NCBI GenBank assembly: GCA_027492255.1
Contig: JAPUFB010000001.1
Coordinates: forward strand, 62,001-126,000
Direction: 5' to 3'
Length of the DNA: 64,000 nucleotides
Origin: Candidatus Saccharimonadota bacterium
GTDB taxonomy: Bacteria; Patescibacteriota; Saccharimonadia; Saccharimonadales; Saccharimonadaceae
Part shown: positions 1 to 64,000 of the stretch, one piece after another
Position numbering within the stretch: the stretch's first letter is position 1
How the letters are laid out: every line of letters begins with the position of its first letter
The notes under the pieces: generated by a model
The model's input: the letters and a program-made list of their open reading frames with translations, nothing else
The model's database searches: none
What the model was told of the DNA's origin: nothing
Program-made: the position numbers and the translations under genes

Positions 1-704
1 AAACTAATCTTCCATTTATACGCAATTGAGCGAAAACGACTGCCGGCATACATGACACCTGTTTTCCCGCAAGCATGCCATGCGAGCTGTTTGGCGAGAT
101 TATCCGCAGAAGCAACGTCTGCTGTCCACGACTGCGCTTTCTCATCTACTGCCCTTCCGGCACTCTCAAGTTCAGCGATAACATGCTCGCCGAGTACGCC
201 GAATGCAATAAACAACTGAAGTAGCGCGCGTAGATTAAGCAGTGCCGCCATACGAGGCTGGCCTTCAAAATTAAGCTGAGCATATGTCAAGCCGTCACGT
301 CGCGCAATCGTTTCGAGTTCACCACCACGCGAAATAACACCAATCATGGCACCTCGGGCGCGAGCATCAGCCAGTGCGGTAATCGTTTCCTCTGTATTAC
401 CCGAAAAACTACTAGCGATAACAAGTGTTTTAGTATCGACGTACTGCGGCAAATAGTATTGCTTTACGACGTGCAGGGATATCGGAAGATCTAACCAGTC
501 CCGCGCCAAATCCGCCGCCAACGCTGAACCACCCATACCAGCCACGACAATTTTCTCTATCTGCCCGTGTTCACCTGGCGCATTAATGATTTCAATCTGT
601 GTCGCTAGTTGCGAGGCTTCGTGTGTTGCGACTTCAAGAGCACCGCTCTTATCGCGCTCCGAAACAAGCCCACGGTTGTCGAGTATATCCATAAGCATTA
701 TCAT
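1..704 (-). CDS. Bifunctional phosphoglucose/phosphomannose isomerase, N-terminal part
   Basis: The reverse strand reads as one open frame from an ATG at 704 to the window edge, so the C-terminal part of the protein lies outside. The product has the SIS-domain fold: an N-terminal GMGGSALAADL phosphosugar-binding loop and, about 50 residues later, SSFSGNTEET, which are the two hallmark loops of the bifunctional PGI/PMI family that interconverts fructose-6-P with glucose-6-P and mannose-6-P in the cytoplasm. In-frame ATGs also occur at 698 and 692; 704 is preferred because AAAAGG lies 6 nt upstream. Supplying hexose phosphates would fit the mutarotase and surface-sugar genes in this window. Family call is confident; the exact start is not. 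Confidence 0.85.
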   Translation of the reverse strand, partial: MIMLMDILDNRGLVSERDKSGALEVATHEASQLATQIEIINAPGEHGQIEKIVVAGMGGSALAADLARDWLDLPISLHVVKQYYLPQYVDTKTLVIASSFSGNTEETITALADARARGAMIGVISRGGELETIARRDGLTYAQLNFEGQPRMAALLNLRALLQLFIAFGVLGEHVIAELESAGRAVDEKAQSWTADVASADNLAKQLAWHACGKTGVMYAGSRFRSIAYKWKIS

Positions 705-714
705 AGCGCACCTT

Positions 715-743
715 TTGCAAGATGTATACGAATATGCTAAGCT
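715..743 (+). promoter_or_regulatory. Promoter of the 782-1342 gene
   Basis: TTGCAA (715-720), a 17-nt spacer ending in TATGC, and TAAGCT (738-743). The TGC just before the -10 hexamer gives an extended -10. The predicted transcript starts near 750, leaving a leader of about 32 nt that contains the GGGGTGGG ribosome binding site. It lies back to back with the isomerase gene on the other strand. Confidence 0.6.
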
Positions 744-781
744 TGAAGGAAGTTAGCATAAACATTTTACAGGGGTGGGAA

Positions 782-1342
782 ATGGATCCAATTTCACAAA
801 CGCACACAATGCCAGCAACAGATGACCAGGAACTTGCAAAAGTTCTTGAGAGTATGAATCATAGCGTCTCAGCGCCAAGTGTTCCGCAACTTCCCCCGCT
901 TGATGAGCCTAGTGATGCTCCACAAGACGATACCACCGACAATACTCCAGCAGTAGACCAATCGTCAGAGGAAACAGAAACGATACCCGCACCAGACTTT
1001 GAAGTCGCTTCATCGCCCGAGCCTGCACAAAATAATAGTCCTGAGCCGTCATCAGATCCAATACCTAGCTTTCCGACTCCGTCTTCTATTGCTCCTTTAT
1101 CTGACCTTAATGATATTAAGAAGGATGCCCTCCAAGAACTTCGCCCTCTGGTCGATAAACTTGACCTCCCTGCTGATGAGAAATTCGACACGCTTCTACT
1201 TATGATTCGCTCAACCGATGATAAATCACTTGTCGAACCCGCCTATGCAGCCGCTAAGTCTATCGAGGATGAAAACAAGCGCGCCTCTGCCCTTCTCGAC
1301 ATCATCAAAGAGATCGACTACTTCTCTCGTCCTCAAAGCTAA
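782..1342 (+). CDS. Unrecognised acidic protein with a disordered N-terminal half
   Basis: 186 residues from the ATG at 782, chosen over the upstream ATG at 722 because GGGGTGGGAA immediately precedes it and the upstream ATG lies on the promoter spacer. Residues 1 to about 105 are low-complexity, rich in Pro, Ser, Asp, Glu and Thr, so probably disordered. Residues about 110-180 form a predicted helical domain (LNDIKKDALQELRPLVDKL and following) with alternating charged and Leu positions. No signal peptide or membrane segment is seen. I do not recognise a family. The helical tail could be a protein-protein interaction module and the N-terminus a flexible linker, but that is inference. Confidence 0.7.
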   Translation: MDPISQTHTMPATDDQELAKVLESMNHSVSAPSVPQLPPLDEPSDAPQDDTTDNTPAVDQSSEETETIPAPDFEVASSPEPAQNNSPEPSSDPIPSFPTPSSIAPLSDLNDIKKDALQELRPLVDKLDLPADEKFDTLLLMIRSTDDKSLVEPAYAAAKSIEDENKRASALLDIIKEIDYFSRPQS

Positions 1343-1366
1343 GTTCTTAAAGTCAAAAAAAATAAA

Positions 1367-1393
1367 CCCTATAACACTGGCTGTGTTATAGGG
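1367..1393 (-). terminator. Hairpin terminator for the 1464-2531 gene
   Basis: Perfect 11-bp inverted repeat (CCCTATAACAC / GTGTTATAGGG) with a 5-nt loop. Read on the minus strand, the stem is followed by a U-rich run (complement of the A-rich 1354-1366), the layout of an intrinsic terminator for the leftward gene. It may also stop rightward transcripts, though no U-run follows on that side. Confidence 0.7.
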
Positions 1394-1463
1394 GCGCTAA
1401 GATTGTCTCTCTTAACGACTTGGTGCATATCGCACCCATTTGCTCTGTTTAAGGGGCTATTGC

Positions 1464-2531
1464 TCAGCTGTTGTTGCTCGCCATCTTACCGATCTCGTTG
1501 AGCACTTCTGCGATCCGAGGATCACGTTTTGGTGCCTTGTTGACGATATCGAGCTGCGTCCTGAGACCAGCGATCTCTTCCGCTTGGCGATCGCGCTGTT
1601 CGGTCATGCGCTGAAGTCTGACCTCAAGGTTACGAATCCGTTCTGCCTGCTCCCTTGCTACGGCGATGAGCTCGCCGATCTCATCGTCAGGTGAAGCCTG
1701 CGAGACGGAACTGACATCTTCCTGAGAGACCGGAACGATTGGATCGGTAACCCCGGGGGATACCTGCTCCTCGGCATGTGTCTCAACAGTCTCGGCTGAC
1801 GAGGCCTCAGAACGACTCTTGAGCCGCTCCTTCTCACGCCGCCTCCACTCCTTGACCATCTTTGCCGTTACTTCAGTAACGGACATGTCGAGTGTGTAGG
1901 TCCGCTTCTGGAACGCGACGAACTTGGAGGTGTAAATCCCCATGCCCGACAAGTGGTCCATAAGACGGGTCGCCCGAGACTCGGTCATGTTGCCCATGAG
2001 CGACAGAACCGCACGAACACTTGTCCGCTCCGCCACGCCCTGCTCATCTGCGAATTCACGCAGGAGATTGAGTGCCGTCGTCAGGTTCTGCTCGTAGGGA
2101 GATCCCTCGACGAACATGTACCTCGAGGAGAGGCTCTCGTCAACTGGCTTATTCACAGCAACAGCCTTCTTCCTCGGGGTCCCTTGAGTCACTACGACCG
2201 GTGTGCACAGACTGTTGGGTAGGGTAGCTGGAACACCCTTAGCAAACATTGCTTCGCGCTTCGCGCCCTCTGAGCGCTCTGTCGGATCGTAGCCATCCCT
2301 ACCACGACGCAACATCGTGATCCTTGAGATCATCCTGTTGTGAGGGTTGATATCGATGGTGATCTTTTCCTGACGCTGCAAGGAGTCGATCACTCGCGCG
2401 ATCTCATCCCTACTCAGACCAGTTTTGGCGGCGAGAGTCGAAACAGGATTGGTTCCACCAACCTGTCCCCCCATCGCTTCAATCTGAGCCTCAACCTTAC
2501 TGGTATTACCCTGCCGACGGACAGCAACCAC
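1464..2531 (-). CDS. Unrecognised protein with N-terminal winged-helix-like region and C-terminal coiled coil
   Basis: 355 residues from a GTG at 2531; AAAGG sits 8 nt upstream, which decides the start. Residues about 28-70 (VSTLAAKTGLSRDEIARVIDSLQRQ) look like a helix-turn-helix or winged-helix unit, with a second helical region about 150-215. Residues about 280-330 are heptad-like (EQAERIRNLEVRLQRMTEQ) and probably form a coiled coil. The gene is C/G-richer at third codon positions than groL or murE nearby. It stands alone with its own weak promoter (TATGC-TAAGGG, 2612-2622) and hairpin terminator. A DNA-binding role is plausible, but no family is recognised. Confidence 0.7.
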   Translation of the reverse strand: MVAVRRQGNTSKVEAQIEAMGGQVGGTNPVSTLAAKTGLSRDEIARVIDSLQRQEKITIDINPHNRMISRITMLRRGRDGYDPTERSEGAKREAMFAKGVPATLPNSLCTPVVVTQGTPRKKAVAVNKPVDESLSSRYMFVEGSPYEQNLTTALNLLREFADEQGVAERTSVRAVLSLMGNMTESRATRLMDHLSGMGIYTSKFVAFQKRTYTLDMSVTEVTAKMVKEWRRREKERLKSRSEASSAETVETHAEEQVSPGVTDPIVPVSQEDVSSVSQASPDDEIGELIAVAREQAERIRNLEVRLQRMTEQRDRQAEEIAGLRTQLDIVNKAPKRDPRIAEVLNEIGKMASNNS

Positions 2532-2645
2532 TGGTGTAGCCTTTCGTAGAGTCTCGCCCTTTCAGGGACAAGACGATTGTTGTGCACGGTAATACTAGGA
2601 ATGTTTCAGCACCCTTAGCATACACGATTGTAATATCATACCTTT

Positions 2646-3410
2646 TTATCTGTTGTTTGTCAACGATTGCTCTTCTTTTAGGACGTTGCTCCAGGTGTGG
2701 TCAAACAGCGAGCGGTGCATCGCAGCAACACCAGCATTTTCAATAATCAACCCACTGAGGTGGTTATAAGCATCTATGCTTACGAACGCCACTTTGTTGC
2801 CATAGATTAAGGTGTAACTCCCTGTATCGCTGAGATCTTGAAGATACCGTGACTCCGCCAAGTCGGCGCTCGCCGGTTGAGGCTTGCCTTGCCGTAACAC
2901 TTTTACCCATACGCCAAGTTTTACGCGCTCCCTAGTAAAATGAGGAAAATTAACATAGAGATACTCGCTTACCTTCGGTGAGGAAATTACCCGGTATTCG
3001 TTAATTCGTCGGCGTCGACACGTTGAGAGCACATCGCGAAGAATATTCGCAAGGCCCTCATCACCATCATAAAAACTAGCAAAATGAAAGATGTTGTTAT
3101 CGCGCCTTTCAAGTGCAAGGTGTTCGATATATGTATCAACGCCTGAATGCATCTCGTGCAAGGCGCGGCGACGGTCATTGATAAGCTCATGCATTACCTC
3201 AGGATCTTTCGCGCTATAGCGAGTCTGCTTGCCGCGCTCGACATAGGTTACGAGTCCAACCGCTCGTAGCGCCTTGATAGATTCGTACACGCTTCCCCTA
3301 TTGATCCCAGTGTGTTCTGCGAGGCTCCGAATTGAACCCTCAGGAGCAACAAGCAATGCTTCGTATATTCTTTTGTCACGTCCACTTAGTCCAATTAATT
3401 CTAAATTCAT
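2646..3410 (-). CDS. TrmB-like transcriptional regulator
   Basis: 254 residues from the ATG at 3410. The frame extends to a TTG at 3455, but that codon is part of the -35 box, so it cannot be the start if the promoter is used. The N-terminus is a TrmB-type winged helix: GLSGRDKRIYEALL, then SIRSLAEHTGINRGSVYES as recognition helix and GLVTYVERGKQTRY as wing. A long helix and a C-terminal ligand-sensor-like domain follow. TrmB-family regulators usually respond to sugars or metabolites; no ligand can be named. The gene is divergent from the 3540-4481 gene with overlapping promoters, so autoregulation and control of that neighbour are likely. No Shine-Dalgarno is seen; the mRNA appears nearly leaderless. 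Confidence 0.8.
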   Translation of the reverse strand: MNLELIGLSGRDKRIYEALLVAPEGSIRSLAEHTGINRGSVYESIKALRAVGLVTYVERGKQTRYSAKDPEVMHELINDRRRALHEMHSGVDTYIEHLALERRDNNIFHFASFYDGDEGLANILRDVLSTCRRRRINEYRVISSPKVSEYLYVNFPHFTRERVKLGVWVKVLRQGKPQPASADLAESRYLQDLSDTGSYTLIYGNKVAFVSIDAYNHLSGLIIENAGVAAMHRSLFDHTWSNVLKEEQSLTNNR

Positions 3411-3425
3411 CGTTATTAACACTTT

Positions 3426-3455
3426 ATCATAATTATTGATGAAATTTATTGTCAA
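3426..3455 (-). promoter_or_regulatory. Promoter of the TrmB-like regulator
   Basis: On the minus strand TTGACA (3450-3455), an 18-nt spacer and TATGAT (3426-3431). The predicted start of transcription near 3419 is only about 9 nt before the ATG at 3410. On the plus strand the same stretch begins with TTGTCA (3449-3454), a candidate -35 for the divergent 3540 gene, so the two promoters overlap. Confidence 0.6.
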
Positions 3456-3539
3456 AAAATATCAGCCTTTTTATCTATACGCACAGTCTGAAGCACGCCA
3501 TAATCCTCCCCGCATATTTTAAAAAATGAAAGGAATTTT

Positions 3540-4481
3540 ATGCGATCAACTGTCTATATGAACCACTACCCCCATTTCAGCTCTCCCGGGGAACGTGAAG
3601 CGGTAACCGTCGATTTATCCGCTTCCGTCGCTGAGCTAAGCACTCCACGCTCGGCAATGGGGCACGCCGTAAGCCTCGTGTTTAGGACACTCGAGTTCGA
3701 CGAGATGCTTCCCCCTAGCCCAAGCGACATGCTTGTCATCGGCTCACAAAGGTCCATCGAACGTAATCAGCGCCGGCTTCGCCTTAATATCGGCAAGATT
3801 GCCCAGGTATCCAATGAAACAGCGAAACAATTTGGATATCATGGCGCACCATTTCTGGCGGATCGGCTCGATGATATTGCCCAATCTGTCATCCCGAAAG
3901 CCATCGAGGGCAATGAGTTTATTACTTCGGTCGGTACGATACTGGGAACCTTTGGCGAAGACTGTAATGACGACGGATGTGGCGTGGAATACGGCCTAAG
4001 GGTCGGCTGGTACGGCAAGTCTCATGATGAGAATACCGAATATCTGAAGCTCCCTAAGCAAACAAGACAACGGCTCGAGATTCCAGTACTCCAGCCAGAA
4101 ATTGCGAGAAAAGATGCATCGCGCGACCTCTGGGCACTCCGTATGCTGGCCTTTCACTGGGCGATCGATCATGGTGATGCCCTGAAAAAACGCGGTCTCA
4201 CCCCTTCGCTTATGCAGGAATATGAACGCGAGTGTGAGCTCAATAGCGAGGCAATCCAGCACATGAACCGCTATCTATTTGGAAAAACTGGCCGCTCAAT
4301 CGAGAAACTTTTCTTTCCTGCAGACGTGATCCGTGAGCTTGTGGCATCGGAACGAAAAACTATGGAAGCAGAAGAACAGCGGAAAGCATGGCTAGACAGG
4401 CTCTATCCAAAACCTACTACAGCTCCAGTCGAAACCACTGAAAGCACACCCGAATGGGAAACCTATACCCCAGGCATATAG
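3540..4481 (+). CDS. Unrecognised cytoplasmic protein next to the TrmB-like regulator
   Basis: 313 residues; the ATG at 3540 is preceded by AAAGGAA. The protein is mostly helical and charged, without signal peptide or membrane segments. A short Cys pair (DDGCGVEYG is preceded by EDCN) lies near residue 145, and a C-terminal helix (VASERKTMEAEEQRKAWLDRL) precedes a Thr/Pro-rich tail. I recognise no family or catalytic motif. It is single, starts divergently from the TrmB-like gene, and ends at a strong hairpin, so it is the most likely target of that regulator. Confidence 0.7.
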   Translation: MRSTVYMNHYPHFSSPGEREAVTVDLSASVAELSTPRSAMGHAVSLVFRTLEFDEMLPPSPSDMLVIGSQRSIERNQRRLRLNIGKIAQVSNETAKQFGYHGAPFLADRLDDIAQSVIPKAIEGNEFITSVGTILGTFGEDCNDDGCGVEYGLRVGWYGKSHDENTEYLKLPKQTRQRLEIPVLQPEIARKDASRDLWALRMLAFHWAIDHGDALKKRGLTPSLMQEYERECELNSEAIQHMNRYLFGKTGRSIEKLFFPADVIRELVASERKTMEAEEQRKAWLDRLYPKPTTAPVETTESTPEWETYTPGI

Positions 4482-4489
4482 TCTCACAT

Positions 4490-4519
4490 GAAATGACGGC
4501 CGCATTGGGCCGTCATTTC
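4490..4519. terminator. Bidirectional hairpin between convergent genes
   Basis: Perfect 12-bp inverted repeat (GAAATGACGGCC / GGCCGTCATTTC) with a 6-nt loop, placed 8 nt after the 3540-4481 gene and 22 nt beyond the end of groL. No long U-run follows on either strand; the A/T ends of the stem are the only tract. Confidence 0.65.
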
Positions 4520-4540
4520 TATACCTATACCTCTGAAGCT

Positions 4541-6160
4541 TTAGTACATGCCACCCATACCGCCAGGAGCAGCTGGTGCGTCTTTCTCAGGGATATCGAC
4601 GACAAGAGCACCCATCGTCATCGCTGTTGCAGCAATTGAAACGGCATTTTGAAGCGCCTGCTTCGTCACCATAACTGGGTCAACAATCCCCGCACTTGTC
4701 AGATCGACGACCTTACTAGGTTTATTGACGTTAATTCCCTGCCCTGGCTTTGCAGCCTGCACCTGCGCGAGAAGCGCGTCAGCATTGAGACCGGCGTTCT
4801 GCATGAGTTGTCGGAATGGCTGATAGAGCGCCGCCCGGAGGATACTCGTGCCAGGATCTTTCCCGGTAAGTCCATCTGCTAGATTAACAAGTGTCACGCC
4901 GCCGCCCGGGACAATTCCTTCAGCCAGAGCCGCCTTCGTTGCTGCCACCGCATCGTCGACCCGAAACTTCTTTTCTTCAATCTCTGTCTCAGTTGCGCCA
5001 CCTACTTTTATGACCGCAACCTTGCCAGATAATGCCGCAGCGCGCTTATCATACGCTTCTTTTTCATACTCGCTCGGTGCATTTTTGGCTTGCGTCCTGA
5101 TCTGAGAGATACGAGAGGTCACCATGCTTGGATTACCAGCTCCTTCGATAATCGTCGTGTCATCTTTTGTGACGATCACTTTGCGAGCCGTTCCGACAAC
5201 CGAGAGGTCAACAGTTTCAAATGTATGCCCTTGATCATCAGAAATCACTGTTGCGCCGGTTAGAATAGCAATATCTTCAAGAATCTCCTTGCGGCGGTCA
5301 CCAAAAGCAGGTGCTTTCACTGCCACTGTATTGAATACTCCCTTGAGCTTATTGAGTATCAATACCCCCAGGGCCTCACCCTCGACATCATCGGCGATCA
5401 ATACAACATCTTTTTTACCGGCTTGCGCGAGCTTCTCGAGGACAGGAACAAACTCTTGAACGGATGAGATTTTCTTGTCAGTAATAATAATCGCCGGTTT
5501 TTCATAAGCCGCCTCGAGCCGTGCCGTATCTGTCACCATATAAGGGCTCACATAGCCGCGATCAAATGTGAATCCCTCAACTACCTCAGACTCCATCTTG
5601 AGTCCTTGACCCTCTTCGACTGTCACGACTCCGTCTTTACCGACTTTTTCGATAATTGCAGCAATCAACGTCCCAATTTCTTCATCATTAGCTGAGATAC
5701 TGGCAACTTCCGCGACACGGTTAGTCTTCCCAGCAACTGGTTCTGACATTTTCTCGAGATTACCAAGTACTTCTGCGGCAGCGGCCTCGACACCCTTACG
5801 GAGTTCCATAGGGTTATGCCCGGCGGCAATTAGTTTATTGGCCTCTTTTAAAATCATATATGTCAGTACTGTTACGGTAGTTGTTCCATCACCCGCAACC
5901 TTATTCATCTTTGTAGCCGCTTTTTTAATCAATTCTGCCCCGACCTTATACCCAAGCGTTTCGTTATCACTCTCCGGTAAATCCACACTCTCAGCGACAG
6001 TAACACCGTCGTGCGTCACCGTTGGGGACCCGAAGCCTTTTTGGATGACAACATTTCGGCCTTTTGGACCCATCGTTACCTTCACCGCGTCATATAGTGC
6101 CTGCGCACCACCAAGTAGTCGAGTGCGGGCGTCGTCGTCGTAAAAAATCTTTTTACTCAT
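4541..6160 (-). CDS. groL: 60 kDa chaperonin GroEL
   Basis: 539 residues, the usual GroEL length. It carries the ATP-binding DGTTTVTVL near residue 87, the apical-domain segment, GGGVTLVNLADGL near residue 405, and a C-terminal GGMGGMY tail. It forms the double-ring folding chamber in the cytoplasm together with GroES. GGAGT precedes the ATG. It lies 14 nt downstream of groS in one operon under the CIRCE element, so it is expected to be heat-induced through HrcA. The N-terminus (MSKKIFYDDDARTRLL) is typical of bacterial GroEL. Confidence 0.98.
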   Translation of the reverse strand: MSKKIFYDDDARTRLLGGAQALYDAVKVTMGPKGRNVVIQKGFGSPTVTHDGVTVAESVDLPESDNETLGYKVGAELIKKAATKMNKVAGDGTTTVTVLTYMILKEANKLIAAGHNPMELRKGVEAAAAEVLGNLEKMSEPVAGKTNRVAEVASISANDEEIGTLIAAIIEKVGKDGVVTVEEGQGLKMESEVVEGFTFDRGYVSPYMVTDTARLEAAYEKPAIIITDKKISSVQEFVPVLEKLAQAGKKDVVLIADDVEGEALGVLILNKLKGVFNTVAVKAPAFGDRRKEILEDIAILTGATVISDDQGHTFETVDLSVVGTARKVIVTKDDTTIIEGAGNPSMVTSRISQIRTQAKNAPSEYEKEAYDKRAAALSGKVAVIKVGGATETEIEEKKFRVDDAVAATKAALAEGIVPGGGVTLVNLADGLTGKDPGTSILRAALYQPFRQLMQNAGLNADALLAQVQAAKPGQGINVNKPSKVVDLTSAGIVDPVMVTKQALQNAVSIAATAMTMGALVVDIPEKDAPAAPGGMGGMY

Positions 6161-6174
6161 TGTGATTTACTCCT

Positions 6175-6450
6175 TTATTTCGACTTGGCAACTGTGGCCA
6201 AAATATCTTCTTCTTTTACAATCAAATACTCCGTCGCACCGACCTTTAGCTCTGTCGTCGAATATTCACGAAAAACAATTTGGTCGCCAATTTTTACTGC
6301 CTTCACCTCAGGTCCAACTGCCTGTACGGTCGCGTACGCCGGCTTTTCTTTCGCAGAATCTGGTAAAAATAGTCCGCTGGCTGTCTTTGCCTCAACTTTT
6401 TCTCTAGTGGCGACGACGCGATCAGCGAGTGGCGTAATAGGTATAGCCAT
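6175..6450 (-). CDS. groS: 10 kDa co-chaperonin GroES
   Basis: 91 residues with the family start (ITPLADRVVATREKVEAKT), a mobile loop around SGLFLPDSAKEKP and the C-terminal segment EYLIVKEEDILATV. It caps the GroEL ring. AAGGAGG lies just upstream of the ATG. First gene of groS-groL; the promoter overlaps a CIRCE operator. Confidence 0.97.
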   Translation of the reverse strand: MAIPITPLADRVVATREKVEAKTASGLFLPDSAKEKPAYATVQAVGPEVKAVKIGDQIVFREYSTTELKVGATEYLIVKEEDILATVAKSK

Positions 6451-6479
6451 ACATCCTCCTTAACTTGTCTTATACTCCT

Positions 6480-6509
6480 ATTGTAGACAAACAAATTAGC
6501 ACTCGTCAA
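6480..6509 (-). promoter_or_regulatory. groS-groL promoter
   Basis: On the minus strand TTGACG (6504-6509), an 18-nt spacer and TACAAT (6480-6485). The -35 box lies inside the CIRCE spacer, so a repressor bound to CIRCE would block RNA polymerase. Confidence 0.75.
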
Positions 6510-6522
6510 GTCAGAGTGCTAA
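6496..6522. promoter_or_regulatory. CIRCE element (HrcA operator)
   Basis: Exact match to the consensus TTAGCACTC-N9-GAGTGCTAA. Known to bind the heat-shock repressor HrcA, whose gene is not in this window. It overlaps the groS -35 box. Confidence 0.97.
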
Positions 6523-6531
6523 TTATTATCA

Positions 6532-7236
6532 TTACCAAGTGATCGTCATGGAGTATTTGCGTGATCTATCAGTAGTAATCAGCTTACTACCTTCGAAGTT
6601 CGGTTTTTCGAAGATAAACCCGCCAAGTGTTGGCTCGACACAGACGTAATTACTCAACATATCAGTCCATAGAGCCCATGTATTCAAGTTTTCCTGAGTG
6701 ATGCGGATTGTATGTGTTGAAGTTTTTACTATCATCATATCCGCTACTTCAAATTGCACAGGATCCATGTCGTTGAGTTCAAGCGTTCGATCGTTCACTA
6801 GCACTGCAGTATCACCTTCTTTTACCGCAAAATATGGATGAAATCCCGGCGCGATACGAAATGGCACACCACCAGTATTTTCAACGAACAATTCGGCGCT
6901 GAACGATCGTGGGTCAAGCGTATACGTAAGCACAGCCCGCATCGCCTCATACCGATCAGTGCTTTTTAACTCTAATACTGTCCGATTAAGCGTTGTTTCG
7001 ACTTCAGTCCATTCATGTATACGGCCAAATCCGTGCTGCCCAAGTCCTGTTCCGCCATCTGGACCAAAGTTTGGAAGACACACATGACAGCCGCCTCTCG
7101 TCTTCTGTTCTCCAGCTTCATTCATGAGCTGGGTTTTAGGAAACAGTATCGGCGTCTCACCATCACGCAGCTCTTCAATATACCCACCCTGGGTGTTTAT
7201 GACCGCCTCGATATCACCACGCTGCAATGTAATCAT
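6532..7236 (-). CDS. Aldose 1-epimerase / hexose-6-phosphate mutarotase family protein
   Basis: 234 residues, galactose-mutarotase-like beta-sandwich. Visible family motifs are GLGQHGFGRIHEW (first catalytic His region), PGFHPYFAV (second His) and VCVEPTLGGF with the conserved Glu near the C-terminus. The protein interconverts alpha and beta anomers of free or 6-phosphorylated hexoses. The short length and HGFGR motif resemble the YeaD-type hexose-6-phosphate mutarotases, but substrate cannot be decided from sequence alone. A G-rich ribosome site (GGGGGTAGGG) precedes the ATG. It lies just upstream of CIRCE-groS in the same orientation but before that promoter, so it is a separate unit. Confidence 0.8.
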   Translation of the reverse strand: MITLQRGDIEAVINTQGGYIEELRDGETPILFPKTQLMNEAGEQKTRGGCHVCLPNFGPDGGTGLGQHGFGRIHEWTEVETTLNRTVLELKSTDRYEAMRAVLTYTLDPRSFSAELFVENTGGVPFRIAPGFHPYFAVKEGDTAVLVNDRTLELNDMDPVQFEVADMMIVKTSTHTIRITQENLNTWALWTDMLSNYVCVEPTLGGFIFEKPNFEGSKLITTDRSRKYSMTITW

Positions 7237-7303
7237 CGTACCCTACCCCCTATGTAATCTCTCCAGTATGTCACTATCTCGACATTTTACCAATCCTTCC
7301 TGT

Positions 7304-7332
7304 TTGACGGAGGTGCTTAATTATGCTAATCT
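7304..7332 (+). promoter_or_regulatory. Promoter of the 7409-7702 gene
   Basis: TTGACG (7304-7309), a 17-nt spacer ending in TATGC, and TAATCT (7327-7332). Same extended -10 design as other promoters in this window. Predicted leader of about 70 nt. Confidence 0.6.
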
Positions 7333-7408
7333 ATTAATTGCGTGTTTAGATACCACACGTGCTTTAGTTGTCGACTAAGACACCGCACATTCTACCTTAG
7401 GAGCCCCT

Positions 7409-7702
7409 GTGACCGATCTGTACCACCAGAACCCGACGCACATCCTCACCTACTGGGCGGAGGGACAGAAGATCAGCGTGGAAATCAACTTCCTCACTTG
7501 GTACAACACCCCCGGCTGTCGTACTATGCACGAGCAGTGCGTCGTGAAGGACCCCAACCAGAAGCTGGTGTTCTTCCGTGGGATGAGCAAGAAGCAGGCC
7601 GAAAGGATCGGCGCAGAATGGGTCATTCCCAAGACCCCTAGCTTCGCGGAAAGGATGTTCAACTCTCCTCGCTTCGCAGGAGTGACCCGTACGCGGGTCT
7701 GA
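7409..7702 (+). CDS. Small unrecognised protein, cassette-like gene
   Basis: 97 residues from a GTG at 7409, with AGGAG 5 nt upstream deciding the start. The protein has Trp/Tyr-rich N-terminal strands (ILTYWAEGQKISVEINFLTWY) and a basic C-terminus; no signal peptide. No family recognised. Codons are strongly C/G-ending, unlike murE and the mutarotase on either side. It has its own promoter and a perfect hairpin right after the stop, so it is an isolated transcription unit that may have been acquired. Could be an accessory or regulatory small protein. Confidence 0.65.
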   Translation: MTDLYHQNPTHILTYWAEGQKISVEINFLTWYNTPGCRTMHEQCVVKDPNQKLVFFRGMSKKQAERIGAEWVIPKTPSFAERMFNSPRFAGVTRTRV

Positions 7703-7710
7703 ACACGCAA

Positions 7711-7742
7711 CGACCCTAGTCACAATGACGTGACTAGGGTCG
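7711..7742. terminator. Hairpin after the 7409-7702 gene
   Basis: Perfect 13-bp inverted repeat (CGACCCTAGTCAC / GTGACTAGGGTCG) with a 6-nt loop, 8 nt after the stop codon. No U-run follows; it also faces the end of murE and may serve both strands. Confidence 0.65.
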
Positions 7743-7765
7743 CGTTCAATTTATGGGGTAATTTA

Positions 7766-9079
7766 CTACGCTTGCTCAACCGGCTCAGTAGTTTTTTCAC
7801 CGAGTATTTCACGCACGACATCTGAGTCATTCCATGGTAGATGCTCACCATTGACGATACGGAATTGTTCATGTCCCATCCCTGTTATAAGCACTGTATC
7901 GCCAGTCTTAGCAACGGATAGGGCCTTTTTAATTGCCTCATGCCTATCGGAGATTTCCTTAGTCTTACGGCTCCCGCCTCCATCTTCTATCCCCTCTCGA
8001 ACCATATCGCGAATCGTCTGCGGGTCTTCGTTATAACTTTCTTCGTCCGTCAAAAATATTCGATCAGCCAGCTGTGCGGCAATGCGTCCCATAATCGGAC
8101 GCTTACTCTTGTCGCGATCACCACAGGCACCAAATACCAAGATGACACGATTTTTCGTCGTTCCCCGGGCTGCTTCAAGCAGTTTTTCGAGCGCATCAGG
8201 CGTGTGAGCATAATCAACGATCACATCATAAGGCTGGTCTTCTGTAACACGTTCAAATCGTCCTGGCACAGCCTCTAGATTGGCCACACCTTCAACGATC
8301 GCTTCGAGTGGCACCTGGAACAGATAAGCAGCAGCAGCAGCAGCCGTCATATTGTAGACATTAAACTGTCCAGGTAACGCCGTCGCTAGTTCAAGCGGTG
8401 TCTGAATATCAAACACTACCTTCGCTTCACTTCCTTTTTTGTATAATTTCACCTTGGCAATCCGGCAATCTGCCTCCATGCTTGTTCCGTAGGTAATCTT
8501 CTCTCGTCCTGCCTCGAAACCATTAAAGAAGTCATACCACTCATCATCTCTGTTGAGGATGATGTAATTTGGTCGCATGGCGAACAAAATTCCTTTAGCC
8601 TTCGCATACTCCTCCATCGTCCCGTGATAATCGAGATGGTCCTGGGTCAAATTAGTCATAATTGCACACTCAACTGGTACTGTATCAAGTTTGTGCTGTT
8701 GCAACGCGTGCGACGTCACCTCGAGGATAACGTAGTCAACATTGGCCTTCTTCGCCGCGACAAAGAATTTCATCATTTGGGCCGTCAACGCGACTGTTCG
8801 GTTGAGATCATTTACCTTTCGATCACCCGCCACTTCTATAACAGCCGTCGTAAACATCGCCGTCTTCTCTCCGGCTGCTTTCAATATTTCATTCAAATAA
8901 TTTGCAGTTGTTGTTTTACCGTTCGTCCCTGTTACCGCAATCACCCGTAGATTCTTCGCCGGGTAGCCATAGCGGGCCGACAAAAGCTGCACTCTAGCCT
9001 GACGATATGTTTCTTCGACTAAATGCGTTAACTTTGGTGGAAGCACCTTCCGCACCCCTCGTACAAGTTTGTCTTTCAT
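7766..9079 (-). CDS. murE: MurE-type UDP-N-acetylmuramyl-peptide ligase, shortened N-terminus
   Basis: 437 residues; adds the third amino acid to UDP-MurNAc-L-Ala-D-Glu in the cytoplasm using ATP. Visible are the P-loop GTNGKTTT at 51-58, the TSHALQQHKL motif, NLTQDHLDYHG, DYAHTPDAL and GACGDRDKSKRP. The P-loop is about 60 residues earlier than in E. coli MurE, so most of the N-terminal UDP-binding domain is missing. The position of the DNPR motif that selects meso-diaminopimelate reads DEESYNEDP, so the amino-acid substrate is unclear. The -10 box lies 9 nt from the ATG and no Shine-Dalgarno is present. Mur ligase family is sure; MurE is the best member. Confidence 0.85.
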   Translation of the reverse strand: MKDKLVRGVRKVLPPKLTHLVEETYRQARVQLLSARYGYPAKNLRVIAVTGTNGKTTTANYLNEILKAAGEKTAMFTTAVIEVAGDRKVNDLNRTVALTAQMMKFFVAAKKANVDYVILEVTSHALQQHKLDTVPVECAIMTNLTQDHLDYHGTMEEYAKAKGILFAMRPNYIILNRDDEWYDFFNGFEAGREKITYGTSMEADCRIAKVKLYKKGSEAKVVFDIQTPLELATALPGQFNVYNMTAAAAAAYLFQVPLEAIVEGVANLEAVPGRFERVTEDQPYDVIVDYAHTPDALEKLLEAARGTTKNRVILVFGACGDRDKSKRPIMGRIAAQLADRIFLTDEESYNEDPQTIRDMVREGIEDGGGSRKTKEISDRHEAIKKALSVAKTGDTVLITGMGHEQFRIVNGEHLPWNDSDVVREILGEKTTEPVEQA

Positions 9080-9088
9080 ATTTCTATG

Positions 9089-9094
9089 ATACTA
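9089..9094 (-). promoter_or_regulatory. -10 box of murE, leaderless layout
   Basis: TAGTAT on the minus strand, followed by exactly 9 nt and the murE ATG (9079). Predicted +1 is 9082, leaving a 3-nt leader. The -35 region is weak. Confidence 0.45.
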
Positions 9095-9105
9095 CACTGC
9101 TAATA

Positions 9106-9134
9106 TTGACTTTTTATCATGTTTATGCTAATAT
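9106..9134 (+). promoter_or_regulatory. Promoter of the 9144-9950 gene, leaderless layout
   Basis: TTGACT (9106-9111), a 17-nt spacer ending in TATGC, and TAATAT (9129-9134). The ATG follows 9 nt after the -10 box, so the mRNA would begin about 3 nt before the start codon. Confidence 0.7.
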
Positions 9135-9143
9135 GGCTGCATA

Positions 9144-9950
9144 ATGCCCTCAAAACAAACACCGCAAACCCTACTCGACCCGACAAAGATCACCAGTGAC
9201 CTAGTACGCTCTGATAGTTTTCTCGAACAAAAACGAGAGGCCCGGAATCGACTTGCTGTAGTGCGACTTCTCGGGAGGAATGCCGGCACTCTTGCTCGTG
9301 AACAAGAGAAAACGCTGTCAGTGAATGAAGTATTGTCGATGCAACTGTACGAAAGCACAATACCGTTCATCGAGGCACAGCACGCTCTAGATAGGATGCG
9401 AGCCGATGAGGTGAATATCCTGGATAGAGATGAGGTGGTAGCCTATAAGCTTGATGTTATTCATTTCAATCATCTGATTAAAGACATATTTGATAAAATG
9501 CCAGACCTTCCTATTGCTGACGTGCTCAACTTTGTGAAAACCCAGATTCTTCATCAGTTCTCGCCGGAACTCGCAAAATATGCTTACCAGGTTACTCGGG
9601 AAAGCATTGTCGGAATGCAGCATGAAACAGCGTACGAACAAATGCTCTATCATATCGAAGGAGTTGACGATATTCGTGGTGCGAGCGAAGAAGAAGAGCT
9701 TCTTGGGGTTGATTACGTCTTTTCCTACCGCTCAATCCCATTTGCGGTTGACGTGAAGTCATCTGAGCGCAATGTTCAAGAAGCGTACATAAAGGGTCAT
9801 GACAGTGCTGTATGGACACATGTTCCCTACGAAGCATTCGGAGGAAAATTCCGCCTTCCATATGATGAAGTACAACGCTATGCTCCCCGTATTCAGGCTG
9901 ATTTAGATAGCGGTATTGCGACATATATGCCAACCGCCCGTCATCGATAA
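9144..9950 (+). CDS. Unrecognised protein with a PD-(D/E)XK nuclease-like core
   Basis: 268 residues from the ATG at 9144; no ribosome binding site, but a good promoter ends 9 nt before it. The N-terminal 150 residues are helical. Near residues 190-210 the protein reads LLGVDYVFSY, a short turn, then IPFAVDVKSS: an Asp in a strand, about 13 residues, then Asp-x-Lys, preceded by an acidic helix (ASEEEE). That spacing matches the metal-binding core of PD-(D/E)XK nucleases such as Holliday-junction resolvases and restriction enzymes. The remainder is not recognised. Possible roles are DNA repair or defence; the match rests on a short motif, so it is tentative. Single gene, divergent from murE. 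Confidence 0.55.
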   Translation: MPSKQTPQTLLDPTKITSDLVRSDSFLEQKREARNRLAVVRLLGRNAGTLAREQEKTLSVNEVLSMQLYESTIPFIEAQHALDRMRADEVNILDRDEVVAYKLDVIHFNHLIKDIFDKMPDLPIADVLNFVKTQILHQFSPELAKYAYQVTRESIVGMQHETAYEQMLYHIEGVDDIRGASEEEELLGVDYVFSYRSIPFAVDVKSSERNVQEAYIKGHDSAVWTHVPYEAFGGKFRLPYDEVQRYAPRIQADLDSGIATYMPTARHR

Positions 9951-9964
9951 ATTAATGATACTAC

Positions 9965-9993
9965 TTGACTTTATACTTGTTTTCTATTAAAAT
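9965..9993 (+). promoter_or_regulatory. Promoter of the 10024-10338 gene
   Basis: TTGACT (9965-9970), a 17-nt spacer and TAAAAT (9988-9993): a near-consensus housekeeping promoter. Predicted +1 near 10000, leaving a short leader that carries GGGAGG at 10014-10019. Confidence 0.75.
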
Positions 9994-10023
9994 AGTCTTG
10001 CTTGTCGATATTTGGGAGGAAAA

Positions 10024-10338
10024 ATTATCCGACAGTTTCGTGTGCTGACACCTGTTGGCATACAAGAGCTACGAGATGCGGTTGCAGATTCCCTGCGCCA
10101 TACCGCACCTCTCGAGCTTGTCGTTGAGGAAATCCTCGACGAGATCACACAACGACGCCGTCACGCACATACTTCCACTATCACCATGGTTGTGAATGGA
10201 GTGGAGTCGCCGTGCAACGGTCCTATGGTGGTTTTTGGACATGCTGTTGATGAATCAGATCTGATTCGTATCGATGCATCCGACTCCATCCTACTCTCGA
10301 TCGCTGTTGCGAACGATGAGTTTCCCATTTCGCCCTAG
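10024..10338 (+). CDS. Small unrecognised protein, possible AUU or AUC start
   Basis: About 104 residues. The open frame begins with a TTG at 10012, but that TTG runs straight into the GGGAGG ribosome site (10014-10019), so it cannot be the start. The next in-frame codons at proper distance are ATT (10024) and ATC (10027); the first ordinary start, GTG at 10042, is 22 nt past the site. I annotate from ATT. The body begins VGIQELRDAVADSLRH, then a helical segment ELVVEEILDEITQRRRH and a strand-rich second half. No signal peptide or membrane segment, no known family. It has its own promoter and an unusual hairpin pair after the stop. Confidence 0.5.
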   Translation: MIRQFRVLTPVGIQELRDAVADSLRHTAPLELVVEEILDEITQRRRHAHTSTITMVVNGVESPCNGPMVVFGHAVDESDLIRIDASDSILLSIAVANDEFPISP

Positions 10339-10379
10339 ACAAAAGCGCCCTTCCCCCCGCAGCTTTGTCTGGGGCGCTT
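10337..10379 (+). terminator. Two interleaved inverted repeats after the 10024-10338 gene
   Basis: AGACAAA (10337-10343) pairs with TTTGTCT (10364-10370), and AAGCGCCC (10343-10350) pairs with GGGCGCTT (10372-10379). The arms are interleaved, so only one hairpin can form at a time. The stop codon of the gene is the first bases of the first arm, so ribosomes finishing translation would favour the second, G/C-rich hairpin. Terminator function is inferred; the U-run is poor. Confidence 0.4.
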
Positions 10380-10390
10380 ACATATCCAAA

Positions 10391-10399
10391 TGATATACT
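10391..10399 (+). promoter_or_regulatory. Extended -10 of tsaD, leaderless layout
   Basis: TGA-TATACT (TATACT at 10394-10399). The tsaD ATG at 10407 begins 7 nt after the hexamer, so predicted leader length is about 1 nt. Confidence 0.5.
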
Positions 10400-10406
10400 A
10401 CTTGAG

Positions 10407-11537
10407 ATGAAGATTCTGGGAATTGAGTCTAGTTGTGATGAAACTGCCGCCGCTATTGTCGAAGATGGCACGCGGTTGCTTTCCAATGTCGTTGTCTCGC
10501 AGATCGACATTCACGCTTCTTACGGAGGTGTTATCCCTGAAATTGCTGCAAGGAGTCATATTGAGGCGATCAACCCCGTTATCGATAAGGCGCTCCAAGA
10601 CGCTAGATGCTCATGGGACGATATCGATGCAATTGGTGTGACATACGCGCCAGGACTTATTGGCTCGCTTCTTGTCGGAACCCTCGCAGCCCGAACGCTT
10701 GCTCACCTCAAGAAAAAACCACTGTATGCCGTTCAGCATGTCGAAGGTCATGTCTATGCAAATTTCCTTGTTGACGACGCAACGACAGCCCCCCGCTTCC
10801 CTATACTTGCTCTTATTGTCTCTGGTGGACACTCCCAACTAGTTCTCTTTCGTAACCATGGCGATTACGTCCTACTTGGACAAACTGAAGATGACGCCGT
10901 TGGTGAAGCTTTTGATAAAGTTGCGAAAATTATTGGTCTCCCCTACCCTGGTGGTCCATCGGTAGCAAAAGCCGCTGAGTCAGGCGATCCACGCGCCTAT
11001 ATCTTCCCGAAGGCAAAATTAACCTGTCCTACCGGCTGTACGCACGGTCAGGATAATCAAAAAGCTTCATCCTCCGCGCTGCTCTGCCGTCGGTACTCAT
11101 TTTCCTTCTCTGGCGTCAAGACAGCCGTTCTAAGACGTGTTCAAGCCGAAGTCGGTAAATCATATGATTTTCCCTCGCACGAGCTCCCAGGGCTTGTGAA
11201 TGATGCTCTACGCAATGATATCACCGCCAGTTTTCAGCATATTGCCGTCGAAACACTCGTTGAGAAAACCATGCTCGCGTTCCATGACTTCTCTCCCGCG
11301 TCTGTTGTCATCGCTGGAGGCGTTGCCGCGAATCAAGAGTTACGTCGTCAGCTCAAGGAAGCGTTGCCGATCGATATTACCTACGCACCGATGAACCTCT
11401 GTACCGACAATGCGGCGATGATCGCTTCCCTTGCCTACTTCATGAGTAAACAAGTCACTCCAACAGATCCGCTTGACCTCGAAGTTATCCCAAGTATCTC
11501 CATGACCAAAACCGCCTGGGCAACACACAAGGCATAA
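10407..11537 (+). CDS. tsaD: tRNA N6-adenosine threonylcarbamoyltransferase TsaD
   Basis: 376 residues starting MKILGIESSCDETAAA; the upstream in-frame ATG at 10365 is rejected because it lies in the hairpin region before the promoter. TsaD transfers the threonylcarbamoyl group to A37 of ANN-decoding tRNAs with TsaB and TsaE. Visible are HVEGH with metal-binding His 111 and 115, ALIVSGGHSQLV, and SFSGVKTAV. Between FPKAKL and the SFSG motif there is an insert with CPTGC and one more Cys that is absent from standard TsaD. The C-terminal VIAGGVAANQELR and CTDNAAMIA motifs are intact. TsaB and TsaE are not in this window. Confidence 0.95.
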   Translation: MKILGIESSCDETAAAIVEDGTRLLSNVVVSQIDIHASYGGVIPEIAARSHIEAINPVIDKALQDARCSWDDIDAIGVTYAPGLIGSLLVGTLAARTLAHLKKKPLYAVQHVEGHVYANFLVDDATTAPRFPILALIVSGGHSQLVLFRNHGDYVLLGQTEDDAVGEAFDKVAKIIGLPYPGGPSVAKAAESGDPRAYIFPKAKLTCPTGCTHGQDNQKASSSALLCRRYSFSFSGVKTAVLRRVQAEVGKSYDFPSHELPGLVNDALRNDITASFQHIAVETLVEKTMLAFHDFSPASVVIAGGVAANQELRRQLKEALPIDITYAPMNLCTDNAAMIASLAYFMSKQVTPTDPLDLEVIPSISMTKTAWATHKA

Positions 11538-11554
11538 ACACATTGATGGTGATG

Positions 11555-11563
11555 TGATATACT
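11555..11563 (+). promoter_or_regulatory. Extended -10 of valS
   Basis: TGA-TATACT (TATACT at 11558-11563). The leader to the valS ATG is about 68 nt and holds GGGAGGG and a small AGAAC/GTTCT hairpin. No T-box signature was found. Confidence 0.5.
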
Positions 11564-11637
11564 TTAGAACAGATTCAAGTTCTAGGGAGGGATTTGAAGT
11601 TTATTTCACGTGACCATCAGCAGGGACATTTACTAGC

Positions 11638-14190
11638 ATGAAATTGGCAAAAACCTACGATCCAGCTCAATACGAGCCAACTACTTACGCACTCTGGGAA
11701 TCCAGCGGCGCATTTAAGCCGTCTGGCAAAGGCGACCCCTATACAATTGTCATGCCGCCGCCAAATGCCAATGGCAATCTCCATATTGGTCATGCCCTCA
11801 CCTTCGCACTTCAAGACACGCTCATCCGATATTACCGCATGAAAGGCCGCGATGCCTTATATATTCCAGGTGCTGATCATGCTGGCTTTGAAACGTGGGT
11901 TGTGTACGAAAAACAACTCGCATCAGAGGGAAAAAGTCGGTTTGACCTTTCACGTGAGCAATTGTATAACAATGTTTGGGACTTTGTGGCCGAGAAAAGA
12001 GGGGACATGGAGCTCCAGCTGCGCGCACTTGGTGTCAGCGCTGACTGGGATAGTCTTGTCTTTACGCTTGATAAGAAGGTGATTGACACAGTCTATGGAA
12101 CTTTCGAGAAATTATGGCAAGAAGGCTATGTTTACAGGGGTGAGCGTATTGTGAATTACTGCACAAAGCATCAGACTAGCTTTGCAGATATTGAAGTCAT
12201 TCATAAAGAAGCTCCCGGAACTCTGTATTACATCACCTATCCGCTCCTTGATAAGGTTGGCTCCATCACTGTCGCGACCACTCGTCCGGAGACAATGCTT
12301 GGAGATACCGCTGTAGCCGTCCACCCAGATGATGAAAGATATAAAGACCTTGTAGGTACTCATGTCCAGATCCCGATTACGAAGAGGGAAGTAGAAATTA
12401 TTGCCGATGATGCAATTGATATGAAATTCGGTACCGGCGCTGTTAAAATCACTCCCGCACACGACCCGCTTGATTTTGAGATTGGAGAGCGTCATAAACT
12501 TGAAGTTATCTCTGTTATTGATACAGATGGAAAAATTACGCACGAAGCGAGCCAGCAGTTTGCTGGTCAGGATATTCTCACGGCTCGCGAGCATATTGTT
12601 AATATCCTTCAGTCAGAGGGAATGATTGAAAAAACAGAGGAGATCATTCACAACGTCTCGCACTGCTACAAATGTGGCACGATTATCGAACCGCTCATCA
12701 AAGAACAGTGGTTTTTACGCGTCCGACCACTGGCAGATGCCGCGAAAGCCGCAATCGAGGCCGGCGAGATCGAATTCAGCCCAAAAAGCAAAGGCCGCCT
12801 CGTTATCCAGTATCTTGATAATCTCCGTGACTGGAATCTATCGCGTCAGATCCCATGGGGGATTCCGATTCCCGCTTTTCAGAATATTGATGATCACGAA
12901 GACTGGATTTTTAACACCCAGGTTGATCAGCCGACCATAGAGATAGACGGCAAAACATACCGTCGGGAAGAGGATACGTTCGACACATGGTTTAGTTCTG
13001 GACAGTGGCCGTTCATCGTCACAGATTATCTAACGGACGGACCTCTTAAAAAATACTATCCGACCGATATGATGGAGACAGGCCATGACATCCTCTTTGC
13101 ATGGGTTGCACGCATGGTTATGCTTGGACTGTACCGAACAGGGAAGATACCGTTTAAAACTGTCTATCTACATGGACTTGTACTGGATGAAAAAGGCCAG
13201 AAGATGAGTAAAAGCAAGGGGAATGTTATTAATCCGATAGAGGTCGTTAGCGAATATGGTTCTGACGCTCTTAGGCTTGGGATTCTTGCAAACCGCACCG
13301 CTGGACAAAACCAAGCATTCTCTCGCGCAACAGTTCTAGCGGGTCGCAATTTTTGCAACAAGCTATGGAATATCGCCCGTTTCATTGAACCCCTTATACA
13401 AGATACTCATGCGCGAACCCCTAAACCAGCCACTATTGCCGATCACTGGGTTATGGAGCGGCTCGACACTGCCCGCAAGCAAGTTGACGAGTACATTAAA
13501 ACGTATCATTTTGCCGAAGCGGCCGATGTTGTGTATCACACCATCTGGGATGATGTCGCTGATTGGTATCTTGAAGCAAGCAAAGAAGAGGGAAGTCGTA
13601 CCGAGAGCGTACTCGCCTGGGTACTCGAAACGTGTTTGAAATTGGCGCATCCGTTCGCACCGTTTGTCACTGAGACGATCTGGACAACCCTGGCATGGGA
13701 AAAAGAACCGCTCATCACCTCAGACTGGCCGAAGAAAGCCGAATTCAGCGACATTGCCGCTGCTGAATTCAATGCACTGAAGAACCTCGTTATTGAAACT
13801 CGATTTGTTGCAGGCGAACTTCCTGGGGGCAAGCAAACGCTTTTATATGAAAATGACAGTCTTATTGCCGATAACCCCTCGCTTATTTCTCGACTTGCAC
13901 GACTTGAAGCTGTTGAGTTCGTAACTCAACCAAAAGGTCTTCGTCTCGCAGTTCCGAACAGAGAAGCATGGCTAAAGGTTGATGAAGAGACACTCTATGA
14001 GCATCAGTCAAAGCTTGAGCTTCGCATCGCCGACTGCCGCATACTTATCCAACGCCTTGAAGATAGACTGTCCAACGATCGCTACGTTACCCAAGCGCCT
14101 GAAAAAGTTGTCGCCGAAACGCGAGCACAGCTTGAAGAACAGAGAGAGCTTGTAGATCGATTAGCAAGAGAACTTGACGTTATAGCGTAG
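11638..14190 (+). CDS. valS: Valyl-tRNA synthetase
   Basis: 850 residues; charges tRNA-Val. The class I signature HIGH is at 49-52 within PNANGNLHIGHAL and KMSKS at about 522-526. The CP1 editing domain (ATTRPETMLGDTAVAVHPDD) and the anticodon-binding domain are present. The C-terminal 70 residues form the family coiled coil (QSKLELRIADCRILIQRLED). Length is at the short end for bacterial ValRS. Its 3' end overlaps the end of the convergent 14180-14536 gene by 11 nt. Confidence 0.97.
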   Translation: MKLAKTYDPAQYEPTTYALWESSGAFKPSGKGDPYTIVMPPPNANGNLHIGHALTFALQDTLIRYYRMKGRDALYIPGADHAGFETWVVYEKQLASEGKSRFDLSREQLYNNVWDFVAEKRGDMELQLRALGVSADWDSLVFTLDKKVIDTVYGTFEKLWQEGYVYRGERIVNYCTKHQTSFADIEVIHKEAPGTLYYITYPLLDKVGSITVATTRPETMLGDTAVAVHPDDERYKDLVGTHVQIPITKREVEIIADDAIDMKFGTGAVKITPAHDPLDFEIGERHKLEVISVIDTDGKITHEASQQFAGQDILTAREHIVNILQSEGMIEKTEEIIHNVSHCYKCGTIIEPLIKEQWFLRVRPLADAAKAAIEAGEIEFSPKSKGRLVIQYLDNLRDWNLSRQIPWGIPIPAFQNIDDHEDWIFNTQVDQPTIEIDGKTYRREEDTFDTWFSSGQWPFIVTDYLTDGPLKKYYPTDMMETGHDILFAWVARMVMLGLYRTGKIPFKTVYLHGLVLDEKGQKMSKSKGNVINPIEVVSEYGSDALRLGILANRTAGQNQAFSRATVLAGRNFCNKLWNIARFIEPLIQDTHARTPKPATIADHWVMERLDTARKQVDEYIKTYHFAEAADVVYHTIWDDVADWYLEASKEEGSRTESVLAWVLETCLKLAHPFAPFVTETIWTTLAWEKEPLITSDWPKKAEFSDIAAAEFNALKNLVIETRFVAGELPGGKQTLLYENDSLIADNPSLISRLARLEAVEFVTQPKGLRLAVPNREAWLKVDEETLYEHQSKLELRIADCRILIQRLEDRLSNDRYVTQAPEKVVAETRAQLEEQRELVDRLARELDVIA

Positions 14191-14536
14191 CGAAGGCAAA
14201 GGCAAAGCGAACCTGCCACCTAAGCAGTAGATTTTCAAGCAACTCAGAAAGAGACTGTGGCGCACTAGCATGATCAGCTAATTCTCGGCTGTCTCGCTGT
14301 CGAAGCGTGTCGTTACCATCTCCTACTTGTTTAACAAAGCCTTTGAGAACTTGCTTGTCGACATGATTATGTAGATCAGAGGCAGCTTTTTTGGATAAAT
14401 CATTGAGCTGGAGATCACCGAGTGTATCAGAGTACTTTACGAGATCTTTAGCATGCACAGCGGTTAACACTACCGCAAAAGCCAGTAGTGAAGCAAGCGC
14501 AACGACAAGATGTGTTTTAATGTTTGTTTTGAGCAT
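14180..14536 (-). CDS. Small secreted or membrane-anchored protein, unrecognised
   Basis: 118 residues. The N-terminus has Lys followed by a 20-residue hydrophobic segment (HLVVALASLLAFAVVLTAV) ending HAKD, which looks like a cleavable signal peptide. The rest is a helical, charged extracytoplasmic part with no Cys. No family recognised. The gene has the clearest promoter in the window, with the ATG exactly 9 nt after the -10 box and no Shine-Dalgarno. It overlaps valS tail to tail. Confidence 0.7.
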   Translation of the reverse strand: MLKTNIKTHLVVALASLLAFAVVLTAVHAKDLVKYSDTLGDLQLNDLSKKAASDLHNHVDKQVLKGFVKQVGDGNDTLRQRDSRELADHASAPQSLSELLENLLLRWQVRFAFAFATL

Positions 14537-14545
14537 TTAGTAATC

Positions 14546-14574
14546 ATACTAGCATAAGCTTTACTATTTGTCAA
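14546..14574 (-). promoter_or_regulatory. Promoter of the 14180-14536 gene, leaderless layout
   Basis: TTGACA (14569-14574), a 17-nt spacer ending in TATGC, and TAGTAT (14546-14551). The ATG (14536) follows after 9 nt; predicted leader 3 nt. Confidence 0.75.
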
Positions 14575-14581
14575 TTGTATA

Positions 14582-15037
14582 TCAGATATGATGGTAGCTG
14601 CTGCCGCGGTCGATTTCTTGTGCCCTATACAACTGCTCTGTCAGGATGACACGTACGAGCTGATGCGGAAAGACAAGAGGGGAGAGTGACCAGGTAAACT
14701 CCGCCCGAGCCTTAACCCGGTCATCAACGCCATAAGCCCCGCCGATAACAATCGTAAACTGTTTGCTATTGGCAAATTTTACTGACAGTAGCTTCGTAAG
14801 AGAAGGGGAGTCAAGCTCCGAACCAGTCTCATCGAGCAGAATTACCGAATCGTCATCCTTAAGCCGTGCGAGTATGCGCTCAGACTCCTCAGCACGCGCT
14901 CTCACGCCTTCTAGGGACGAATGTGGCAAGATGAGCCATTCCATATTCCAAGGTGCTCGTAGACGCTCTGAGTACTGTTTTATCGCCTCAGCTGCCCATG
15001 TCTCGTGCTTTTTACCAATAGCAAGGATTCTAATCAT
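14582..15037 (-). CDS. rlmH: 23S rRNA (pseudouridine1915-N3)-methyltransferase RlmH
   Basis: 151 residues from MIRILAIGKKH at 15037, the usual RlmH start; an upstream ATG at 15058 would add seven residues inside the HIT gene. SPOUT-fold methyltransferase acting on 70S ribosomes. The SAM-binding knot is visible as TIVIGGAYGVDDRVKARA and the C-terminal segment PHQLVRVILTEQLYRAQ leads to SSYHHI. It overlaps the end of the HIT gene by 8 nt and is translated with it. Confidence 0.95.
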   Translation of the reverse strand: MIRILAIGKKHETWAAEAIKQYSERLRAPWNMEWLILPHSSLEGVRARAEESERILARLKDDDSVILLDETGSELDSPSLTKLLSVKFANSKQFTIVIGGAYGVDDRVKARAEFTWSLSPLVFPHQLVRVILTEQLYRAQEIDRGSSYHHI

Positions 15038-15428
15038 TGAATCGTAGTTTCTCCGCAATTACTGCAAGTTTAGAATGATGAGGCTCATCAGCGTTACTAC
15101 CAAGATTCAAAATCTCTTTCGCATCTGTAAACGGGATAAGATGAACATGATTATGCGGGACATCGATACCAAGAACAGTTATGTTAACATATGGCTTCCC
15201 TGAAACCTGTTGATAATGTCGAGCCAATTTATGAACCGTGCTCATGAGTTGATGGTACTGTTCGTTCTCAAGATCCCATACAAACCGTGCCGGATATTTA
15301 TGAACCACCAGTGTGTCTCCCTCTGTTGCTGGATGGATATCGAGGAATGCAAACGTATGCTCATCCTCGTATATCTTATGACAGGGAATCTCTCCCTTAA
15401 TAATTTTTGTAAAAATTGTCTCCTGCAT
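15030..15428 (-). CDS. HIT family nucleotide hydrolase
   Basis: 132 residues with the histidine triad PHNHVHLIPF (His 92, 94, 96) and the N-terminal IIKGEIPCHKIYED of Hint/HinT-type proteins, which hydrolyse nucleoside phosphoramidates or dinucleotides. TATAAT ends 6 nt before the ATG, so the A of the start codon is the predicted first base of the mRNA; there is no Shine-Dalgarno. First gene of a two-gene unit with rlmH. Confidence 0.9.
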   Translation of the reverse strand: MQETIFTKIIKGEIPCHKIYEDEHTFAFLDIHPATEGDTLVVHKYPARFVWDLENEQYHQLMSTVHKLARHYQQVSGKPYVNITVLGIDVPHNHVHLIPFTDAKEILNLGSNADEPHHSKLAVIAEKLRFND

Positions 15429-15434
15429 ATAGCT

Positions 15435-15440
15435 ATTATA
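15435..15440 (-). promoter_or_regulatory. Consensus -10 box of HIT-rlmH, leaderless layout
   Basis: TATAAT on the minus strand, preceded by TGA (extended -10), with the HIT ATG beginning 7 nt downstream. Predicted leader length is zero. Confidence 0.6.
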
Positions 15441-15460
15441 TCACCCCTGTTGCTTATGCT

Positions 15461-15488
15461 TTGAACATCAACACTATGATGGTATAGT
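15461..15488 (+). promoter_or_regulatory. Promoter of the 15533-16234 gene
   Basis: TTGAAC (15461-15466), a 16-nt spacer and TATAGT (15483-15488). The leader of about 38 nt contains GAAAGGAAGGTGA before the ATG. Confidence 0.6.
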
Positions 15489-15532
15489 ACCAATACTATT
15501 GGAGACTTCGTCGAAAGGAAGGTGATCTCACC

Positions 15533-16234
15533 ATGTTTCTCCCAATAGAGTTCCTTCAGCGCTTCTTTGATAGTCTCGACTGGACAAGAGTCATGGCGGT
15601 TGCTGTCGGTGTTGGTGCGGTTGCCGCCACATGGGATCGCCTGATGAGCCTGATCGATCAGTGGATTCTGAAGATTGTCCCCACGAAACATCGAGGATAC
15701 CTCCTCGTCTTGGGAAATGTCATTCGGTATCCCATCTTCAGGCGAACGGACGAAGGGAGGCTTGAGTTTGTGGAATGGAGGCTCCTTCGACTGCCTCCAG
15801 GAACTTACCCACAGCTGATCTTTGTAGTGCAAGTTCGTGAGTTCTCGTTCCAGGAACGACCACTCGTGATCAGTCCGCAGAACATCACAAACAATGACAG
15901 TCATAAGGTTTACAAAACCGAGGGTAACGCAACTGTCCATTTTGCAAAGGATGGCAGAAACTCGTACGTATCCCAGGTTGACGTATCTGGACCAGATGGC
16001 ATCGCCCATATGAACATCCAGGCTGTAATCGCCACGATAGTTCAGAACGGCAGTGACGAGCTGGTAAATAACTCAGACCTCCTCAATGAAGCAGTACTAG
16101 AGAGGTGTGGGGATATCACCACGCTTTGTGGAATAGTAATCGATTCGATCCGCCTTTCCACGACTGTCGCAGGTGATGCCCAGCAGGGCAAGGATGGCAT
16201 GATCGAGATTGCGCGCTCGCTATCGCATGAGTGA
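15533..16234 (+). CDS. Membrane-anchored protein, possibly SPFH/band 7-like
   Basis: 233 residues; ATG at 15533 behind AAGGAAGGTGA. An N-terminal hydrophobic stretch (VMAVAVGVGAVAATW) could anchor it. The middle is strand-rich, and the second half reads like a band 7 domain: a repeated-strand region with DVSGPDGIAHMNIQAVI, then a helical segment LLNEAVLERCGDITTL followed by CGIVIDSIRLS, similar in order to SPFH proteins. The match is weak and the usual length is greater, so this is tentative. Codons are C/G-rich. It has its own promoter and a strong terminator, like the other isolated cassette genes. Confidence 0.5.
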   Translation: MFLPIEFLQRFFDSLDWTRVMAVAVGVGAVAATWDRLMSLIDQWILKIVPTKHRGYLLVLGNVIRYPIFRRTDEGRLEFVEWRLLRLPPGTYPQLIFVVQVREFSFQERPLVISPQNITNNDSHKVYKTEGNATVHFAKDGRNSYVSQVDVSGPDGIAHMNIQAVIATIVQNGSDELVNNSDLLNEAVLERCGDITTLCGIVIDSIRLSTTVAGDAQQGKDGMIEIARSLSHE

Positions 16235-16245
16235 TTCCGAGCAAA

Positions 16246-16288
16246 CCCCAGCTAGCATCGACGACTAGCTGGGGATTCTTATTTTTCT
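16246..16288 (+). terminator. Intrinsic terminator of the 15533-16234 gene
   Basis: Perfect 10-bp stem (CCCCAGCTAG / CTAGCTGGGG), 9-nt loop, followed by a U-rich tract (16276-16288). Confidence 0.9.
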
Positions 16289-16306
16289 CTGTTAGAATAA
16301 TTCATA

Positions 16307-16437
16307 CTGGAGAGGTGTCTGTGAAGCGAAAGGGCTACTCATAAACAACCAAGGTTGTTGAGAACACCCTGAGCGGATATAGTGAAAATATACCAGTGGT
16401 ATATTAGAACGCCGTGGATACGAAGACACCGATCCAG
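16307..16437 (+). ncRNA. Structured leader upstream of tRNA-Ser(CGA) with a copy of the tRNA 5' end
   Basis: Bases 16309-16321 (GGAGAGGTGTCTG) copy the first 13 nt of the tRNA-Ser that starts at 16450. They sit in a closing stem: 16307-16311 pairs with 16433-16437 and 16314-16320 with 16424-16430, separated by a symmetric GA/GA internal loop. Inside are two further hairpins, AACAACC/GGTTGTT (16344-16359) and AATATACC/GGTATATT (16387-16405), giving a three-way-junction-like fold of 131 nt. The 3' arm could instead pair with the real tRNA 5' end. I know no matching RNA family. Existence as a functional RNA is inferred from the pairing and from a parallel case at 19407-19481. Confidence 0.5.
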
Positions 16438-16449
16438 AGCGTAGCGAAT

Positions 16450-16539
16450 GGAGAGGTGTCTGAGTGGTTGAAGGTGCCGCTCTCGAAAAGCGGTGTGCGG
16501 TCCTCCGTACCGGGAGTTCGAATCTCCCCCTCTCCGCCA
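16450..16539 (+). tRNA. tRNA-Ser (anticodon CGA)
   Basis: Cloverleaf with acceptor GGAGAGG/CCTCTCC, anticodon stem CCGCT/AGCGG around loop CTCGAAA (anticodon CGA, reads UCG), a long variable arm as expected for serine, T-arm with GGGAG-TTCGAAT-CTCCC, G73 and an encoded CCA. Confidence 0.95.
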
Positions 16540-16547
16540 GGAGAATG

Positions 16548-16578
16548 CTCGTCAGGTTTTATGCCTGGCGAGTTTTCT
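16548..16578 (+). terminator. Terminator after tRNA-Ser(CGA)
   Basis: 9-bp stem (CTCGTCAGG / CCTGGCGAG with one G-U pair), 7-nt loop, then TTTTCTT. Confidence 0.75.
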
Positions 16579-16584
16579 TCTACC

Positions 16585-16673
16585 TGAAGAAAGGGGAGAT
16601 TTGAACGGAAGAGTTCGGCGTAGTGAATGAAGTAAACAGAGGAGCCGAAGGCAATATACCCCCTCCTCCGCCA
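16585..16673 (+). pseudogene. tRNA-Ser-like remnant with a CCA end
   Basis: Bases 16660-16673 equal the last 14 nt of tRNA-Ser(GCU) (CCCCTCCTCCGCCA). Upstream, a GGGGAGATTTGAAC stretch resembles an inverted T-arm and TTCGGC/GCCGAA can pair, but no full cloverleaf or anticodon arm can be drawn. A good hairpin with a U-run follows 7 nt later. Best read as tRNA debris or a tRNA-like RNA. Confidence 0.4.
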
Positions 16674-16680
16674 AATAAAG

Positions 16681-16705
16681 AAACGGCTCATGTGGTCGTT
16701 TTTTT
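16681..16705 (+). terminator. Hairpin with U-run after the tRNA-like remnant
   Basis: 7-bp stem (AAACGGC / GTCGTTT), 7-nt loop and a run of seven T including the stem end. Confidence 0.6.
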
Positions 16706-16859
16706 AGTTTTGTTGGGGCGAGTTTGAACTCACGGGTTTTGCGAAGGCAGAACAAAGAGGGAGTTCGTGAAGCGAACGAAGTGAGCGGAAATAGGGAGCT
16801 TTGCGACCGCCATCTCCCTTTATTATTACTGTGACTCCTTAGGCCGCGATGTCTTCGCG
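16706..16859. repeat. Gene-free stretch with tRNA T-arm-like and GAAGCGAAC-type repeats
   Basis: No credible gene. GAGTTTGAACTC (an inverted T-arm-like palindrome), GTTCGTGAAGCGAAC and GAAGTGAGCGG motifs, and an AGGGAG/CTCCCT pair (about 16792-16818) that may serve as a weak terminator for the Fic gene. Similar pieces recur at 18050-18100 and 18960-19105. Confidence 0.4.
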
Positions 16860-17918
16860 CTAATCTTGTCTTCGACGTATTCGAGAGTAGGCAAAATGCT
16901 GCACAAGCTGTTGTTCTGCAGGGGTAAGCAGACCATTCACGGAACGTTTACCAAACTGTTTAATGATCATTTGTTTACGACTACGCCCGAGCTTAGTGTC
17001 TGTATCAGCTAACTCAAGATCTTCTTGCCGAATCCTTACTGGCATAATTTTTTCATGAAGCAACATAGCCTCAAGAAAGCGATGTACGTAATCTGCACGA
17101 GTTTCACGACGCAATTTAAGCAGCTCTCTCGCATTTGTCACGCCCACCTCTGGGTCGCTCACGAGATTGGCTATAAAATTTTGGCCATTTAGAACCGAGA
17201 CTCTGTCATCGGTGTGCGACATACTTTCCTCGATCTGGCTATCTGTCAAATGGCCGTATTTCTCAATAAATTTTCGGAGTATAACGTCCTTAAGATCATT
17301 ATTGGCGATCATACCCTCAAGCGCATCATTTGCCTCATTGATTGGCGCACGATCCCATTCTATTTTCTCGGGTTGCTTACCTTTGAAAACCGACTGACCC
17401 CTAACTACTAACGGTATCGGGGTAACTTGCCACTCAAAACGTCCATCCGACTCAAGCATTTTATGAAGCTCTTCCTTATCACCATACCCCTGTGAAATCA
17501 TATATGAGAGTATCCGGCTTGTTCGTCCATTACTGTCGTCAAATGGATGAGCATACAGTAAACCACCAGCAACAGTGAGTGCGGCAAAATCTAGTGCATC
17601 ATCGTCGGGCAGATGGGTATTGCTTAGGAATGTTTTCGCAACACACCATGTTTCCCGTAGGAGTTGTTCTTTTTCTCGCTGATCAGGTACATCATGTAGT
17701 GGCAGTATCATATTTTCACCATCAAAGTATTGATTAACCGCATTTCCAGTTCTCACTAGTCCAGCTGTTTGCTGAACAAGATCAAGAAACTCGTCTTCAT
17801 CGAGATGTTCAAAATAATCACGCCGTTGCACTGGGTCCTCAAGCTGTTTGTTAGCCTCAAAGAAGCGGGCGATTTCTTGTGCATTATTGATGTCGTGTGA
17901 GACTATTTCGTTTGACAT
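16860..17918 (-). CDS. Fic-domain protein
   Basis: 352 residues. The Fic active-site loop is at 124-135, HPFDDSNGRTSR, with the catalytic His 124, Phe 126, Asp 128, Asn 130 and both arginines. The consensus Gly before Asn is Ser here. Fic proteins mostly transfer AMP from ATP to Ser, Thr or Tyr of a target protein. No S/TxxxEG inhibitory helix was spotted. The C-terminal 150 residues are helical, with a winged-helix-like GLLTPAEQQLVQHF stretch. The promoter is good (TTGACA, TAATGT). Location between tRNA genes, single gene. A toxin, host-directed effector or housekeeping modifier are all possible. Confidence 0.85.
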   Translation of the reverse strand: MSNEIVSHDINNAQEIARFFEANKQLEDPVQRRDYFEHLDEDEFLDLVQQTAGLVRTGNAVNQYFDGENMILPLHDVPDQREKEQLLRETWCVAKTFLSNTHLPDDDALDFAALTVAGGLLYAHPFDDSNGRTSRILSYMISQGYGDKEELHKMLESDGRFEWQVTPIPLVVRGQSVFKGKQPEKIEWDRAPINEANDALEGMIANNDLKDVILRKFIEKYGHLTDSQIEESMSHTDDRVSVLNGQNFIANLVSDPEVGVTNARELLKLRRETRADYVHRFLEAMLLHEKIMPVRIRQEDLELADTDTKLGRSRKQMIIKQFGKRSVNGLLTPAEQQLVQHFAYSRIRRRQD

Positions 17919-17956
17919 TATTTTTCAGTATTTATTTTTAAACCAGACTACCTTAA

Positions 17957-17985
17957 ACATTAGCATATTATGGTGTTTATGTCAA
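17957..17985 (-). promoter_or_regulatory. Promoter of the Fic gene
   Basis: TTGACA (17980-17985), a 17-nt spacer ending in TATGC, and TAATGT (17957-17962) on the minus strand; leader about 30 nt without a clear Shine-Dalgarno. Confidence 0.7.
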
Positions 17986-18063
17986 TATACAGCTTCTAGA
18001 TCATATGTGGGTTTAACAGACGCGGGAGGATTATCGCAAACAAGTTTGCTCTTCCGTTCACTC

Positions 18064-18142
18064 GTGAAAAAATGTAAACACTTTTTCACTTCGCTCACTT
18101 CACGACCTACGACTATCGCCAACTAAAGTTGTCGAGTCGTAG
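18064..18142. other. Structured gene-free stretch between the Fic promoter and tRNA-Arg
   Basis: Between 17986 and 18163 I see no gene. Two inverted repeats stand out: GTGAAAAA/TTTTTCAC (18064-18089) and CTACGACT/AGTCGTAG (18107-18142, with an inner AACT/AGTT pair). The segment between them, CTTCGCTCACTTCAC, is the reverse of the GTGAAGCGAAC/GTGAGCGG motifs near tRNA-Ser(CGA). Confidence 0.4.
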
Positions 18143-18163
18143 ATTTAAATCAGCGAAATAGAC

Positions 18164-18202
18164 CAATAAAATAAACCCATACAAGATGAGTTTATTTTAT
18201 TG
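18164..18202 (-). terminator. Terminator of tRNA-Arg
   Basis: Perfect 13-bp A/T-rich stem (CAATAAAATAAAC / GTTTATTTTATTG) with a 13-nt loop, overlapping the CCA end of the tRNA on the minus strand. Confidence 0.6.
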
Positions 18203-18277
18203 GTACACCCGGCAGGATTTGAACCTACGACCTTCGGCTCCGCAAGCCGACGTTCTATCCAGCTGAACTACGGGTGC
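18201..18277 (-). tRNA. tRNA-Arg (anticodon GCG)
   Basis: Cloverleaf with acceptor GCACCCG/CGGGTGT (first pair G-U), D-arm with AGTTCAGCTGGATAGA, anticodon stem TCGGC/GCCGA around loop TTGCGGA (anticodon GCG, codons CGC and CGU), T-arm GTAGG-TTCAAAT-CCTGC, A73 and encoded CCA. Most bacteria read these codons with an ACG anticodon edited to inosine; a genomic G34 would make editing unnecessary. Confidence 0.92.
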
Positions 18278-18329
18278 ATATCACAAGAACAGGGGATAGT
18301 GTACCACAATTTACAGGGGTATTCAATTG

Positions 18330-18932
18330 TTAGAAACGAATTTTATTTGCGAGTTTGTCGATGATGCCGGTCTTCAGTTCCTGCATCGGCATGACAGAGC
18401 CAAATACGTCCACGATTTGTTCGCCATCCTCCGGAGGGAAGTATACATTGACGGCAGGACTGAACCGTTTAAGCGGAATAAGGCTAACAGAGTAAAATGA
18501 ACCCTCTTTGACGACACCAAAGGCTCGGAAATCGTGCAAGCTGAAGTGTTTGTCATTGATCGTAAGACTCTGAGGAGTCAATCGGTACTCCATAACCTGT
18601 GCTGGTCGTTTAGCGTACAGTACAACCGCAGCAGCCATTACGACGATAAGTAGGGCGAAAGTCCATGACTGAATCAAGAAGTAATCCACAACAAGCAAGA
18701 CTATCACGATAACAAGGAGCAGAAGATACCATTTCATATCTTTTTCGTGCTCGATGTATTCAGACGCTTGCCAAGCTAGTCCTGGCGTATCGATCGTCTG
18801 AGGGGGCTCAGTAGTAATAGAGGAAGTATCTTCAGTCGTCATATTCGGCGGCGCAGAAAAGGTGGACTCATACGGATTTTGATATCCGCTATTTTCACCG
18901 GTGTTATTTCCCTCAAGATGCTCCTCTTGCAT
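18330..18932 (-). CDS. Membrane protein with two transmembrane helices, unrecognised
   Basis: 200 residues. Residues 1 to about 60 are polar and probably disordered (many Thr, Ser, Pro, Glu). Two adjacent helices follow (WYLLLLVIVIVLLVVDYFLI and TFALLIVVMAAAVVLYA), then a strand-rich cytoplasmic domain of about 90 residues (YRLTPQSLTIND, FRAFGVVKEGSFYSVSLIPLK) that resembles the bacterial PH-like domains found after two-helix hairpins. TATACT ends 6 nt before the ATG, so the mRNA is predicted to be leaderless. Function unknown. Confidence 0.7.
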   Translation of the reverse strand: MQEEHLEGNNTGENSGYQNPYESTFSAPPNMTTEDTSSITTEPPQTIDTPGLAWQASEYIEHEKDMKWYLLLLVIVIVLLVVDYFLIQSWTFALLIVVMAAAVVLYAKRPAQVMEYRLTPQSLTINDKHFSLHDFRAFGVVKEGSFYSVSLIPLKRFSPAVNVYFPPEDGEQIVDVFGSVMPMQELKTGIIDKLANKIRF

Positions 18933-18938
18933 GACATC

Positions 18939-18944
18939 AGTATA
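18939..18944 (-). promoter_or_regulatory. -10 box of the 18330-18932 gene, leaderless layout
   Basis: TATACT on the minus strand with the ATG starting 7 nt downstream; predicted leader length zero. The -35 region is weak. Confidence 0.45.
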
Positions 18945-18959
18945 CCATTAGCATCATAA

Positions 18960-19106
18960 TGGGAAAATAGGGGAGATATCAGCTTAAGCCTCTTCCGCTG
19001 GCTTATCCTGGCAAAAGCAAGCTTTCCCAGGATCTCGCTTCACTACACCGAACTCCCGCTTTTTTCGCTTTGCGAAAACGCGGGAACTCAAGTCTCGGCC
19101 TTTCCC
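18960..19106. repeat. Gene-free stretch with tRNA-like fragments and hairpins
   Basis: Holds GGGGAGAT (as in the tRNA-Ser T-arm, reversed), the stretch TTCACTACACCGAACTC that resembles the inverted 16606-16630 segment, and a hairpin in which GAACTCCCGC pairs imperfectly with GCGGGAACTC (about 19050-19090). No open reading frame worth calling. Confidence 0.35.
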
Positions 19107-19142
19107 AAGAAAAATAGAGACCAAAAGGTCTCTATTTTTCTT
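19107..19142 (-). terminator. Terminator of the tRNA-Ser(UGA)-tRNA-Ser(GCU) unit
   Basis: Perfect 16-bp inverted repeat with a 4-nt AAAA loop, starting at the last base of tRNA-Ser(GCU). The distal arm ends in a T-rich run on the minus strand. Confidence 0.85.
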
Positions 19143-19234
19143 GGCGGAGGAGGGGAGATTCGAACTCCCGCACCAGATCTCTCCAGTCTAACGATTTAGC
19201 AAACCGTCCCCTTCAGCCACTTGGGTACTCCTCC
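19142..19234 (-). tRNA. tRNA-Ser (anticodon GCU)
   Basis: Acceptor GGAGGAG/CTCCTCC, anticodon stem ACGGT/ATCGT around loop TTGCTAA (anticodon GCU, codons AGC/AGU), long variable arm, T-arm GGGAG-TTCGAAT-CTCCC, G73 and encoded CCA. Confidence 0.95.
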
Positions 19235-19294
19235 GTATCGAAATCACGCATTTACGTAACTCCTGGCTGGCACTCTGTGACATTTTAACATGTC

Positions 19295-19382
19295 TGGCGG
19301 AGAGGGCGAGATTCGAACTCGCGGTAGGTCGCCCCACGCTTGTTTTCAAGACAAGTACCATCAACCACTCGGTCACCTCTCC
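19295..19382 (-). tRNA. tRNA-Ser (anticodon UGA)
   Basis: Acceptor GGAGAGG/CCTCTCC, anticodon stem CTTGT/ACAAG around loop CTTGAAA (anticodon UGA, reads UCN), long variable arm, T-arm GCGAG-TTCGAAT-CTCGC, encoded CCA. It lies 60 nt upstream of tRNA-Ser(GCU) and is probably co-transcribed with it. Confidence 0.95.
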
Positions 19383-19406
19383 GTATAATACATGAAGGAT
19401 TCTCTC

Positions 19407-19481
19407 GTGGTTTACGCTCGCTGATTATTGATTTTATCAGCTCGCTACCTGGTCAAGCTTTGCTTGACTGGCGTCAACCAC
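19407..19481 (-). ncRNA. Structured leader upstream of tRNA-Ser(UGA)
   Basis: On the minus strand the copied tRNA 5' end continues into GTGGTTGACG (19472-19481), which pairs at 9 of 10 positions with CGTAAACCAC (19407-19416) about 24 nt before the real tRNA. Inside are two hairpins: GTCAAGC/GCTTGAC (19452-19468) and CTGAT/ATCAG (19421-19440). The layout is the same as at 16307-16437: tRNA 5' copy, closing stem, two inner hairpins, then the tRNA. Functional status is inferred. Confidence 0.45.
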
Positions 19482-19502
19482 TCGGTCACCTCTCCGTATA
19501 AT
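19474..19502 (-). repeat. 29-nt copy of the tRNA-Ser(UGA) 5' end and its upstream ATTATAC
   Basis: Bases 19474-19502 are identical to 19361-19389, which covers the first 22 nt of tRNA-Ser(UGA) and 7 nt in front of it. The copy stands 113 nt upstream in the same orientation and has TTATAC as a possible -10 box. Confidence 0.9.
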
Positions 19503-19563
19503 CACCGCATCACATCTTAAAGTGCGTATATATTCTATCAAAACTACCCCTAAAAGATAAGAC

Positions 19564-20286
19564 CTAATATCTTTCAAACGGCTGGCGAGCGAGAATCGCG
19601 GCGTAGACGCGAGTAGTCCCGTGTGCTCGAAGTAACTTGGATACAGCGGTGAGTGTTGCACCTGTTGTAACAATATCATCAACAATCAATACACTCTTTG
19701 GGCAGTCCGTTCTCGCCACTACGAAACTTTCTTTTGCGACCTTCCAGCGACTCTTCTCATCCATAAAATGCAGGGTAGAGGATCCATACTTGCGCAGCGG
19801 TGCTTTGCGACGCAAACCTTTTTGCCTTGCAAGTCGCTTTGTGACTATTCCCATATGATCATAGCCTCGTTCTCGAATATGCCTGGCCGCTGTCGGTACA
19901 CTCATCACCACAACATCGGTAGGCAATAGCGGAACAACTTGTGAAAGCATTTTGCTCAGCAGGGGAGCCGCTGCGCGTTTCCCCTCGAATTTATATTGGT
20001 CGATCAACGCAAGAAGCGCCCCTTCACGACTTCCGACACACCATACTTCATCCACCCCTGTTTTACGCCGACAAGTCGGGCAAATATTTCTTTTTGCCAT
20101 AGGCTTCAGACACCCCACGCAAGAATTGTACGATTCGTGTATGATGTCGTATTTACAACTCTCACACAGTAAATTACCTTTTTTGCCACAACCGCAACAG
20201 ATATGGGGCGCTAGAAAGCCGAGAAGGGTGTCGATCATTGTAGTTTTTACGTATCCTTGATCCCTATTATTGCAGATTTTTGACAT
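19564..20286 (-). CDS. comF: ComF family amidophosphoribosyltransferase-like protein
   Basis: 240 residues. An N-terminal zinc-finger region with Cys pairs (CCGC near 30-33, CESC at 41-44, CVGC at 56-59, CPTC at 69-72) is followed by a phosphoribosyltransferase domain with VLIVDDIVTTGATL, the PRPP-binding loop. ComF proteins assist uptake of single-stranded DNA in natural competence. An internal ATG at 20238 (MIDTLLGF) would start closer to the zinc finger; 20286 is kept because a TTATAT box ends 6 nt before it, as in other leaderless genes here. Divergent from the small heat-shock gene; the T4SS locus begins nearby. Confidence 0.88.
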   Translation of the reverse strand: MSKICNNRDQGYVKTTMIDTLLGFLAPHICCGCGKKGNLLCESCKYDIIHESYNSCVGCLKPMAKRNICPTCRRKTGVDEVWCVGSREGALLALIDQYKFEGKRAAAPLLSKMLSQVVPLLPTDVVVMSVPTAARHIRERGYDHMGIVTKRLARQKGLRRKAPLRKYGSSTLHFMDEKSRWKVAKESFVVARTDCPKSVLIVDDIVTTGATLTAVSKLLRAHGTTRVYAAILARQPFERY

Positions 20287-20299
20287 AATCAGATATAAT
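20270..20299 (+). promoter_or_regulatory. Promoter of the small heat-shock gene
   Basis: TTGCAG (20270-20275), an 18-nt spacer and a consensus TATAAT (20294-20299). It overlaps a possible -10 box for comF on the other strand. No CIRCE copy was found here. Confidence 0.6.
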
Positions 20300-20340
20300 C
20301 AGTAGGACAACTGTCGATTATCTGAAATTGGAGGAATGAA

Positions 20341-20820
20341 ATGGCACGAGGACAGAAACAAAACGATGATTTACTCATGGAAGATGAGCTTGCTGCGGCT
20401 TTTTTGTCTGACGACTCAAGCAACGACGATGTGAGCAACGACGCGTCAGAGAATGTCCAAGTCGGCGATAGCAATTGGGACGAAGACGAACCAATGCCTG
20501 GCCAACTTGCTGTAGACGTATATGAAACCGATACACGCCTGATTGTAAAAGCACGTACTGCAGGTGTTAATAAGTCTGATCTTGATGTCAGTATCTCTGA
20601 TGGTATCCTGACAATCTCTGGCACACTTTCAAGTGGAGATGACTCTGACGCAACGCAGTGGCATATCCAAGAATGTTACTGGGGCGAATTCAGCCGAACT
20701 CTGGCATTACCCGTACCAGTCAAAGAGGATGAAGTTGAGGCTGTACTGAAAGATGGTGTTCTCACTATTGGCTTTACAAAGGTCAAGCAGGAACAAGCTC
20801 GCAAGATCGAGATTATGTAA
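20341..20820 (+). CDS. Small heat-shock protein, Hsp20/alpha-crystallin family
   Basis: 159 residues. The acidic N-terminus (about 50 residues) is rich in Asp, Ser and Asn. The alpha-crystallin domain spans about 55-150 with GQLAVDVYETDTRLIVKA, GVNKSDLDVSISDGILTI and the C-terminal VLKDGVLTIGF strand. It is an ATP-independent holdase for unfolding proteins. GGAGG lies just before the ATG. Single gene ending in a strong terminator. Confidence 0.93.
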   Translation: MARGQKQNDDLLMEDELAAAFLSDDSSNDDVSNDASENVQVGDSNWDEDEPMPGQLAVDVYETDTRLIVKARTAGVNKSDLDVSISDGILTISGTLSSGDDSDATQWHIQECYWGEFSRTLALPVPVKEDEVEAVLKDGVLTIGFTKVKQEQARKIEIM

Positions 20821-20836
20821 TCGACATTTTCTTAGA

Positions 20837-20869
20837 AAATATCCCGCTTACTGGAAGCGGGATATTTTT
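20837..20869. terminator. Bidirectional terminator between hsp20 and the last pilin gene
   Basis: Perfect 13-bp stem (AAATATCCCGCTT / AAGCGGGATATTT), 5-nt loop, T-run on the plus strand and a shorter one on the minus strand. Confidence 0.85.
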
Positions 20870-20886
20870 GATTCATATGTACTCGT

Positions 20887-21297
20887 TTACGTTGTGAGTA
20901 GACTCTTCGTAATAAAGTCGATCGCCGCATACGAGAGAAAGGCAACGATGATACCGACGATAGCATAGAGTATGGTATTCTTTGCGGCTGTAACTTGGCT
21001 CTGATCACCACCGGAGACAACATAGCGGATACCACCAATAATCAACATAATCACGGCAATCGCTCCAACAAGAAAGAGTAGGATGCTTGTGATGCGCTTA
21101 AACACACTTCCATCGCCTCCGAATAGAGTTGTTGGCTGTGAGTTACTCTTTGCGCAAGTTGCGCCATCTGCGATGGAGGTATTAGGATTAGCCGGATCAC
21201 AGGTCACAGCAGCAACTGGCGTCGCCAACCCGACTAGTAGGACAAGTCCTGGGATGATTAGTAGCGCAGTGGATATTTTTTTCAGTATGTCTTTCAT
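20887..21297 (-). CDS. T4SS pilin-like protein 7
   Basis: 136 residues with AAGGAGA before the ATG. Signal-like N-terminus ending PVAAV, a Cys-containing loop (two Cys about 12-16 apart), then two transmembrane helices joined by a short polar turn: ILLFLVGAIAVIMLIIGGIRYV, then GGDQSQVTAAKNT, then ILYAIVGIIVAFLSYAAI. That is the VirB2/TrbC-type pilin layout common in Patescibacteria. A terminator separates it from the next pilin gene, and a TATACT box with TTGTGT 16 nt upstream suggests its own promoter. Closest relative in the window is the 21413-21811 protein. Confidence 0.8.
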   Translation of the reverse strand: MKDILKKISTALLIIPGLVLLVGLATPVAAVTCDPANPNTSIADGATCAKSNSQPTTLFGGDGSVFKRITSILLFLVGAIAVIMLIIGGIRYVVSGGDQSQVTAAKNTILYAIVGIIVAFLSYAAIDFITKSLLTT

Positions 21298-21364
21298 GTA
21301 TTCTCCTTACGATTCTTTGGTAAAGTCCTGTTGCTAGTATATAACATATTGCCTCCGACACAAC

Positions 21365-21392
21365 AAAATCTCCCCTGTTAAGGAGAGATTTT
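21365..21392 (-). terminator. Terminator between pilin genes 6 and 7
   Basis: 11-bp stem (AAAATCTCCCC with GGAGAGATTTT, one mismatch) ending in T-runs on both strands. It would end the transcript coming from pilin gene 6 on the minus strand. Confidence 0.65.
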
Positions 21393-21412
21393 GAGTAGCA
21401 TTAGAATCCAGC

Positions 21413-21811
21413 TTAAGCGCTGATAAGACCATTAAGAACAAAGTTGACGATCGCAAAGGCAAGAACAGCGACGACAATACCGACGATAGCGTACATAATC
21501 GTATTCTTGGCTGCAGTCACGTGATTCTGATCACCACCGGAGATTACATAACGGATACCACCGTAGATAAGCATGATAACCGCAATTGCACCGATAAGGA
21601 ACAGTAGGATATTCACGATTGTCTTGAAGATACCACTGTCTCCGAATAATGTTGTTGGTGTTTTGTCACCTTGAGCACAGCTTGCACCGTCCTGAATACC
21701 AGCAGATGGGTCACAGGCGGCCATTGCGACTGGAGCGACAAAGCTGAGGCCGAGTACCATAGCTGGTACAAGCAGGAGGCTTTGCGAGATTTTCTTGAAT
21801 GATAACTTCAT
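21413..21811 (-). CDS. T4SS pilin-like protein 6
   Basis: 132 residues, AAAGGAGA upstream of the ATG. Signal-like segment (LLLVPAMVLGLSFVAPVAMA), Cys pair region (ACDPSAGIQDGASCAQGD), then two helices around the GIRYV-(I)SGGDQ-AAKNT core. The loop PTTLFGDSGIF is shared with the 20887 protein, so the two are recent duplicates. Probable filament subunit inserted in the cytoplasmic membrane before assembly. Confidence 0.82.
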   Translation of the reverse strand: MKLSFKKISQSLLLVPAMVLGLSFVAPVAMAACDPSAGIQDGASCAQGDKTPTTLFGDSGIFKTIVNILLFLIGAIAVIMLIYGGIRYVISGGDQNHVTAAKNTIMYAIVGIVVAVLAFAIVNFVLNGLISA

Positions 21812-21886
21812 AATTTTGTTCTCCTTTAGAAGAATTGTTTTTCCTTACGTTTAGTTATACCAGATGTCACGAGTGAAGAAAAGGGC

Positions 21887-22285
21887 CTACTTGATGTTGA
21901 CGACAACAAAGTTGACGATCGCAAAGGCCAAAATCGCCACGATCAAGCCGACAATCGAATACATAAGCGTATTCTTCGCCGCCGTGATCCTTGATTGATC
22001 ACCAGTTGAGGTAACATAACGAATACCACTATAGATAATCATGATAACCGCAAGCGATCCAACGATGAACAAAAGGACATTGATAATATTTTTTACAATA
22101 CTTGTGAGACTATCTGAACTATTCGTCGTTCCGTTACAGTCCGTTTTATTCCCGCCAATCTGGCCAATTCCATCACAGACGGCAGTTTTGTCTACGGCTC
22201 CAACGCTGGGTGAGAGCACAAGTCCAACTCCAAGCTGGAACACAGCCATAAACGCAAGAAGTGCAGTGATAATTCTTTTTTTCAT
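21887..22285 (-). CDS. T4SS pilin-like protein 5
   Basis: 132 residues behind AGAAAGGA. Signal-like N-terminus ending SPSVGAVD, a Cys pair in the loop (VCDG and TDCNG), and two helices around GIRYVTSTGDQ and TAAKNT. The 12-nt gap to the upstream pilin gene (22298-22684) indicates co-transcription and coupled translation. Confidence 0.82.
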   Translation of the reverse strand: MKKRIITALLAFMAVFQLGVGLVLSPSVGAVDKTAVCDGIGQIGGNKTDCNGTTNSSDSLTSIVKNIINVLLFIVGSLAVIMIIYSGIRYVTSTGDQSRITAAKNTLMYSIVGLIVAILAFAIVNFVVVNIK

Positions 22286-22297
22286 ATAATCCTTTCT

Positions 22298-22684
22298 TTA
22301 GACACCTTTTACTACAAAGTTTACTATCGCCATTGCAAGCAGCGCGACTATCAAGCCGGTAATCGAGTAGATAAGCGTATTCTTCGCCGCTGTGATCTTA
22401 CCGCTATCACCATGAGAGATAGTGTACTGAATTCCACTATAGATAATCATGATAACCGCCAAGATACCGACTATCGTCATCATGACATTGATAATGTTCT
22501 TGATAAGACCCCATACATCACTTTTGTTTTTTGTATCACAGAAATCAGTACTAGTCCCGGCGCTAGTGGTACATGCTGGATTATCGAGGACATCAGTTGC
22601 GGACGCACCCGCAAACAGCGGTGCTTGTGTGAGTCCGACGACTATCGATACGCTTGCCAGAAAACCTACGAGGTATTTTTTCAT
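22298..22684 (-). CDS. T4SS pilin-like protein 4
   Basis: 128 residues behind AAGGAGA. Signal-like N-terminus (FLASVSIVVGLTQAPLFAGASA), two Cys in the loop (ACTTS and DFCDT), and two helices around GIQYTISHGDSG and TAAKNT. Very similar in its helices to pilin 5. Same operon as pilins 3 and 5. Confidence 0.82.
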   Translation of the reverse strand: MKKYLVGFLASVSIVVGLTQAPLFAGASATDVLDNPACTTSAGTSTDFCDTKNKSDVWGLIKNIINVMMTIVGILAVIMIIYSGIQYTISHGDSGKITAAKNTLIYSITGLIVALLAMAIVNFVVKGV

Positions 22685-22696
22685 ATTTTCTCCTTA

Positions 22697-22987
22697 TTAC
22701 ACACTTCCTATTACAAATCGAACAATAACGAAGGCAAACATACTCACGATTAAACCAGTAATTGCGTAGATGATTGTATGCTTGGCTTTTGTTACTTTGC
22801 CGGAATCACCCTCTGATATAACGTAATTGATACCACCGACTATGATAAATACGACACATAATGCCCCGACAATAGCAAGGACAGTACTAAAAATTCCGCT
22901 GACAGAACTCGCGGTAAGATTGACTTTTGGAATATTACTCGGCGCATTATATGCGGCCGCTAGAAGTGTCGTGAATAAATGCATCAT
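22697..22987 (-). CDS. T4SS pilin-like protein 3, short form
   Basis: 96 residues, the shortest of the set. It lacks the Cys loop and a clear signal peptide and begins directly with a short hydrophobic N-terminus before SGIFSTVLAIVGALCVVFII. The core is GGINYVISEGDSG and KAKHT in place of AAKNT. Its ATG overlaps the stop of the upstream gene in an ATGA, so translation is coupled. It may be a minor pilin or assembly subunit. Confidence 0.75.
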   Translation of the reverse strand: MMHLFTTLLAAAYNAPSNIPKVNLTASSVSGIFSTVLAIVGALCVVFIIVGGINYVISEGDSGKVTKAKHTIIYAITGLIVSMFAFVIVRFVIGSV

Positions 22988-23397
22988 AGTAACGCTCCCT
23001 GAATAGTCCTAACTATCATGACAGCCGCAAGTGCGATAACAAGACCGATAATTGCGTCACGAATAGTATTCTTTGCGCCAGAGATTTCACCTGGCTCTCC
23101 TTGAGATTTCACATATCGTATACCGCCCCAGACGATATATCCGACTGCGCCATATCCCGCAATACCAATAAGTATCTCGAGAAAATTGAGGGCTACAATC
23201 CATATATCGTTCAGTGCGTTAATCTTTGGGTTACTTTTGGCATCATCGTCGCATTCCAACCCTCTATACCATGATGGGAAGGTAAGGATACCGCCGCCCT
23301 TACAGGTTGCTGCTGCGCCCACACTTGGAACTGAGACAAAAGCACCGCCAATAACGAGGATGCCGAGAAGGAATAGGTGTTTGATTTTTGCGTTCAT
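22984..23397 (-). CDS. T4SS pilin-like protein 2
   Basis: 137 residues from the ATG at 23397 (GAAAG upstream). The frame extends to a TTG at 23436, but that TTG is the start of a TTGACA box, so the internal ATG is preferred. Signal-like N-terminus ending PSVGAAA, Cys loop with CKGGG and LECDDD, then two helices around GGIRYVKSQGEPG and GAKNT. More divergent than pilins 4-7. Confidence 0.78.
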   Translation of the reverse strand: MNAKIKHLFLLGILVIGGAFVSVPSVGAAATCKGGGILTFPSWYRGLECDDDAKSNPKINALNDIWIVALNFLEILIGIAGYGAVGYIVWGGIRYVKSQGEPGEISGAKNTIRDAIIGLVIALAAVMIVRTIQGALL

Positions 23398-23440
23398 ATT
23401 TACTTTCAGTGTTATATATCCGTGTAAGGTTGTCAAATAT

Positions 23441-23818
23441 TTAGTTAAATAGCCCGCCCGGTACGAGATAGTTTAGCGCGGCATACATAAAGATGAAGAG
23501 TATGAGCGCGATGACAGCGTTCGTAATAATACTTATGCCTTGTTTTGTCTTTCCAGCATCACCTTCAGAGGTAGCATACACGATACCCCCCCAGATAATC
23601 CCTCCAACAACGGCTATACCTACGCCAACTGCAAGAAAATTGACGATCGCAAAGATAAGGCCTGTTATGCCACTTTTTCCTGGATCACATTGATAATCAT
23701 AGCTTGTTTCTACGCCACCACAGGATGCTGCGAAAACCTGAAGCGAGAATACGAGAGATGAAGTAATTGAACTAGCTGCTATAACGAGTGAACGGAGTGA
23801 TTTTTTCATTTTTATCAT
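23441..23818 (-). CDS. T4SS pilin-like protein 1
   Basis: 125 residues; AAGGA lies 3 nt before the ATG at 23818, and a second in-frame ATG follows at 23809. Signal-like N-terminus ending LQVFAAS, Cys pair (SCGGV and YQCDPG), two helices around GGIVYATSEGDAG, with TKQGIS instead of the AAKNT motif. First gene of the leftward unit, just after the promoter. The most divergent pilin of the seven. Confidence 0.75.
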   Translation of the reverse strand: MIKMKKSLRSLVIAASSITSSLVFSLQVFAASCGGVETSYDYQCDPGKSGITGLIFAIVNFLAVGVGIAVVGGIIWGGIVYATSEGDAGKTKQGISIITNAVIALILFIFMYAALNYLVPGGLFN

Positions 23819-23840
23819 TATTCCTTATATATATGTTGCC

Positions 23841-23869
23841 AGTATACAACCGTTTTCATATGCTCGCAA
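23841..23869 (-). promoter_or_regulatory. Promoter of the pilin operon
   Basis: TTGCGA (23864-23869), a 17-nt spacer and TATACT (23841-23846) on the minus strand; leader of about 16 nt with AAGGA. Confidence 0.7.
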
Positions 23870-23889
23870 TCAGGTGACACAGCTACCTA

Positions 23890-23918
23890 TTGACAAATTA
23901 TAAGCTTTAGTGTAATAT
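23890..23918 (+). promoter_or_regulatory. Promoter of the rightward T4SS operon
   Basis: TTGACA (23890-23895), a 17-nt spacer and TAATAT (23913-23918). The leader of about 52 nt ends with ATAAGGA before the 23977 ATG. The two T4SS promoters diverge only 20 nt apart and could be co-regulated. Confidence 0.75.
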
Positions 23919-23976
23919 GTCTACAAATACGAAAACGTAATAGTAGACGTACATAATATAATCATAAGGAATCATC

Positions 23977-24804
23977 ATGGCGACAATTACCCCAGAACAT
24001 ACGATCCATCAACCAGACCCAGATAAGGATGGATTTTCTAAACCGCAGGCAGAAATTGAGCAAAAGACTGACACACTATTGTCAAAGTTTATGAAAAACA
24101 AGATCGCACTTGGAGCAACAGCTGGAACGCTCGCTACGGCTGTACTGGGAACCGCATTCGGCGCCGCATATTATTTCGGTCGAAGAGACCCTCTCCCAGA
24201 AGGCCAACCATCTGTAGCAACAGCTTCAGCTAATCCCGGTGGTGAGAAAAGTTCTGCAAAGAGCGAAACTGAAATCCGTGTCGAAAAAGCTATTACTGAA
24301 AGCGGCATGAAGGCTGTTGTTCTTGATCAGTCTGAGCAAAGCAACTGGAAATCAGGAAGTATTGATACTAAATCACGCGTTCTCGACGCAAGGCTTAACC
24401 CAGAAATTGCAAAATTTATCACATATCTTGATGCACACCAAAACATCACTAACGAGGAGCTGAACGCTCTTGCATCAATGATTTTCTTAGACGGTGCAAA
24501 TGACCCTATCGCTCAAGAGCTTATCGCTCAATCCCGCCAACGCGCCAAAGATGGTATTCTAGAGCAACCAACAGTTGTGACAGTATGCAATTCCTATAAA
24601 AACGAGCTTTCTGGACGCTGTACGAATGCTGAGCGATCTGGTATTGAAACTATCGAATCCAAGAATTCTGCTTCAAAAATTTCTTATACCGTTACGTATA
24701 CGAACGACACGACAAATCGTACACCTAAAGCATCTGGTTATATAGCAACCGCCAATAACCGCATTGGGAACGTATACGCCGGCCAACTCCTTATAGGTGC
24801 ATAA
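23977..24804 (+). CDS. Single-pass membrane protein of the T4SS operon
   Basis: 275 residues; ATAAGGA before the ATG. About 45 polar residues, then one transmembrane segment (IALGATAGTLATAVLGTAFGAAYYFG) and about 200 extracytoplasmic residues with a helical middle and a strand-rich C-terminus containing two Cys (VTVCNSYKNELSGRCTN) that could form a disulfide. Not recognised. The topology (short cytoplasmic N-terminus, one helix, outer domain) is that of VirB8-type T4SS components, so it is a VirB8 candidate by position and shape only. Confidence 0.65.
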   Translation: MATITPEHTIHQPDPDKDGFSKPQAEIEQKTDTLLSKFMKNKIALGATAGTLATAVLGTAFGAAYYFGRRDPLPEGQPSVATASANPGGEKSSAKSETEIRVEKAITESGMKAVVLDQSEQSNWKSGSIDTKSRVLDARLNPEIAKFITYLDAHQNITNEELNALASMIFLDGANDPIAQELIAQSRQRAKDGILEQPTVVTVCNSYKNELSGRCTNAERSGIETIESKNSASKISYTVTYTNDTTNRTPKASGYIATANNRIGNVYAGQLLIGA

Positions 24805-24863
24805 GAGACGCAGAGCCCTCGCTTTAGTTGCATTTTATACAGAGCATAGGCATAATAAACAAT

Positions 24864-27848
24864 ATGTCTGTGCTCTTTAGTTTAGGAAAACAATTCTCCC
24901 GATTCTTAGGAGTAGGTTTTCTTGTTGCTATAGGGTTCGCCTTTCTCCATAGTCCGATTGCGCACGCAGCATACTATGATGACCCTGTCGTATACACCAC
25001 ACTCCCGGATGGATCCATCCTTGCGACTGGGGGAATTTATAGTGCGTGGTATAAAGCACCTCAAAAAGATAGCTTTGGAGCTGGACTCGGACAGGCATGT
25101 ATCGACAAGGGATATAAGACCAATATAGAGTGTGCTAAGAATATATATCCTGATAAGATCAATCCTTTTTATGCAAGCTCGTTCAGTGATTCAAGAAGCG
25201 GGATGCTTTTCGTTCAGCGCGGAGGGGCAGGAAAGTATGCACTCGAGATACCAAAAATATTCGCTCTCTATCCTGGAGGAAATACAACCGGCACAGACTG
25301 CGTACTTGCTATTAATCTCGTTGACTCAGCAGCTGGTACTGGCAATATAACTGCAATCAAAGCCCAGCAAGCTGGGTCAAATATTCAAGACTCTACTTGT
25401 CCTGGCTATATGAGCGGTTCCGTAACAGGACAGCTCACTATGCTTATCGGCTCATCACTCCAAACGGATGTAAATTCAACCAGTAAGGGTCTTCGTATTG
25501 CGATTGATACATCCGTTAATAGCGACAACTCTTTGTACGGTAAGGCTGTTCCATCTTGTGCAGGAAGCCCGCCCGACAATGCGTGCATAACAAGTCGCAG
25601 TGATGCACTTAATTCTATAGCGACAACCTGCGAAGAACAGCTTCGCCAGAATACAAATGATCCATGCAGCTCGATTATCGTCTGTTTACGCGCCGACTAC
25701 ACAAAAAGTGTTGCTCAGTGCTCAGCTAGTACACTTACGTCTGATCAATGTGCCGCAAGTGGTGGAGGTGCTTGTATTGTTGATACAACGACGACTGATG
25801 CCCAAATCAAAGATCGATGCAGTAAGGCTTCGGATGTAGCAAAACAAACATCGTGTGTTGCTAATATGACGACGCAAAGAGCCGCGATGATAGCAGGCGC
25901 GAGTACAGACTCATGTAAAGCGAATCCCGCGGCTGAAGGATGTAAATTTGATACAACGAAAGCTGATCCGTCATGTACGGCAGGACCTCTTGGATGGATT
26001 ATCTGCGGGCTTATAAAAACCATTAGCACCGTCAATGATGGTATTTTCGCAATTCTTCAGCAATGGCTCTTTATCAATCCAGTCGCTTTGAGCACGGAAC
26101 CTGGAAAAGACTCACTCTATACGACATGGAAGGTGTTTCGTGATGTCGCGAATATTGCATTCATCATCGCACTTATGATAGTTATTTTCTCGCAAGCGAC
26201 ATCCGTAGGACTCAGTTCTTACGGTATCAAAAAGATGCTTCCGAAGATTATTGTGTCGATCATCCTTGTAAACCTATCATTCTTTATATGTAAGTTTGCA
26301 GTTGATATCTCCAATATTATTGGTGGGTCCATAGGTGGATTCTTTGACGCTGGTATTAAAGCGATCTCGTCAGGTAGAAACTTTGGAAATCTGAACGCTA
26401 TATCATGGGATGGTCTCGTTACCGCTCTGATCACCGGTGGCGCAGCAACGGGAGTTATCTTCGCAGCTATCTCAGCAGGGGGAGGATGGGCGGCTCTCGC
26501 TATGCTGCTGCCTTTCGTCGTCACTGCATTATTTGCAGTAGTCACGACCTTCCTTGTTGTGATGGTACGCCAAGCAGTACTGATACTACTTGTTGTTCTC
26601 TCGCCACTCGCATTTGTCGCCTACATTCTACCGAATACCGAGAAGTGGTTTGATAAATGGAAAGATACGTTCGCAACCGTTCTCTTCTTGTATCCACTTA
26701 TTGCATTGCTCTTTTCTGGCAGCAAACTCGCGGCCTGGGTGATTATTAGTTCTGGTATGTCGACCAATCCTGCTGACGGTATTAGTCCGTCACTCATGTT
26801 TATCGCACTGATTATCACCTTTATCCCTCTGTTCGCTGTGCCGTGGCTTATTAAGGTTGCCGGTGGTGTACTGGGACGCTTTGGTGGCATGATCAATAAC
26901 CCAAACAAGGGACCATTTGATGCACTCCGTAAACGAGCCGAGGGTGTCCGGGATACTGCAGGTAATAACGCAAAAGCAAACGCGCTCAAGAATTTCAGTG
27001 CCACTAACGGAGGAAGACCTCCCAAGTGGTATAGCCGGGGCTTTGGCGCTAGTGCATACCGCACTGCAACAAAAAATTATAGACAGCAGCAGTCGGCTAC
27101 TAATCTCCAGAATGCCCAGACGGCAGCGGTAGGAAACGCATTAACCGCAAACCAGTCATATGCACGAGCAGTGGCGGGTGGTAAACAAGCCTCAGCTGAA
27201 GATGTCACACGAGCAATCGCCGCTGGTTTAGGGGCCCTCAATGAAATTGAGGCAAAGAATTTGAAGGCCGCTCAGACAGTCCTTGCCGATGCACATCTTG
27301 ACGGGAAATCGATGTTTGGTGTGATGGATGGAACAAACTTCCAAGATAGAAACGGCAACACTATTCAGGCTACTCCATTCATGCAGAAAGCTGCTATGGC
27401 AACCTTTATGGAACAAGGAAGACAAATCGATGATGTCGCGAAGAAGTTTGCATTTCATAAAGATAAGGATATGCGTGACTTCTTTGTCGGCCAAGTGCAA
27501 TCAAACTATTCAAAGGTGAAGGAAAGACAGGCAGGCTACACTGATGAAGCATTGCTTGAGAATATATCAAACGGATCTATTACTACTCAGACTCAGCTTG
27601 ATACAGCATTGGTTGCATCTTCAGGTAAAGTTGCAAAAACACTCAATGTCGAGACATTTGCAACCCAAGAGGCTATCTCACTCAATAGAATTATGGCGCA
27701 CGTCCTACCAGACGTAAAATCTGGAGTAATTACTGCAGATACCCGAAGAATCCTTGATGTCGCCAAACAGGTTGAGAGGACTCCCGGTGCGCGAGCAAAG
27801 ACGACTGGTGAAACCGCACCTATCATCACCAGTATTGGTAATCTCTAG
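24864..27848 (+). CDS. Large VirB6/TrbL-like polytopic membrane protein
   Basis: 994 residues from the ATG at 24864; an upstream ATG at 24828 is less likely. Signal-like N-terminus ending SPIAHAAYYDD. Residues about 40-380 are extracytoplasmic and Cys-rich, with many Cys pairs. About 390-690 holds several transmembrane helices (IALMIVIFSQATSVGL, KMLPKIIVSIILVNLSFFIC, AILLLVVLSPLAFVAYIL and others), typical of VirB6/TrbL channel proteins. The last 300 residues are cytoplasmic, Ala/Gln/Asn-rich and helical. It would form the inner-membrane channel of the T4SS. The large Cys-rich outer domain is an addition to the standard VirB6 plan. Confidence 0.75.
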   Translation: MSVLFSLGKQFSRFLGVGFLVAIGFAFLHSPIAHAAYYDDPVVYTTLPDGSILATGGIYSAWYKAPQKDSFGAGLGQACIDKGYKTNIECAKNIYPDKINPFYASSFSDSRSGMLFVQRGGAGKYALEIPKIFALYPGGNTTGTDCVLAINLVDSAAGTGNITAIKAQQAGSNIQDSTCPGYMSGSVTGQLTMLIGSSLQTDVNSTSKGLRIAIDTSVNSDNSLYGKAVPSCAGSPPDNACITSRSDALNSIATTCEEQLRQNTNDPCSSIIVCLRADYTKSVAQCSASTLTSDQCAASGGGACIVDTTTTDAQIKDRCSKASDVAKQTSCVANMTTQRAAMIAGASTDSCKANPAAEGCKFDTTKADPSCTAGPLGWIICGLIKTISTVNDGIFAILQQWLFINPVALSTEPGKDSLYTTWKVFRDVANIAFIIALMIVIFSQATSVGLSSYGIKKMLPKIIVSIILVNLSFFICKFAVDISNIIGGSIGGFFDAGIKAISSGRNFGNLNAISWDGLVTALITGGAATGVIFAAISAGGGWAALAMLLPFVVTALFAVVTTFLVVMVRQAVLILLVVLSPLAFVAYILPNTEKWFDKWKDTFATVLFLYPLIALLFSGSKLAAWVIISSGMSTNPADGISPSLMFIALIITFIPLFAVPWLIKVAGGVLGRFGGMINNPNKGPFDALRKRAEGVRDTAGNNAKANALKNFSATNGGRPPKWYSRGFGASAYRTATKNYRQQQSATNLQNAQTAAVGNALTANQSYARAVAGGKQASAEDVTRAIAAGLGALNEIEAKNLKAAQTVLADAHLDGKSMFGVMDGTNFQDRNGNTIQATPFMQKAAMATFMEQGRQIDDVAKKFAFHKDKDMRDFFVGQVQSNYSKVKERQAGYTDEALLENISNGSITTQTQLDTALVASSGKVAKTLNVETFATQEAISLNRIMAHVLPDVKSGVITADTRRILDVAKQVERTPGARAKTTGETAPIITSIGNL

Positions 27849-27851
27849 TGT

Positions 27852-28790
27852 ATGGCATCCTATAAAGTACCCCAAGATGTTGAAGCCGAAGATAAGCTTA
27901 TCGGGCCGTTTAGTTTTCGACAATTTATCTATCTGATCATTGCAGTGCTTGGTATCGCATTGGCCTGGGGGCTCAGTAGACTATTTATTGGGTTATTTAT
28001 CATACCGCTCCCAATTGTTTTATTCTTCGGTGTGATGGCTCTACCACTCCGTAAGGATCAACCTATGGAGACATATATGACTGCGGTTGTACGGTTTTGG
28101 CTCAAGCCACGCACACGCCTCTGGAACCCCGAAGGAATCATTGATAATGTCGAGATTACTGCACCAAAAGTCGAAGAACGTTCTCTGACAAAAGATTATT
28201 CGGGAAGTGAGGCGCAACAAAGACTGTCTTATCTTGCAAAAGTCGTCGACACAGGAGGATGGGCAACCAGAGGAGCGGTATCTTCTACTTCGAGCGTGAG
28301 CGACATCATAACAGCTGAGTCAAACAGTATCGAGGATGTCTTTGATAGTCACGCTGGCATCGCACAGAATTTTGATGCGTTGATTACCAAAAATGATGCC
28401 GCTCAAAAGCAAGCGGTGCTCGATCATTTTCAAAATTCCCTCCATGCGCCCGTTGCAGCCCCGCCAGTTACTCCGACTATTATTCCATCTCCTGCTGCTC
28501 CTATCGCCATGAGTGCACCACAAGACACTACGACCGCGCCAACCGTCCAACCCGTCTATAATCCTTATCCCACTATGAAACAACGCGTGATCTCGCCAAC
28601 CGACTCTGCTTCCACACCTGTTGTAGCGGCGCCCGAGATTCAACCACAAGCGTCTAGCCAGCCAGCCCCTTCCCCTGATATAATGAGACTTGCAAACAAT
28701 AATGATTTGTCGATAAGTACGCTTGCTCGTGAGGCTCAACGCCTCAAAGAGGCGTCTGACGATACCGAGGTTGTTATCAATCTTCGCTAA
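27852..28790 (+). CDS. PrgI family (VirB3-like) membrane protein with long tail
   Basis: 312 residues. The first 100 residues match the PrgI family: YKVPQDVEAEDKLIGPFSF, two adjacent helices and PMETYMTAVVRFWLKPRTRLW. PrgI is the VirB3 counterpart in T4SS of Gram-positive type and works beside VirB4. The remaining 200 residues are polar, Pro/Ala/Thr-rich and presumably disordered. The gene follows the VirB6-like gene after 3 nt and precedes the TraC-like gene by 49 nt. Confidence 0.88.
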   Translation: MASYKVPQDVEAEDKLIGPFSFRQFIYLIIAVLGIALAWGLSRLFIGLFIIPLPIVLFFGVMALPLRKDQPMETYMTAVVRFWLKPRTRLWNPEGIIDNVEITAPKVEERSLTKDYSGSEAQQRLSYLAKVVDTGGWATRGAVSSTSSVSDIITAESNSIEDVFDSHAGIAQNFDALITKNDAAQKQAVLDHFQNSLHAPVAAPPVTPTIIPSPAAPIAMSAPQDTTTAPTVQPVYNPYPTMKQRVISPTDSASTPVVAAPEIQPQASSQPAPSPDIMRLANNNDLSISTLAREAQRLKEASDDTEVVINLR

Positions 28791-28839
28791 GTTCGACAAA
28801 AGGCGGGAATCTTAAGGTATTCCGAGATAAAGGGCGCTC

Positions 28840-29661
28840 ATGCAACCACAAACACCGCAAATGCCACAACCTGCTCCTCTCTCTCCGGCTCAGCCCCCTA
28901 CGACTGGGACAGCTTCTGCTGCCGCAACACCGCCAAAAAATCCTAACAGCACACAGAACACCTTACTCGTAAGCGAAATGCGTGAAGGTATGATGATTAT
29001 GAATGACGGAAGTTTCCGAGCTATGCTCTCTTGCGAATCAATAAATTTTGATCTCATGAGTAGTCGTGAGAGAGAAGGAGTTGAATACAGTTATCAAAGT
29101 TTTCTTAACTCCTTGTATTTTCCTGTTCAGATTTTAATCCGTTCGCAGCGCATTGATATTGGCCCATATCTTGAGAGACTTAGTAAGATTCGTCGTGAGC
29201 AAGACAATATGCTTCTTGGTGTCCTTATGGATGATTATATCGGCTTTATTGATGCTATATCGCATGAAGCAAATATTATGGATAAGCAATTCTTTGTCAT
29301 TGTCCCGTATTTTGCGGGAGGCGATATTAGCGCGATCGCCAATGCTGGCAAGAGCATCTTCTCATCAATCTTCAAACCCCAAGAACAACAAGGAGTTAAG
29401 ATTGATAAAACGACCTATGATAAGGCTAAGGATGAAATCAGTAACCGAGTCAACGCTGTTCAATCCGGGCTTTTCCAGATGGGTGTTCGCTCAAAACAAC
29501 TCAATACCGAGCAACTGAGTCAGCTCTTATACAATGTCTATAATCCTGATACCGCACTTCGTGAACCAATCGGTGATGTTGACGGTATGACGGGAATTTA
29601 TGTAAAAAAAGGTGAGGGTCAAGCACCAAGTAACCCTAACCAGCCTGGGGGAAACTTCTGA
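28840..29661 (+). CDS. TraC-like / VirB4 N-domain-like protein
   Basis: 273 residues. About 40 Pro/Gln-rich residues, then a globular domain starting MREGMMIMNDGSFRAML with SREREGVEYSYQSFLNSL and IRSQRIDIGPYLE, the pattern of the TraC-type domain found at the N-terminus of VirB4-family ATPases. No P-loop is present. It overlaps the VirB4 gene in a TGATG, so equal expression is likely. It probably acts as a partner of VirB4; an adaptor role is inferred. Confidence 0.78.
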   Translation: MQPQTPQMPQPAPLSPAQPPTTGTASAAATPPKNPNSTQNTLLVSEMREGMMIMNDGSFRAMLSCESINFDLMSSREREGVEYSYQSFLNSLYFPVQILIRSQRIDIGPYLERLSKIRREQDNMLLGVLMDDYIGFIDAISHEANIMDKQFFVIVPYFAGGDISAIANAGKSIFSSIFKPQEQQGVKIDKTTYDKAKDEISNRVNAVQSGLFQMGVRSKQLNTEQLSQLLYNVYNPDTALREPIGDVDGMTGIYVKKGEGQAPSNPNQPGGNF

Positions 29662-31577
29662 TGGCATTTGGAAAGAAAAAAGCGTCGAGCGCAATCGATA
29701 TCGCCGAACAGCAGCGACAACGCGAACAAGTCGAGGTTGAGGCAGAGTTTCGTAAAGGCATAACAACACTTCGCGATATTATTGCTCCAAGTTCCCTTGA
29801 GATCCAAAGTAGTTATTTTCGTCTCGGTACGAAGTATGGACGCACTCTCTATATCTATGGCTATCCTCGTGAAATCTATACCGGTTGGCTCAGTTCAATT
29901 ATTAATGTCGATGAAGTCGTTGATGTCAGTATGTTTATCTATCCAGTTGAGAGTCAAGTTGTGCTCAATAATCTCCGCAAGAAGGTTGGTCAGCTGGAGG
30001 CTAGCATGCAACTCAATGCTGAACACGGCAAAGTACGTGACCCTGCGCTCGAAGCAGCGATTCAGGATGCTGAAGAACTCCGAGACCAGCTACAAGTAGG
30101 AAGCGAACGGTTCTTCCGCTATGGACTCTATGTGACTATGTTTGCAGATAGCCTTGATGAACTCGGGTATGTACAGCACAAGATTGAAACTATCCTCGGA
30201 CAGCAAAGCATCCTTAGTAAGGTTGCCTCGAGTCAACAAGAACAGGGATTGAATAGCACGATTCCTCAAATGTCAGATCAGCTGCAAATCCGCCGTAATA
30301 TGAACACTGGCGCAATCAGCACGAGCTTTCCGTTTACGAGCGCTGATCTTACTCAGAATGATGGTGTGCTGTACGGCATAAACATGCACAATAATGGTCT
30401 CGTGATTTTTGACCGATTTAAACTCGAAAATGCCAATATGGTCGTATTTGCAAAATCTGGAGCAGGTAAATCATTCGCCGTAAAGCTTGAGGCACTCCGT
30501 AGCATGATGACCGGTTCCGATGTGATTATCGTTGATCCAGAAAATGAATATCAGCGCCTCTCTGAAGCTGTCGGTGGCAGCTATATCCGCCTCAGCCTAA
30601 ACTCAGATGTCCGCATCAACCCATTTGACCTACCGCGCGTTATTGATAGCGAAGAAGCTGATGATGCACTCCGTGCTAACCTCGTCACGCTGCACGGCCT
30701 GCTTCGCCAAATGATGGGCGGTGCACAAATGACCGCCAGCGGTGCATTAATGCCTGCTCTTAACCCAGCAGAAGAAGCTGATCTTGATCAAGCACTTATT
30801 GATACGTACGCGCGCGCTGGTATCACGAGCGATCCTCTTACGCATGGTTCAACTCCACCGGTAATCGGCGATCTCTACGACACGCTCCTTCATATGGGCG
30901 GAAGTGGTCCATCGCTTGCGCAGCGTCTGCGTAAATACACCACCGGAACATTTGCAGGTATATTTAGTCAGCAGTCAAATATCGATCTTAATAATCACAT
31001 GGTCGTATTCAATATCCGCGATCTTGAGGATGAATTACGGCCTGTCGCGATGTATATTGTCCTTAGCCACACCTGGAATCGTATTCGCACTGATCAACGT
31101 AAGCGCATGCTCATCGTTGATGAGGCATGGCAACTTATGAAGTATGATGATTCCGCAAACTTTATGTTTAGTCTCGCAAAACGAGCTCGCAAATATTTCC
31201 TCGGTCTTACAACTATCAGCCAGGATGTTGAAGACTTTATGGGAAGCAAAATGGGTCGAGCTATTGTTGCTAACTCATCTATGCAACTCCTCCTTAAGCA
31301 ATCCTCGAGTGCTGTTGATGTTCTGAGTGATGTCTTTAAGCTTACCGAGGAAGAGAAAAAGCGTCTCTCCAACTTCCCGGTTGGACAAGGTCTGTTTTTC
31401 GCAGGGCAGAACCATGTTCATATCGAAATCCTCGCAAGCCCGACTGAACAAAGCCTAATCACAACCAATCCTCAGCAACTTCAGCAGATGCAACAGGCTC
31501 AGGACCTTCAGAATCAAGGTGTTAAACCGCCTGAAACCCTCCAAGCCGGGTATAATGGTACTAATGTACAGATATAA
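29661..31577 (+). CDS. virB4: VirB4 family T4SS ATPase
   Basis: 638 residues. N-terminal VirB4/CagE-type domain (about 1-230), then a motor domain with Walker A AKSGAGKSFAVK at about 264-275 and Walker B MLIVDEAWQLM at about 482-492. A conserved downstream segment reads TISQDVEDFM and SSMQLLLKQS. It powers pilus assembly and substrate transfer at the cytoplasmic face of the membrane. Encoded between the TraC-like protein and the M23-fused protein in one operon. Confidence 0.95.
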   Translation: MAFGKKKASSAIDIAEQQRQREQVEVEAEFRKGITTLRDIIAPSSLEIQSSYFRLGTKYGRTLYIYGYPREIYTGWLSSIINVDEVVDVSMFIYPVESQVVLNNLRKKVGQLEASMQLNAEHGKVRDPALEAAIQDAEELRDQLQVGSERFFRYGLYVTMFADSLDELGYVQHKIETILGQQSILSKVASSQQEQGLNSTIPQMSDQLQIRRNMNTGAISTSFPFTSADLTQNDGVLYGINMHNNGLVIFDRFKLENANMVVFAKSGAGKSFAVKLEALRSMMTGSDVIIVDPENEYQRLSEAVGGSYIRLSLNSDVRINPFDLPRVIDSEEADDALRANLVTLHGLLRQMMGGAQMTASGALMPALNPAEEADLDQALIDTYARAGITSDPLTHGSTPPVIGDLYDTLLHMGGSGPSLAQRLRKYTTGTFAGIFSQQSNIDLNNHMVVFNIRDLEDELRPVAMYIVLSHTWNRIRTDQRKRMLIVDEAWQLMKYDDSANFMFSLAKRARKYFLGLTTISQDVEDFMGSKMGRAIVANSSMQLLLKQSSSAVDVLSDVFKLTEEEKKRLSNFPVGQGLFFAGQNHVHIEILASPTEQSLITTNPQQLQQMQQAQDLQNQGVKPPETLQAGYNGTNVQI

Positions 31578-31590
31578 TCGAGACTAGCCC

Positions 31591-34500
31591 ATGCCAACCC
31601 TGACGGATCCACGACAGCGACACGAGGAAGAACTGGATGATTTCGAGCGCTGGCAAAAAGAGGTTGAAGACGAAAAACTCCGACAAATAGAAGAGAACTA
31701 TGGCGAGGATGCACCTCCTGAGCAAGAGGATGGTTTTATTTCAAAAGCTGCCGAGCAATTGAGAAACCGCGAGTCATCCGCTACACAACCAAGCCTGCGT
31801 AGTGAAATACTGAACCCTAATACCTCTGAACAAAATCCAATGGGTTACAAGCCGATTGGAAAAGCTCCAGAAGTTGCCGCCAGCACACAAGAGCGAGTGT
31901 TAAATGCTGGAAAACGGCTTGTTAAGATAATTTCAAAGAATAAAACCAAGTCGGCCGCTATCGGCGGTGGAGCGGGGGCGCTCATCGGTCTCGCATTATT
32001 TTCAATATTCTTCATCGGTATTAGTCCTGTCGCCTTTATGAAAGTGATGTTCAATGACCTCCTTGATCATACTTCCGCAATGACCGACACAAGCGACTCC
32101 GTCATGAAGACAAAACTTAAAGGGGTTAATGAAAAATTTGTCGCAGGATGTGCAAGCAAGATGTCTGTCATGTGCCGCTTGAAGTCGATGTCGGAAAAAG
32201 ATGCGCTTCGTTTAAAAGCAAATAGTATTGAGGTTGTTGAATTTAAGAAAATCGGTACACGTATTTTTCCGAAATCATATAAGTATAAGGGTGGTGCAGA
32301 GATGGATGCCGAGGCATTTGCAGCAGCCCTAAAGAATGATAAAGGTTTTCGTTTGAGTGTTCGCGCAGCTATGAACATGAAATTCTTTGGTACTAACGGC
32401 CCTGTCGCGGATTGGATGTTGAAGATGTTTGGCACCTCGCGCGCCAAGTCTACTGTCGACGGTAACACTGAAGAGGAAAAGGCAGCAAAATTAAAGCAGG
32501 GCGATGTCGAAAAAACACTCGACCTTGATCCAACCAGGGTACCTGATACACCGGATTCGCCAGATACACCAGAACCGGATCCAAAAGCTAAAGCACAAAC
32601 AGAAAGTGCTCTAAAGTTCACAAAACTCAGCGTCCCGGAACAATTCGTCAAAACCGCATCGATTACAGGGATGGCAGATCTCGCATGTACTGCTAAAAAT
32701 ATGGTCGGTGCAGCAAATGTCACAGCAAAGGTTGTCCGTAATAGGGAGCTCGTCCAATACGCCATGAAAGTCATTCCGTCGATCTCAGCCATTATGGCGG
32801 GAACAGGTACCGAAGAAGATGGACGACTCATCGGCCGCTTTTTCAATGATCAAGATCTCCGTCGCGAAGTTGTCGATATGAGCAGTACATTCCAAGGTTT
32901 CTTAAGCAAAAATGGGGTTGCGGATGTTAACGCAACAACTGCAAATGTAAAAATGAAAGCCAATCCAAACTATGGCAACAACGTCATGAGCTCTTCGCTA
33001 TATGCACTCTCAAGTGGAGTAGGTACTGCAAAACAAGCTAATACGGCGGACAATGCGAAGTATGCTCTCGGAATGTCACCAACACTTGCAGGTGGTATTA
33101 TGGGTAGCCTCGCAGGATTCCTTAGTACCTCCTGGTTATCTCCTGTCAACAGTAAAACATGTGCTATTGTTCAAAACTGGCTCGTCCGAGGGGCGGGGCT
33201 TGTCGTCGGAATACTGGCGATGTTTACAGGGGCGGGAGAAGTAAACTGGGCAAACAATATCGCAATGTTTGTCGGTATGATGGTACTTATGTTCGCACTT
33301 CAGAATGCTATTTCAGCCATGGCTAACGGTGGCGGCCTCTATAGTGATATCGATCAAGACTCGACCGGACGCGCTGCTGCATTCTGGACAGGTGCCGCAG
33401 GACTATCAGGTTCTATTGCTCAAGGATATGGGCTACAACCAGGAAGTAAGTCGGGGATAGTTGACTACAAACTCGCAAGTCTTCAAACTCAGCAGGATTA
33501 TATTGCCCTCGAACGTCAGGGCTTGAATCCATTTGATAGTTCGTCGCCGTATTCATTTATCTCAACCTTGGCCTCAAATCTTCAAAGTAAGACCTCTAAG
33601 AATATTGATTTTGCCTCCCAACTAACAAATATATTTTCTCTCGTTTCCTCCGCACCTACCGGTTTTGTTAATAACACGGCACTTGCCAGTACGATTGATT
33701 CCTCGCGATTTGAGCAGTGTGATTCATATAAGAGTGAAATCACTGATAATAATCTCAACCTCAATATTGATCCAGATGTACAGTGTAATATCCGTTTCGT
33801 CGAAAATTCCCGCGTTAAGGGCTTAATTCAAGATCCTGAGGCAGTCGTCACCTATATGCAAACGAATGGCTTCGCCGATGAAAATACCGCTCTCCCATCA
33901 GGATACACAGAGCCTGACGCTATCTCATCCGGCGGAATAGGATCAGCCTTACTGGAGATGGGTAAGGGTATTGTTGATCAGTTTGTCAGCACTCGCTATA
34001 TTGGCATGTCGTCAAACGCCGCAGAATATGCACAATTCCTTGATTGGTGCGTCTATCGAACTGCACCATACGGACCAAGTTACGAGGAGAGTAGTGGATG
34101 GGGAGCAGCACCCCAGGGATGGTTAACGGGAGAAAATTGCACACAAAGTGGTCCAAGTGGTCGCTATGATATGTTTAGGGCATACCGTCAGATTACGTCA
34201 AGCCTCGATATCACTGAATCGCCTTCTGATGCGCAAACCGGTGCAACGATTCAGCCCGTGTCAACAGATCCAAATGCCGTACTAGACGCGACATCTGACG
34301 GATGGACCTGGCCAATTGCTGGAGCAACCTATAAAAATATCAGTCTTAACTGGGGAGTAAGTGCGTCAAAGGGTATCCATAAAGGAATAGATATTCCAAA
34401 ACCTGAAGGAACACCTGTTTTGGCTGCTACGAGTGGAACCGTTGTTGAGTCCTATTGGACGAGTGATTGCGGAGGAATGATTCGTATTAGTGTCGACGGT

Positions 34501-34755
34501 TCAAGTCCTGCAAGATGGACAACCTATCAACACACCGCCCTTACGGCCAGCGATCTTCCCAAGAAGGGTTCACATGTCACTATGGGTCAGGTGATTGGTC
34601 ATGTCGGTAAGTACTGCGGAAGCGGCTTCCATCTACACTTTGGTGTTGAGGTGACGGATGCAATGAGTTATTACTCCAGCCCGTTAAGTATGTCTGATAA
34701 TCCACTTAAATATTTACCAGGTACTAGTGTTCCAGGAGGCGGCAGTGCGCTTTAA
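31591..34755 (+). CDS. Polytopic membrane protein with C-terminal M23 peptidase
   Basis: 1054 residues. A polar N-terminus (about 1-120) is followed by one helix (AAIGGGAGALIGLALFSIFFIGI), a long helical region, and further membrane helices at about 505-570 (GIMGSLAGFLSTSW, GAGLVVGILAMFTGAGEV, IAMFVGMMVLMFALQNAIS). The C-terminal 150 residues form a LytM/M23 domain: HKGIDIPKPEG supplies His and Asp of the zinc site and GFHLHFGVEV the HxH motif. M23 enzymes cut peptide cross-links in peptidoglycan. Fusion to a T4SS membrane protein suggests a built-in wall-opening tool, comparable to VirB6 plus VirB1 functions in one chain. Confidence 0.82.
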   Translation: MPTLTDPRQRHEEELDDFERWQKEVEDEKLRQIEENYGEDAPPEQEDGFISKAAEQLRNRESSATQPSLRSEILNPNTSEQNPMGYKPIGKAPEVAASTQERVLNAGKRLVKIISKNKTKSAAIGGGAGALIGLALFSIFFIGISPVAFMKVMFNDLLDHTSAMTDTSDSVMKTKLKGVNEKFVAGCASKMSVMCRLKSMSEKDALRLKANSIEVVEFKKIGTRIFPKSYKYKGGAEMDAEAFAAALKNDKGFRLSVRAAMNMKFFGTNGPVADWMLKMFGTSRAKSTVDGNTEEEKAAKLKQGDVEKTLDLDPTRVPDTPDSPDTPEPDPKAKAQTESALKFTKLSVPEQFVKTASITGMADLACTAKNMVGAANVTAKVVRNRELVQYAMKVIPSISAIMAGTGTEEDGRLIGRFFNDQDLRREVVDMSSTFQGFLSKNGVADVNATTANVKMKANPNYGNNVMSSSLYALSSGVGTAKQANTADNAKYALGMSPTLAGGIMGSLAGFLSTSWLSPVNSKTCAIVQNWLVRGAGLVVGILAMFTGAGEVNWANNIAMFVGMMVLMFALQNAISAMANGGGLYSDIDQDSTGRAAAFWTGAAGLSGSIAQGYGLQPGSKSGIVDYKLASLQTQQDYIALERQGLNPFDSSSPYSFISTLASNLQSKTSKNIDFASQLTNIFSLVSSAPTGFVNNTALASTIDSSRFEQCDSYKSEITDNNLNLNIDPDVQCNIRFVENSRVKGLIQDPEAVVTYMQTNGFADENTALPSGYTEPDAISSGGIGSALLEMGKGIVDQFVSTRYIGMSSNAAEYAQFLDWCVYRTAPYGPSYEESSGWGAAPQGWLTGENCTQSGPSGRYDMFRAYRQITSSLDITESPSDAQTGATIQPVSTDPNAVLDATSDGWTWPIAGATYKNISLNWGVSASKGIHKGIDIPKPEGTPVLAATSGTVVESYWTSDCGGMIRISVDGSSPARWTTYQHTALTASDLPKKGSHVTMGQVIGHVGKYCGSGFHLHFGVEVTDAMSYYSSPLSMSDNPLKYLPGTSVPGGGSAL

Positions 34756-36001
34756 TCATCGAATTCTGTCTATCATGGCTGTACTGCTGTCTTTAGTATC
34801 AGCTATAAGCCTTCCCATAGAAGTATTCGCCGCTGATACCCCTGATCTCTTTATTGATTCTGAGATTATGTTTTATAACCCGAATGCTGCACCATATACG
34901 TGCGGATCACAAGCTGCAACTATTGTCGGAAATTCAAATCGAGAAAAGGCTTGGAATTTTTACGTTCAAAAGGGACTATCAAAAGAAATTACCGCTGGTA
35001 TACTTGGTAATCTTGAAGTTGAGTCCGGATTTGTACCAGACATACAAGAAGGAAGTCAGCCATGGCCCTCAGGGGGATGGGGAATTGCTCAATGGACTGG
35101 CTCTAGGCGCACAGCCCTTGTGGCGTATATCACCGGATTAAAACTTCCCTATACAAACGGAGCTACCCCCGCTGACAAACTAGATGAGCTATTACTGGCG
35201 GAGCTTAATTATAGCTGGGATGAAGCGACTTCCCGGGGTGATATTGCAAAAATAAAAACAGACGTAGGAACACTCACCGGGGAGGCTGCCGTCACGGCAG
35301 CAGCAACAGCATGGCATAAATACTATGAAATCTCGGCCGATAAAACACCCCAAAATCGCATTGACCATGCACTAAAGATTTATAGTTCACTTAGTATGAG
35401 TTCTTCCGTTGCGGCAGGTACGTCAGCGGGGGGTTCCGGTTGTAATGCTGCGAGTGCAGTAAGTGCGGAAGGATTCGTCTATTATTCTCAATATGATCCA
35501 GCTTGGTCAAATGTGACGTACGGCACCCCGCAAACCGGAAGAACCATAGAGAGCTCTGGCTGTGGGCCTACAAGTATGGCTATGATCATATCAACACTTA
35601 CGAAACAGACGGTGACGCCAAAAGATGTTGTGACATGGGGTCCACAGTTCTATATTCCAGGAGCAGGTTCATCACATACCCTCTTTACGAGCGCGGCAAA
35701 TCACTGGGGACTTAAGGCGCAGCCGATCCTTGGAGAAGCAGCTGTCAAGCAAGTACTCTCGATTGGTGGACTGGTAGTCTCTGGAGGAAAAGGATCATAC
35801 CCCTACACGAGCGGTGGACATATTATTGTTATCCGAGGGGTTACAAGTGATGGAAAATTCCTTGTTGGAAATCCTCTCCCTCTTGCTGCAGATCAAGGCA
35901 AATCCTCCAGTGATACCCTGAAGAATACGGCTTGGTTTACTACTGCGTATACCTGGGCGCAAATCTCATCGAGCGCGGCAATGTACGGAATTACCAAATA
36001 A
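34745..36001 (+). CDS. Secreted two-domain hydrolase: lysozyme-like plus C39-like
   Basis: 418 residues from a GTG at 34745, chosen because AGGAGG (34734-34739) lies 5 nt upstream; it overlaps the previous gene by 11 nt. Signal peptide (MAVLLSLVSAISLPIEVFA). Residues about 60-200 match phage-tail-lysozyme-like domains: KAWNFYVQKGLSKEITAGIL, NLEVESGF with the catalytic Glu, GGWGIAQWTG. Residues about 245-415 look like a C39-type cysteine protease or amidase: SSGCGPTSMAM with the nucleophile Cys and GGHIIVIRG with the His. It is the VirB1-like wall hydrolase of this T4SS and could also act on a host cell wall. Confidence 0.8.
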   Translation: MRFNHRILSIMAVLLSLVSAISLPIEVFAADTPDLFIDSEIMFYNPNAAPYTCGSQAATIVGNSNREKAWNFYVQKGLSKEITAGILGNLEVESGFVPDIQEGSQPWPSGGWGIAQWTGSRRTALVAYITGLKLPYTNGATPADKLDELLLAELNYSWDEATSRGDIAKIKTDVGTLTGEAAVTAAATAWHKYYEISADKTPQNRIDHALKIYSSLSMSSSVAAGTSAGGSGCNAASAVSAEGFVYYSQYDPAWSNVTYGTPQTGRTIESSGCGPTSMAMIISTLTKQTVTPKDVVTWGPQFYIPGAGSSHTLFTSAANHWGLKAQPILGEAAVKQVLSIGGLVVSGGKGSYPYTSGGHIIVIRGVTSDGKFLVGNPLPLAADQGKSSSDTLKNTAWFTTAYTWAQISSSAAMYGITK

Positions 36002-36014
36002 GAGGAGGAAGTGT

Positions 36015-36539
36015 ATGCAAAGTAATGAAAAGCGAAAACTTGTCATCGTCATAGCAATTGCGGGTGTCGTCATAGTTGGATGTATTATACTTGCACTCTT
36101 TCTCACAAAAAAACCTACTCTATCAACTACGACAACCGTTTCTACTGACCCTATAACAGGTGAAACTATAGTAGACGTAAATGGAAAGTCACCTGAGGGT
36201 ACGGCTGGTGTTGTTATTCTTGGAGGAAATAATCTTCAGCCTATGTTTGGTGATAATACTGCCTATTCAGTTTTTACTGACAGTATATTAAAACAGCACT
36301 TCTCTTCGAACACATTCGTAAAGATAGCAAAAAAAGATATTACAAAAAAAGTATCCATCAATGATAATGGCGATGCAACTATTACTCTATCCTTTAGTCT
36401 CTATCTCGATAATGATACTTCTCATCCATATCCAACCGTCATCGTTATTGATCAACCAACCAGTGAATTCAGTGCAACAATTACAAGCCCTAATGGTGAA
36501 AAATTCACCCAAAGCAGTGCAGCACTAAAGTACGATTAA
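36015..36539 (+). CDS. Small single-pass membrane protein, last gene of the T4SS operon
   Basis: 174 residues, GAGGAGG before the ATG. One N-terminal helix (LVIVIAIAGVVIVGCIILALFL), a Thr-rich linker and an outer domain of about 110 residues with alternating strands (VKIAKKDITKKVSINDNGDATITLSFSL). Not recognised. The shape is compatible with a VirB8-like or pilus accessory role. It overlaps the end of recF by 15 nt tail to tail. Confidence 0.7.
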   Translation: MQSNEKRKLVIVIAIAGVVIVGCIILALFLTKKPTLSTTTTVSTDPITGETIVDVNGKSPEGTAGVVILGGNNLQPMFGDNTAYSVFTDSILKQHFSSNTFVKIAKKDITKKVSINDNGDATITLSFSLYLDNDTSHPYPTVIVIDQPTSEFSATITSPNGEKFTQSSAALKYD

Positions 36540-37568
36540 TGTTTCTCGCTTCTCTTTAGTGTTGCGGTGTGTAGTAGTGAGGATAATCTGATTATCAGTC
36601 GTGAGAAGTGTTTTTTGTCGTATTTCATCTAATTCGCTCAATACATCGTCAAGTAGGACGATAGGAGAAACAGATAAATACATAGTAATTAACCTGACTT
36701 CGAGCTGCTTAAGAGCTAGGAGTATAGAACGAACCTCACCACGTGAGGCGGTTGTTTGAGCTGGTTTACCGTTTAGGATAAAGACGAGGTCATCTCTATG
36801 AGGACCGACGCTTGTGAAGCCTCTCAGCTGGTCGTGTGACAGTTTTGCACTAAGACGTTGTGCAAGCAGCGAACTTTCAATTAAATCGCCTTCTACACTA
36901 GTATGGTATTCAATAGTAAGTGTTTGATTCTTATTTGCGATAGTTGAATACATTTTTGTAAGATGTTCATTCATTTCCATAACAAGCGCCTGGCGTCTTC
37001 GCATTAACTGAGCACCATATTCCGACAAAGCAACGTCCCATACAAAAACAGTGTCTCTCAGTATATCTAAGGATTTTGTTCTCTTAAGAAGATTGTTACG
37101 TTGTAGAAGCGCGCGTTCGTATTTACTTAGTAGGGCTCTGTATAGTGGATCGATTTTTGTGAGTATCATATCCATATAGGATCGTCGTGTTGACGGTCCG
37201 GCATGAATCATATGAAGATCATCTGGCTCAAAAAGAACAACCGGTAGTTGATGACGGTAAGTAAAACGACCTTTTCGCGTCTCGTCGACAAACAGTTCTT
37301 TACCGTTGATTTTTTGTGGATAATACCGAAGTTCACGCCATTGTCCATCAATTTTTCCACGAACTTTCCACCACTGTGCTCCATGGAGGATAAGCTCTTC
37401 ATCACTATCCCTAAATGATCTTCCTTGTAGAAGAAGATACACCGCCTCAAGGAGATTTGTCTTACCGATTCCATTTGGCCCCGAAAGGGTTGTGACTCCG
37501 TCAGTAAAAGATATTTTCCGTTCTTTATAAGAGCGAAAATTATACACCTCTAGTTCGGAGATTTTCAT
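36525..37568 (-). CDS. recF: DNA replication and repair protein RecF
   Basis: 347 residues. SMC-like ATPase: Walker A GPNGIGKT at 30-37, signature region TSVGPHRDDLVF, and Walker B/D-loop PIVLLDDVLSELDE near the end. It loads RecA at gaps with RecO and RecR. TATACT ends 7 nt before the ATG (37576-37581), so besides the dnaN-recF operon an own start is possible. Classical position after dnaN. Confidence 0.96.
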   Translation of the reverse strand: MKISELEVYNFRSYKERKISFTDGVTTLSGPNGIGKTNLLEAVYLLLQGRSFRDSDEELILHGAQWWKVRGKIDGQWRELRYYPQKINGKELFVDETRKGRFTYRHQLPVVLFEPDDLHMIHAGPSTRRSYMDMILTKIDPLYRALLSKYERALLQRNNLLKRTKSLDILRDTVFVWDVALSEYGAQLMRRRQALVMEMNEHLTKMYSTIANKNQTLTIEYHTSVEGDLIESSLLAQRLSAKLSHDQLRGFTSVGPHRDDLVFILNGKPAQTTASRGEVRSILLALKQLEVRLITMYLSVSPIVLLDDVLSELDEIRQKTLLTTDNQIILTTTHRNTKEKRETLIVL

Positions 37569-37583
37569 ATCTTCTAGTATACG

Positions 37584-38681
37584 TTAGCTACGGAGTGGCA
37601 TTACAATATGTTGATAATCGCTTGTTTTATCATCAGTACTACTAATGACACATGGGGCAAGTTTACCGCTAAATCCAAAATTAACTGTTTGTTCACTAAA
37701 ACAGTTCAATGCTTCTGTGAGATAGCGTGAATTAAGTGTTACTGAGCCTTCACTATCAACCTCGGCTGTTGCTTCGGAAGTGTTTTCACCAAGCTGTGAC
37801 GCAACAGAATGAATAGAAATCGTCTTCGTTTGAGGACTAGTATGAAGTGTAATACTCCCACCACTTTCGCGTGCAAAAAGACCAGCAATCTTTGTAATTC
37901 TTAAGAGGTCAGATTTATCAACAACCGCATGAATCTCAGTCTGTTTTGGTATAAGTTGTCGATAGTCTGGAAAGTTTCCCTCGATCAAACGACTTGTTAC
38001 CTCAATATCATCCATTCGAAACAATACCTGTGCACCGTCGAAAATAACCTGTACTTCGTCACAATCATCAGGGATTACTCGCGCTACCTCATTCATAGTT
38101 GAAGCCGGAATAAGAGCCTTAATCTCGTCTTTAGATTCTAGTAATCGCCGTTCAGCAAGACGATATCCGTCGGTAGCCGCAAAATACAGGGAGCCTTCAT
38201 AGGTATGACATAGTACTCCTGTTAAAACTGGTCGAGTATCATCGTGTGACGCGGTAATAACTGTTTGTGCAATTGCTGTTTTAAGAAGTGCTGAAGAGAG
38301 AGTAATTATTTGTTCACTCTCAACCTTTGGTAGGGCGGGGAATTCATCCGCAAGCATACCATTGATCGTTGACGTATAACTACCTGCAGTAATCGTTAGT
38401 TTTGTTCCAGTGATCGTAAGGTCGATATTGCCTTTTGGAAGGTTAGCGACGAACTCAGTAATAAGTCGAGCGGGGACAGTGAGGCTGCCTTCATTCGTGA
38501 TCTTTGCGCCAATAACTTGTGTATTAGCAATTTCAAGATTAGTTGCAGCAAGAAGGAGACGGTTCTTTTCTGTCTTGAATAAAATATTAGAAAGAATCGG
38601 GAGGGAAGTGCGGCTACTTGCTACACGACTCACGACACTAAGGGCTTTATTTAGGTTCTCTTGTGTGACAGTTGCTTTCAT
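37584..38681 (-). CDS. dnaN: DNA polymerase III beta sliding clamp
   Basis: 365 residues, the usual length, three clamp domains. MKATVTQENLNKALSVVSRVA is the typical start, SNILFKTEKNRLLLAATNLE and FAATDGYRLAER (domain 2) and the C-terminal YQHIVMPLRS are recognisable. It forms the ring that tethers the polymerase. AAAGGAA lies upstream of the ATG. Confidence 0.98.
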   Translation of the reverse strand: MKATVTQENLNKALSVVSRVASSRTSLPILSNILFKTEKNRLLLAATNLEIANTQVIGAKITNEGSLTVPARLITEFVANLPKGNIDLTITGTKLTITAGSYTSTINGMLADEFPALPKVESEQIITLSSALLKTAIAQTVITASHDDTRPVLTGVLCHTYEGSLYFAATDGYRLAERRLLESKDEIKALIPASTMNEVARVIPDDCDEVQVIFDGAQVLFRMDDIEVTSRLIEGNFPDYRQLIPKQTEIHAVVDKSDLLRITKIAGLFARESGGSITLHTSPQTKTISIHSVASQLGENTSEATAEVDSEGSVTLNSRYLTEALNCFSEQTVNFGFSGKLAPCVISSTDDKTSDYQHIVMPLRS

Positions 38682-38949
38682 GGATGTGTTCCTTTCTTCT
38701 TATATATACATAGTAATAGTAGTAATAACGCCTGTGGAAAGTGGGGATAAGTCCTTAAATAACCCTGTTAAAATGACGTACCAGCGTGCGAATAACCAGG
38801 TGGTAAAACGGTGTGATACACGAGTATAATCGTATAGTTTTGTACACAGACGATCGTAGTAAGCGACTAGGGGTGTGAGTAAGTGAATGATTTGTGAACA
38901 GACGTGCACAACTTTTACCCCGGCATTATCCATGGGTTGTACACATTTT
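38682..38949. other. dnaN-dnaA gap with weak DnaA-box-like sites
   Basis: 268 nt without a gene. Near matches to TTATCCACA: TGGGGATAA (38742-38750, one mismatch to the reverse box) and TTGTACACA at 38840-38848 and 38937-38945 (two mismatches each). It probably holds the dnaN promoter and an accessory part of the origin. Confidence 0.5.
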
Positions 38950-40314
38950 TTACGCATATAGTTTTTCTCGAATCTCGGCAACTTGTTCACGAATTGTGAA
39001 GTCTAATTTGATCGCCTTTTCAATTTTCTCAACTGAATGAATTGCTGTTGTATGATCTTTACGACCGAGTTCAACAGAAATACGAGGAAAGCTAAGATGA
39101 AGCTCACTTCGGAGGAGGTACATTGCGATTTGCCGTGGAACAACAATATGTTTATCACGCTTTGCGCTCATAACCTCAGTGGGATCAAGACGAAAATATT
39201 TCGCTGTTTTCTCTATAATTTGTTTTGAGGTGATGTGATGCGGGCGGGAGGAACGAATATTGCCGAGAAGTCCGATTGCCGTTTCAACGTCCGGTTCAAG
39301 ACCTCGTACCTCACAATGAGCGAGTAACTGGTTTAGGGCACCTTCAAGTTCACGGATATTTGTCTTAATATTTTTTGCAAGATACTCGACAGTGTCTGAT
39401 CGTAGTTCAACACCACTCATCGCAGCCTTGGTTGTAAGGATTGCACACCTGGTTTCAAAGTCGGGCATCTGGATATCAATTGTCATACCCCATTCGAATC
39501 GACTTCGAAGACGGTCAGTGAGTGTAGGAATGTTCTTCGGTGGTTTATCAGAACTGAGGATAATCTGTTTATTTGCCTGGTGAAGGGCATTGAATGTGTG
39601 GAAGAATGCTTCTTGAGTTGCTTGTTTACCGGCGATAAATTGTACATCATCAATAATAAGTACATCAACATTACGATATTTATCAGCAAACCCCTTCTTT
39701 TTAAAACGAATACTGTCGAGAAATTCATTAACGAATGTTTCTGAGGTAATATAGAGTACCTCACTTGCTTCGTCGTGTCGTTTGATATCATTACCAATCG
39801 CTTGAATAAGGTGGGTTTTACCGAGACCGACACCACCATAAAGGAAGAGTGGATTGTATTTTGTTCCTGGAAGCTTTGAAACCGCGTGACCCGCAGCATA
39901 GGCGAGATCATTACTTGAGCCAACAATAAAATTATCAAAGGTATAACGGGGATTAAGGCCACTATTTTTCTTCGATGGTGGAGGAGTTGTAGAAAGTGGT
40001 CGTGCAGTCTTGTGCTGCTCCATTGCCTCACTCAAAGGTGACGGGGTTGTGCTATTCGGTTTTTTGGCAGGGCTTCCCTGAATAATATACTCAATCTTAG
40101 TAACGTCTGCCCCGCTTTTTTGTAAGGAAGCAAGGACTTGTGTATTAAACTTTGCTTCAAACTGAGCCTTTGCAATAATATTTGGAACCGCCACAACAGC
40201 AACACTGTCATCCAGAGATATGAACTCACTCGTTTTAAAGAAAGTCACAAAAGCGGCGTGCGAGACGCTAGGCTCGATTTCTCCGAGAACTGATTGCCAT
40301 AGTGAATGACTCAT
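38950..40314 (-). CDS. dnaA: Chromosomal replication initiator DnaA
   Basis: 454 residues from the ATG at 40314, with CCAAGG 8 nt upstream; a GTG at 40341 in frame is rejected. Domain I about 1-75, linker 80-120, AAA+ domain with Walker A LYGGVGLGKTHL at about 158-169 and Walker B VLIIDDVQF, and a domain IV DNA-binding helix with SVELGRKDHTTAIHSVEKI. It binds the boxes next to its own gene and melts the origin. Confidence 0.98.
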   Translation of the reverse strand: MSHSLWQSVLGEIEPSVSHAAFVTFFKTSEFISLDDSVAVVAVPNIIAKAQFEAKFNTQVLASLQKSGADVTKIEYIIQGSPAKKPNSTTPSPLSEAMEQHKTARPLSTTPPPSKKNSGLNPRYTFDNFIVGSSNDLAYAAGHAVSKLPGTKYNPLFLYGGVGLGKTHLIQAIGNDIKRHDEASEVLYITSETFVNEFLDSIRFKKKGFADKYRNVDVLIIDDVQFIAGKQATQEAFFHTFNALHQANKQIILSSDKPPKNIPTLTDRLRSRFEWGMTIDIQMPDFETRCAILTTKAAMSGVELRSDTVEYLAKNIKTNIRELEGALNQLLAHCEVRGLEPDVETAIGLLGNIRSSRPHHITSKQIIEKTAKYFRLDPTEVMSAKRDKHIVVPRQIAMYLLRSELHLSFPRISVELGRKDHTTAIHSVEKIEKAIKLDFTIREQVAEIREKLYA

Positions 40315-40341
40315 TATAAACGCCTTGGTTCGCGTGCCCAC

Positions 40342-40560
40342 CCTTAAACGCTCGCTCGCTTTCCTTTTCCCTCACGATTTCTATTACTTCCTAGTATAGG
40401 GGAGAAGGGTAGTTTTCCACAACCCTCAAAGATAAAGGATATATACATGGGTGAAATAGTCGAAACTTATACACAGCCTTACCGCACCGAAGTAAATGTG
40501 TGGATAACTGTACCGAGTGTGTGGAAAAATACAATATGCAGGTAACGTATTTGACAGACT
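40342..40560. other. Probable origin of replication (oriC)
   Basis: Gap between dnaA and rpmH with four DnaA boxes in 116 nt: TTTTCCACA (40413-40421), TTATACACA (40467-40475), a perfect reverse box TGTGGATAA (40499-40507) and TGTGGAAAA (40520-40528). An A/T-rich stretch around 40430-40450 could be the unwinding element. The gene order rnpA-rpmH-oriC-dnaA-dnaN-recF is the classical one. Confidence 0.85.
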
Positions 40561-40573
40561 TTCAAATCGCTAC

Positions 40574-40602
40574 TTGAGGAAATGCTAGTTTTTTGCTAGG
40601 AT
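40574..40602 (+). promoter_or_regulatory. rpmH promoter, leaderless layout
   Basis: TTGAGG (40574-40579), a 17-nt spacer ending in TTTGC, and TAGGAT (40597-40602). The ATG follows after 9 nt, giving a predicted 3-nt leader. Confidence 0.7.
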
Positions 40603-40611
40603 AGTACAGAT

Positions 40612-40749
40612 ATGCCAAAACGAACGCACCAACCAAAAACCCGCCATCGCGCCCGTGTCCATGGTTTTCGAGCCCGTATGAGCTCAAAAGCTGGACAGCT
40701 TGTATTAAAAGCGCGCCGCCTTAAGGGTCGCAAGAAAATCTCCGTTTAA
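40612..40749 (+). CDS. rpmH: Ribosomal protein bL34
   Basis: 45 residues, very basic. [22 protein letters not shown] and the C-terminal [12 protein letters not shown] are the L34 hallmarks. It belongs to the large ribosomal subunit. There is no Shine-Dalgarno; the ATG is 9 nt past the -10 box. A hairpin separates it from rnpA. Confidence 0.98.
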
Positions 40750-40779
40750 CGAGCACTGTTTTGTTGATCTGCTATTACT

Positions 40780-40803
40780 TCCGCCGAAGCTCGGCGGAGT
40801 TTT
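40780..40803 (+). terminator. Terminator of rpmH
   Basis: 8-bp stem TCCGCCGA/TCGGCGGA with a 3-nt loop, followed by GTTTT. Confidence 0.75.
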
Positions 40804-40856
40804 AGGTGTAAACTCCATACAGAGATATAGAAAACAACCCCTCAATTACTATCGTT

Positions 40857-40862
40857 TATACT
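40857..40862 (+). promoter_or_regulatory. -10 box of rnpA, leaderless layout
   Basis: TATACT followed by 9 nt and the rnpA ATG (40872). The -35 region is weak. Confidence 0.5.
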
Positions 40863-40871
40863 AAATACATA

Positions 40872-41228
40872 ATGATTCATCGAAAGTATCGTTTTCACGG
40901 CCATGGGGGACTAAGATACCTCTATAAAAACGGACAAACAGCCCGAAACCGTTCGGTGATGATTCGCTCAATCGAGAATCCTACACGACCACGTAGTCGA
41001 TATGTCGTAATTATCGCCAAGAAAATCGTCAAATCAGCGGTTGGCCGAAACAGGATTCGTCGACGAGTATACGAAGTGTTGCGTCGTCATATGTCAGAGC
41101 TGACTCCACATCACGATATTGCTGTGACGGTTTTTGCTGCAGACTTTATGACTATTTCAGGAGCGGAACTTGAACGGAGTGTTCTTGAGGTGCTCTCTCA
41201 GGCTCACCTCTATCGTCCAAAACAGTAA
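40872..41228 (+). CDS. rnpA: Ribonuclease P protein component
   Basis: 118 residues. N-terminal YRFHGHGGLRYLYKNG replaces the usual RRxxDF start, but the family core is clear: SRYVVIIAKKIVKSAVGRNRIRRRVYEVLR contains the RNR basic motif. It helps the RNase P RNA cut tRNA 5' leaders. Between rpmH and yidC as usual. Confidence 0.92.
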   Translation: MIHRKYRFHGHGGLRYLYKNGQTARNRSVMIRSIENPTRPRSRYVVIIAKKIVKSAVGRNRIRRRVYEVLRRHMSELTPHHDIAVTVFAADFMTISGAELERSVLEVLSQAHLYRPKQ

Positions 41229-41249
41229 TCTGCTACACTAGAAAGTAGT

Positions 41250-42194
41250 ATGAGTTTTTTCGATACCCTTATCGTTCAACCGATATTCAACTTACTCATG
41301 GCGATCTACGGAATCATTCCGGGGTCTGATTTTGGTATTGCGCTCATAATCTTCACAGTACTTGTACGCTTAATTATGTGGCCATTAGTGAAGAAGCAAT
41401 TGCATCAAACAAAAATTCAGCGTCAAATCCAACCAGAACTGAAGAAAATCAAAGCTAAAGCCAATGGCGATAAACAGCTTGAAGGACAGTTGATGTTGGA
41501 ACTCTATCGAACAAAAGGAGTTAATCCACTTGGTAGTATTGGCTTATTGTTTATTCAGCTTCCGATATTTATCGCTCTCTATCAAGTGGTTAATATAATA
41601 TCCACACAGAAAGACAAAATAGGCGTCTTTACCTATGATGTTCTTGAAAAACTCGGACCTATTCACACGATTGTTACCGACCCTAAGAACCTTAATGAAA
41701 CGCTACTTGGTCTTGTAAATCTGGGCAAGCATGCGTTTGAGAATGGGACGATCTACTGGCCAGTTATGGTTATCGCCGTTGTTGCGTCGATTCTACAATA
41801 CATCCAGTCAAAACAAGTCATGCCAAAAATTGAAAAAGGAAAGAAGCTTCGTGATATCATGGCGGCTTCCGCAAACGGCCAACAACCAGATGCAACAGAG
41901 ATGAGCACAGCAATGAGTAATGGCATGGTGAAGTTTTTCCCAATCATGACCTTCATGTTCCTTATCTATGTGCCGGGCGCGCTTGGTCTGTATTACCTCG
42001 TTTCCAGCCTCGTGGCTATTATTCAACAACATCTCGTTCTTTCTCGCGACGTCGAGGAAATGGAAGAACTAGCCGACAGCGCTGAAGTTCTTCCAGAAAT
42101 CGGCGCCTCAAAACAAACAAGTGTTCGCGTCATAAAGGCGCAAGAAGCAACCGTCGTAAACCCTTCTGCAAAGAAGAAACATAAACGGAGGTAG
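41250..42194 (+). CDS. yidC: Membrane protein insertase YidC
   Basis: 314 residues, short YidC without the large periplasmic domain. An N-terminal helix, then a positively charged loop (KKQLHQTKIQRQIQPELKKIKAK), helices around GLLFIQLPIFIALYQVV and MVKFFPIMTFMFLIYVPGALGLYYLVSS, and a basic tail. Inserts membrane proteins with or without SecYEG, here likely including the many pilins and T4SS subunits. An extended TGC-TACACT box lies 10 nt before the ATG. Confidence 0.96.
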   Translation: MSFFDTLIVQPIFNLLMAIYGIIPGSDFGIALIIFTVLVRLIMWPLVKKQLHQTKIQRQIQPELKKIKAKANGDKQLEGQLMLELYRTKGVNPLGSIGLLFIQLPIFIALYQVVNIISTQKDKIGVFTYDVLEKLGPIHTIVTDPKNLNETLLGLVNLGKHAFENGTIYWPVMVIAVVASILQYIQSKQVMPKIEKGKKLRDIMAASANGQQPDATEMSTAMSNGMVKFFPIMTFMFLIYVPGALGLYYLVSSLVAIIQQHLVLSRDVEEMEELADSAEVLPEIGASKQTSVRVIKAQEATVVNPSAKKKHKRR

Positions 42195-42199
42195 TTACC

Positions 42200-42694
42200 A
42201 TGGACCGGGAAGAATCAATTTTATTTGCGAAAAAATACCTAGAAGACATCTTGTCATTCTTTGGATTAAACACAGATGTTCACGCTAGCGCCGATGAGGA
42301 AGTGATCGAACTCAGTGTTCCATCAACAGGACTCAACGCCTTTCTTATCGGACAACGCGGCGACACGCTTCGTAACTTACAGCACCTGCTCTCAACCGTC
42401 CTGCGCAATAAAGACGCTGCACTGGTTCGTGTTAATGTCGATATTGCCGACTACAAGAGGCAACGAAACGATCGTTTGAAAGAACTAGCTGAAGAGTGGG
42501 CAAAAGATGTCCTAGAGACGGGACGGACAATGGAACTACGTCCAATGAATGCAGCTGAACGACGCGTCGTGCACCAAGCAATTGGTGACTATGGTGATCT
42601 TGAGACGCACTCTGAAGGAGAAGGCCGCGACCGACATATCATCCTTAGTAAAAAATCTGGCTCTGACTCAGAGTCGGCTGACGAAGAAGGGTAG
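42200..42694 (+). CDS. khpB: KhpB/Jag RNA-binding protein
   Basis: 164 residues. KH domain (FLIGQRGDTLRNLQHLLSTVLRN, carrying the GxxG-like GQRG loop) followed by an R3H domain (MNAAERRVVHQAI, R and H in place). The N-terminal Jag segment is short (EESILFAKKYLEDILSFFG). Binds RNA and affects cell wall and division in other bacteria. GGAGG precedes the ATG; directly after yidC as usual. Confidence 0.93.
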   Translation: MDREESILFAKKYLEDILSFFGLNTDVHASADEEVIELSVPSTGLNAFLIGQRGDTLRNLQHLLSTVLRNKDAALVRVNVDIADYKRQRNDRLKELAEEWAKDVLETGRTMELRPMNAAERRVVHQAIGDYGDLETHSEGEGRDRHIILSKKSGSDSESADEEG

Positions 42695-42698
42695 ACTT

Positions 42699-43136
42699 TT
42701 ATTCCGCTTGTTTTTTGAAGACAATCCTCGAGTAGAGGACATAGTTCCATATGAGCGAGGCAACTGTCGCAGCCAGCTTGGCAGCGAGAAGCGTGATATC
42801 ATCGCCGAATCCTAGAGGTGCGATAAGTGGCGAGAGTGTATTTATGATGAGCGTCTGAATACCCCAGAGCCCAAAGAGTGTCACGAGCGTAAATAGTAAC
42901 ATCTGTTTTTTGAGATCGCCGCCCTCACTCTGGAAGGTAAATTTTTTGTTGGCAAAAAAGCTGAACACGAAGGCAGTACCAGTTGAAACTACATTGGCAA
43001 TGAGCGGATTAAGCCCCAAGGCCTTAAGTGCAAACAAAATACCAAAATCAATCGCTGTGTTCGTACCGCCCACAAGGATAAAACGGGCTTTCTCGCCGAG
43101 ACTATTTTTTATCTTTTGGTCCACAGTGATATTCAT
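42699..43136 (-). CDS. GtrA-like membrane protein
   Basis: 145 residues from the ATG at 43136; a TTG at 43142 in frame is not needed. Four membrane helices beginning RFILVGGTNTAIDFGILFAL and with FFANKKFTF, the GtrA family pattern. GtrA proteins are thought to flip undecaprenyl-linked sugars made by a GtrB-type transferase. It overlaps the upstream GtrB-like gene by 35 nt, so the two form a pair. Confidence 0.9.
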   Translation of the reverse strand: MNITVDQKIKNSLGEKARFILVGGTNTAIDFGILFALKALGLNPLIANVVSTGTAFVFSFFANKKFTFQSEGGDLKKQMLLFTLVTLFGLWGIQTLIINTLSPLIAPLGFGDDITLLAAKLAATVASLIWNYVLYSRIVFKKQAE

Positions 43137-44046
43137 CGACAAGATAGAGCGGTCGACCCTTAGTTTCGTTGAAGATACGGCCGATATATTCGCCGATAAT
43201 ACCCAGGCTGAGAAGTTGAATACCCCCGAGGAAGAGAATCACCGCCATCATCGATGGATACCCCGCCAGGTCGTTGCCCCAGAGCAGCGTCTTGATAATA
43301 ATCCAGACAATATAGAGGAAAGCAACAAACGAGACGAGCATACCCATGATTGTCGAAAAACGAAGCGGTGCAATCGTGAAAGAGGTGATACCATCAACCG
43401 CGAGGTTGATGAGTTTGCTGTAGTTCCATTTTGTGACGCCAGCGAGTCGTGGGTCACGGTCGTAGAGAATTTCTTTTTTCTTGTAGCCTATCCAGCTAAA
43501 CATACCTTTCGCATTGCGCTCAGATTCTCGCAGGGAGCGGAGTGCATCGATGCAACGGCGGTTAATGAGACGAAAATCTCCCGAATCGCGTTGAATTGGA
43601 ACATTGGTTGAGTGTTGTAGAACATCATAAAACCATTTTGAGGTCTTTTTCTTGAACCAGGTTTCACCGGCACGACTGCGGCGACGGGCATAGACATCAT
43701 CGAAACCCTGTTCCCAGTAGGTGATCATCTCAGGGATAAGTTCGGGTGGATCTTGGAGATCAGCATCAACTACCACTAACGCATCACCAGTTGCGTGATC
43801 AAAGCCAGCAATCATACCCTTTTCTTTACCAAAATTTCGGGCAAGATTCACGAAGCTGACGCGCGAGTCTTTTTCTGCGTAGGATTTAATCATCTCAAGC
43901 GTTTTATCGCGGCTGCCGTCGTTGACGAAGAGAAACTCCCATTCGTATTTCTTGTTTTCGTTTGCGAGGGCATCGAGGCGCGCATAGAGAGGATCGAGCA
44001 CTTCTTCTTCGTTATATGCCGGTATGAGAACAGTGATTCTTTTCAT
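43102..44046 (-). CDS. GtrB/DPM1-type glycosyltransferase family 2
   Basis: 314 residues. GT2 domain with VLIPAYNEEEVL, VNDGSRDKT and DADLQDPPELI (the DxD metal site), then PIQRDSGDFRLINR. Two C-terminal helices (IMGMLVSFVAFLYIVWIII and MAVILFLGGIQLLSLGIIGEYIG). Transfers a sugar from a nucleotide to undecaprenyl phosphate on the inner face of the membrane; GtrA next to it would flip the product. Confidence 0.92.
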   Translation of the reverse strand: MKRITVLIPAYNEEEVLDPLYARLDALANENKKYEWEFLFVNDGSRDKTLEMIKSYAEKDSRVSFVNLARNFGKEKGMIAGFDHATGDALVVVDADLQDPPELIPEMITYWEQGFDDVYARRRSRAGETWFKKKTSKWFYDVLQHSTNVPIQRDSGDFRLINRRCIDALRSLRESERNAKGMFSWIGYKKKEILYDRDPRLAGVTKWNYSKLINLAVDGITSFTIAPLRFSTIMGMLVSFVAFLYIVWIIIKTLLWGNDLAGYPSMMAVILFLGGIQLLSLGIIGEYIGRIFNETKGRPLYLVDEYHCGPKDKK

Positions 44047-44054
44047 AGTACCTC

Positions 44055-45146
44055 TTATTGTAACACCTTGTCGTAGATGCTTTTGGTCTGCTCGGCCATG
44101 CGTTTCCAGGAGAAGCGGGTGACACGTATCTGGCCTTTTTTAATGAGATCGGCACGGAGTTGTTTGTCGTCCTGGAGTTTTTTTATCGCCTTGACCAGAT
44201 CATCTGTTGAATAGGGGTCAAAGTATAGGGCGGCATCACCGGCCACCTCTGGGAGACACGTAGCTGTACTGGAGATAACAGGGCAATCTTCGTACATGGC
44301 CTCGAGCAGGGGAATATGGAAGCCTTCTGACAGGGAAGCGACGACATAGGCTTCGGCATTTTGAAACGCCCACCGTTTTTCACCATCAGATATAAATCCA
44401 AGGAAATGTACATCATTTATCACGTGTTCATCTACGTACTTTTCTAATTGTTCGTAGAAGTAATCTTTCTTACCAGCGAGGGCAAGCTGTAAGCCGGGCT
44501 GCGTTTTTTTGAGCTCAGCAAATGCTTCAATTATGCGTTGAATATTTTTATATGGAAATGCGTTTCCAACCCAGAATAAAAACTTTTTGCCAGCGAGGTC
44601 TTTGATTGGTTCTGGCGTGACATCAAATGGATCGCCTGACTCAAGCGTGACAAATATTTTGTCGGCATGCTTGCCGTGCATAAAATTCACCAGATCGTGT
44701 TTTACGTATTCAGTCGGACACACAATTGCCTTAGCCCGGGTAATGGTGAGCCAGATAAGAAAGGTGAAAATCCATTTCCGTATCTTATACATGACTGGAT
44801 TCATATCGACGTTTTCAAAGCGGATTAGGGTCGTATCATGAATTGTCGTCACAGCCGGACGAAAGAAAAACAGGGGCTGTTGAGGCATCGTAAAATGTAC
44901 CAAATTGGCTCGTGTTGCCCTTATTGGCCGCTGAAAGGATACTTGTTCGCCGAAGGAGTAGCTTTTTTGGTCGGCCGGCATGATAGTAAACTTCGGCAAT
45001 AGTTTCTGCCATTTTGCGACGTATTCACTCGGTACTAGTACTGTATAGTCATATCCTCCGAGGGCGTGTAGCTCGGTGAGGAGATGCTGAGTGTAGCGGC
45101 CAGTCGAGGTTTCAAGGGTGCGTGCGTCTATCGTGATTCGTTTCAT
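44055..45146 (-). CDS. Glycosyltransferase family 4
   Basis: 363 residues from MKRITIDARTLETSTGRY at 45146, behind AGGGAG; the ATG at 45167 is rejected. GT-B fold with the C-terminal donor motif: KFLFWVGNAFPYKNIQRIIEAF, ASLSEGFHIPLLEAM (E-x7-E) and CPVISSTATCLPEVAGDAA. Probably a mannosyl- or rhamnosyltransferase of a surface glycan. Start and stop of neighbours overlap as ATGA. Confidence 0.9.
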   Translation of the reverse strand: MKRITIDARTLETSTGRYTQHLLTELHALGGYDYTVLVPSEYVAKWQKLLPKFTIMPADQKSYSFGEQVSFQRPIRATRANLVHFTMPQQPLFFFRPAVTTIHDTTLIRFENVDMNPVMYKIRKWIFTFLIWLTITRAKAIVCPTEYVKHDLVNFMHGKHADKIFVTLESGDPFDVTPEPIKDLAGKKFLFWVGNAFPYKNIQRIIEAFAELKKTQPGLQLALAGKKDYFYEQLEKYVDEHVINDVHFLGFISDGEKRWAFQNAEAYVVASLSEGFHIPLLEAMYEDCPVISSTATCLPEVAGDAALYFDPYSTDDLVKAIKKLQDDKQLRADLIKKGQIRVTRFSWKRMAEQTKSIYDKVLQ

Positions 45147-46150
45147 ATTCTCCCTGTTACCTTCCATAGGAAATTCCTTAATTTTCGCAGTCGCGTACTA
45201 TTGCGCGGCAAGTCTTTCACAAGGATATCAAGTATATATCCAGGAGTTACATGCATGTCAGCTTGAATTTTCTTTCGCTCGCGGGATTTTTTGGGAAGAA
45301 GTGTGAGGAATTTAACAAATCCTTTGAGGGCCGGCCAGCCTTCACCCCGCACCACCGCACTCAAGAAAAACGTGCTGTAGGCGATCCAAAAACGGGGCCA
45401 GATAATCTTCTTGAGAACTTTTGGCACATTCTTCACAAGTACCATCGGCATATTTTTAAACGTCTGGTAGGTCATGAAGCCGCTTTTCATGCGTTTGCTC
45501 GTGCCGTTGATGCGGTGATAGACGATTGATTTTGGCACGTAGCGCACTTTCCATCCGGCTAACTGGGCGCGGAAGCTGATATCGACATCTTCGTAGTAGG
45601 CAAAAAAGTCTTCATCGAAGATACCGATTTGTCGGAGCATCGGGATTGAATACAAGGTTGCGCCGCCCGTCGCACCAAAGACTAGTTCTGGAGTTTTGTA
45701 GGCATCTGGCGTGACTAGTTCCTCGCGGCCTCGAGGATACGGAAGTCCCCAGACGGTCATGAAATCACCAGTAGTATCAAATGTCTTGTGGTCCGCCGAC
45801 ATCATACAGCCGGTCGTGATGCCAATCTGGTCTTTCAACTGCTCGGTGAGTCCTTCGAGCCAGTAGCGATCAGCGACCGCATCATTATTAAAAAGCGCTA
45901 CAGCATCGAACTCATGGTCGAACGCGTAGCGGATACCGGTATTGACCCCACCGTCAAAGCCAAGATTGACAGGGTTGTAGAGAGGGATGATTGTATCTCC
46001 GTACGACTCCAGGATCTGCTTCGATGAATCATTCGAGCCATTCTCAACGACAATCAGGGTATTTTCCTGGCTTTGCGCCAGAATAGAATCGATCGCCTCA
46101 GCGAGAAAATCTTCACCGTTAAAATTGGGAATCACAACCGCTGTTTTCAT
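45143..46150 (-). CDS. Glycosyltransferase family 2, rhamnosyltransferase-like
   Basis: 335 residues. VVIPNFNGEDFLAEAIDSIL, VVENGSNDSSKQIL, LFNNDAVADRYWLEGL and FGATGGATLYSIPMLRQIG, then DEDFFAYYEDVDISFRAQ, as in family 2 rhamnosyltransferases. The C-terminal part has basic and hydrophobic stretches that may contact the membrane. First gene of the leftward sugar operon; starts divergently from the ABC exporter. Confidence 0.9.
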   Translation of the reverse strand: MKTAVVIPNFNGEDFLAEAIDSILAQSQENTLIVVENGSNDSSKQILESYGDTIIPLYNPVNLGFDGGVNTGIRYAFDHEFDAVALFNNDAVADRYWLEGLTEQLKDQIGITTGCMMSADHKTFDTTGDFMTVWGLPYPRGREELVTPDAYKTPELVFGATGGATLYSIPMLRQIGIFDEDFFAYYEDVDISFRAQLAGWKVRYVPKSIVYHRINGTSKRMKSGFMTYQTFKNMPMVLVKNVPKVLKKIIWPRFWIAYSTFFLSAVVRGEGWPALKGFVKFLTLLPKKSRERKKIQADMHVTPGYILDILVKDLPRNSTRLRKLRNFLWKVTGRI

Positions 46151-46166
46151 ATCTCTGTATCTATCT

Positions 46167-46172
46167 TATAAT
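46167..46172 (+). promoter_or_regulatory. -10 box of the ABC exporter operon
   Basis: Consensus TATAAT, 12 nt before the permease ATG; predicted leader about 6 nt, with AAGGG (46174-46178) upstream of the expected +1. The gap to the divergent transferase is only 34 nt. Confidence 0.5.
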
Positions 46173-46184
46173 TAAGGGCAACGT

Positions 46185-46994
46185 ATGTCACTAAAAAACG
46201 TCTTTAGCCGGAGGAACAGGATCCTGTTACGCGAACTTGTCGTAACGGACTTTAAATTACGCTATCAGGGGTCAGCCCTCGGCTACTTGTGGTCAGTCTT
46301 AAAGCCACTTTTTCTTTTTGCCATCCTCTATGTCGTGTTTGAGAAGTTCCTGAGACTCGGGCGCGATATCGAACATTTCCCTGTGTACCTCTTGCTTGGA
46401 ACGGTCCTATGGTCATTCTTTACTGAGGCGACCATCAACGGACTACAGTCTATCGTGAGTCGCGGTGATCTGATACGAAAGATTAATTTTCCAAAGTACA
46501 TCATAGTTTTATCGAGTACAGTCTCCGCGCTCATTAACCTCGTGATTAATATGTTCGTCGTGCTCGGGTTTTGTCTCGTCAACAATGTCCCCTTGAGTAT
46601 GTCGGCTCTCTGGGTTATTCCACTTGTTATTGAGCTCTATGTGTTTAGTCTCGGTATCGCTTTTTTCCTTGCCTCCATCAACGCAAAGCTTCGGGATGTC
46701 GGGTATTTGTGGGAGATATTCCTACAGGCTGCTTTCTATGCGACACCGATCCTCTACCCTTTGCAGATGGTTGATCAATTCAGCCACGCCGCTGTGCAAG
46801 GCATAATGCTTAATCCAGTTGCGCAGATTATCCAGGATATCCGGTTCAACCTTGTGACACACGACACAGTCACGGGCTGGCAGATACTTCCTATCTGGGC
46901 ACAGTACATACCGTTTGCGATCATTATCATCGTTCTTCTCCTGGGTGCGTATTATTTCAACAAGAATTCAAAATTCTTTGCGGAGGAAGTGTAG
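46185..46994 (+). CDS. wzm: ABC-2 type polysaccharide export permease (Wzm-like)
   Basis: 269 residues, six membrane helices. RELVVTDFKLRYQGSALGYLWSVLKP is the family N-terminus; a re-entrant region follows, and NPVAQIIQDIRF lies near the C-terminus. Forms the membrane channel that exports undecaprenyl-linked glycan chains with the ATPase encoded directly after it. Confidence 0.92.
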   Translation: MSLKNVFSRRNRILLRELVVTDFKLRYQGSALGYLWSVLKPLFLFAILYVVFEKFLRLGRDIEHFPVYLLLGTVLWSFFTEATINGLQSIVSRGDLIRKINFPKYIIVLSSTVSALINLVINMFVVLGFCLVNNVPLSMSALWVIPLVIELYVFSLGIAFFLASINAKLRDVGYLWEIFLQAAFYATPILYPLQMVDQFSHAAVQGIMLNPVAQIIQDIRFNLVTHDTVTGWQILPIWAQYIPFAIIIIVLLLGAYYFNKNSKFFAEEV

Positions 46995-48185
46995 ATGAGT
47001 AATAAACCAGTCGCCGTGAAGGTTGAGAATCTCTCCAAATCATTTAAGATCCCGCTTGAAGCGAGCAGTGGCCTCAAGCAGAAACTCATTAATTTTCTAA
47101 AGGGCAAGAAGGGGTATCGCACCTTTACACCGCTTAACGACGTATCATTTGAGATCCATAAAGGTGACTTCTTCGGTATTGTCGGCAAGAACGGGTCAGG
47201 CAAGAGTACCTTACTTAAAACGATCGCTGGTATCTATACACCGACCAAAGGTTCAGTCCAGGTCGAAGGTACGCTTGTTCCCTTTATCGAACTCGGCGTC
47301 GGGTTCAATCCTGAACTAACCGGCCGTGAAAACGTTTTCCTTAACGGCGCGTTGCTTGGCTTTAGCCACGATGAGATGGAATCGATGTATAACGAGATCG
47401 TTGATTTTGCCGAAATGCATGAGTTTATGGACGAGCGTCTTAAAAATTATTCGTCAGGCATGCAAGTACGACTAGCTTTTTCTATCGCAATCCGTGCAAA
47501 AAGTGACGTACTGTTGCTAGATGAGATACTGGCCGTAGGAGACGAGGCTTTTCAAAGAAAGTGTATAGACTATTTTCGCTCAATCAAGAAGAGTGGACAA
47601 ACAGTCATCCTTGTCACGCACGACATGACAAATGTTGAGCGTTTCTGTGATCGAGCTTTAGTCTTAAATGACGGGAAGATGATGGGGATCTACGAACCGC
47701 CAGAAGCAAAAAAGATTTACGAGCAACTAAACCGAGTAAGAGTTAAAGCACAAAAGAATGGATTTAATATTGAACAGAGATGGGGTACGAAAGGGGCTGA
47801 ATTAAAATCAATAACCTTAAACCACTCAAATAATGCCATGCAGGTACTGAAACAAGGCGAGCCGGTCACTATAAATATTAAACTCGTCTCCAATCAGCCA
47901 AAACGAGTTATTGTAGGGCTCGCCATCTATGACGAGAGCGGACTTGTGCTATCTGGTCCAAATAGTGAAAAATATGCCGTTAGCACAACTGACGATATCG
48001 CATACACTATACCTATCCTCCCGCTTAATCCAGGTGTTTATAGACTAAGGGTTGCATTATATGCAGAGAATTACACTGAAGAGTACGATCATATTGAAGA
48101 AGCAGTGATATTTGAAGTTGAAGCTGACGACGGTCCTCATCACGGCAAAATCAATCTATTCGGCGAATGGAGTTTAAGGAAATGA
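46995..48185 (+). CDS. wzt: ABC transporter ATPase with Wzt-like C-terminal domain
   Basis: 396 residues. Walker A GKNGSGKST at 64-72, Q-loop region, signature YSSGMQVRLAFS at about 152, Walker B VLLLDEIL, then H-loop TVILVTHD. Residues about 250-396 are a strand-rich Wzt-type carbohydrate-binding domain (VTINIKLVSNQPKRVIVGLAIYD), which in known systems recognises the finished chain end. Starts right after the permease stop; its end overlaps the next gene in an ATGA. Confidence 0.93.
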   Translation: MSNKPVAVKVENLSKSFKIPLEASSGLKQKLINFLKGKKGYRTFTPLNDVSFEIHKGDFFGIVGKNGSGKSTLLKTIAGIYTPTKGSVQVEGTLVPFIELGVGFNPELTGRENVFLNGALLGFSHDEMESMYNEIVDFAEMHEFMDERLKNYSSGMQVRLAFSIAIRAKSDVLLLDEILAVGDEAFQRKCIDYFRSIKKSGQTVILVTHDMTNVERFCDRALVLNDGKMMGIYEPPEAKKIYEQLNRVRVKAQKNGFNIEQRWGTKGAELKSITLNHSNNAMQVLKQGEPVTINIKLVSNQPKRVIVGLAIYDESGLVLSGPNSEKYAVSTTDDIAYTIPILPLNPGVYRLRVALYAENYTEEYDHIEEAVIFEVEADDGPHHGKINLFGEWSLRK

Positions 48186-49252
48186 ATGAAACAAAATCAA
48201 TACTCGAGAATACACTACCCTTCGACCAATATTCCAGACAACGAATTGTCTCGAGCCTAATAGATAAGTCATTGAGACCCCTATCAAATAAAAAAATGCT
48301 CAATATAATTGATCTGGGAGGTCATAAAGGGAAAACAACGGAATTCCAACCAAATGATAACGTGACGATTCTCGACGTGTTTGATGAAAGCTACAAAAAC
48401 TATATTAAAGGAGATGCGACTAAAACTTCGTTCAAAGACGGTGTATTCGATATAGCGTGCAGCTTTGATGTTTTTGAGCACATACCTCGTAAAAAGCGAC
48501 AAGCATTTGTAAATGAAGCGCTGAGAATTAGTAAATACGGCGTCTTTCTGGCGATGCCGGTAGATGTAGATAATAAAGTTTCATCTGCAGAAATCATGCT
48601 TAATAATTTCCATAAGACACTGTTTTCAACCGACCACAGATGGCTCAAGGAACATATCGACTACAGAATTCCAAACAAAGAAGAGGTAAAACGGATAGCT
48701 CTCACTAGCGGTGCAGACTGCGTTTCAATCTCAAGTAACCAGATTGGGGATTGGCAATTGCTGCAAATGCTTATTTTCTCAGCAGCGAATAACCCATATA
48801 TAACGGAAGACGTAAACGCTATTAATGCATGGTATAACAAAAATATCGACAGTCTTGACAGTGGTGTAGATGTTGGCTATAGACAAATATTCTTTATCTC
48901 TAAGCACGATGACAGCATCCGTTCTGTGAAGCATGAAATCGATGCAATAGCCAAGATGGAGACAAAGGATTACGTAACAGTTAATAGGGCTACATTTGAT
49001 GAATTTTCTAGAACACTTGCACGAATAAATAAACAATACGTTAATCAATTAGAGCTCTTCAACAAGGCAAGACAGACAAAAAAGCAGCTTTTGGATGAAA
49101 TCAAACTATTGACGGAGAATCTCGCTAACTTCAAGGACCACAACGTTAAACTAACAGCCGATCTGTCTCGTATATACTCGTCACCATCCTGGAAACTAAC
49201 GAAGCCGCTAAGGCTCGCAGCAAGAGCTCGCCGCAAGTTGGCGGGGAGATAA
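48182..49252 (+). CDS. SAM-dependent methyltransferase with C-terminal coiled coil
   Basis: 356 residues from the ATG at 48182, which overlaps the Wzt stop as ATGA; an ATG 15 nt upstream is not needed. Class I methyltransferase: IIDLGGHKGKTTEF (motif I), GDATKTSFKDGVFDIACSFDVFEHI (motifs II-III). Residues about 265-335 are coiled coil (NKQYVNQLELFNKARQ). The tail SSPSWKLTKPLRLAARARR is shared in form with the 52308 protein. By position it may cap a glycan chain by methylation, the signal read by Wzt. Confidence 0.8.
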   Translation: MNETKSILENTLPFDQYSRQRIVSSLIDKSLRPLSNKKMLNIIDLGGHKGKTTEFQPNDNVTILDVFDESYKNYIKGDATKTSFKDGVFDIACSFDVFEHIPRKKRQAFVNEALRISKYGVFLAMPVDVDNKVSSAEIMLNNFHKTLFSTDHRWLKEHIDYRIPNKEEVKRIALTSGADCVSISSNQIGDWQLLQMLIFSAANNPYITEDVNAINAWYNKNIDSLDSGVDVGYRQIFFISKHDDSIRSVKHEIDAIAKMETKDYVTVNRATFDEFSRTLARINKQYVNQLELFNKARQTKKQLLDEIKLLTENLANFKDHNVKLTADLSRIYSSPSWKLTKPLRLAARARRKLAGR

Positions 49253-49259
49253 GTCTACG

Positions 49260-51020
49260 ATGAATTTTAAACAGTATATAAAAAGACACAGAAGACTGTT
49301 GCAGCTAGCAAGGTTAGCTAGGAGGGTCTTTAACCGTAAGCTTCAGACTTCAGAACGCACCTATAATAACTGGATCAAAGACAGCGAACCTGGTGTATGG
49401 ACAACTCTGCGAGCAAATGACAATCAGCCACTTATTAGTGTAGTAGTGCCAGCTTATAACACTCCTGATAAATATCTTCACCCTCTCGTACAATCACTCA
49501 AGGATCAGACATATGAAAATTGGCAACTTTGCATATCCGATGCTTCGACTGATGAATCGCGTAGGCAAGCGATAGAATATATAGCGAAGAGCGACAATAG
49601 AATTTCCTATAGCTACAAAAAAGGCTTTCATATCTCCGAAAACACAAATGAGGGATTAAAGTTGGTGAAAGGTGAATATGTTGGCCTGCTTGACCATGAC
49701 GACACACTATCGCCACATGCGCTTGAAGAGATGGTGGTTGCGATAAATTCGAATCCAAAAGCCGACATTCTCTACAGCGACGAAGATAAGTTATCTGATG
49801 ATGGGACGGAGAGAACGATACCTTTCTTTAAACCAGACTGGTCACCCGATTTGCTACTGGGAGTCAATTATATTACTCACTTCCTTGTCATACGGAAGAC
49901 TTATATAGATAAGTTTGACGGGTTTCGATCGGCTTATAATGGTGCTCAAGACTATGATTTACTGCTCCGTCTTACGGAGAAGACCGAAAATATTGTACAT
50001 ATACCAAAAATTCTTTACCACTGGCGACTAGCAGACGGTTCAACAGCGAAAGTAGTTGGTGAGAAGAGTTATGCTGATAATGCGGGCCAAGAGGCGTTAA
50101 GAGATATGGTCAAGCGAAGGAAGATCAAGGCGGATGTTATCGAGATCCCCGAGAGACCTACAAACTACAGATTACGTTATCAACTGCCCAAGAAGCAGCC
50201 AAAGGTTTCGATCATTATTCCATTCAAGGACAAGCCCGACCTGCTTAAGCAATGTGTTGCTAGTATCTTAGAAAAGAGTACATATAAAAACTACGAGATA
50301 ATTCTTTTGTCTAACAATAGTGAACTAGATGAAACTACAGAATTAGTTAACAGACTAAAACAAGATAAAAGAATCAAAGCCTACAAGTGGGATCATCCCT
50401 TCAATTACTCGAAACTCAATAACTATGGTGTAAGCAAGTCTAGCGGGGAGTATATCGTTCTATTGAACAATGATACACAGGTTATAACGCCTGAATGGCT
50501 CGACGAGCTAGTAGGAGTTGCAATTCAGCCGGGCGTGGGTGCTGTGGGTCCGCTCTTACTATATCCCGATAAGAAGAACGGCATTCAGCATGCCGGTGTA
50601 ATCCTGGGTATGGGAACGATGGCGGGGCATGTATTCAGGTATCGCCAGCCCACTGAATGGACGGACTTTGGGCTTCCCGTCTGGCCGCGTAACTACCTAG
50701 CGTTGACCGCGGCTTGTCTGGTTGTGTCTAGAAAGCTATATAATAGTGTAGGCGGGCTTGATGAGACGTTTACGGTAGCCGGGCAGGATGTTGCATTTTG
50801 CTTACGTCTGCATGAGGCTGGATATAGAAATATATATTGGCCTTCAGCAAGCTTATATCACTACGAAAGTGTTTCGGTCGGCACATATAATAACGGCATA
50901 CAACTCGATTATGATCATTCGTTGACATATTATCGACCGTATCACGATGCCGGTGACCCATATTTTAATAAAAACTTAGATTTAATGAACGAGCAAGTCG
51001 GAATAGGAGGACAGATATGA
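49260..51020 (+). CDS. Two-domain glycosyltransferase family 2 protein
   Basis: 586 residues. A basic N-terminus, then a first GT2 domain (VVVPAYNTPDKYLHPLV, GLLDHDDTLSPHAL, YSDEDKLSDDG) and a second from about residue 320 (VSIIIPFKDKPDLLKQCV, NNDTQVITPEWLDEL, GGLDETFTVAGQDVAFCLR). Both have acidic metal-binding motifs, so it may add two sugars in turn. Within the exporter operon; overlaps the next gene by 4 nt. Confidence 0.9.
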   Translation: MNFKQYIKRHRRLLQLARLARRVFNRKLQTSERTYNNWIKDSEPGVWTTLRANDNQPLISVVVPAYNTPDKYLHPLVQSLKDQTYENWQLCISDASTDESRRQAIEYIAKSDNRISYSYKKGFHISENTNEGLKLVKGEYVGLLDHDDTLSPHALEEMVVAINSNPKADILYSDEDKLSDDGTERTIPFFKPDWSPDLLLGVNYITHFLVIRKTYIDKFDGFRSAYNGAQDYDLLLRLTEKTENIVHIPKILYHWRLADGSTAKVVGEKSYADNAGQEALRDMVKRRKIKADVIEIPERPTNYRLRYQLPKKQPKVSIIIPFKDKPDLLKQCVASILEKSTYKNYEIILLSNNSELDETTELVNRLKQDKRIKAYKWDHPFNYSKLNNYGVSKSSGEYIVLLNNDTQVITPEWLDELVGVAIQPGVGAVGPLLLYPDKKNGIQHAGVILGMGTMAGHVFRYRQPTEWTDFGLPVWPRNYLALTAACLVVSRKLYNSVGGLDETFTVAGQDVAFCLRLHEAGYRNIYWPSASLYHYESVSVGTYNNGIQLDYDHSLTYYRPYHDAGDPYFNKNLDLMNEQVGIGGQI

Positions 51021-52306
51021 CTGACTATATAGAAAAAGCAAAGAATATTTATAAAAACCAGGGTCCAGGGATGCTTGCTAAAAAAAGCCTCAGGTTTACA
51101 AGGACAAAATTGCTAGAGGTTGTTGCACCAGCACTTATTCATCGTGGATACAAGGAACTATGGGAAGAGTATAGTTTCGTGTCGAACCCGATATTTCAAA
51201 TTAATTCGAAAGATTTTGAAGCGAGCAAAAAGGCAACAGCAAGAAAGCTAACGGGCAAAATCAAGACTGCAAACTGGCTCGTACCCAACTTTGATCATAT
51301 AAAGTTTGGGGGAATCTATACTATATTTCGTTTTATAGAAAAGATGTCGATTGAAGGTGTTACCAATAGGATCATTATTTACGATAAGCCGTCTTTTGAT
51401 TTATCGAAACTTCAAGCACAGATTGAAGAGAATTTTCCCAATTTAAAGAATTATGAATTTATCATTTTTGATCACGCCAACCAGGACGTAAATGAGTTGC
51501 CGGAGTGTGATATCGCCATCTGCTCATTTTGGGTATCGGCCTATATATTATTAAAATTCAATAAAACCAAACGAAAATACTACTTCATACAAGATTATGA
51601 ACCGCTTTTTTACGCCGGAGGCTCAACCTACGCACTTGCTGAGTCGACCTATCGTTTTGGCTTTAGAGCCATTGTTAATACACCGGGGCTGCTGGCGGCA
51701 GTAAATCAACGACATGGCATGGAAGGCATTAGCTTCATTCCGGCTGTCGATAGGAAGATCTATTATCCAGATCCAAAAAAAGACAACAAACGAGTACGAA
51801 TTTTCTTCTACGCACGGCCAAATAATCCTCGCAATGCCTTCAACTTAGGGATCGATATCATTAAGCAGCTCATCGATAAATACGGTGATAAGATTGAGGT
51901 TATTACAGCAGGCGCGACCTGGAATGAGTCAATATACGGCCTTGATAAAAAGATTACCAATCTCGGCCTAATCAAGTCGCTTGAAGAAGTCGGAGAACTT
52001 TATAGGCACTGTGACATAGGCTTTGTGTATATGCTGTCAAAACACCCTTCATACCAGCCATTCGAGTTTATGGCTTCTGGTATGGCGACAGTTACCAACA
52101 ACAACGAAGATAACCTCTGGATGCTTAAGCATGAGGAGAATTGTTTGCTTTCAGAACCGTCTGCCGCTGCTATGGCAGAGCAGGTCGGTAGGCTCATCGA
52201 GGATAAGGATCTACGGAATAAAATAACGAAAACAGCAGAAAAAGCTTTGAGTTACACATGGCTGCAACAGACCGATATGATCTGGAATGATATAGCCAAC
52301 AACTAA
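51017..52306 (+). CDS. WsaF-like glycosyltransferase
   Basis: 429 residues. Helical N-terminus of about 75 residues, then TANWLVPNFDHIKFGGIYTI as in WsaF-type rhamnosyltransferases, DYEPLFYAGGSTYALAE and a GT-B C-terminal domain with VRIFFYARPNNPRNAF and SYQPFEFMASGMATVTNNN. It probably adds a deoxy-hexose to the growing surface glycan. ATGA overlap with the gene before. Confidence 0.82.
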   Translation: MTDYIEKAKNIYKNQGPGMLAKKSLRFTRTKLLEVVAPALIHRGYKELWEEYSFVSNPIFQINSKDFEASKKATARKLTGKIKTANWLVPNFDHIKFGGIYTIFRFIEKMSIEGVTNRIIIYDKPSFDLSKLQAQIEENFPNLKNYEFIIFDHANQDVNELPECDIAICSFWVSAYILLKFNKTKRKYYFIQDYEPLFYAGGSTYALAESTYRFGFRAIVNTPGLLAAVNQRHGMEGISFIPAVDRKIYYPDPKKDNKRVRIFFYARPNNPRNAFNLGIDIIKQLIDKYGDKIEVITAGATWNESIYGLDKKITNLGLIKSLEEVGELYRHCDIGFVYMLSKHPSYQPFEFMASGMATVTNNNEDNLWMLKHEENCLLSEPSAAAMAEQVGRLIEDKDLRNKITKTAEKALSYTWLQQTDMIWNDIANN

Positions 52307-52307
52307 T

Positions 52308-53297
52308 ATGAATCAAAGAGTAGAATTTGCCACCAAGGGCATAGATATTAGTAGTAAAACCGGGCTAGAGCTTGGTCCCTTGACTATGCCAACAGTCAAA
52401 AAAGATAAGAACGCAAAGATATTTTACCTAGATCATTTGAGCACAGAAGATCTCAAGAAAAAATATAAAGATGAGCCCATTAACCCAGCGGACATAGTCG
52501 ACGTTGATTTTGTTATAAACGGTACGATAAAACAATCTGTAAAGAAGAGGAAATTTGATTACGTGATCGCATCGCACGTGATTGAACATATTCCAAACAC
52601 GATTGCATGGCTTGCGGAGATTGAAGAAGTGCTAAAGGATGAAGGGCTTTTATCTCTTGTTATCCCCGATAAACGCTACACGTTTGATATCTTCCGGCAC
52701 GAGTCAGAACCCTCGTCTGTTATTGGGGCGTATATAGATGGAATTGATAGATTTACGTCAGAGATGGTCTATGACGCTTGGGTAAACTTTATGAAAGACA
52801 TTGATGCGCCAAGTATATGGAGAGATCCTGAATATTACACCAAAATTAAACCAAAGCATAGATGGTCAGAAAATGAGGCGCTCGAACTGGCGAAGCGTAG
52901 TGCCTCAGGAGAATATATCGATACCCACTGCTATGTGTTTACACCCGTCTCATTTCTGAAAGTAGTAAGATCCCTCATAAGCGTTAATCTTATAAACTTT
53001 ACTATCGAGCATTTTGCGTCCACCCCGGAAAATGAGATAGAGTTTTACGTAATGCTTAGAAAGGTTACCAATTGGAACGACCGGTTAAAACAAGAAGAAC
53101 TTGCGAAAATTAACCGTTTAATAAAAGATTATGATGAAGATCGTATCTATATATCTAAAATTCAAGAACTTGAACAGGAAAATGACAAACTAGTTCATCA
53201 ATTAGATCTAATAAAGAGCAGTATTTCCTGGAAAATAATGAAACCCCTCAAGTATACAAAAAAGCTGTTAAAGTCTATAAATAAACCCGTTCGATAA
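52308..53297 (+). CDS. SAM-dependent methyltransferase with coiled-coil tail
   Basis: 329 residues. LELGPLTMPTVKKD and FDYVIASHVIEHIPNTIAWL mark the SAM-binding fold; LSLVIPDKRYTFD follows. The C-terminal 70 residues are a coiled coil (KIQELEQENDKLVHQLDLIK) ending SSISWKIMKPLKYTKKL, which parallels the tail of the 48182 protein. Last gene of the exporter operon. Confidence 0.8.
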   Translation: MNQRVEFATKGIDISSKTGLELGPLTMPTVKKDKNAKIFYLDHLSTEDLKKKYKDEPINPADIVDVDFVINGTIKQSVKKRKFDYVIASHVIEHIPNTIAWLAEIEEVLKDEGLLSLVIPDKRYTFDIFRHESEPSSVIGAYIDGIDRFTSEMVYDAWVNFMKDIDAPSIWRDPEYYTKIKPKHRWSENEALELAKRSASGEYIDTHCYVFTPVSFLKVVRSLISVNLINFTIEHFASTPENEIEFYVMLRKVTNWNDRLKQEELAKINRLIKDYDEDRIYISKIQELEQENDKLVHQLDLIKSSISWKIMKPLKYTKKLLKSINKPVR

Positions 53298-53308
53298 AAG
53301 CAATAGTA

Positions 53309-55693
53309 CTAATAGAGCGGCTGGGAAATAGTAAAGAGGCGTATCGTATTTGAATCAACAGCTGTAAGCGACTGCGTTGAGCCGCCATACGCACGAAATG
53401 CCGAATAGGTCATGACATGATGGATAGCTTCACCGGATGCATAATAGATAGCCCCATCATCGATATTGTATAGGTAGCGGGTTAAGGTTGGAACACTCTT
53501 TTTTATGATACTTTTGTTAATGGAATTGAAGCTGGTAGGAAGGATTCCGAAATCACTGGCAAGAGCGCCCGGTAGTTGGTAGAGGCCTGTACTCGTCGTA
53601 ATAAAGAACGTATTATCACTGCTTGCGCCGTTTCCTAGAGCTGTAGTATCAACTGGGTAATCACTAAGTATTGTTGACGAGTACGACTGAATTGACCCCC
53701 AATCAAATCCGTAGGCATTGAATACACCAGGTGAAGGGATATAGGTTAACTTATGGTTGTTGACGACGTATATTTTCCCGCTACCATCATCCAAGGCCAC
53801 GAGCCTGCCGTCTGCAATATAATCAGTACCTTGAGAGATTGTAGTTATTTTATCGCTTCGAAGCGCCGATACTCCGCTTGGTGCGGTTGATAGTGAGGCG
53901 AAATCTTCAGGTCGGGTGACATGATGTTTTTTACTCGCGTCAAGGTAATAGACATACGGATTGGTCCAGATAGTGGTCGATAATGTATCAGAAGAGAGGT
54001 TATTTAGTAGTGAGTCGGGCTGACTTACGAACTGTTTATCACTCCAGAGCGTAGTTAGTGCGTCCGGTATAGCCACCTTCCTCGCCTGATCAATGATATA
54101 TTTCTTGCCATTTGACAATACCCACGGAATTAAAGGAGTAGACGATGGGAGGGTCTTGCTGTACGAGGATTCTGGAACTGATAAGTTAGCTACCCTGTTG
54201 AGTGACCAGTCATAATAGCTGTTCATATCCTGCACTAAGTAGTAAGCGCTTCCATCGAAATAGTATAGGGGTGAAGTTGAGGAGAATTGCAGCACACCAG
54301 GGGTTGTAAGGAGTAATACGCCTAAGGGTTGCTGTGCATTCACTGCAGTTGGCACAAACACTGGTGTGGTGTTTAGACCGAGGTCGCTAAGAGTCTTCGG
54401 GTTAGCTATAGGCTGTTTGCTACCGTCGGACATTTTATACAATATGCCGTTTATATACGCGACGTTCGTCAATGATGAACCCTGCTTTAGATACTGTGTT
54501 TGGAAGACACTGCTTAGGGCGGTCAATTTTGTACTATCAAAGCAACTTAGCCCCCAGGCCGTACACATATCACTTGAAACATGGTATCGCGCACCATCAT
54601 TTACTAAATATACACCACCAGTATCCCATAGTAAGTTTGATAAAGATCCGCCATCCGTCAGAGAACTAAGCACGTTATCCGATACAGGCATTGTCGGGAA
54701 GATGTCTAGTTTGTAATTTGTCATTACTTGCCAGCTAGGTATGTAGTATTTCGTTGAGTTACTGACCAAGTAGATAGCACCAGAAGATTGCTGATAATAC
54801 AGAGATGCACCGATCGGCTGTGGAAATTGCGTAGACCCGAACCAGTCAGTGAAGTACAGATAGAAGTTTCGGTTTCCATAGGCACTACAGGCATCACCTG
54901 TCCCGTAGCCAGCATTAAGTGCGGCTTGATTTGGCTGATATGGTGTGTAATCGTAGAGTGCTTGAGTTGCACGATTCTGGATATTCACCGTCGAGCCGCC
55001 ACACGCACTATTAGGGCTCCATTGAATAGTATTGTTGCCAAGTACGTAAGGTGAATACCATGTGGGACTGTTATCCAGGACTGCTCTGAACATCTTTGCT
55101 GACCAGGTTACTTGATTAGTGAAACCGTAGTAGGTTGTATCACAAGGCGCTGTGTCAGGACAACCATAGCCTGTTGCCCCACGATACTGTGTTGAAAGGG
55201 GCCAGGTATCTGTGACAAGCCCTTGTTCTTTTTGTAGTAATACAATAAGAACCTGCGGATTGATTTGATACTGTTGAGAAATATTGTAAATAATCTGCGC
55301 AGCGCTAATACTATTTTCACTATAAGACTTGAGGCATATGTATGGAGGTGCGGGCCAGCCCTTTGAGGCTGCATACTGAGCATGAGTGAGGTTTGAGCCG
55401 TATTCGGAAGCTAATTGAGTCCCGCTAGTATCACACGCGGCAACTTTACTGTTAAGAAAAGCCTGGATTTGACTGACGTTCATGGAAAAGCTGTTCGTGA
55501 ATACGCCATCGTCAATAATACGCCCAGCGTTAAATCCGACTACCGGACTCGCATATACAGTGTTGATAGCGACGCTCGATACCGTGAGGATAGTTCCAAG
55601 AAATAACGCCAAATATATCATATGGCGTTTTCTGATCCTCGGCGTTGAGGGGTGTCTATCTTCTCTCATGGTCTCTATTTTAGTCTTATTCAT
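53309..55693 (-). CDS. Large secreted protein with lysozyme-like domain and repeated beta units
   Basis: 794 residues. Signal anchor (MIYLALFLGTILTVSSVAI), then a domain of about 220 residues with SYSENSISAAQIIYNISQQY, NPQVLIVLLQKEQGLVT (a Glu in a lysozyme-like helix) and conserved Cys pairs. Residues about 290-790 hold roughly nine imperfect units of about 45-60 residues of the type IYLVSNSTKYYIPSW / RYHVSSDMCTAWGL / KKHHVTRPEDFASL, probably beta-rich and possibly a propeller or binding array. TACAAT lies 7 nt before the ATG. Probably a surface enzyme or adhesin; an ATG 24 nt downstream is an alternative start. Confidence 0.65.
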   Translation of the reverse strand: MNKTKIETMREDRHPSTPRIRKRHMIYLALFLGTILTVSSVAINTVYASPVVGFNAGRIIDDGVFTNSFSMNVSQIQAFLNSKVAACDTSGTQLASEYGSNLTHAQYAASKGWPAPPYICLKSYSENSISAAQIIYNISQQYQINPQVLIVLLQKEQGLVTDTWPLSTQYRGATGYGCPDTAPCDTTYYGFTNQVTWSAKMFRAVLDNSPTWYSPYVLGNNTIQWSPNSACGGSTVNIQNRATQALYDYTPYQPNQAALNAGYGTGDACSAYGNRNFYLYFTDWFGSTQFPQPIGASLYYQQSSGAIYLVSNSTKYYIPSWQVMTNYKLDIFPTMPVSDNVLSSLTDGGSLSNLLWDTGGVYLVNDGARYHVSSDMCTAWGLSCFDSTKLTALSSVFQTQYLKQGSSLTNVAYINGILYKMSDGSKQPIANPKTLSDLGLNTTPVFVPTAVNAQQPLGVLLLTTPGVLQFSSTSPLYYFDGSAYYLVQDMNSYYDWSLNRVANLSVPESSYSKTLPSSTPLIPWVLSNGKKYIIDQARKVAIPDALTTLWSDKQFVSQPDSLLNNLSSDTLSTTIWTNPYVYYLDASKKHHVTRPEDFASLSTAPSGVSALRSDKITTISQGTDYIADGRLVALDDGSGKIYVVNNHKLTYIPSPGVFNAYGFDWGSIQSYSSTILSDYPVDTTALGNGASSDNTFFITTSTGLYQLPGALASDFGILPTSFNSINKSIIKKSVPTLTRYLYNIDDGAIYYASGEAIHHVMTYSAFRAYGGSTQSLTAVDSNTIRLFTISQPLY

Positions 55694-55698
55694 AGTGT

Positions 55699-56253
55699 TT
55701 ATTGTATGGTTATACTTTTTGTTGCTGATCCCGTAAGTGTCGAACTGCTATACGTAATAAGTGCCCCCCATGTTCCAGGAGATAGTTCAGAAGTTTGTAT
55801 ATCAAATCCTTGGCAGGTTGAAGTACTTGAAAGAGCCTGTATGCCAGCCGTTTTTATTACTGAAGATTGTCCGCTACGGCTAAGAACGAGGGTGCAGGTT
55901 CCTGTATTTTCAACAGCACCGATAAGTGCCCTGATCTGTAGCGTTGAACCATTTTGATTTGCGGCCGTAATGGTCACCTGTACGTTTTTCAGCGTACTGC
56001 CAGGGCTTGTCGTTGGAGCTGCCGGTGTATCGCTTGAACCCGTCTTCACCGTGGTTCCCGCTTGCTGCTGTTCGGGTGTTGCTGGCTCATAATTAATCGC
56101 TCCATCATTACTAGACGCTTTATTAGTTGTCCAGCCGAACAGGTTACCGTGAAAAGCATACACATAAGTAAGAGCGCCTATAATAAGTACTAGCGACAGG
56201 GAAGTGGCGATAATTAGTTTTCTAGGAAATAGTTTTTTCGCTGAGTATTTCAT
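55699..56253 (-). CDS. Membrane-anchored surface protein with Ig-like domain
   Basis: 184 residues. Basic N-terminus, one helix (LIIATSLSLVLIIGALTYVYAF), a Pro/Thr/Gln/Ser-rich linker of about 50 residues and a C-terminal beta-rich domain with two Cys (GTCTLVLSRSGQSSV and STCQGFDIQTSEL). Not recognised. Stops 5 nt before the large secreted protein and is probably co-expressed with it. Confidence 0.65.
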   Translation of the reverse strand: MKYSAKKLFPRKLIIATSLSLVLIIGALTYVYAFHGNLFGWTTNKASSNDGAINYEPATPEQQQAGTTVKTGSSDTPAAPTTSPGSTLKNVQVTITAANQNGSTLQIRALIGAVENTGTCTLVLSRSGQSSVIKTAGIQALSSTSTCQGFDIQTSELSPGTWGALITYSSSTLTGSATKSITIQ

Positions 56254-56386
56254 TATTTATGTTGTATTCCTTTTGATTTATTATACTATAATCACTAGCA
56301 TTATGCCAAAATCGTTTTAATAATCGATCACTCGAGTATAGTAAGCTATACCTAAAGTACTACGCTTATGAGATAATAAAAAAAGA

Positions 56387-57811
56387 ATGAAAATAAAGAG
56401 AGTTGTTGCTAACTTAGGTCAAACGCATTGGTTGTTTGCCGCGATTGCTTTAGTAATTGGTTGTATATTTGTTTTTATCGTTCCCCCTTTCTGGGGGCTT
56501 GATGAACCCGCGCATTTTGTTAGGGTTTATCAAATAACCCATGTTCAGAAACTTTTTCAGAGTAACTTTAATATAAAGAGTGAGACCGTAAAAGGAGTAC
56601 CCAAAAACCTAGTAGATTTAGGGAATTATTCCATTGGAGATTTAGTTGATAATAACGCAAACGGTATCTTTTCTAGGAAGGATATTGATAATGTGAATGG
56701 ATATAAAAAATTCACTGATGCTAAATTTTCAAAAGAAGAGGTGCCACCCTCAAGTTTTGCAACCTATTCGCCAGTTGCCTACGTTGGACCAATCGTAGGG
56801 ACATTACTAGCCGAGGCTATTAACGCAAATATCGGACATACGTTATTATCAGCAAGATTCTTCTCACTAGTTTTATATATTACATTGGGTTGGTTATCTA
56901 TATGGGTACTACGTGAATCTAAGCTTAAGTGGCTGTTTATGGTTATACTCTTGCTGCCGACTAGTCTCTTCCAAGGATCGGTCATTTCAGCAGATGGCAT
57001 GCTCATTGGCCTTTCGCTATTATTTACAGCACTATTCATAAGAATTCTGAAGGTCGACCAAAGCGAGTCAAGTTATAAACTTCTGTACGCAATGACCGTC
57101 ATTGCAATTATGCTGCCGTTAATAAAACTTAACTACATCTTTCTCAGCGCATTTATATTATGCATTCCAACTAATGTATTTATTAACAAAAAAACAGCCA
57201 ATTATATAAAGTGGGGTGGTATATCGATTGCCGTAGTACTAGGGCTTCTATGGCAAGTGTTTGTTAGTATGACAAGTAACTTATCAGCGTCTCAGCGTCC
57301 AGATGGCCTACCTATCAACATGGCTAGCCAGATAGCTAACATCATGCATAATCCGCTTGATTTCATAGCCGCCTGTATTCGTAGCGTAGTTGTTTACGGC
57401 GATTCGTATATTCATAACGGCATCACACAGGTAGGGTGGAACTATATCGATATACCACTGATGGTTCTCGTAGTACTTTGTGTGACTATATTTATTGCAG
57501 CAATATACGCCAGGAAGGAGTTAGTCCCGATTCGCAAAACATTATTGTTAGTAACTGTAATTTCACTAATAGGTGTAATTAGTATTTTTGGGATACTTTA
57601 TGCAGCATTTACTCCGGTAGGGAGTAAATATGTCGACGGTATACAAGGGAGGTATTTTATACCATTCCTAATTCCTATAATGATGACTATAGCTTGTTAT
57701 ATTCCATTCGAAATAAAAATGAATAAAAATACTGCAATGTATACAATTGGTCTAGCTACCCTAAGCGGCCTACTTTTTAGTGTGGTGTATTACTATCTAT
57801 GTACGTACTGA
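56387..57811 (+). CDS. DUF2142 family membrane protein 1
   Basis: 474 residues, about ten membrane helices. The family N-terminus reads VPPFWGLDEPAHFVRVYQI, with the conserved acidic residues after the first helix, and the end has GIQGRYFIPFLIPI. DUF2142 proteins resemble lipid-linked-sugar-dependent glycosyltransferases of the GT-C type, but their activity is not established. A short AAAGA ribosome site precedes the ATG; the 133-nt gap before it has A/T-rich promoter-like sequence. Confidence 0.85.
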   Translation: MKIKRVVANLGQTHWLFAAIALVIGCIFVFIVPPFWGLDEPAHFVRVYQITHVQKLFQSNFNIKSETVKGVPKNLVDLGNYSIGDLVDNNANGIFSRKDIDNVNGYKKFTDAKFSKEEVPPSSFATYSPVAYVGPIVGTLLAEAINANIGHTLLSARFFSLVLYITLGWLSIWVLRESKLKWLFMVILLLPTSLFQGSVISADGMLIGLSLLFTALFIRILKVDQSESSYKLLYAMTVIAIMLPLIKLNYIFLSAFILCIPTNVFINKKTANYIKWGGISIAVVLGLLWQVFVSMTSNLSASQRPDGLPINMASQIANIMHNPLDFIAACIRSVVVYGDSYIHNGITQVGWNYIDIPLMVLVVLCVTIFIAAIYARKELVPIRKTLLLVTVISLIGVISIFGILYAAFTPVGSKYVDGIQGRYFIPFLIPIMMTIACYIPFEIKMNKNTAMYTIGLATLSGLLFSVVYYYLCTY

Positions 57812-57829
57812 TGACACGGAATCGATTTG

Positions 57830-59278
57830 ATGAAAAACAATAAATACTCACACCGCGGAATACTATTATTCTTATGCAATCCAGAGTTATTTTTCGTTTT
57901 AATTGCCTCAATCTTCGGCATCGCCTTTCTTGTTGTGGTTCCACCATTTCAGACTCCCGACGAAAATATTCATTTTTATCGTGCGTATGAAGTATCTGAA
58001 TTAAGAACTCCGCAGTCGATCAACGGAGGAGAGCCAGGCAGTTATCTCCCGCTGAGCATTCGTCAGACTGAAGAACGAGTTCATGGTGCGTATGCACCAC
58101 CAAATACACCCGGACATATAATGTTTAATACCGGCGAAAAGTATAGTTATCGCTTCACTAAGTCTGCGTTGTTCGATATACCCTTAAATCAAAATAATCG
58201 CATATTCTATATAACTTCTGCATCGCCCGCATATATGCCTATACTCTACGCACCTCAGGCCCTGACAGTTGGGATTGCGAGACTTTTCGGCACGCCAATT
58301 ATTGTAATGCTATACATGGTGCGTGTTGTTAACTTATCTCTATGGATATTTTTGGTGTATCTTGCCATTAAGATTTTCCCCTGGAAAAAATGGGCACTTG
58401 TCGGTATATGCCTTTTGCCCGTAGTGGTATCGCAGTCTATATCGCCGGGCCTTGATGTCGGTACTATCGGTAGCAGTCTCATTTTCTTAGCAATCACGCT
58501 GAAAGCAATATCAAATGATAAACATAATCTAAGCCGTAAGCGAATCGTTATACTGCTAGCAACAGCAACTGTTATGGTTTTCGGAAAATCGGTCCTTGCT
58601 GTTTTTCTTCCTCTTGTATTTTTGATCAAGAAGAGACAGTTTGAGGTTCCGCTTCCCATCATCATAAAAATAGTAGCCGTAATCTTACCGGTAGCTCTAT
58701 ATGTGATATGGGCATTAATATCTCAGGGCTATGCATCAAACACAGACCAACTGAGTGGCTCGACACAAATTAACTCACTCATACATAATCCATGGCTTTT
58801 TGCGGGTTCGATGATAAATACTTTTTTCTTTATAACTCCTTCGGGTGATATACTTTCAGATTCAATCATAGGTAGCTTCGGGTGGTTGGATACACCATTA
58901 TCTCCACCCTTTGTTATTTTTGGTTATATTGCGCTATCTTTGATTCTTCTCGTAAACTATGATCCGCCAATAAGAGTTAAAGAGATCACGAGTAAAACGA
59001 GAATAGTTCTTTTAGTAACTGGGCTGCTGTATGTAGGTGCGGTTTTCCTAGCGATGTACGTATTCTTTACGCCAGCAACGGGTAATCACGTAAGGGGCGT
59101 AAATGGGAGATATCTTATTCCACTAATGTTTCTACTAATACCGGTATTATTTTCTAACATACTTCGTGTACGCAAACAAATATATACCAGTTTTATAAAG
59201 GTTTCCACAATACTTCTCTTGGTCGCAAGTGTATTAACGATTACATTTAGGTATTATGCTTCATTTGTTCCACAATAG
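57830..59278 (+). CDS. DUF2142 family membrane protein 2
   Basis: 482 residues from the ATG at 57830 (a TTG one codon earlier is ignored). Same family layout as its upstream neighbour: VVPPFQTPDENIHFYRAYEV, many helices, GVNGRYLIPLMFLLIPV near the end. The two genes are 18 nt apart and probably arose by duplication. Confidence 0.85.
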   Translation: MKNNKYSHRGILLFLCNPELFFVLIASIFGIAFLVVVPPFQTPDENIHFYRAYEVSELRTPQSINGGEPGSYLPLSIRQTEERVHGAYAPPNTPGHIMFNTGEKYSYRFTKSALFDIPLNQNNRIFYITSASPAYMPILYAPQALTVGIARLFGTPIIVMLYMVRVVNLSLWIFLVYLAIKIFPWKKWALVGICLLPVVVSQSISPGLDVGTIGSSLIFLAITLKAISNDKHNLSRKRIVILLATATVMVFGKSVLAVFLPLVFLIKKRQFEVPLPIIIKIVAVILPVALYVIWALISQGYASNTDQLSGSTQINSLIHNPWLFAGSMINTFFFITPSGDILSDSIIGSFGWLDTPLSPPFVIFGYIALSLILLVNYDPPIRVKEITSKTRIVLLVTGLLYVGAVFLAMYVFFTPATGNHVRGVNGRYLIPLMFLLIPVLFSNILRVRKQIYTSFIKVSTILLLVASVLTITFRYYASFVPQ

Positions 59279-59351
59279 CACCCTGTTACTGCGCGAGAGC
59301 TAAACCTCTAAGCGGCTAGTCTTGAGTAATATGTATAGACAAACAAACAAA

Positions 59352-59705
59352 CTAGCTCTTCATACTCAGTAAAATCACACCAATCAAGATGAGGGTGATT
59401 GCAAGAATTTTTTGAAGCGTGAACGACTCATTAAACACAACAAACGAGGCTATAAAGATTAGGATATAGACAAGTGCGGTCGTAAGTGGAATTATGAATC
59501 CAAGTTCATTTTTTGAAATGAGATACGTGTAAAGGATAAAACTTACGCCATAGAGGAAGAGACCCAGCATATTTAAAAGCGTTGGATGAAACGAGAGTTT
59601 ATTGGAAACGAAGTCAATTACTGCATGCTGCGCAGAGCCAAGCTTTATAAGGATGAGTCCGCCTGCGGTTGAAAGTACGTATACTGTTAGGAGAATATAA
59701 AACAT
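59352..59705 (-). CDS. Small EamA/SMR-type membrane protein
   Basis: 117 residues, four helices (YILLTVYVLSTAGGLILIK, LLNMLGLFLYGVSFILYTYL, ALVYILIFIASFVVF, ILAITLILIGVILL). The size and pattern match EmrE-like and ArnE/ArnF-type transporters; next to sugar genes a role in flipping an undecaprenyl-linked sugar is plausible. Confidence 0.8.
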   Translation of the reverse strand: MFYILLTVYVLSTAGGLILIKLGSAQHAVIDFVSNKLSFHPTLLNMLGLFLYGVSFILYTYLISKNELGFIIPLTTALVYILIFIASFVVFNESFTLQKILAITLILIGVILLSMKS

Positions 59706-59720
59706 GTTAATGATTATAGG

Positions 59721-60968
59721 CTACTTCGCCCCAGTCATAAAGGTAAGTAATTCATTCAACACAAGATTGCGCTCAAAATGTTGTAGATGATAAGCACTGG
59801 CATGATCACCCATTGCTGACCTATCTTTTGCTGAGAGTTTATAAATTTTTTCAATATTGCTTGCTAGATCTACGCTGTTACCAGCTGAACCAGCACTACC
59901 ACAATGAATAACATGATTGATAAGCTCTTGCACCTCACCATCCATCGCAAGAACGATTGGTTTACCCATAGCGATATAGGATATGACTTTGGCGGGGATA
60001 GTAGCTTCTAGAAGATCACTTTTTACAAGACACCCGACGAGCACATCAGCAATATCCGCATATTTTGGCATATCATCAATTGGTTTTTGGCCTTCAAATA
60101 CAAAGAACTCGCTGAGCTGTCTTTCGTTCACGGTTTTCTCAACCTCTTTGCGTGACATACCATCACCAACGATCACCCAACGAATATCTTTTAGCCCTTT
60201 TTGCGCGAGCAATTCTGCAGCATCTAACATAGTGTCGAAAGATTGAGCGGGACTTATATTTCCGGTAAAGACAATATTGAAAGTGTCACCAAAGCGCTGT
60301 CGTAGGACTGGGTCACTTAATTTCTTCTCATATATTTCTTCGCATGCTTGTGGAATAACAGCGATATCATCTGGCTTCTTCCTGGACACGGCGGCGAGTT
60401 TGTCGCGCATACGATCCGATAGTGCGATAAGCTGGTCAACATTTCGGTAGTACCAATGTGAGTGTGCAGAGGCAATTTTTCTCAGAAGACCATTATTAAT
60501 TGGCAGAACTGAGTAAAGATTCTCTGGCCAGAGATCGAGCACATACATAGTAGTTGGAGTGCGTTTCAGCTTTCCAAGGAGTATACCCGGGAGGGCCATC
60601 ATAACAGGCGATAACTGGTATATAAAGATATGATCGTAGTGACGGAATAAGAGTTTTGGAATATGAAAAAGACTAAAGAAGGGGTAGGAAATGTAATTCA
60701 AGAAAATCCGGAGACTGGAATTGTTGCCTCGTTTTATCTCCATAACTCGGTCAATTCGCACCTTGTTATGTATCTCATGACGTGCCCCGAAATAGCCATA
60801 GCCTTTGACAAATTCACCCTTAGGATAATTAGGTAAACCACACAGCACGTCCACTGAAGCACCGGATTCCACAAAGAAGTCCGCAATGTCATTAATCCGA
60901 AACGACTCAGGCCAGAAGTGTTGTCCTATGATCAATACACGCTTGTTCGTGTGGTTAGACTTCTTCAT
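59721..60968 (-). CDS. WbuB-like glycosyltransferase family 4
   Basis: 415 residues. VLIIGQHFWPESFRINDIAD and LPNYPKGEFVKGYGYF match the WbuB group, which transfers L-fucosamine-type sugars. Donor site: FNIVFTGNISPAQSFDTMLDAA and AKVISYIAMGKPIVLAMDG. It overlaps the CapF-like gene by 14 nt, so it very likely uses the sugar made by CapE and CapF. Confidence 0.85.
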   Translation of the reverse strand: MKKSNHTNKRVLIIGQHFWPESFRINDIADFFVESGASVDVLCGLPNYPKGEFVKGYGYFGARHEIHNKVRIDRVMEIKRGNNSSLRIFLNYISYPFFSLFHIPKLLFRHYDHIFIYQLSPVMMALPGILLGKLKRTPTTMYVLDLWPENLYSVLPINNGLLRKIASAHSHWYYRNVDQLIALSDRMRDKLAAVSRKKPDDIAVIPQACEEIYEKKLSDPVLRQRFGDTFNIVFTGNISPAQSFDTMLDAAELLAQKGLKDIRWVIVGDGMSRKEVEKTVNERQLSEFFVFEGQKPIDDMPKYADIADVLVGCLVKSDLLEATIPAKVISYIAMGKPIVLAMDGEVQELINHVIHCGSAGSAGNSVDLASNIEKIYKLSAKDRSAMGDHASAYHLQHFERNLVLNELLTFMTGAK

Positions 60969-62061
60969 AGAAAGTATCGGGCCTCTTTTTGTCGAAAATT
61001 TCGTTTGCCCAAATTACCAAAATCATATCTGATGAGCCAGTGTTGGTCACTGAGTGGATATAGCCCACGGGAATATCAACAATCTGGATCTTCGCACCAG
61101 TGACCGGGTAGCTGAAGACTTTTTCTGAGTTGATATTGCGAAACTTTATCTCACCCTTGCCTTTGATGACGCAGAAACGTTCTACTTTGGTATGGTGCCA
61201 GTGTTGACCTCGTGTATAGCCAGGTTTTGTGCTCGAGATGAATACTTGCCCGAATGAGCTTGATTTTGCAAGTTCGAACAACCAGCCTCGCTCATCGTCG
61301 TGAAGCTCAAAGGTATGGGCGAGTGCATCCTCGTCATAAAATGACGTCAGAGTAGCATGAAGGTATTTAGTTAATGGATTCGAGAGATCGGGTACGACCG
61401 CTGTCGATCGCATAGTATGGAGTTCTTTAATCGTCTCAGCTAGTTTTCCGACGGTTGTCGAATAGGTGCTTGGAATGTAGCAGAAGCCTTCTGTATCGAC
61501 GGATTGTTCGTCAGCGAGGCACTTCATAAATTCATCGATAACCTCGTCAATATACACAAGAGTGAGAGGGGCTTTTGGATCATTAATCTGAATCGGGAGA
61601 TCATGGGCGATGTTGTGGCAGAAGGTGGCCACGGCTGAATTATAGTTTGGCCTCGACCACTTACCGAATACGTTCGGAAGGCGGAATACATACGTTTTTG
61701 CCCCAGTTTTTTGCCCGTAAGCTGCGACGAGACTTTCAGCGCCACGTTTGCTTTTTCCGTACGGGTTATCAAGAAGCGCTTGAATTGACGACGTGATGAG
61801 TACGGGGATTTTTCTCGGGGCCGCGAGCTCCAGAACCTTTTGTGTCAAATCTTGATTGCCTGTCTTGAACTCTTCCTCGTTTTGCGGTCGGTTGACTCCA
61901 GCCAGATGGAAGATAAAAGCAGACTTTTCGATGAGCGAACCTAGGTCGTCATTGGTGTTTTTATCGTAACAAAACACAGTATATGAACCGTCCTGCGTGA
62001 GCCGCGCCACCAGGTTTTTCCCGATAAAGCCGTCCGAGCCCGTAACGAGAACGGTTTTCAT
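60955..62061 (-). CDS. capF: CapF/FnlB-type UDP-4-keto-sugar reductase
   Basis: 368 residues. N-terminal short-chain dehydrogenase domain with VTGSDGFIGKNLV (NAD(P) loop), SSIQALLDNPYGKSKRGAE (YxxxK) and a C-terminal cupin from about 250 with GYTRGQHWHHTKVERF, where the His residues bind zinc. In S. aureus CapF and E. coli FnlB this enzyme reduces the product of CapE to UDP-2-acetamido-2,6-dideoxy-L-talose. The gene is 1 nt from capE. Confidence 0.93.
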   Translation of the reverse strand: MKTVLVTGSDGFIGKNLVARLTQDGSYTVFCYDKNTNDDLGSLIEKSAFIFHLAGVNRPQNEEEFKTGNQDLTQKVLELAAPRKIPVLITSSIQALLDNPYGKSKRGAESLVAAYGQKTGAKTYVFRLPNVFGKWSRPNYNSAVATFCHNIAHDLPIQINDPKAPLTLVYIDEVIDEFMKCLADEQSVDTEGFCYIPSTYSTTVGKLAETIKELHTMRSTAVVPDLSNPLTKYLHATLTSFYDEDALAHTFELHDDERGWLFELAKSSSFGQVFISSTKPGYTRGQHWHHTKVERFCVIKGKGEIKFRNINSEKVFSYPVTGAKIQIVDIPVGYIHSVTNTGSSDMILVIWANEIFDKKRPDTFYEEV

Positions 62062-62062
62062 A

Positions 62063-63082
62063 CTATCCCTTTTTCTTGGCTAATTCTTCTTGAACGAGCT
62101 CAACGGTTAATATCTTCTCAATCGTGCCTTTGACATCAAGACGCTTGGTGTTTTCTGATGTGTATTCGGTCACTTTCTCGACCTTCACATCGCCATCAAC
62201 GAAGAATTTATCATAATTGAGGTCTCGGTTATCAGCCGGCACTCGGTAGTAGTCGCCCATGTCCTCGGCCTTAACCTTCTCTTCACGGGTCAACAAGGTT
62301 TCGTGGGCTTTTTCACCATGCCTGGTTCCGATGACCTTGATTTCTGCAGTAGGCTTAAAGAGTTGCCTTACTGCTTCTGCGAGGTCGGCGATAGTGCTGG
62401 CGGGTGATTTTTGGACAAAGAGATCGCCCTGTTTTCCATTTTGGAAAGCAAATATAACGAGCTCGACTGCTTCATCAAGATTCATAAGGAAGCGAGTCAT
62501 ATTTGGGTCGGTGATTGTCAATGGTTTGCCGGCATTGAGCTGATCAATAAAGAGAGGTATAACTGATCCGCGCGAGGCCATAACATTGCCATAACGCGTG
62601 CAGCAGATAGTTGTTTTATCTGGGTGAATATTACGCGATTTAGCGATGATTACTTTTTCCATCATGGCTTTTGAAGTGCCCATAGCGTTGATTGGATAGG
62701 CAGCTTTATCGGTAGAGAGACAAACGACTCGTTTGACACCTGCATCAATGGCGGCAGTGAGGACGTTGTCAGTCCCGAGGACGTTGGTGCGGACTGCTTC
62801 CATTGGGAAGAATTCGCAGGAGGGTACTTGCTTCAGTGCGGCCGCATGAAATATGTAGTCAACATCTCTTACAGCATCACGCACACTTTCGATGTTGCGG
62901 ACGTCACCAATATAAAACTTTAATTTGTCATTGTTATATTTCTTGCGCATGTCATCTTGTTTTTTCTCGTCACGCGAGAAGATGCGAATCTCCTTGATAT
63001 CAGTATCAAGAAAGCGCTTTAGAACAGCATTACCAAAAGAGCCCGTTCCACCAGTAATCAAGAGTACCTTATCTTTGAACAT
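62063..63082 (-). CDS. capE: CapE/FnlA-type UDP-GlcNAc 4,6-dehydratase/epimerase
   Basis: 339 residues. VLLITGGTGSFGNAVLKRFL (NAD loop), FHAAALKQVPSCEFFPMEAVRTN and PINAMGTSKAMMEK, where Met replaces the usual Tyr of the YxxxK motif, as is typical for CapE. It converts UDP-GlcNAc to UDP-2-acetamido-2,6-dideoxy-beta-L-arabino-hexos-4-ulose. GGGGGA lies before the ATG. Confidence 0.95.
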   Translation of the reverse strand: MFKDKVLLITGGTGSFGNAVLKRFLDTDIKEIRIFSRDEKKQDDMRKKYNNDKLKFYIGDVRNIESVRDAVRDVDYIFHAAALKQVPSCEFFPMEAVRTNVLGTDNVLTAAIDAGVKRVVCLSTDKAAYPINAMGTSKAMMEKVIIAKSRNIHPDKTTICCTRYGNVMASRGSVIPLFIDQLNAGKPLTITDPNMTRFLMNLDEAVELVIFAFQNGKQGDLFVQKSPASTIADLAEAVRQLFKPTAEIKVIGTRHGEKAHETLLTREEKVKAEDMGDYYRVPADNRDLNYDKFFVDGDVKVEKVTEYTSENTKRLDVKGTIEKILTVELVQEELAKKKG

Positions 63083-63122
63083 GTCATTCCCCCAAGATAT
63101 TATGTAGACTGGCTCTATTGTA

Positions 63123-63623
63123 TCAGATGTGAAGATCGTCTATAAGCTTTTGAAAATCATCGGCTTTATAGGAGTCATGTGTTGCAGGATTTTCCGGATT
63201 GAAGAGGGTATTGGCGACGACCATCAGTGCGGTATCACCCTCGGTTGCACGATAGGTATGCAGTATATGGTGAGGCGTGAAGACGGTTGTATTAGGCGTG
63301 ACGTCAAATTCCTGTATGTTGCCGTATGTGTCTTGGCATGTCCAGATGACACGGCCTTTTAGCACGGTGAATAACTCGTTTCGCACCCGATGCCACTCGT
63401 TTGCGCCGAGTGTTCCCTCGGGAATGCCTGATACACGATAAAGTCTGAGCCCACGGATATCTTCAGGTACCTTTGCAAGCTCGTCTGGGTCATAGGTAAA
63501 AAATTTCGTCACCAAATCATGACCAACACGCGTCAATACATCTAGATTACCACCAGACTTTGTTGCCCAATTGCCCGGGGTTTTAATTACCTCAATATCG
63601 TGAATGCTAGGATAGATGATCAT
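63123..63623 (-). CDS. Cupin protein of the sugar isomerase/epimerase type
   Basis: 166 residues. One cupin barrel with NEWHRVRNELFTVLKGRVIW and TVFTPHHILHTYRA. Similar in plan to WxcM/FdtA-like 3,4-ketoisomerases or dTDP-4-dehydrorhamnose epimerases, but key residues differ, so the substrate is open. Its ATG overlaps the stop of the DUF2304-like gene (ATGA). It may act on a nucleotide sugar together with capE and capF. Confidence 0.7.
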   Translation of the reverse strand: MIIYPSIHDIEVIKTPGNWATKSGGNLDVLTRVGHDLVTKFFTYDPDELAKVPEDIRGLRLYRVSGIPEGTLGANEWHRVRNELFTVLKGRVIWTCQDTYGNIQEFDVTPNTTVFTPHHILHTYRATEGDTALMVVANTLFNPENPATHDSYKADDFQKLIDDLHI

Positions 63624-63985
63624 TTTTTAGTTGATAAAGTTGATAGACGGATAGACAATTCCTGGTGAAGGGCGTTCACTCTTTGCTCGAGGCGGTCGGC
63701 ACGGAGGCGGGTGCGATTGGCGAGATAGAAAACGATGACTATAGCAGTAATCTGAACAACGTCAAACAGACTCAGTGGTTCAGTGGCGGTGAGGTTATGG
63801 GTGAAAAGCCATTCATAGAACGGTTCTGCAAGCAGTAATCCAGCAAGAACAATTACCCAGATACCTACTTGTACAAAGAAAGCGCGACGACGAATCTTTC
63901 CTAATTTGTACTGTGTAAGAGCACTAAGGAGCGCCGCGAGGACGAACGGGAGGTTTAGAAGAAAAAGTATAAGATATCGACTCAT
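63620..63985 (-). CDS. DUF2304-like small membrane protein
   Basis: 121 residues, three helices (LILFLLNLPFVLAALLSAL, VGIWVIVLAGLLLAEPFYEW, VVQITAIVIVFYLANRTRLR) and a C-terminal heptad-like helix (RLEQRVNALHQELSIRLSTL). The pattern fits DUF2304 proteins, which are often next to GT2 transferases in glycan loci. The bases up to the window end hold no feature. Confidence 0.7.
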   Translation of the reverse strand: MSRYLILFLLNLPFVLAALLSALTQYKLGKIRRRAFFVQVGIWVIVLAGLLLAEPFYEWLFTHNLTATEPLSLFDVVQITAIVIVFYLANRTRLRADRLEQRVNALHQELSIRLSTLSTKK

Positions 63986-64000
63986 CCAAATAGCTCCGCA

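Follow-up and report, generated by a model that had tools for sequence, protein, structure and literature searches.

RtT-like units at tRNA genes of Saccharibacteria: structured inserts nested in partial tRNA copies

Results

A partial tRNA copy and a folded leader upstream of tRNA-Ser(UGA)

An intact tRNA-Ser(UGA) gene lies on the reverse strand of the window, the whole 64,000-nt stretch of Saccharibacterial DNA that was analysed, and it is preceded by a partial copy of its own 5' end (Table 1). The original prediction, that 29 nt including the tRNA 5' end are repeated 113 nt upstream, was borne out at every position. With the flanks of tRNA genes of other isotypes as the null, this copy scored 22, above the 99.9% point of 14.4. 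As was also predicted, GTGGTTGACG read from the sequence pairs with CGTAAACCAC at 9 of 10 positions, and two inner hairpins lie between these arms of a closing stem. By eye the tandem GA/GA of hairpin b is symmetric. The 120-nt leader has a minimum free energy (MFE) of -37.2 kcal/mol, compared to -22.1 +/- 3.2 for shuffled sequences (z -4.7), and 0 of 200 shuffles folded as well. Between the insert and the tRNA we found no hairpin followed by a T-run, that is, no intrinsic terminator, and transcriptional attenuation is therefore unlikely at this locus.

All four tRNA genes of the window carry a unit

We found that 4 of the 4 tRNA genes in the window are accompanied by such a unit. The leader of tRNA-Ser(CGA), which had been described as sharing this architecture, has a 14-nt copy and a 14-nt closing stem. 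In addition to what was predicted, this gene has downstream copies, tRNA-Arg(GCG) and tRNA-Ser(GCU) have downstream units, and many other tRNA genes of the genome also carry one. The two Ser leaders had been described as different in sequence, but they are not wholly unrelated, since by eye both contain insert B motifs, which are hairpins flanked by GA.

The terminator hairpin after many tRNA genes of this genome starts with the CCA end, which is paired to TGG at the end of the stem (for example 19105-19144). Elsewhere in the window, seven short ORFs (96-150 aa) are arranged in tandem on the reverse strand at 20887-23818, all with similar membrane sequences of two segments. They resemble pilin or VirB2/TrbC-like paralogues and adjoin the ORF of a large membrane protein at 24828-27848.

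Table 1. Features of the tRNA units in the window.
Feature	Position	Strand	Evidence or remark
Intact tRNA-Ser(UGA)	19295-19382	-	ARAGORN; Rfam RF00005, 58.5 bits
Upstream partial tRNA copy: tRNA nt 1-22 (19474-19495) plus 7 nt from before the gene	19474-19502	-	29/29 identical to 19361-19389
Other member of the direct repeat: real tRNA 5' end with the preceding 7 nt (ATTATAC)	19361-19389	-	direct-repeat comparison
UGA-leader insert (S-insert), including the segment up to the repeated gene start	19390-19473	-	homologue in G153
Closing stem, 5' arm GTGGTTGACG	19472-19481	-	sequence, MFE fold
Closing stem, 3' arm CGTAAACCAC; base 19416 is in hairpin b in the MFE fold	19407-19416	-	sequence, MFE fold
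Hairpin a, GUCAAGC-AAA-GCUUGAC	19452-19468	-	MFE fold
Hairpin b, GC-GA-GCUGAU...AUCAGC-GA-GC, tandem G.A	19416-19445	-	MFE fold
Intact tRNA-Ser(CGA)	16450-16539	+	ARAGORN
Upstream 5' copy of tRNA-Ser(CGA), TGGAGAGGTGTCTG	16308-16321	+	
CGA leader: closing stem 16307-16320 / 16424-16437, GA-flanked hairpins	16307-16437	+	arms 86% complementary
B-like insert in CGA leader, TGTGAAGCGA...TGAGCGGATATAGTGA...AGAACGCC	within 16307-16437	+	B core
Antisense T-arm copy of tRNA-Ser(CGA), downstream unit	16593-16606	+	14 nt, 93% complementary to 16516-16529
Downstream 3'-end copy of tRNA-Ser(CGA), CCCCTCCTCCGCCA	16660-16673	+	86% identical to 16526-16539
Second downstream unit of tRNA-Ser(CGA): T-stem copy GGGAGTTCG, insert B core GAGCGGAAATAGGGAG	16759-16798	+	
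Antisense T-arm of tRNA-Arg(GCG) (18201-18277, -), downstream unit	18136-18151	-	88% complementary to 18216-18231
Downstream unit of tRNA-Ser(GCU) (19142-19234, -)	19049-19094	-	sequence; direct copy score 11
Parts of the tRNA-Ser(GCU) unit: antisense GACTTGAGTTCCCGC; direct T-stem copy GCGGGAGTTCGG	19080-19094; 19049-19060	-	

Partial copies of the adjoining tRNA are common in Saccharibacteria

The flanks of tRNA genes were searched for partial copies of their own tRNA, with other-isotype flanks again as the null; counts cover the retrieved tRNA loci and their flanks. In G000, the genome of the window, 19 of 41 tRNA genes have such a copy (10 upstream 5' copies and 11 downstream 3' copies). 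Copies were likewise present at 16 of 47 tRNA genes in G017, 16 of 43 in G088 and 10 of 27 in the draft genome G002. At that score the null rates were approximately 2-3% upstream and 0.4-0.6% downstream. Overall, about 35-45% of the tRNA genes in the Saccharibacteria examined adjoin a partial copy. The genes concerned include those for Met, Arg, Gln, Leu, Gly, Val, Ser, Phe, Pro, Lys, Glu, Tyr and Trp. The layout of tRNA 5' copy, closing stem and inner hairpins, whose presence at both Ser genes had been thought to make chance less likely, is indeed not due to chance, since it recurs at many tRNA genes in this and other genomes.

The units take two forms. An upstream unit begins with the 5' part of the tRNA, followed by a structured insert, often an antisense D-arm or anticodon arm, and then the real tRNA. 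In a downstream unit the real tRNA is followed by a terminator hairpin, an antisense T-arm, a direct copy of the T-stem 5' strand, the insert (which sits in the T-loop), the tRNA 3' part to CCA and a second terminator, and the tRNA end is thus in a direct-inverted-direct arrangement. Both forms occur at one gene for Met, Gln and Ser-CGA, and stacked units were found at L116 (two), L120 and L141. Upstream units such as those of L100, L131 and L012 have a GCACCTTYCGG-like motif just before a -10-like box next to the real tRNA. We found no description of such units in Saccharibacteria or Patescibacteria in the literature searched, bioRxiv and most subscription journals lying outside that search.

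Inserts are conserved structures

The UGA insert together with its tRNA copy matches L116:1357-1455 with 80% identity over 98 nt (E=7e-17). This segment lies upstream of tRNA-Ser(GGA) in G153, a genome of another genus, and was the one other copy found. In hairpin a the stem is identical and the loop differs. In hairpin b a C-G to U-A and a G-C to A-U change, two compensatory pairs, flank the conserved GA/GA. A homologous leader before another tRNA gene, as the original prediction proposed to look for, therefore exists, and we did not find the picture of simple recent tandem duplications that lack structural conservation in relatives. A conserved leader proper to tRNA-Ser is not supported. The unit is absent from G001 and G002, the two same-genus relatives with a readable locus, equivalent units also follow tRNA genes, and the insert family that was studied most closely changes between isotypes and sides.

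That family, insert A, is 86-90 nt long and forms three hairpins with 33 pairs. We found that 97.3% of cells are paired and that double changes occur at 28 of the 33 pairs (shuffled mean 12.9), with a score of 0.414 versus 0.135. The unpaired GUGA, GNAA and GG and a GAA triloop are conserved. There are 65 G.U cells compared to 9 A.C cells, which indicates that the folded strand is the tRNA-sense strand. A second family, insert B, was found in G000 and G017 and consists of two GA-flanked hairpins. Taken together, these comparisons show that the inserts fold into conserved structures, and that they do so on the strand that is sense for the tRNA.

Insert A occupies unrelated tRNA genes and variable sites

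Insert A is carried by 66 of the 198 genomes of the family. A covariance model detected it in 11 of the 380 genomes searched across the phylum; these belong to the same order, except for one weak match at a contig end. Its named database matches are Saccharibacteria, other CPR or unassigned MAGs. There are 6-11 copies in G000, G017 and G088, and G017, G116, G279 and G567 have 11 each. Of 99 mapped copies, 46 are downstream and 34 upstream of a tRNA on the same strand, and 80 of the 83 tRNA-linked copies are in the sense-strand orientation. Most of the remaining copies belong to units whose tRNA is missing from the retrieved DNA; these keep the 3' copy and usually the terminators too. In the orphan downstream units L118, L110, L134, L231, L236, L237 and L224 the tRNA body is gone or absent, and they retain a few 3'-end bases, the terminator, the antisense segment, insert A and the 3' copy.

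Copies of insert A do not group by tRNA isotype or by side, and their nearest neighbours are mostly at other isotypes. Within G000, the Gly and Arg copies share 96-97% identity, as do the Lys copy and the two Leu copies, one on each side. We then compared one site, Leu(UAA)-lemA, within one genus. It is empty in G177, G147, G570, G155 and others, occupied by an A unit in G139, G171, G201, G205, G116 and G577, and holds a decayed remnant in G163. Terminator 2 of the filled sites matches the single, ancestral terminator of the empty ones. The presence of insert A at unrelated tRNAs on either side, the near-identical copies within a genome and the empty, occupied and decayed sites among congeners together indicate that insert A moves. 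Ectopic gene conversion could be the source of part of the similarity within a genome. Overall, the inserts thus behave like structured elements that are mobile and do no damage to the tRNA, with the strongest evidence for insert A.

No candidate enzyme follows the distribution of insert A

We searched for genes that might mobilise the inserts. No reverse transcriptase (RVT_1) was found in G000 or G088, both of which have many copies, which argues against a retroelement. A TnpB/Cas12f-like nuclease was present in 0 of 20 genomes, and an IS200/IS605 TnpB omega-RNA system was rejected. Every genome tested has its Xer-like recombinase, with or without insert A, and most had just this usual single one. 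Y1 transposase genes were present in 4 of the 10 genomes listed as carrying insert A and in 0 of 10 others, in a small and uneven sample that included G088 and three G052-genus-type relatives chosen through earlier matches, and they are absent from the four genomes with 11 copies each. Neither reverse transcriptase, TnpB, a tyrosine integrase nor Y1 therefore fits the genome distribution as a universal mobiliser.

Y1/RAYT genes do lie within or beside downstream units. One is just downstream of tRNA-Gly(GCC) in G000 (L012 760-1350) and another is inside the second downstream unit of tRNA-Ile in G201 (L282 987-1550), and a Y1 gene may occupy the slot that inserts use. The Y1 genes are flanked by their own palindromes, which are unrelated to insert A, and insert A is strong only in L012. 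On these grounds we rejected Y1/RAYT as the source of insert A, though it remains a lead, and, given that only 4 of the 10 A-bearing genomes have Y1, membership of the inserts in REP/RAYT. Insert A was not found in collections of viral contigs, phages or plasmids, and a prophage- or plasmid-borne element was rejected as well.

The units resemble E. coli RtT in kind

As a control we scanned 38 tRNA genes of E. coli K-12. Nine have 18-19 nt downstream 3' copies, all in the lys and arg arrays. Rfam assigns the lys copies to RtT RNA (RF00391), with the best match at tRNA-Lys lysQ. The lysQ locus (L319 2578-2830) has a full RtT-type downstream unit, including an antisense T-arm and a terminator 2 identical to terminator 1. 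In addition, rttR is annotated behind tyrV, and four further tRNA-Tyr 3' ends lie behind tyrT. The upstream 5' form was called at 1 of the 38 genes, from a spurious overlapping tRNA call, and no genuine case was present in this sample. To our knowledge, RtT RNA, an unusual repeat found at a few E. coli tRNA genes, has so far no accepted role or origin.

Like RtT, the Saccharibacterial downstream units have a tRNA 3'-end copy that follows a T-stem 5' strand copy and a structured insert, and some E. coli inserts have GAA loops, tandem GA (GAGCGAAGCGAG) and GA-flanked hairpins like those of family B. The insert by a tRNA 3' copy that marks RtT was found in G000 at, for example, Glu, Lys, Val and Phe; the UGA leader, a mirror image on the 5' side, itself lacks this downstream arrangement. 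In contrast to RtT, the Saccharibacterial units are at single tRNA genes of many isotypes, have mostly other insert families, add the upstream form and score below any listed RF00391 match. RF00391 had no match in the window at the gathering score and none in 24 distinct Saccharibacterial loci at E<=5, while the same search does find RtT in E. coli. We therefore regard the units as RtT-like, a likeness of kind and no claim of homology. The downstream architecture is already known from E. coli RtT.

Other known classes were also considered. At permissive thresholds Rfam returned tRNAs only, with no credible other family at the leaders, and without a covariance match there group I and group II introns were rejected. 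Since the antisense piece often spans the insertion point, the unit might be spliced as an intron; no intron model matches, and an intact tRNA makes splicing unnecessary. A T-box or other transcription attenuator was rejected for lack of a terminator between the UGA leader and the tRNA and of any Rfam T-box match in the window. Leader ribozymes in place of a lost RNase P were rejected because rnpB was present in 5 of 5 genomes tested, and the RNase P RNA is ordinary.

Discussion

Our analysis suggests that the UGA leader represents an RtT-like unit in its upstream (5') form, with a small non-coding structured element nested in a partial extra tRNA copy. On balance, we think that such units are probably non-autonomous structured elements that are mobile and that on arrival copy one end of the tRNA and leave a working tRNA. 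The insert would be the mobile part and would need its own fold to spread. Its arrival would be coupled to copying of one tRNA end in the direct-inverted-direct order that template switching would give, and since arrival copies one end, a functional tRNA would always be left. Movement may depend on host replication and repair proteins or on an unrecognised enzyme. Judging by its position, the leader at the UGA locus would be transcribed in the pre-tRNA and removed by RNase P. Against the mobile reading stands that none of reverse transcriptase, TnpB, Xer or Y1 is linked to the elements as a mobilising enzyme, and movement is deduced from the comparison of sites.

REP/RAYT and other small palindromic mobile elements are short, structured, non-autonomous, present in many copies per genome and variable between strains. 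The units share these properties. They differ from REP/RAYT in being confined to partial tRNA copies, mostly in genomes with no RAYT gene.

The main rival, which we consider unlikely, is that the units are cis-acting regulators of pre-tRNA maturation, in which the extra tRNA end and the antisense piece compete with the real strands. The precursor would fold either as the true tRNA or as a chimera with the insert in the D/anticodon junction or the T-loop; it could be bistable, and the insert could be a sensor or a processing signal. The antisense piece is opposite the real tRNA arm in both unit forms. Where the downstream pseudo copy departs from the tRNA, the antisense piece matches the real strand alone at 42 positions and the copy alone at 12. 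This count is biased, as the match to the real tRNA was used to locate the antisense piece in the first place. The Val units of two congeners track their own tRNA sequence, and 23 of 46 copies are exact to their own tRNA over 20 nt; so many matching copies and the constant strand of the inserts would fit a host function as well as mobility. However, the units are patchy among congeners, some are decayed or without a tRNA, and the inserts are not sorted by tRNA identity. The missing terminator at the UGA locus and the ordinary RNase P RNA also speak against regulation.

A further possibility, which we regard as improbable, is that replication template switching at tRNA genes, with inverted triplications at short palindromes, gives rise to the units as by-products that have no element of their own. 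Inserts would then keep their fold for the sole reason that, without structure, they would interfere with the tRNA. Inverted triplication by replication template switching, such as ODIRA, is described as giving a direct-inverted-direct arrangement of one sequence (PMC4689423), the pattern that we see for the tRNA end. Terminators and tRNA arms are palindromes, and several insert types exist, as this explanation would expect. The copies differ from ODIRA in being about 20-60 nt long, in holding a conserved unrelated insert and, as far as is known, in involving no replication origin. Insert A is moreover one homologous family with conserved unpaired bases, spread across genera in up to 11 copies per genome, which suggests that more than locally generated sequence is needed.

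Slightly less probable still is that the units are scars of integrases or transposons, with tRNA-end repeats as attachment sites or target duplications and the insert as the remnant of a larger element or as a REP-like hairpin that a Y1/RAYT transposase mobilised: tRNA 3' ends are classic integration sites and Y1 genes do adjoin two of the units, but Y1 is lacking where insert A is most numerous, the Y1 palindromes are unrelated to insert A, the phage, plasmid and viral sequences do not contain it, and the target copies vary in length and include inverted segments.

Returning to mobile structured elements, RtT-like units may, more tentatively, belong to a general and ancient class that encodes no protein, parasitises bacterial tRNA genes from either end and moves via RNA or ssDNA folds and host enzymes. 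E. coli RtT would then be one isolated branch, and Saccharibacteria would hold the most expanded and varied set. We think this broader proposal possible, yet doubtful.

Annotators should keep in mind that the partial tRNAs next to real ones in these genomes do not result from random decay. An RtT-type architecture at 35-45% of the tRNA genes of a distant, streamlined phylum makes RtT a comparative problem, to which Saccharibacteria add a mirrored form on the 5' side, an insert family that shows covariation, and sites that may be filled in one species and empty in its sister. How the element moves, why tRNA genes are preferred and what effect the extra tRNA ends have on tRNA maturation can now be tested.
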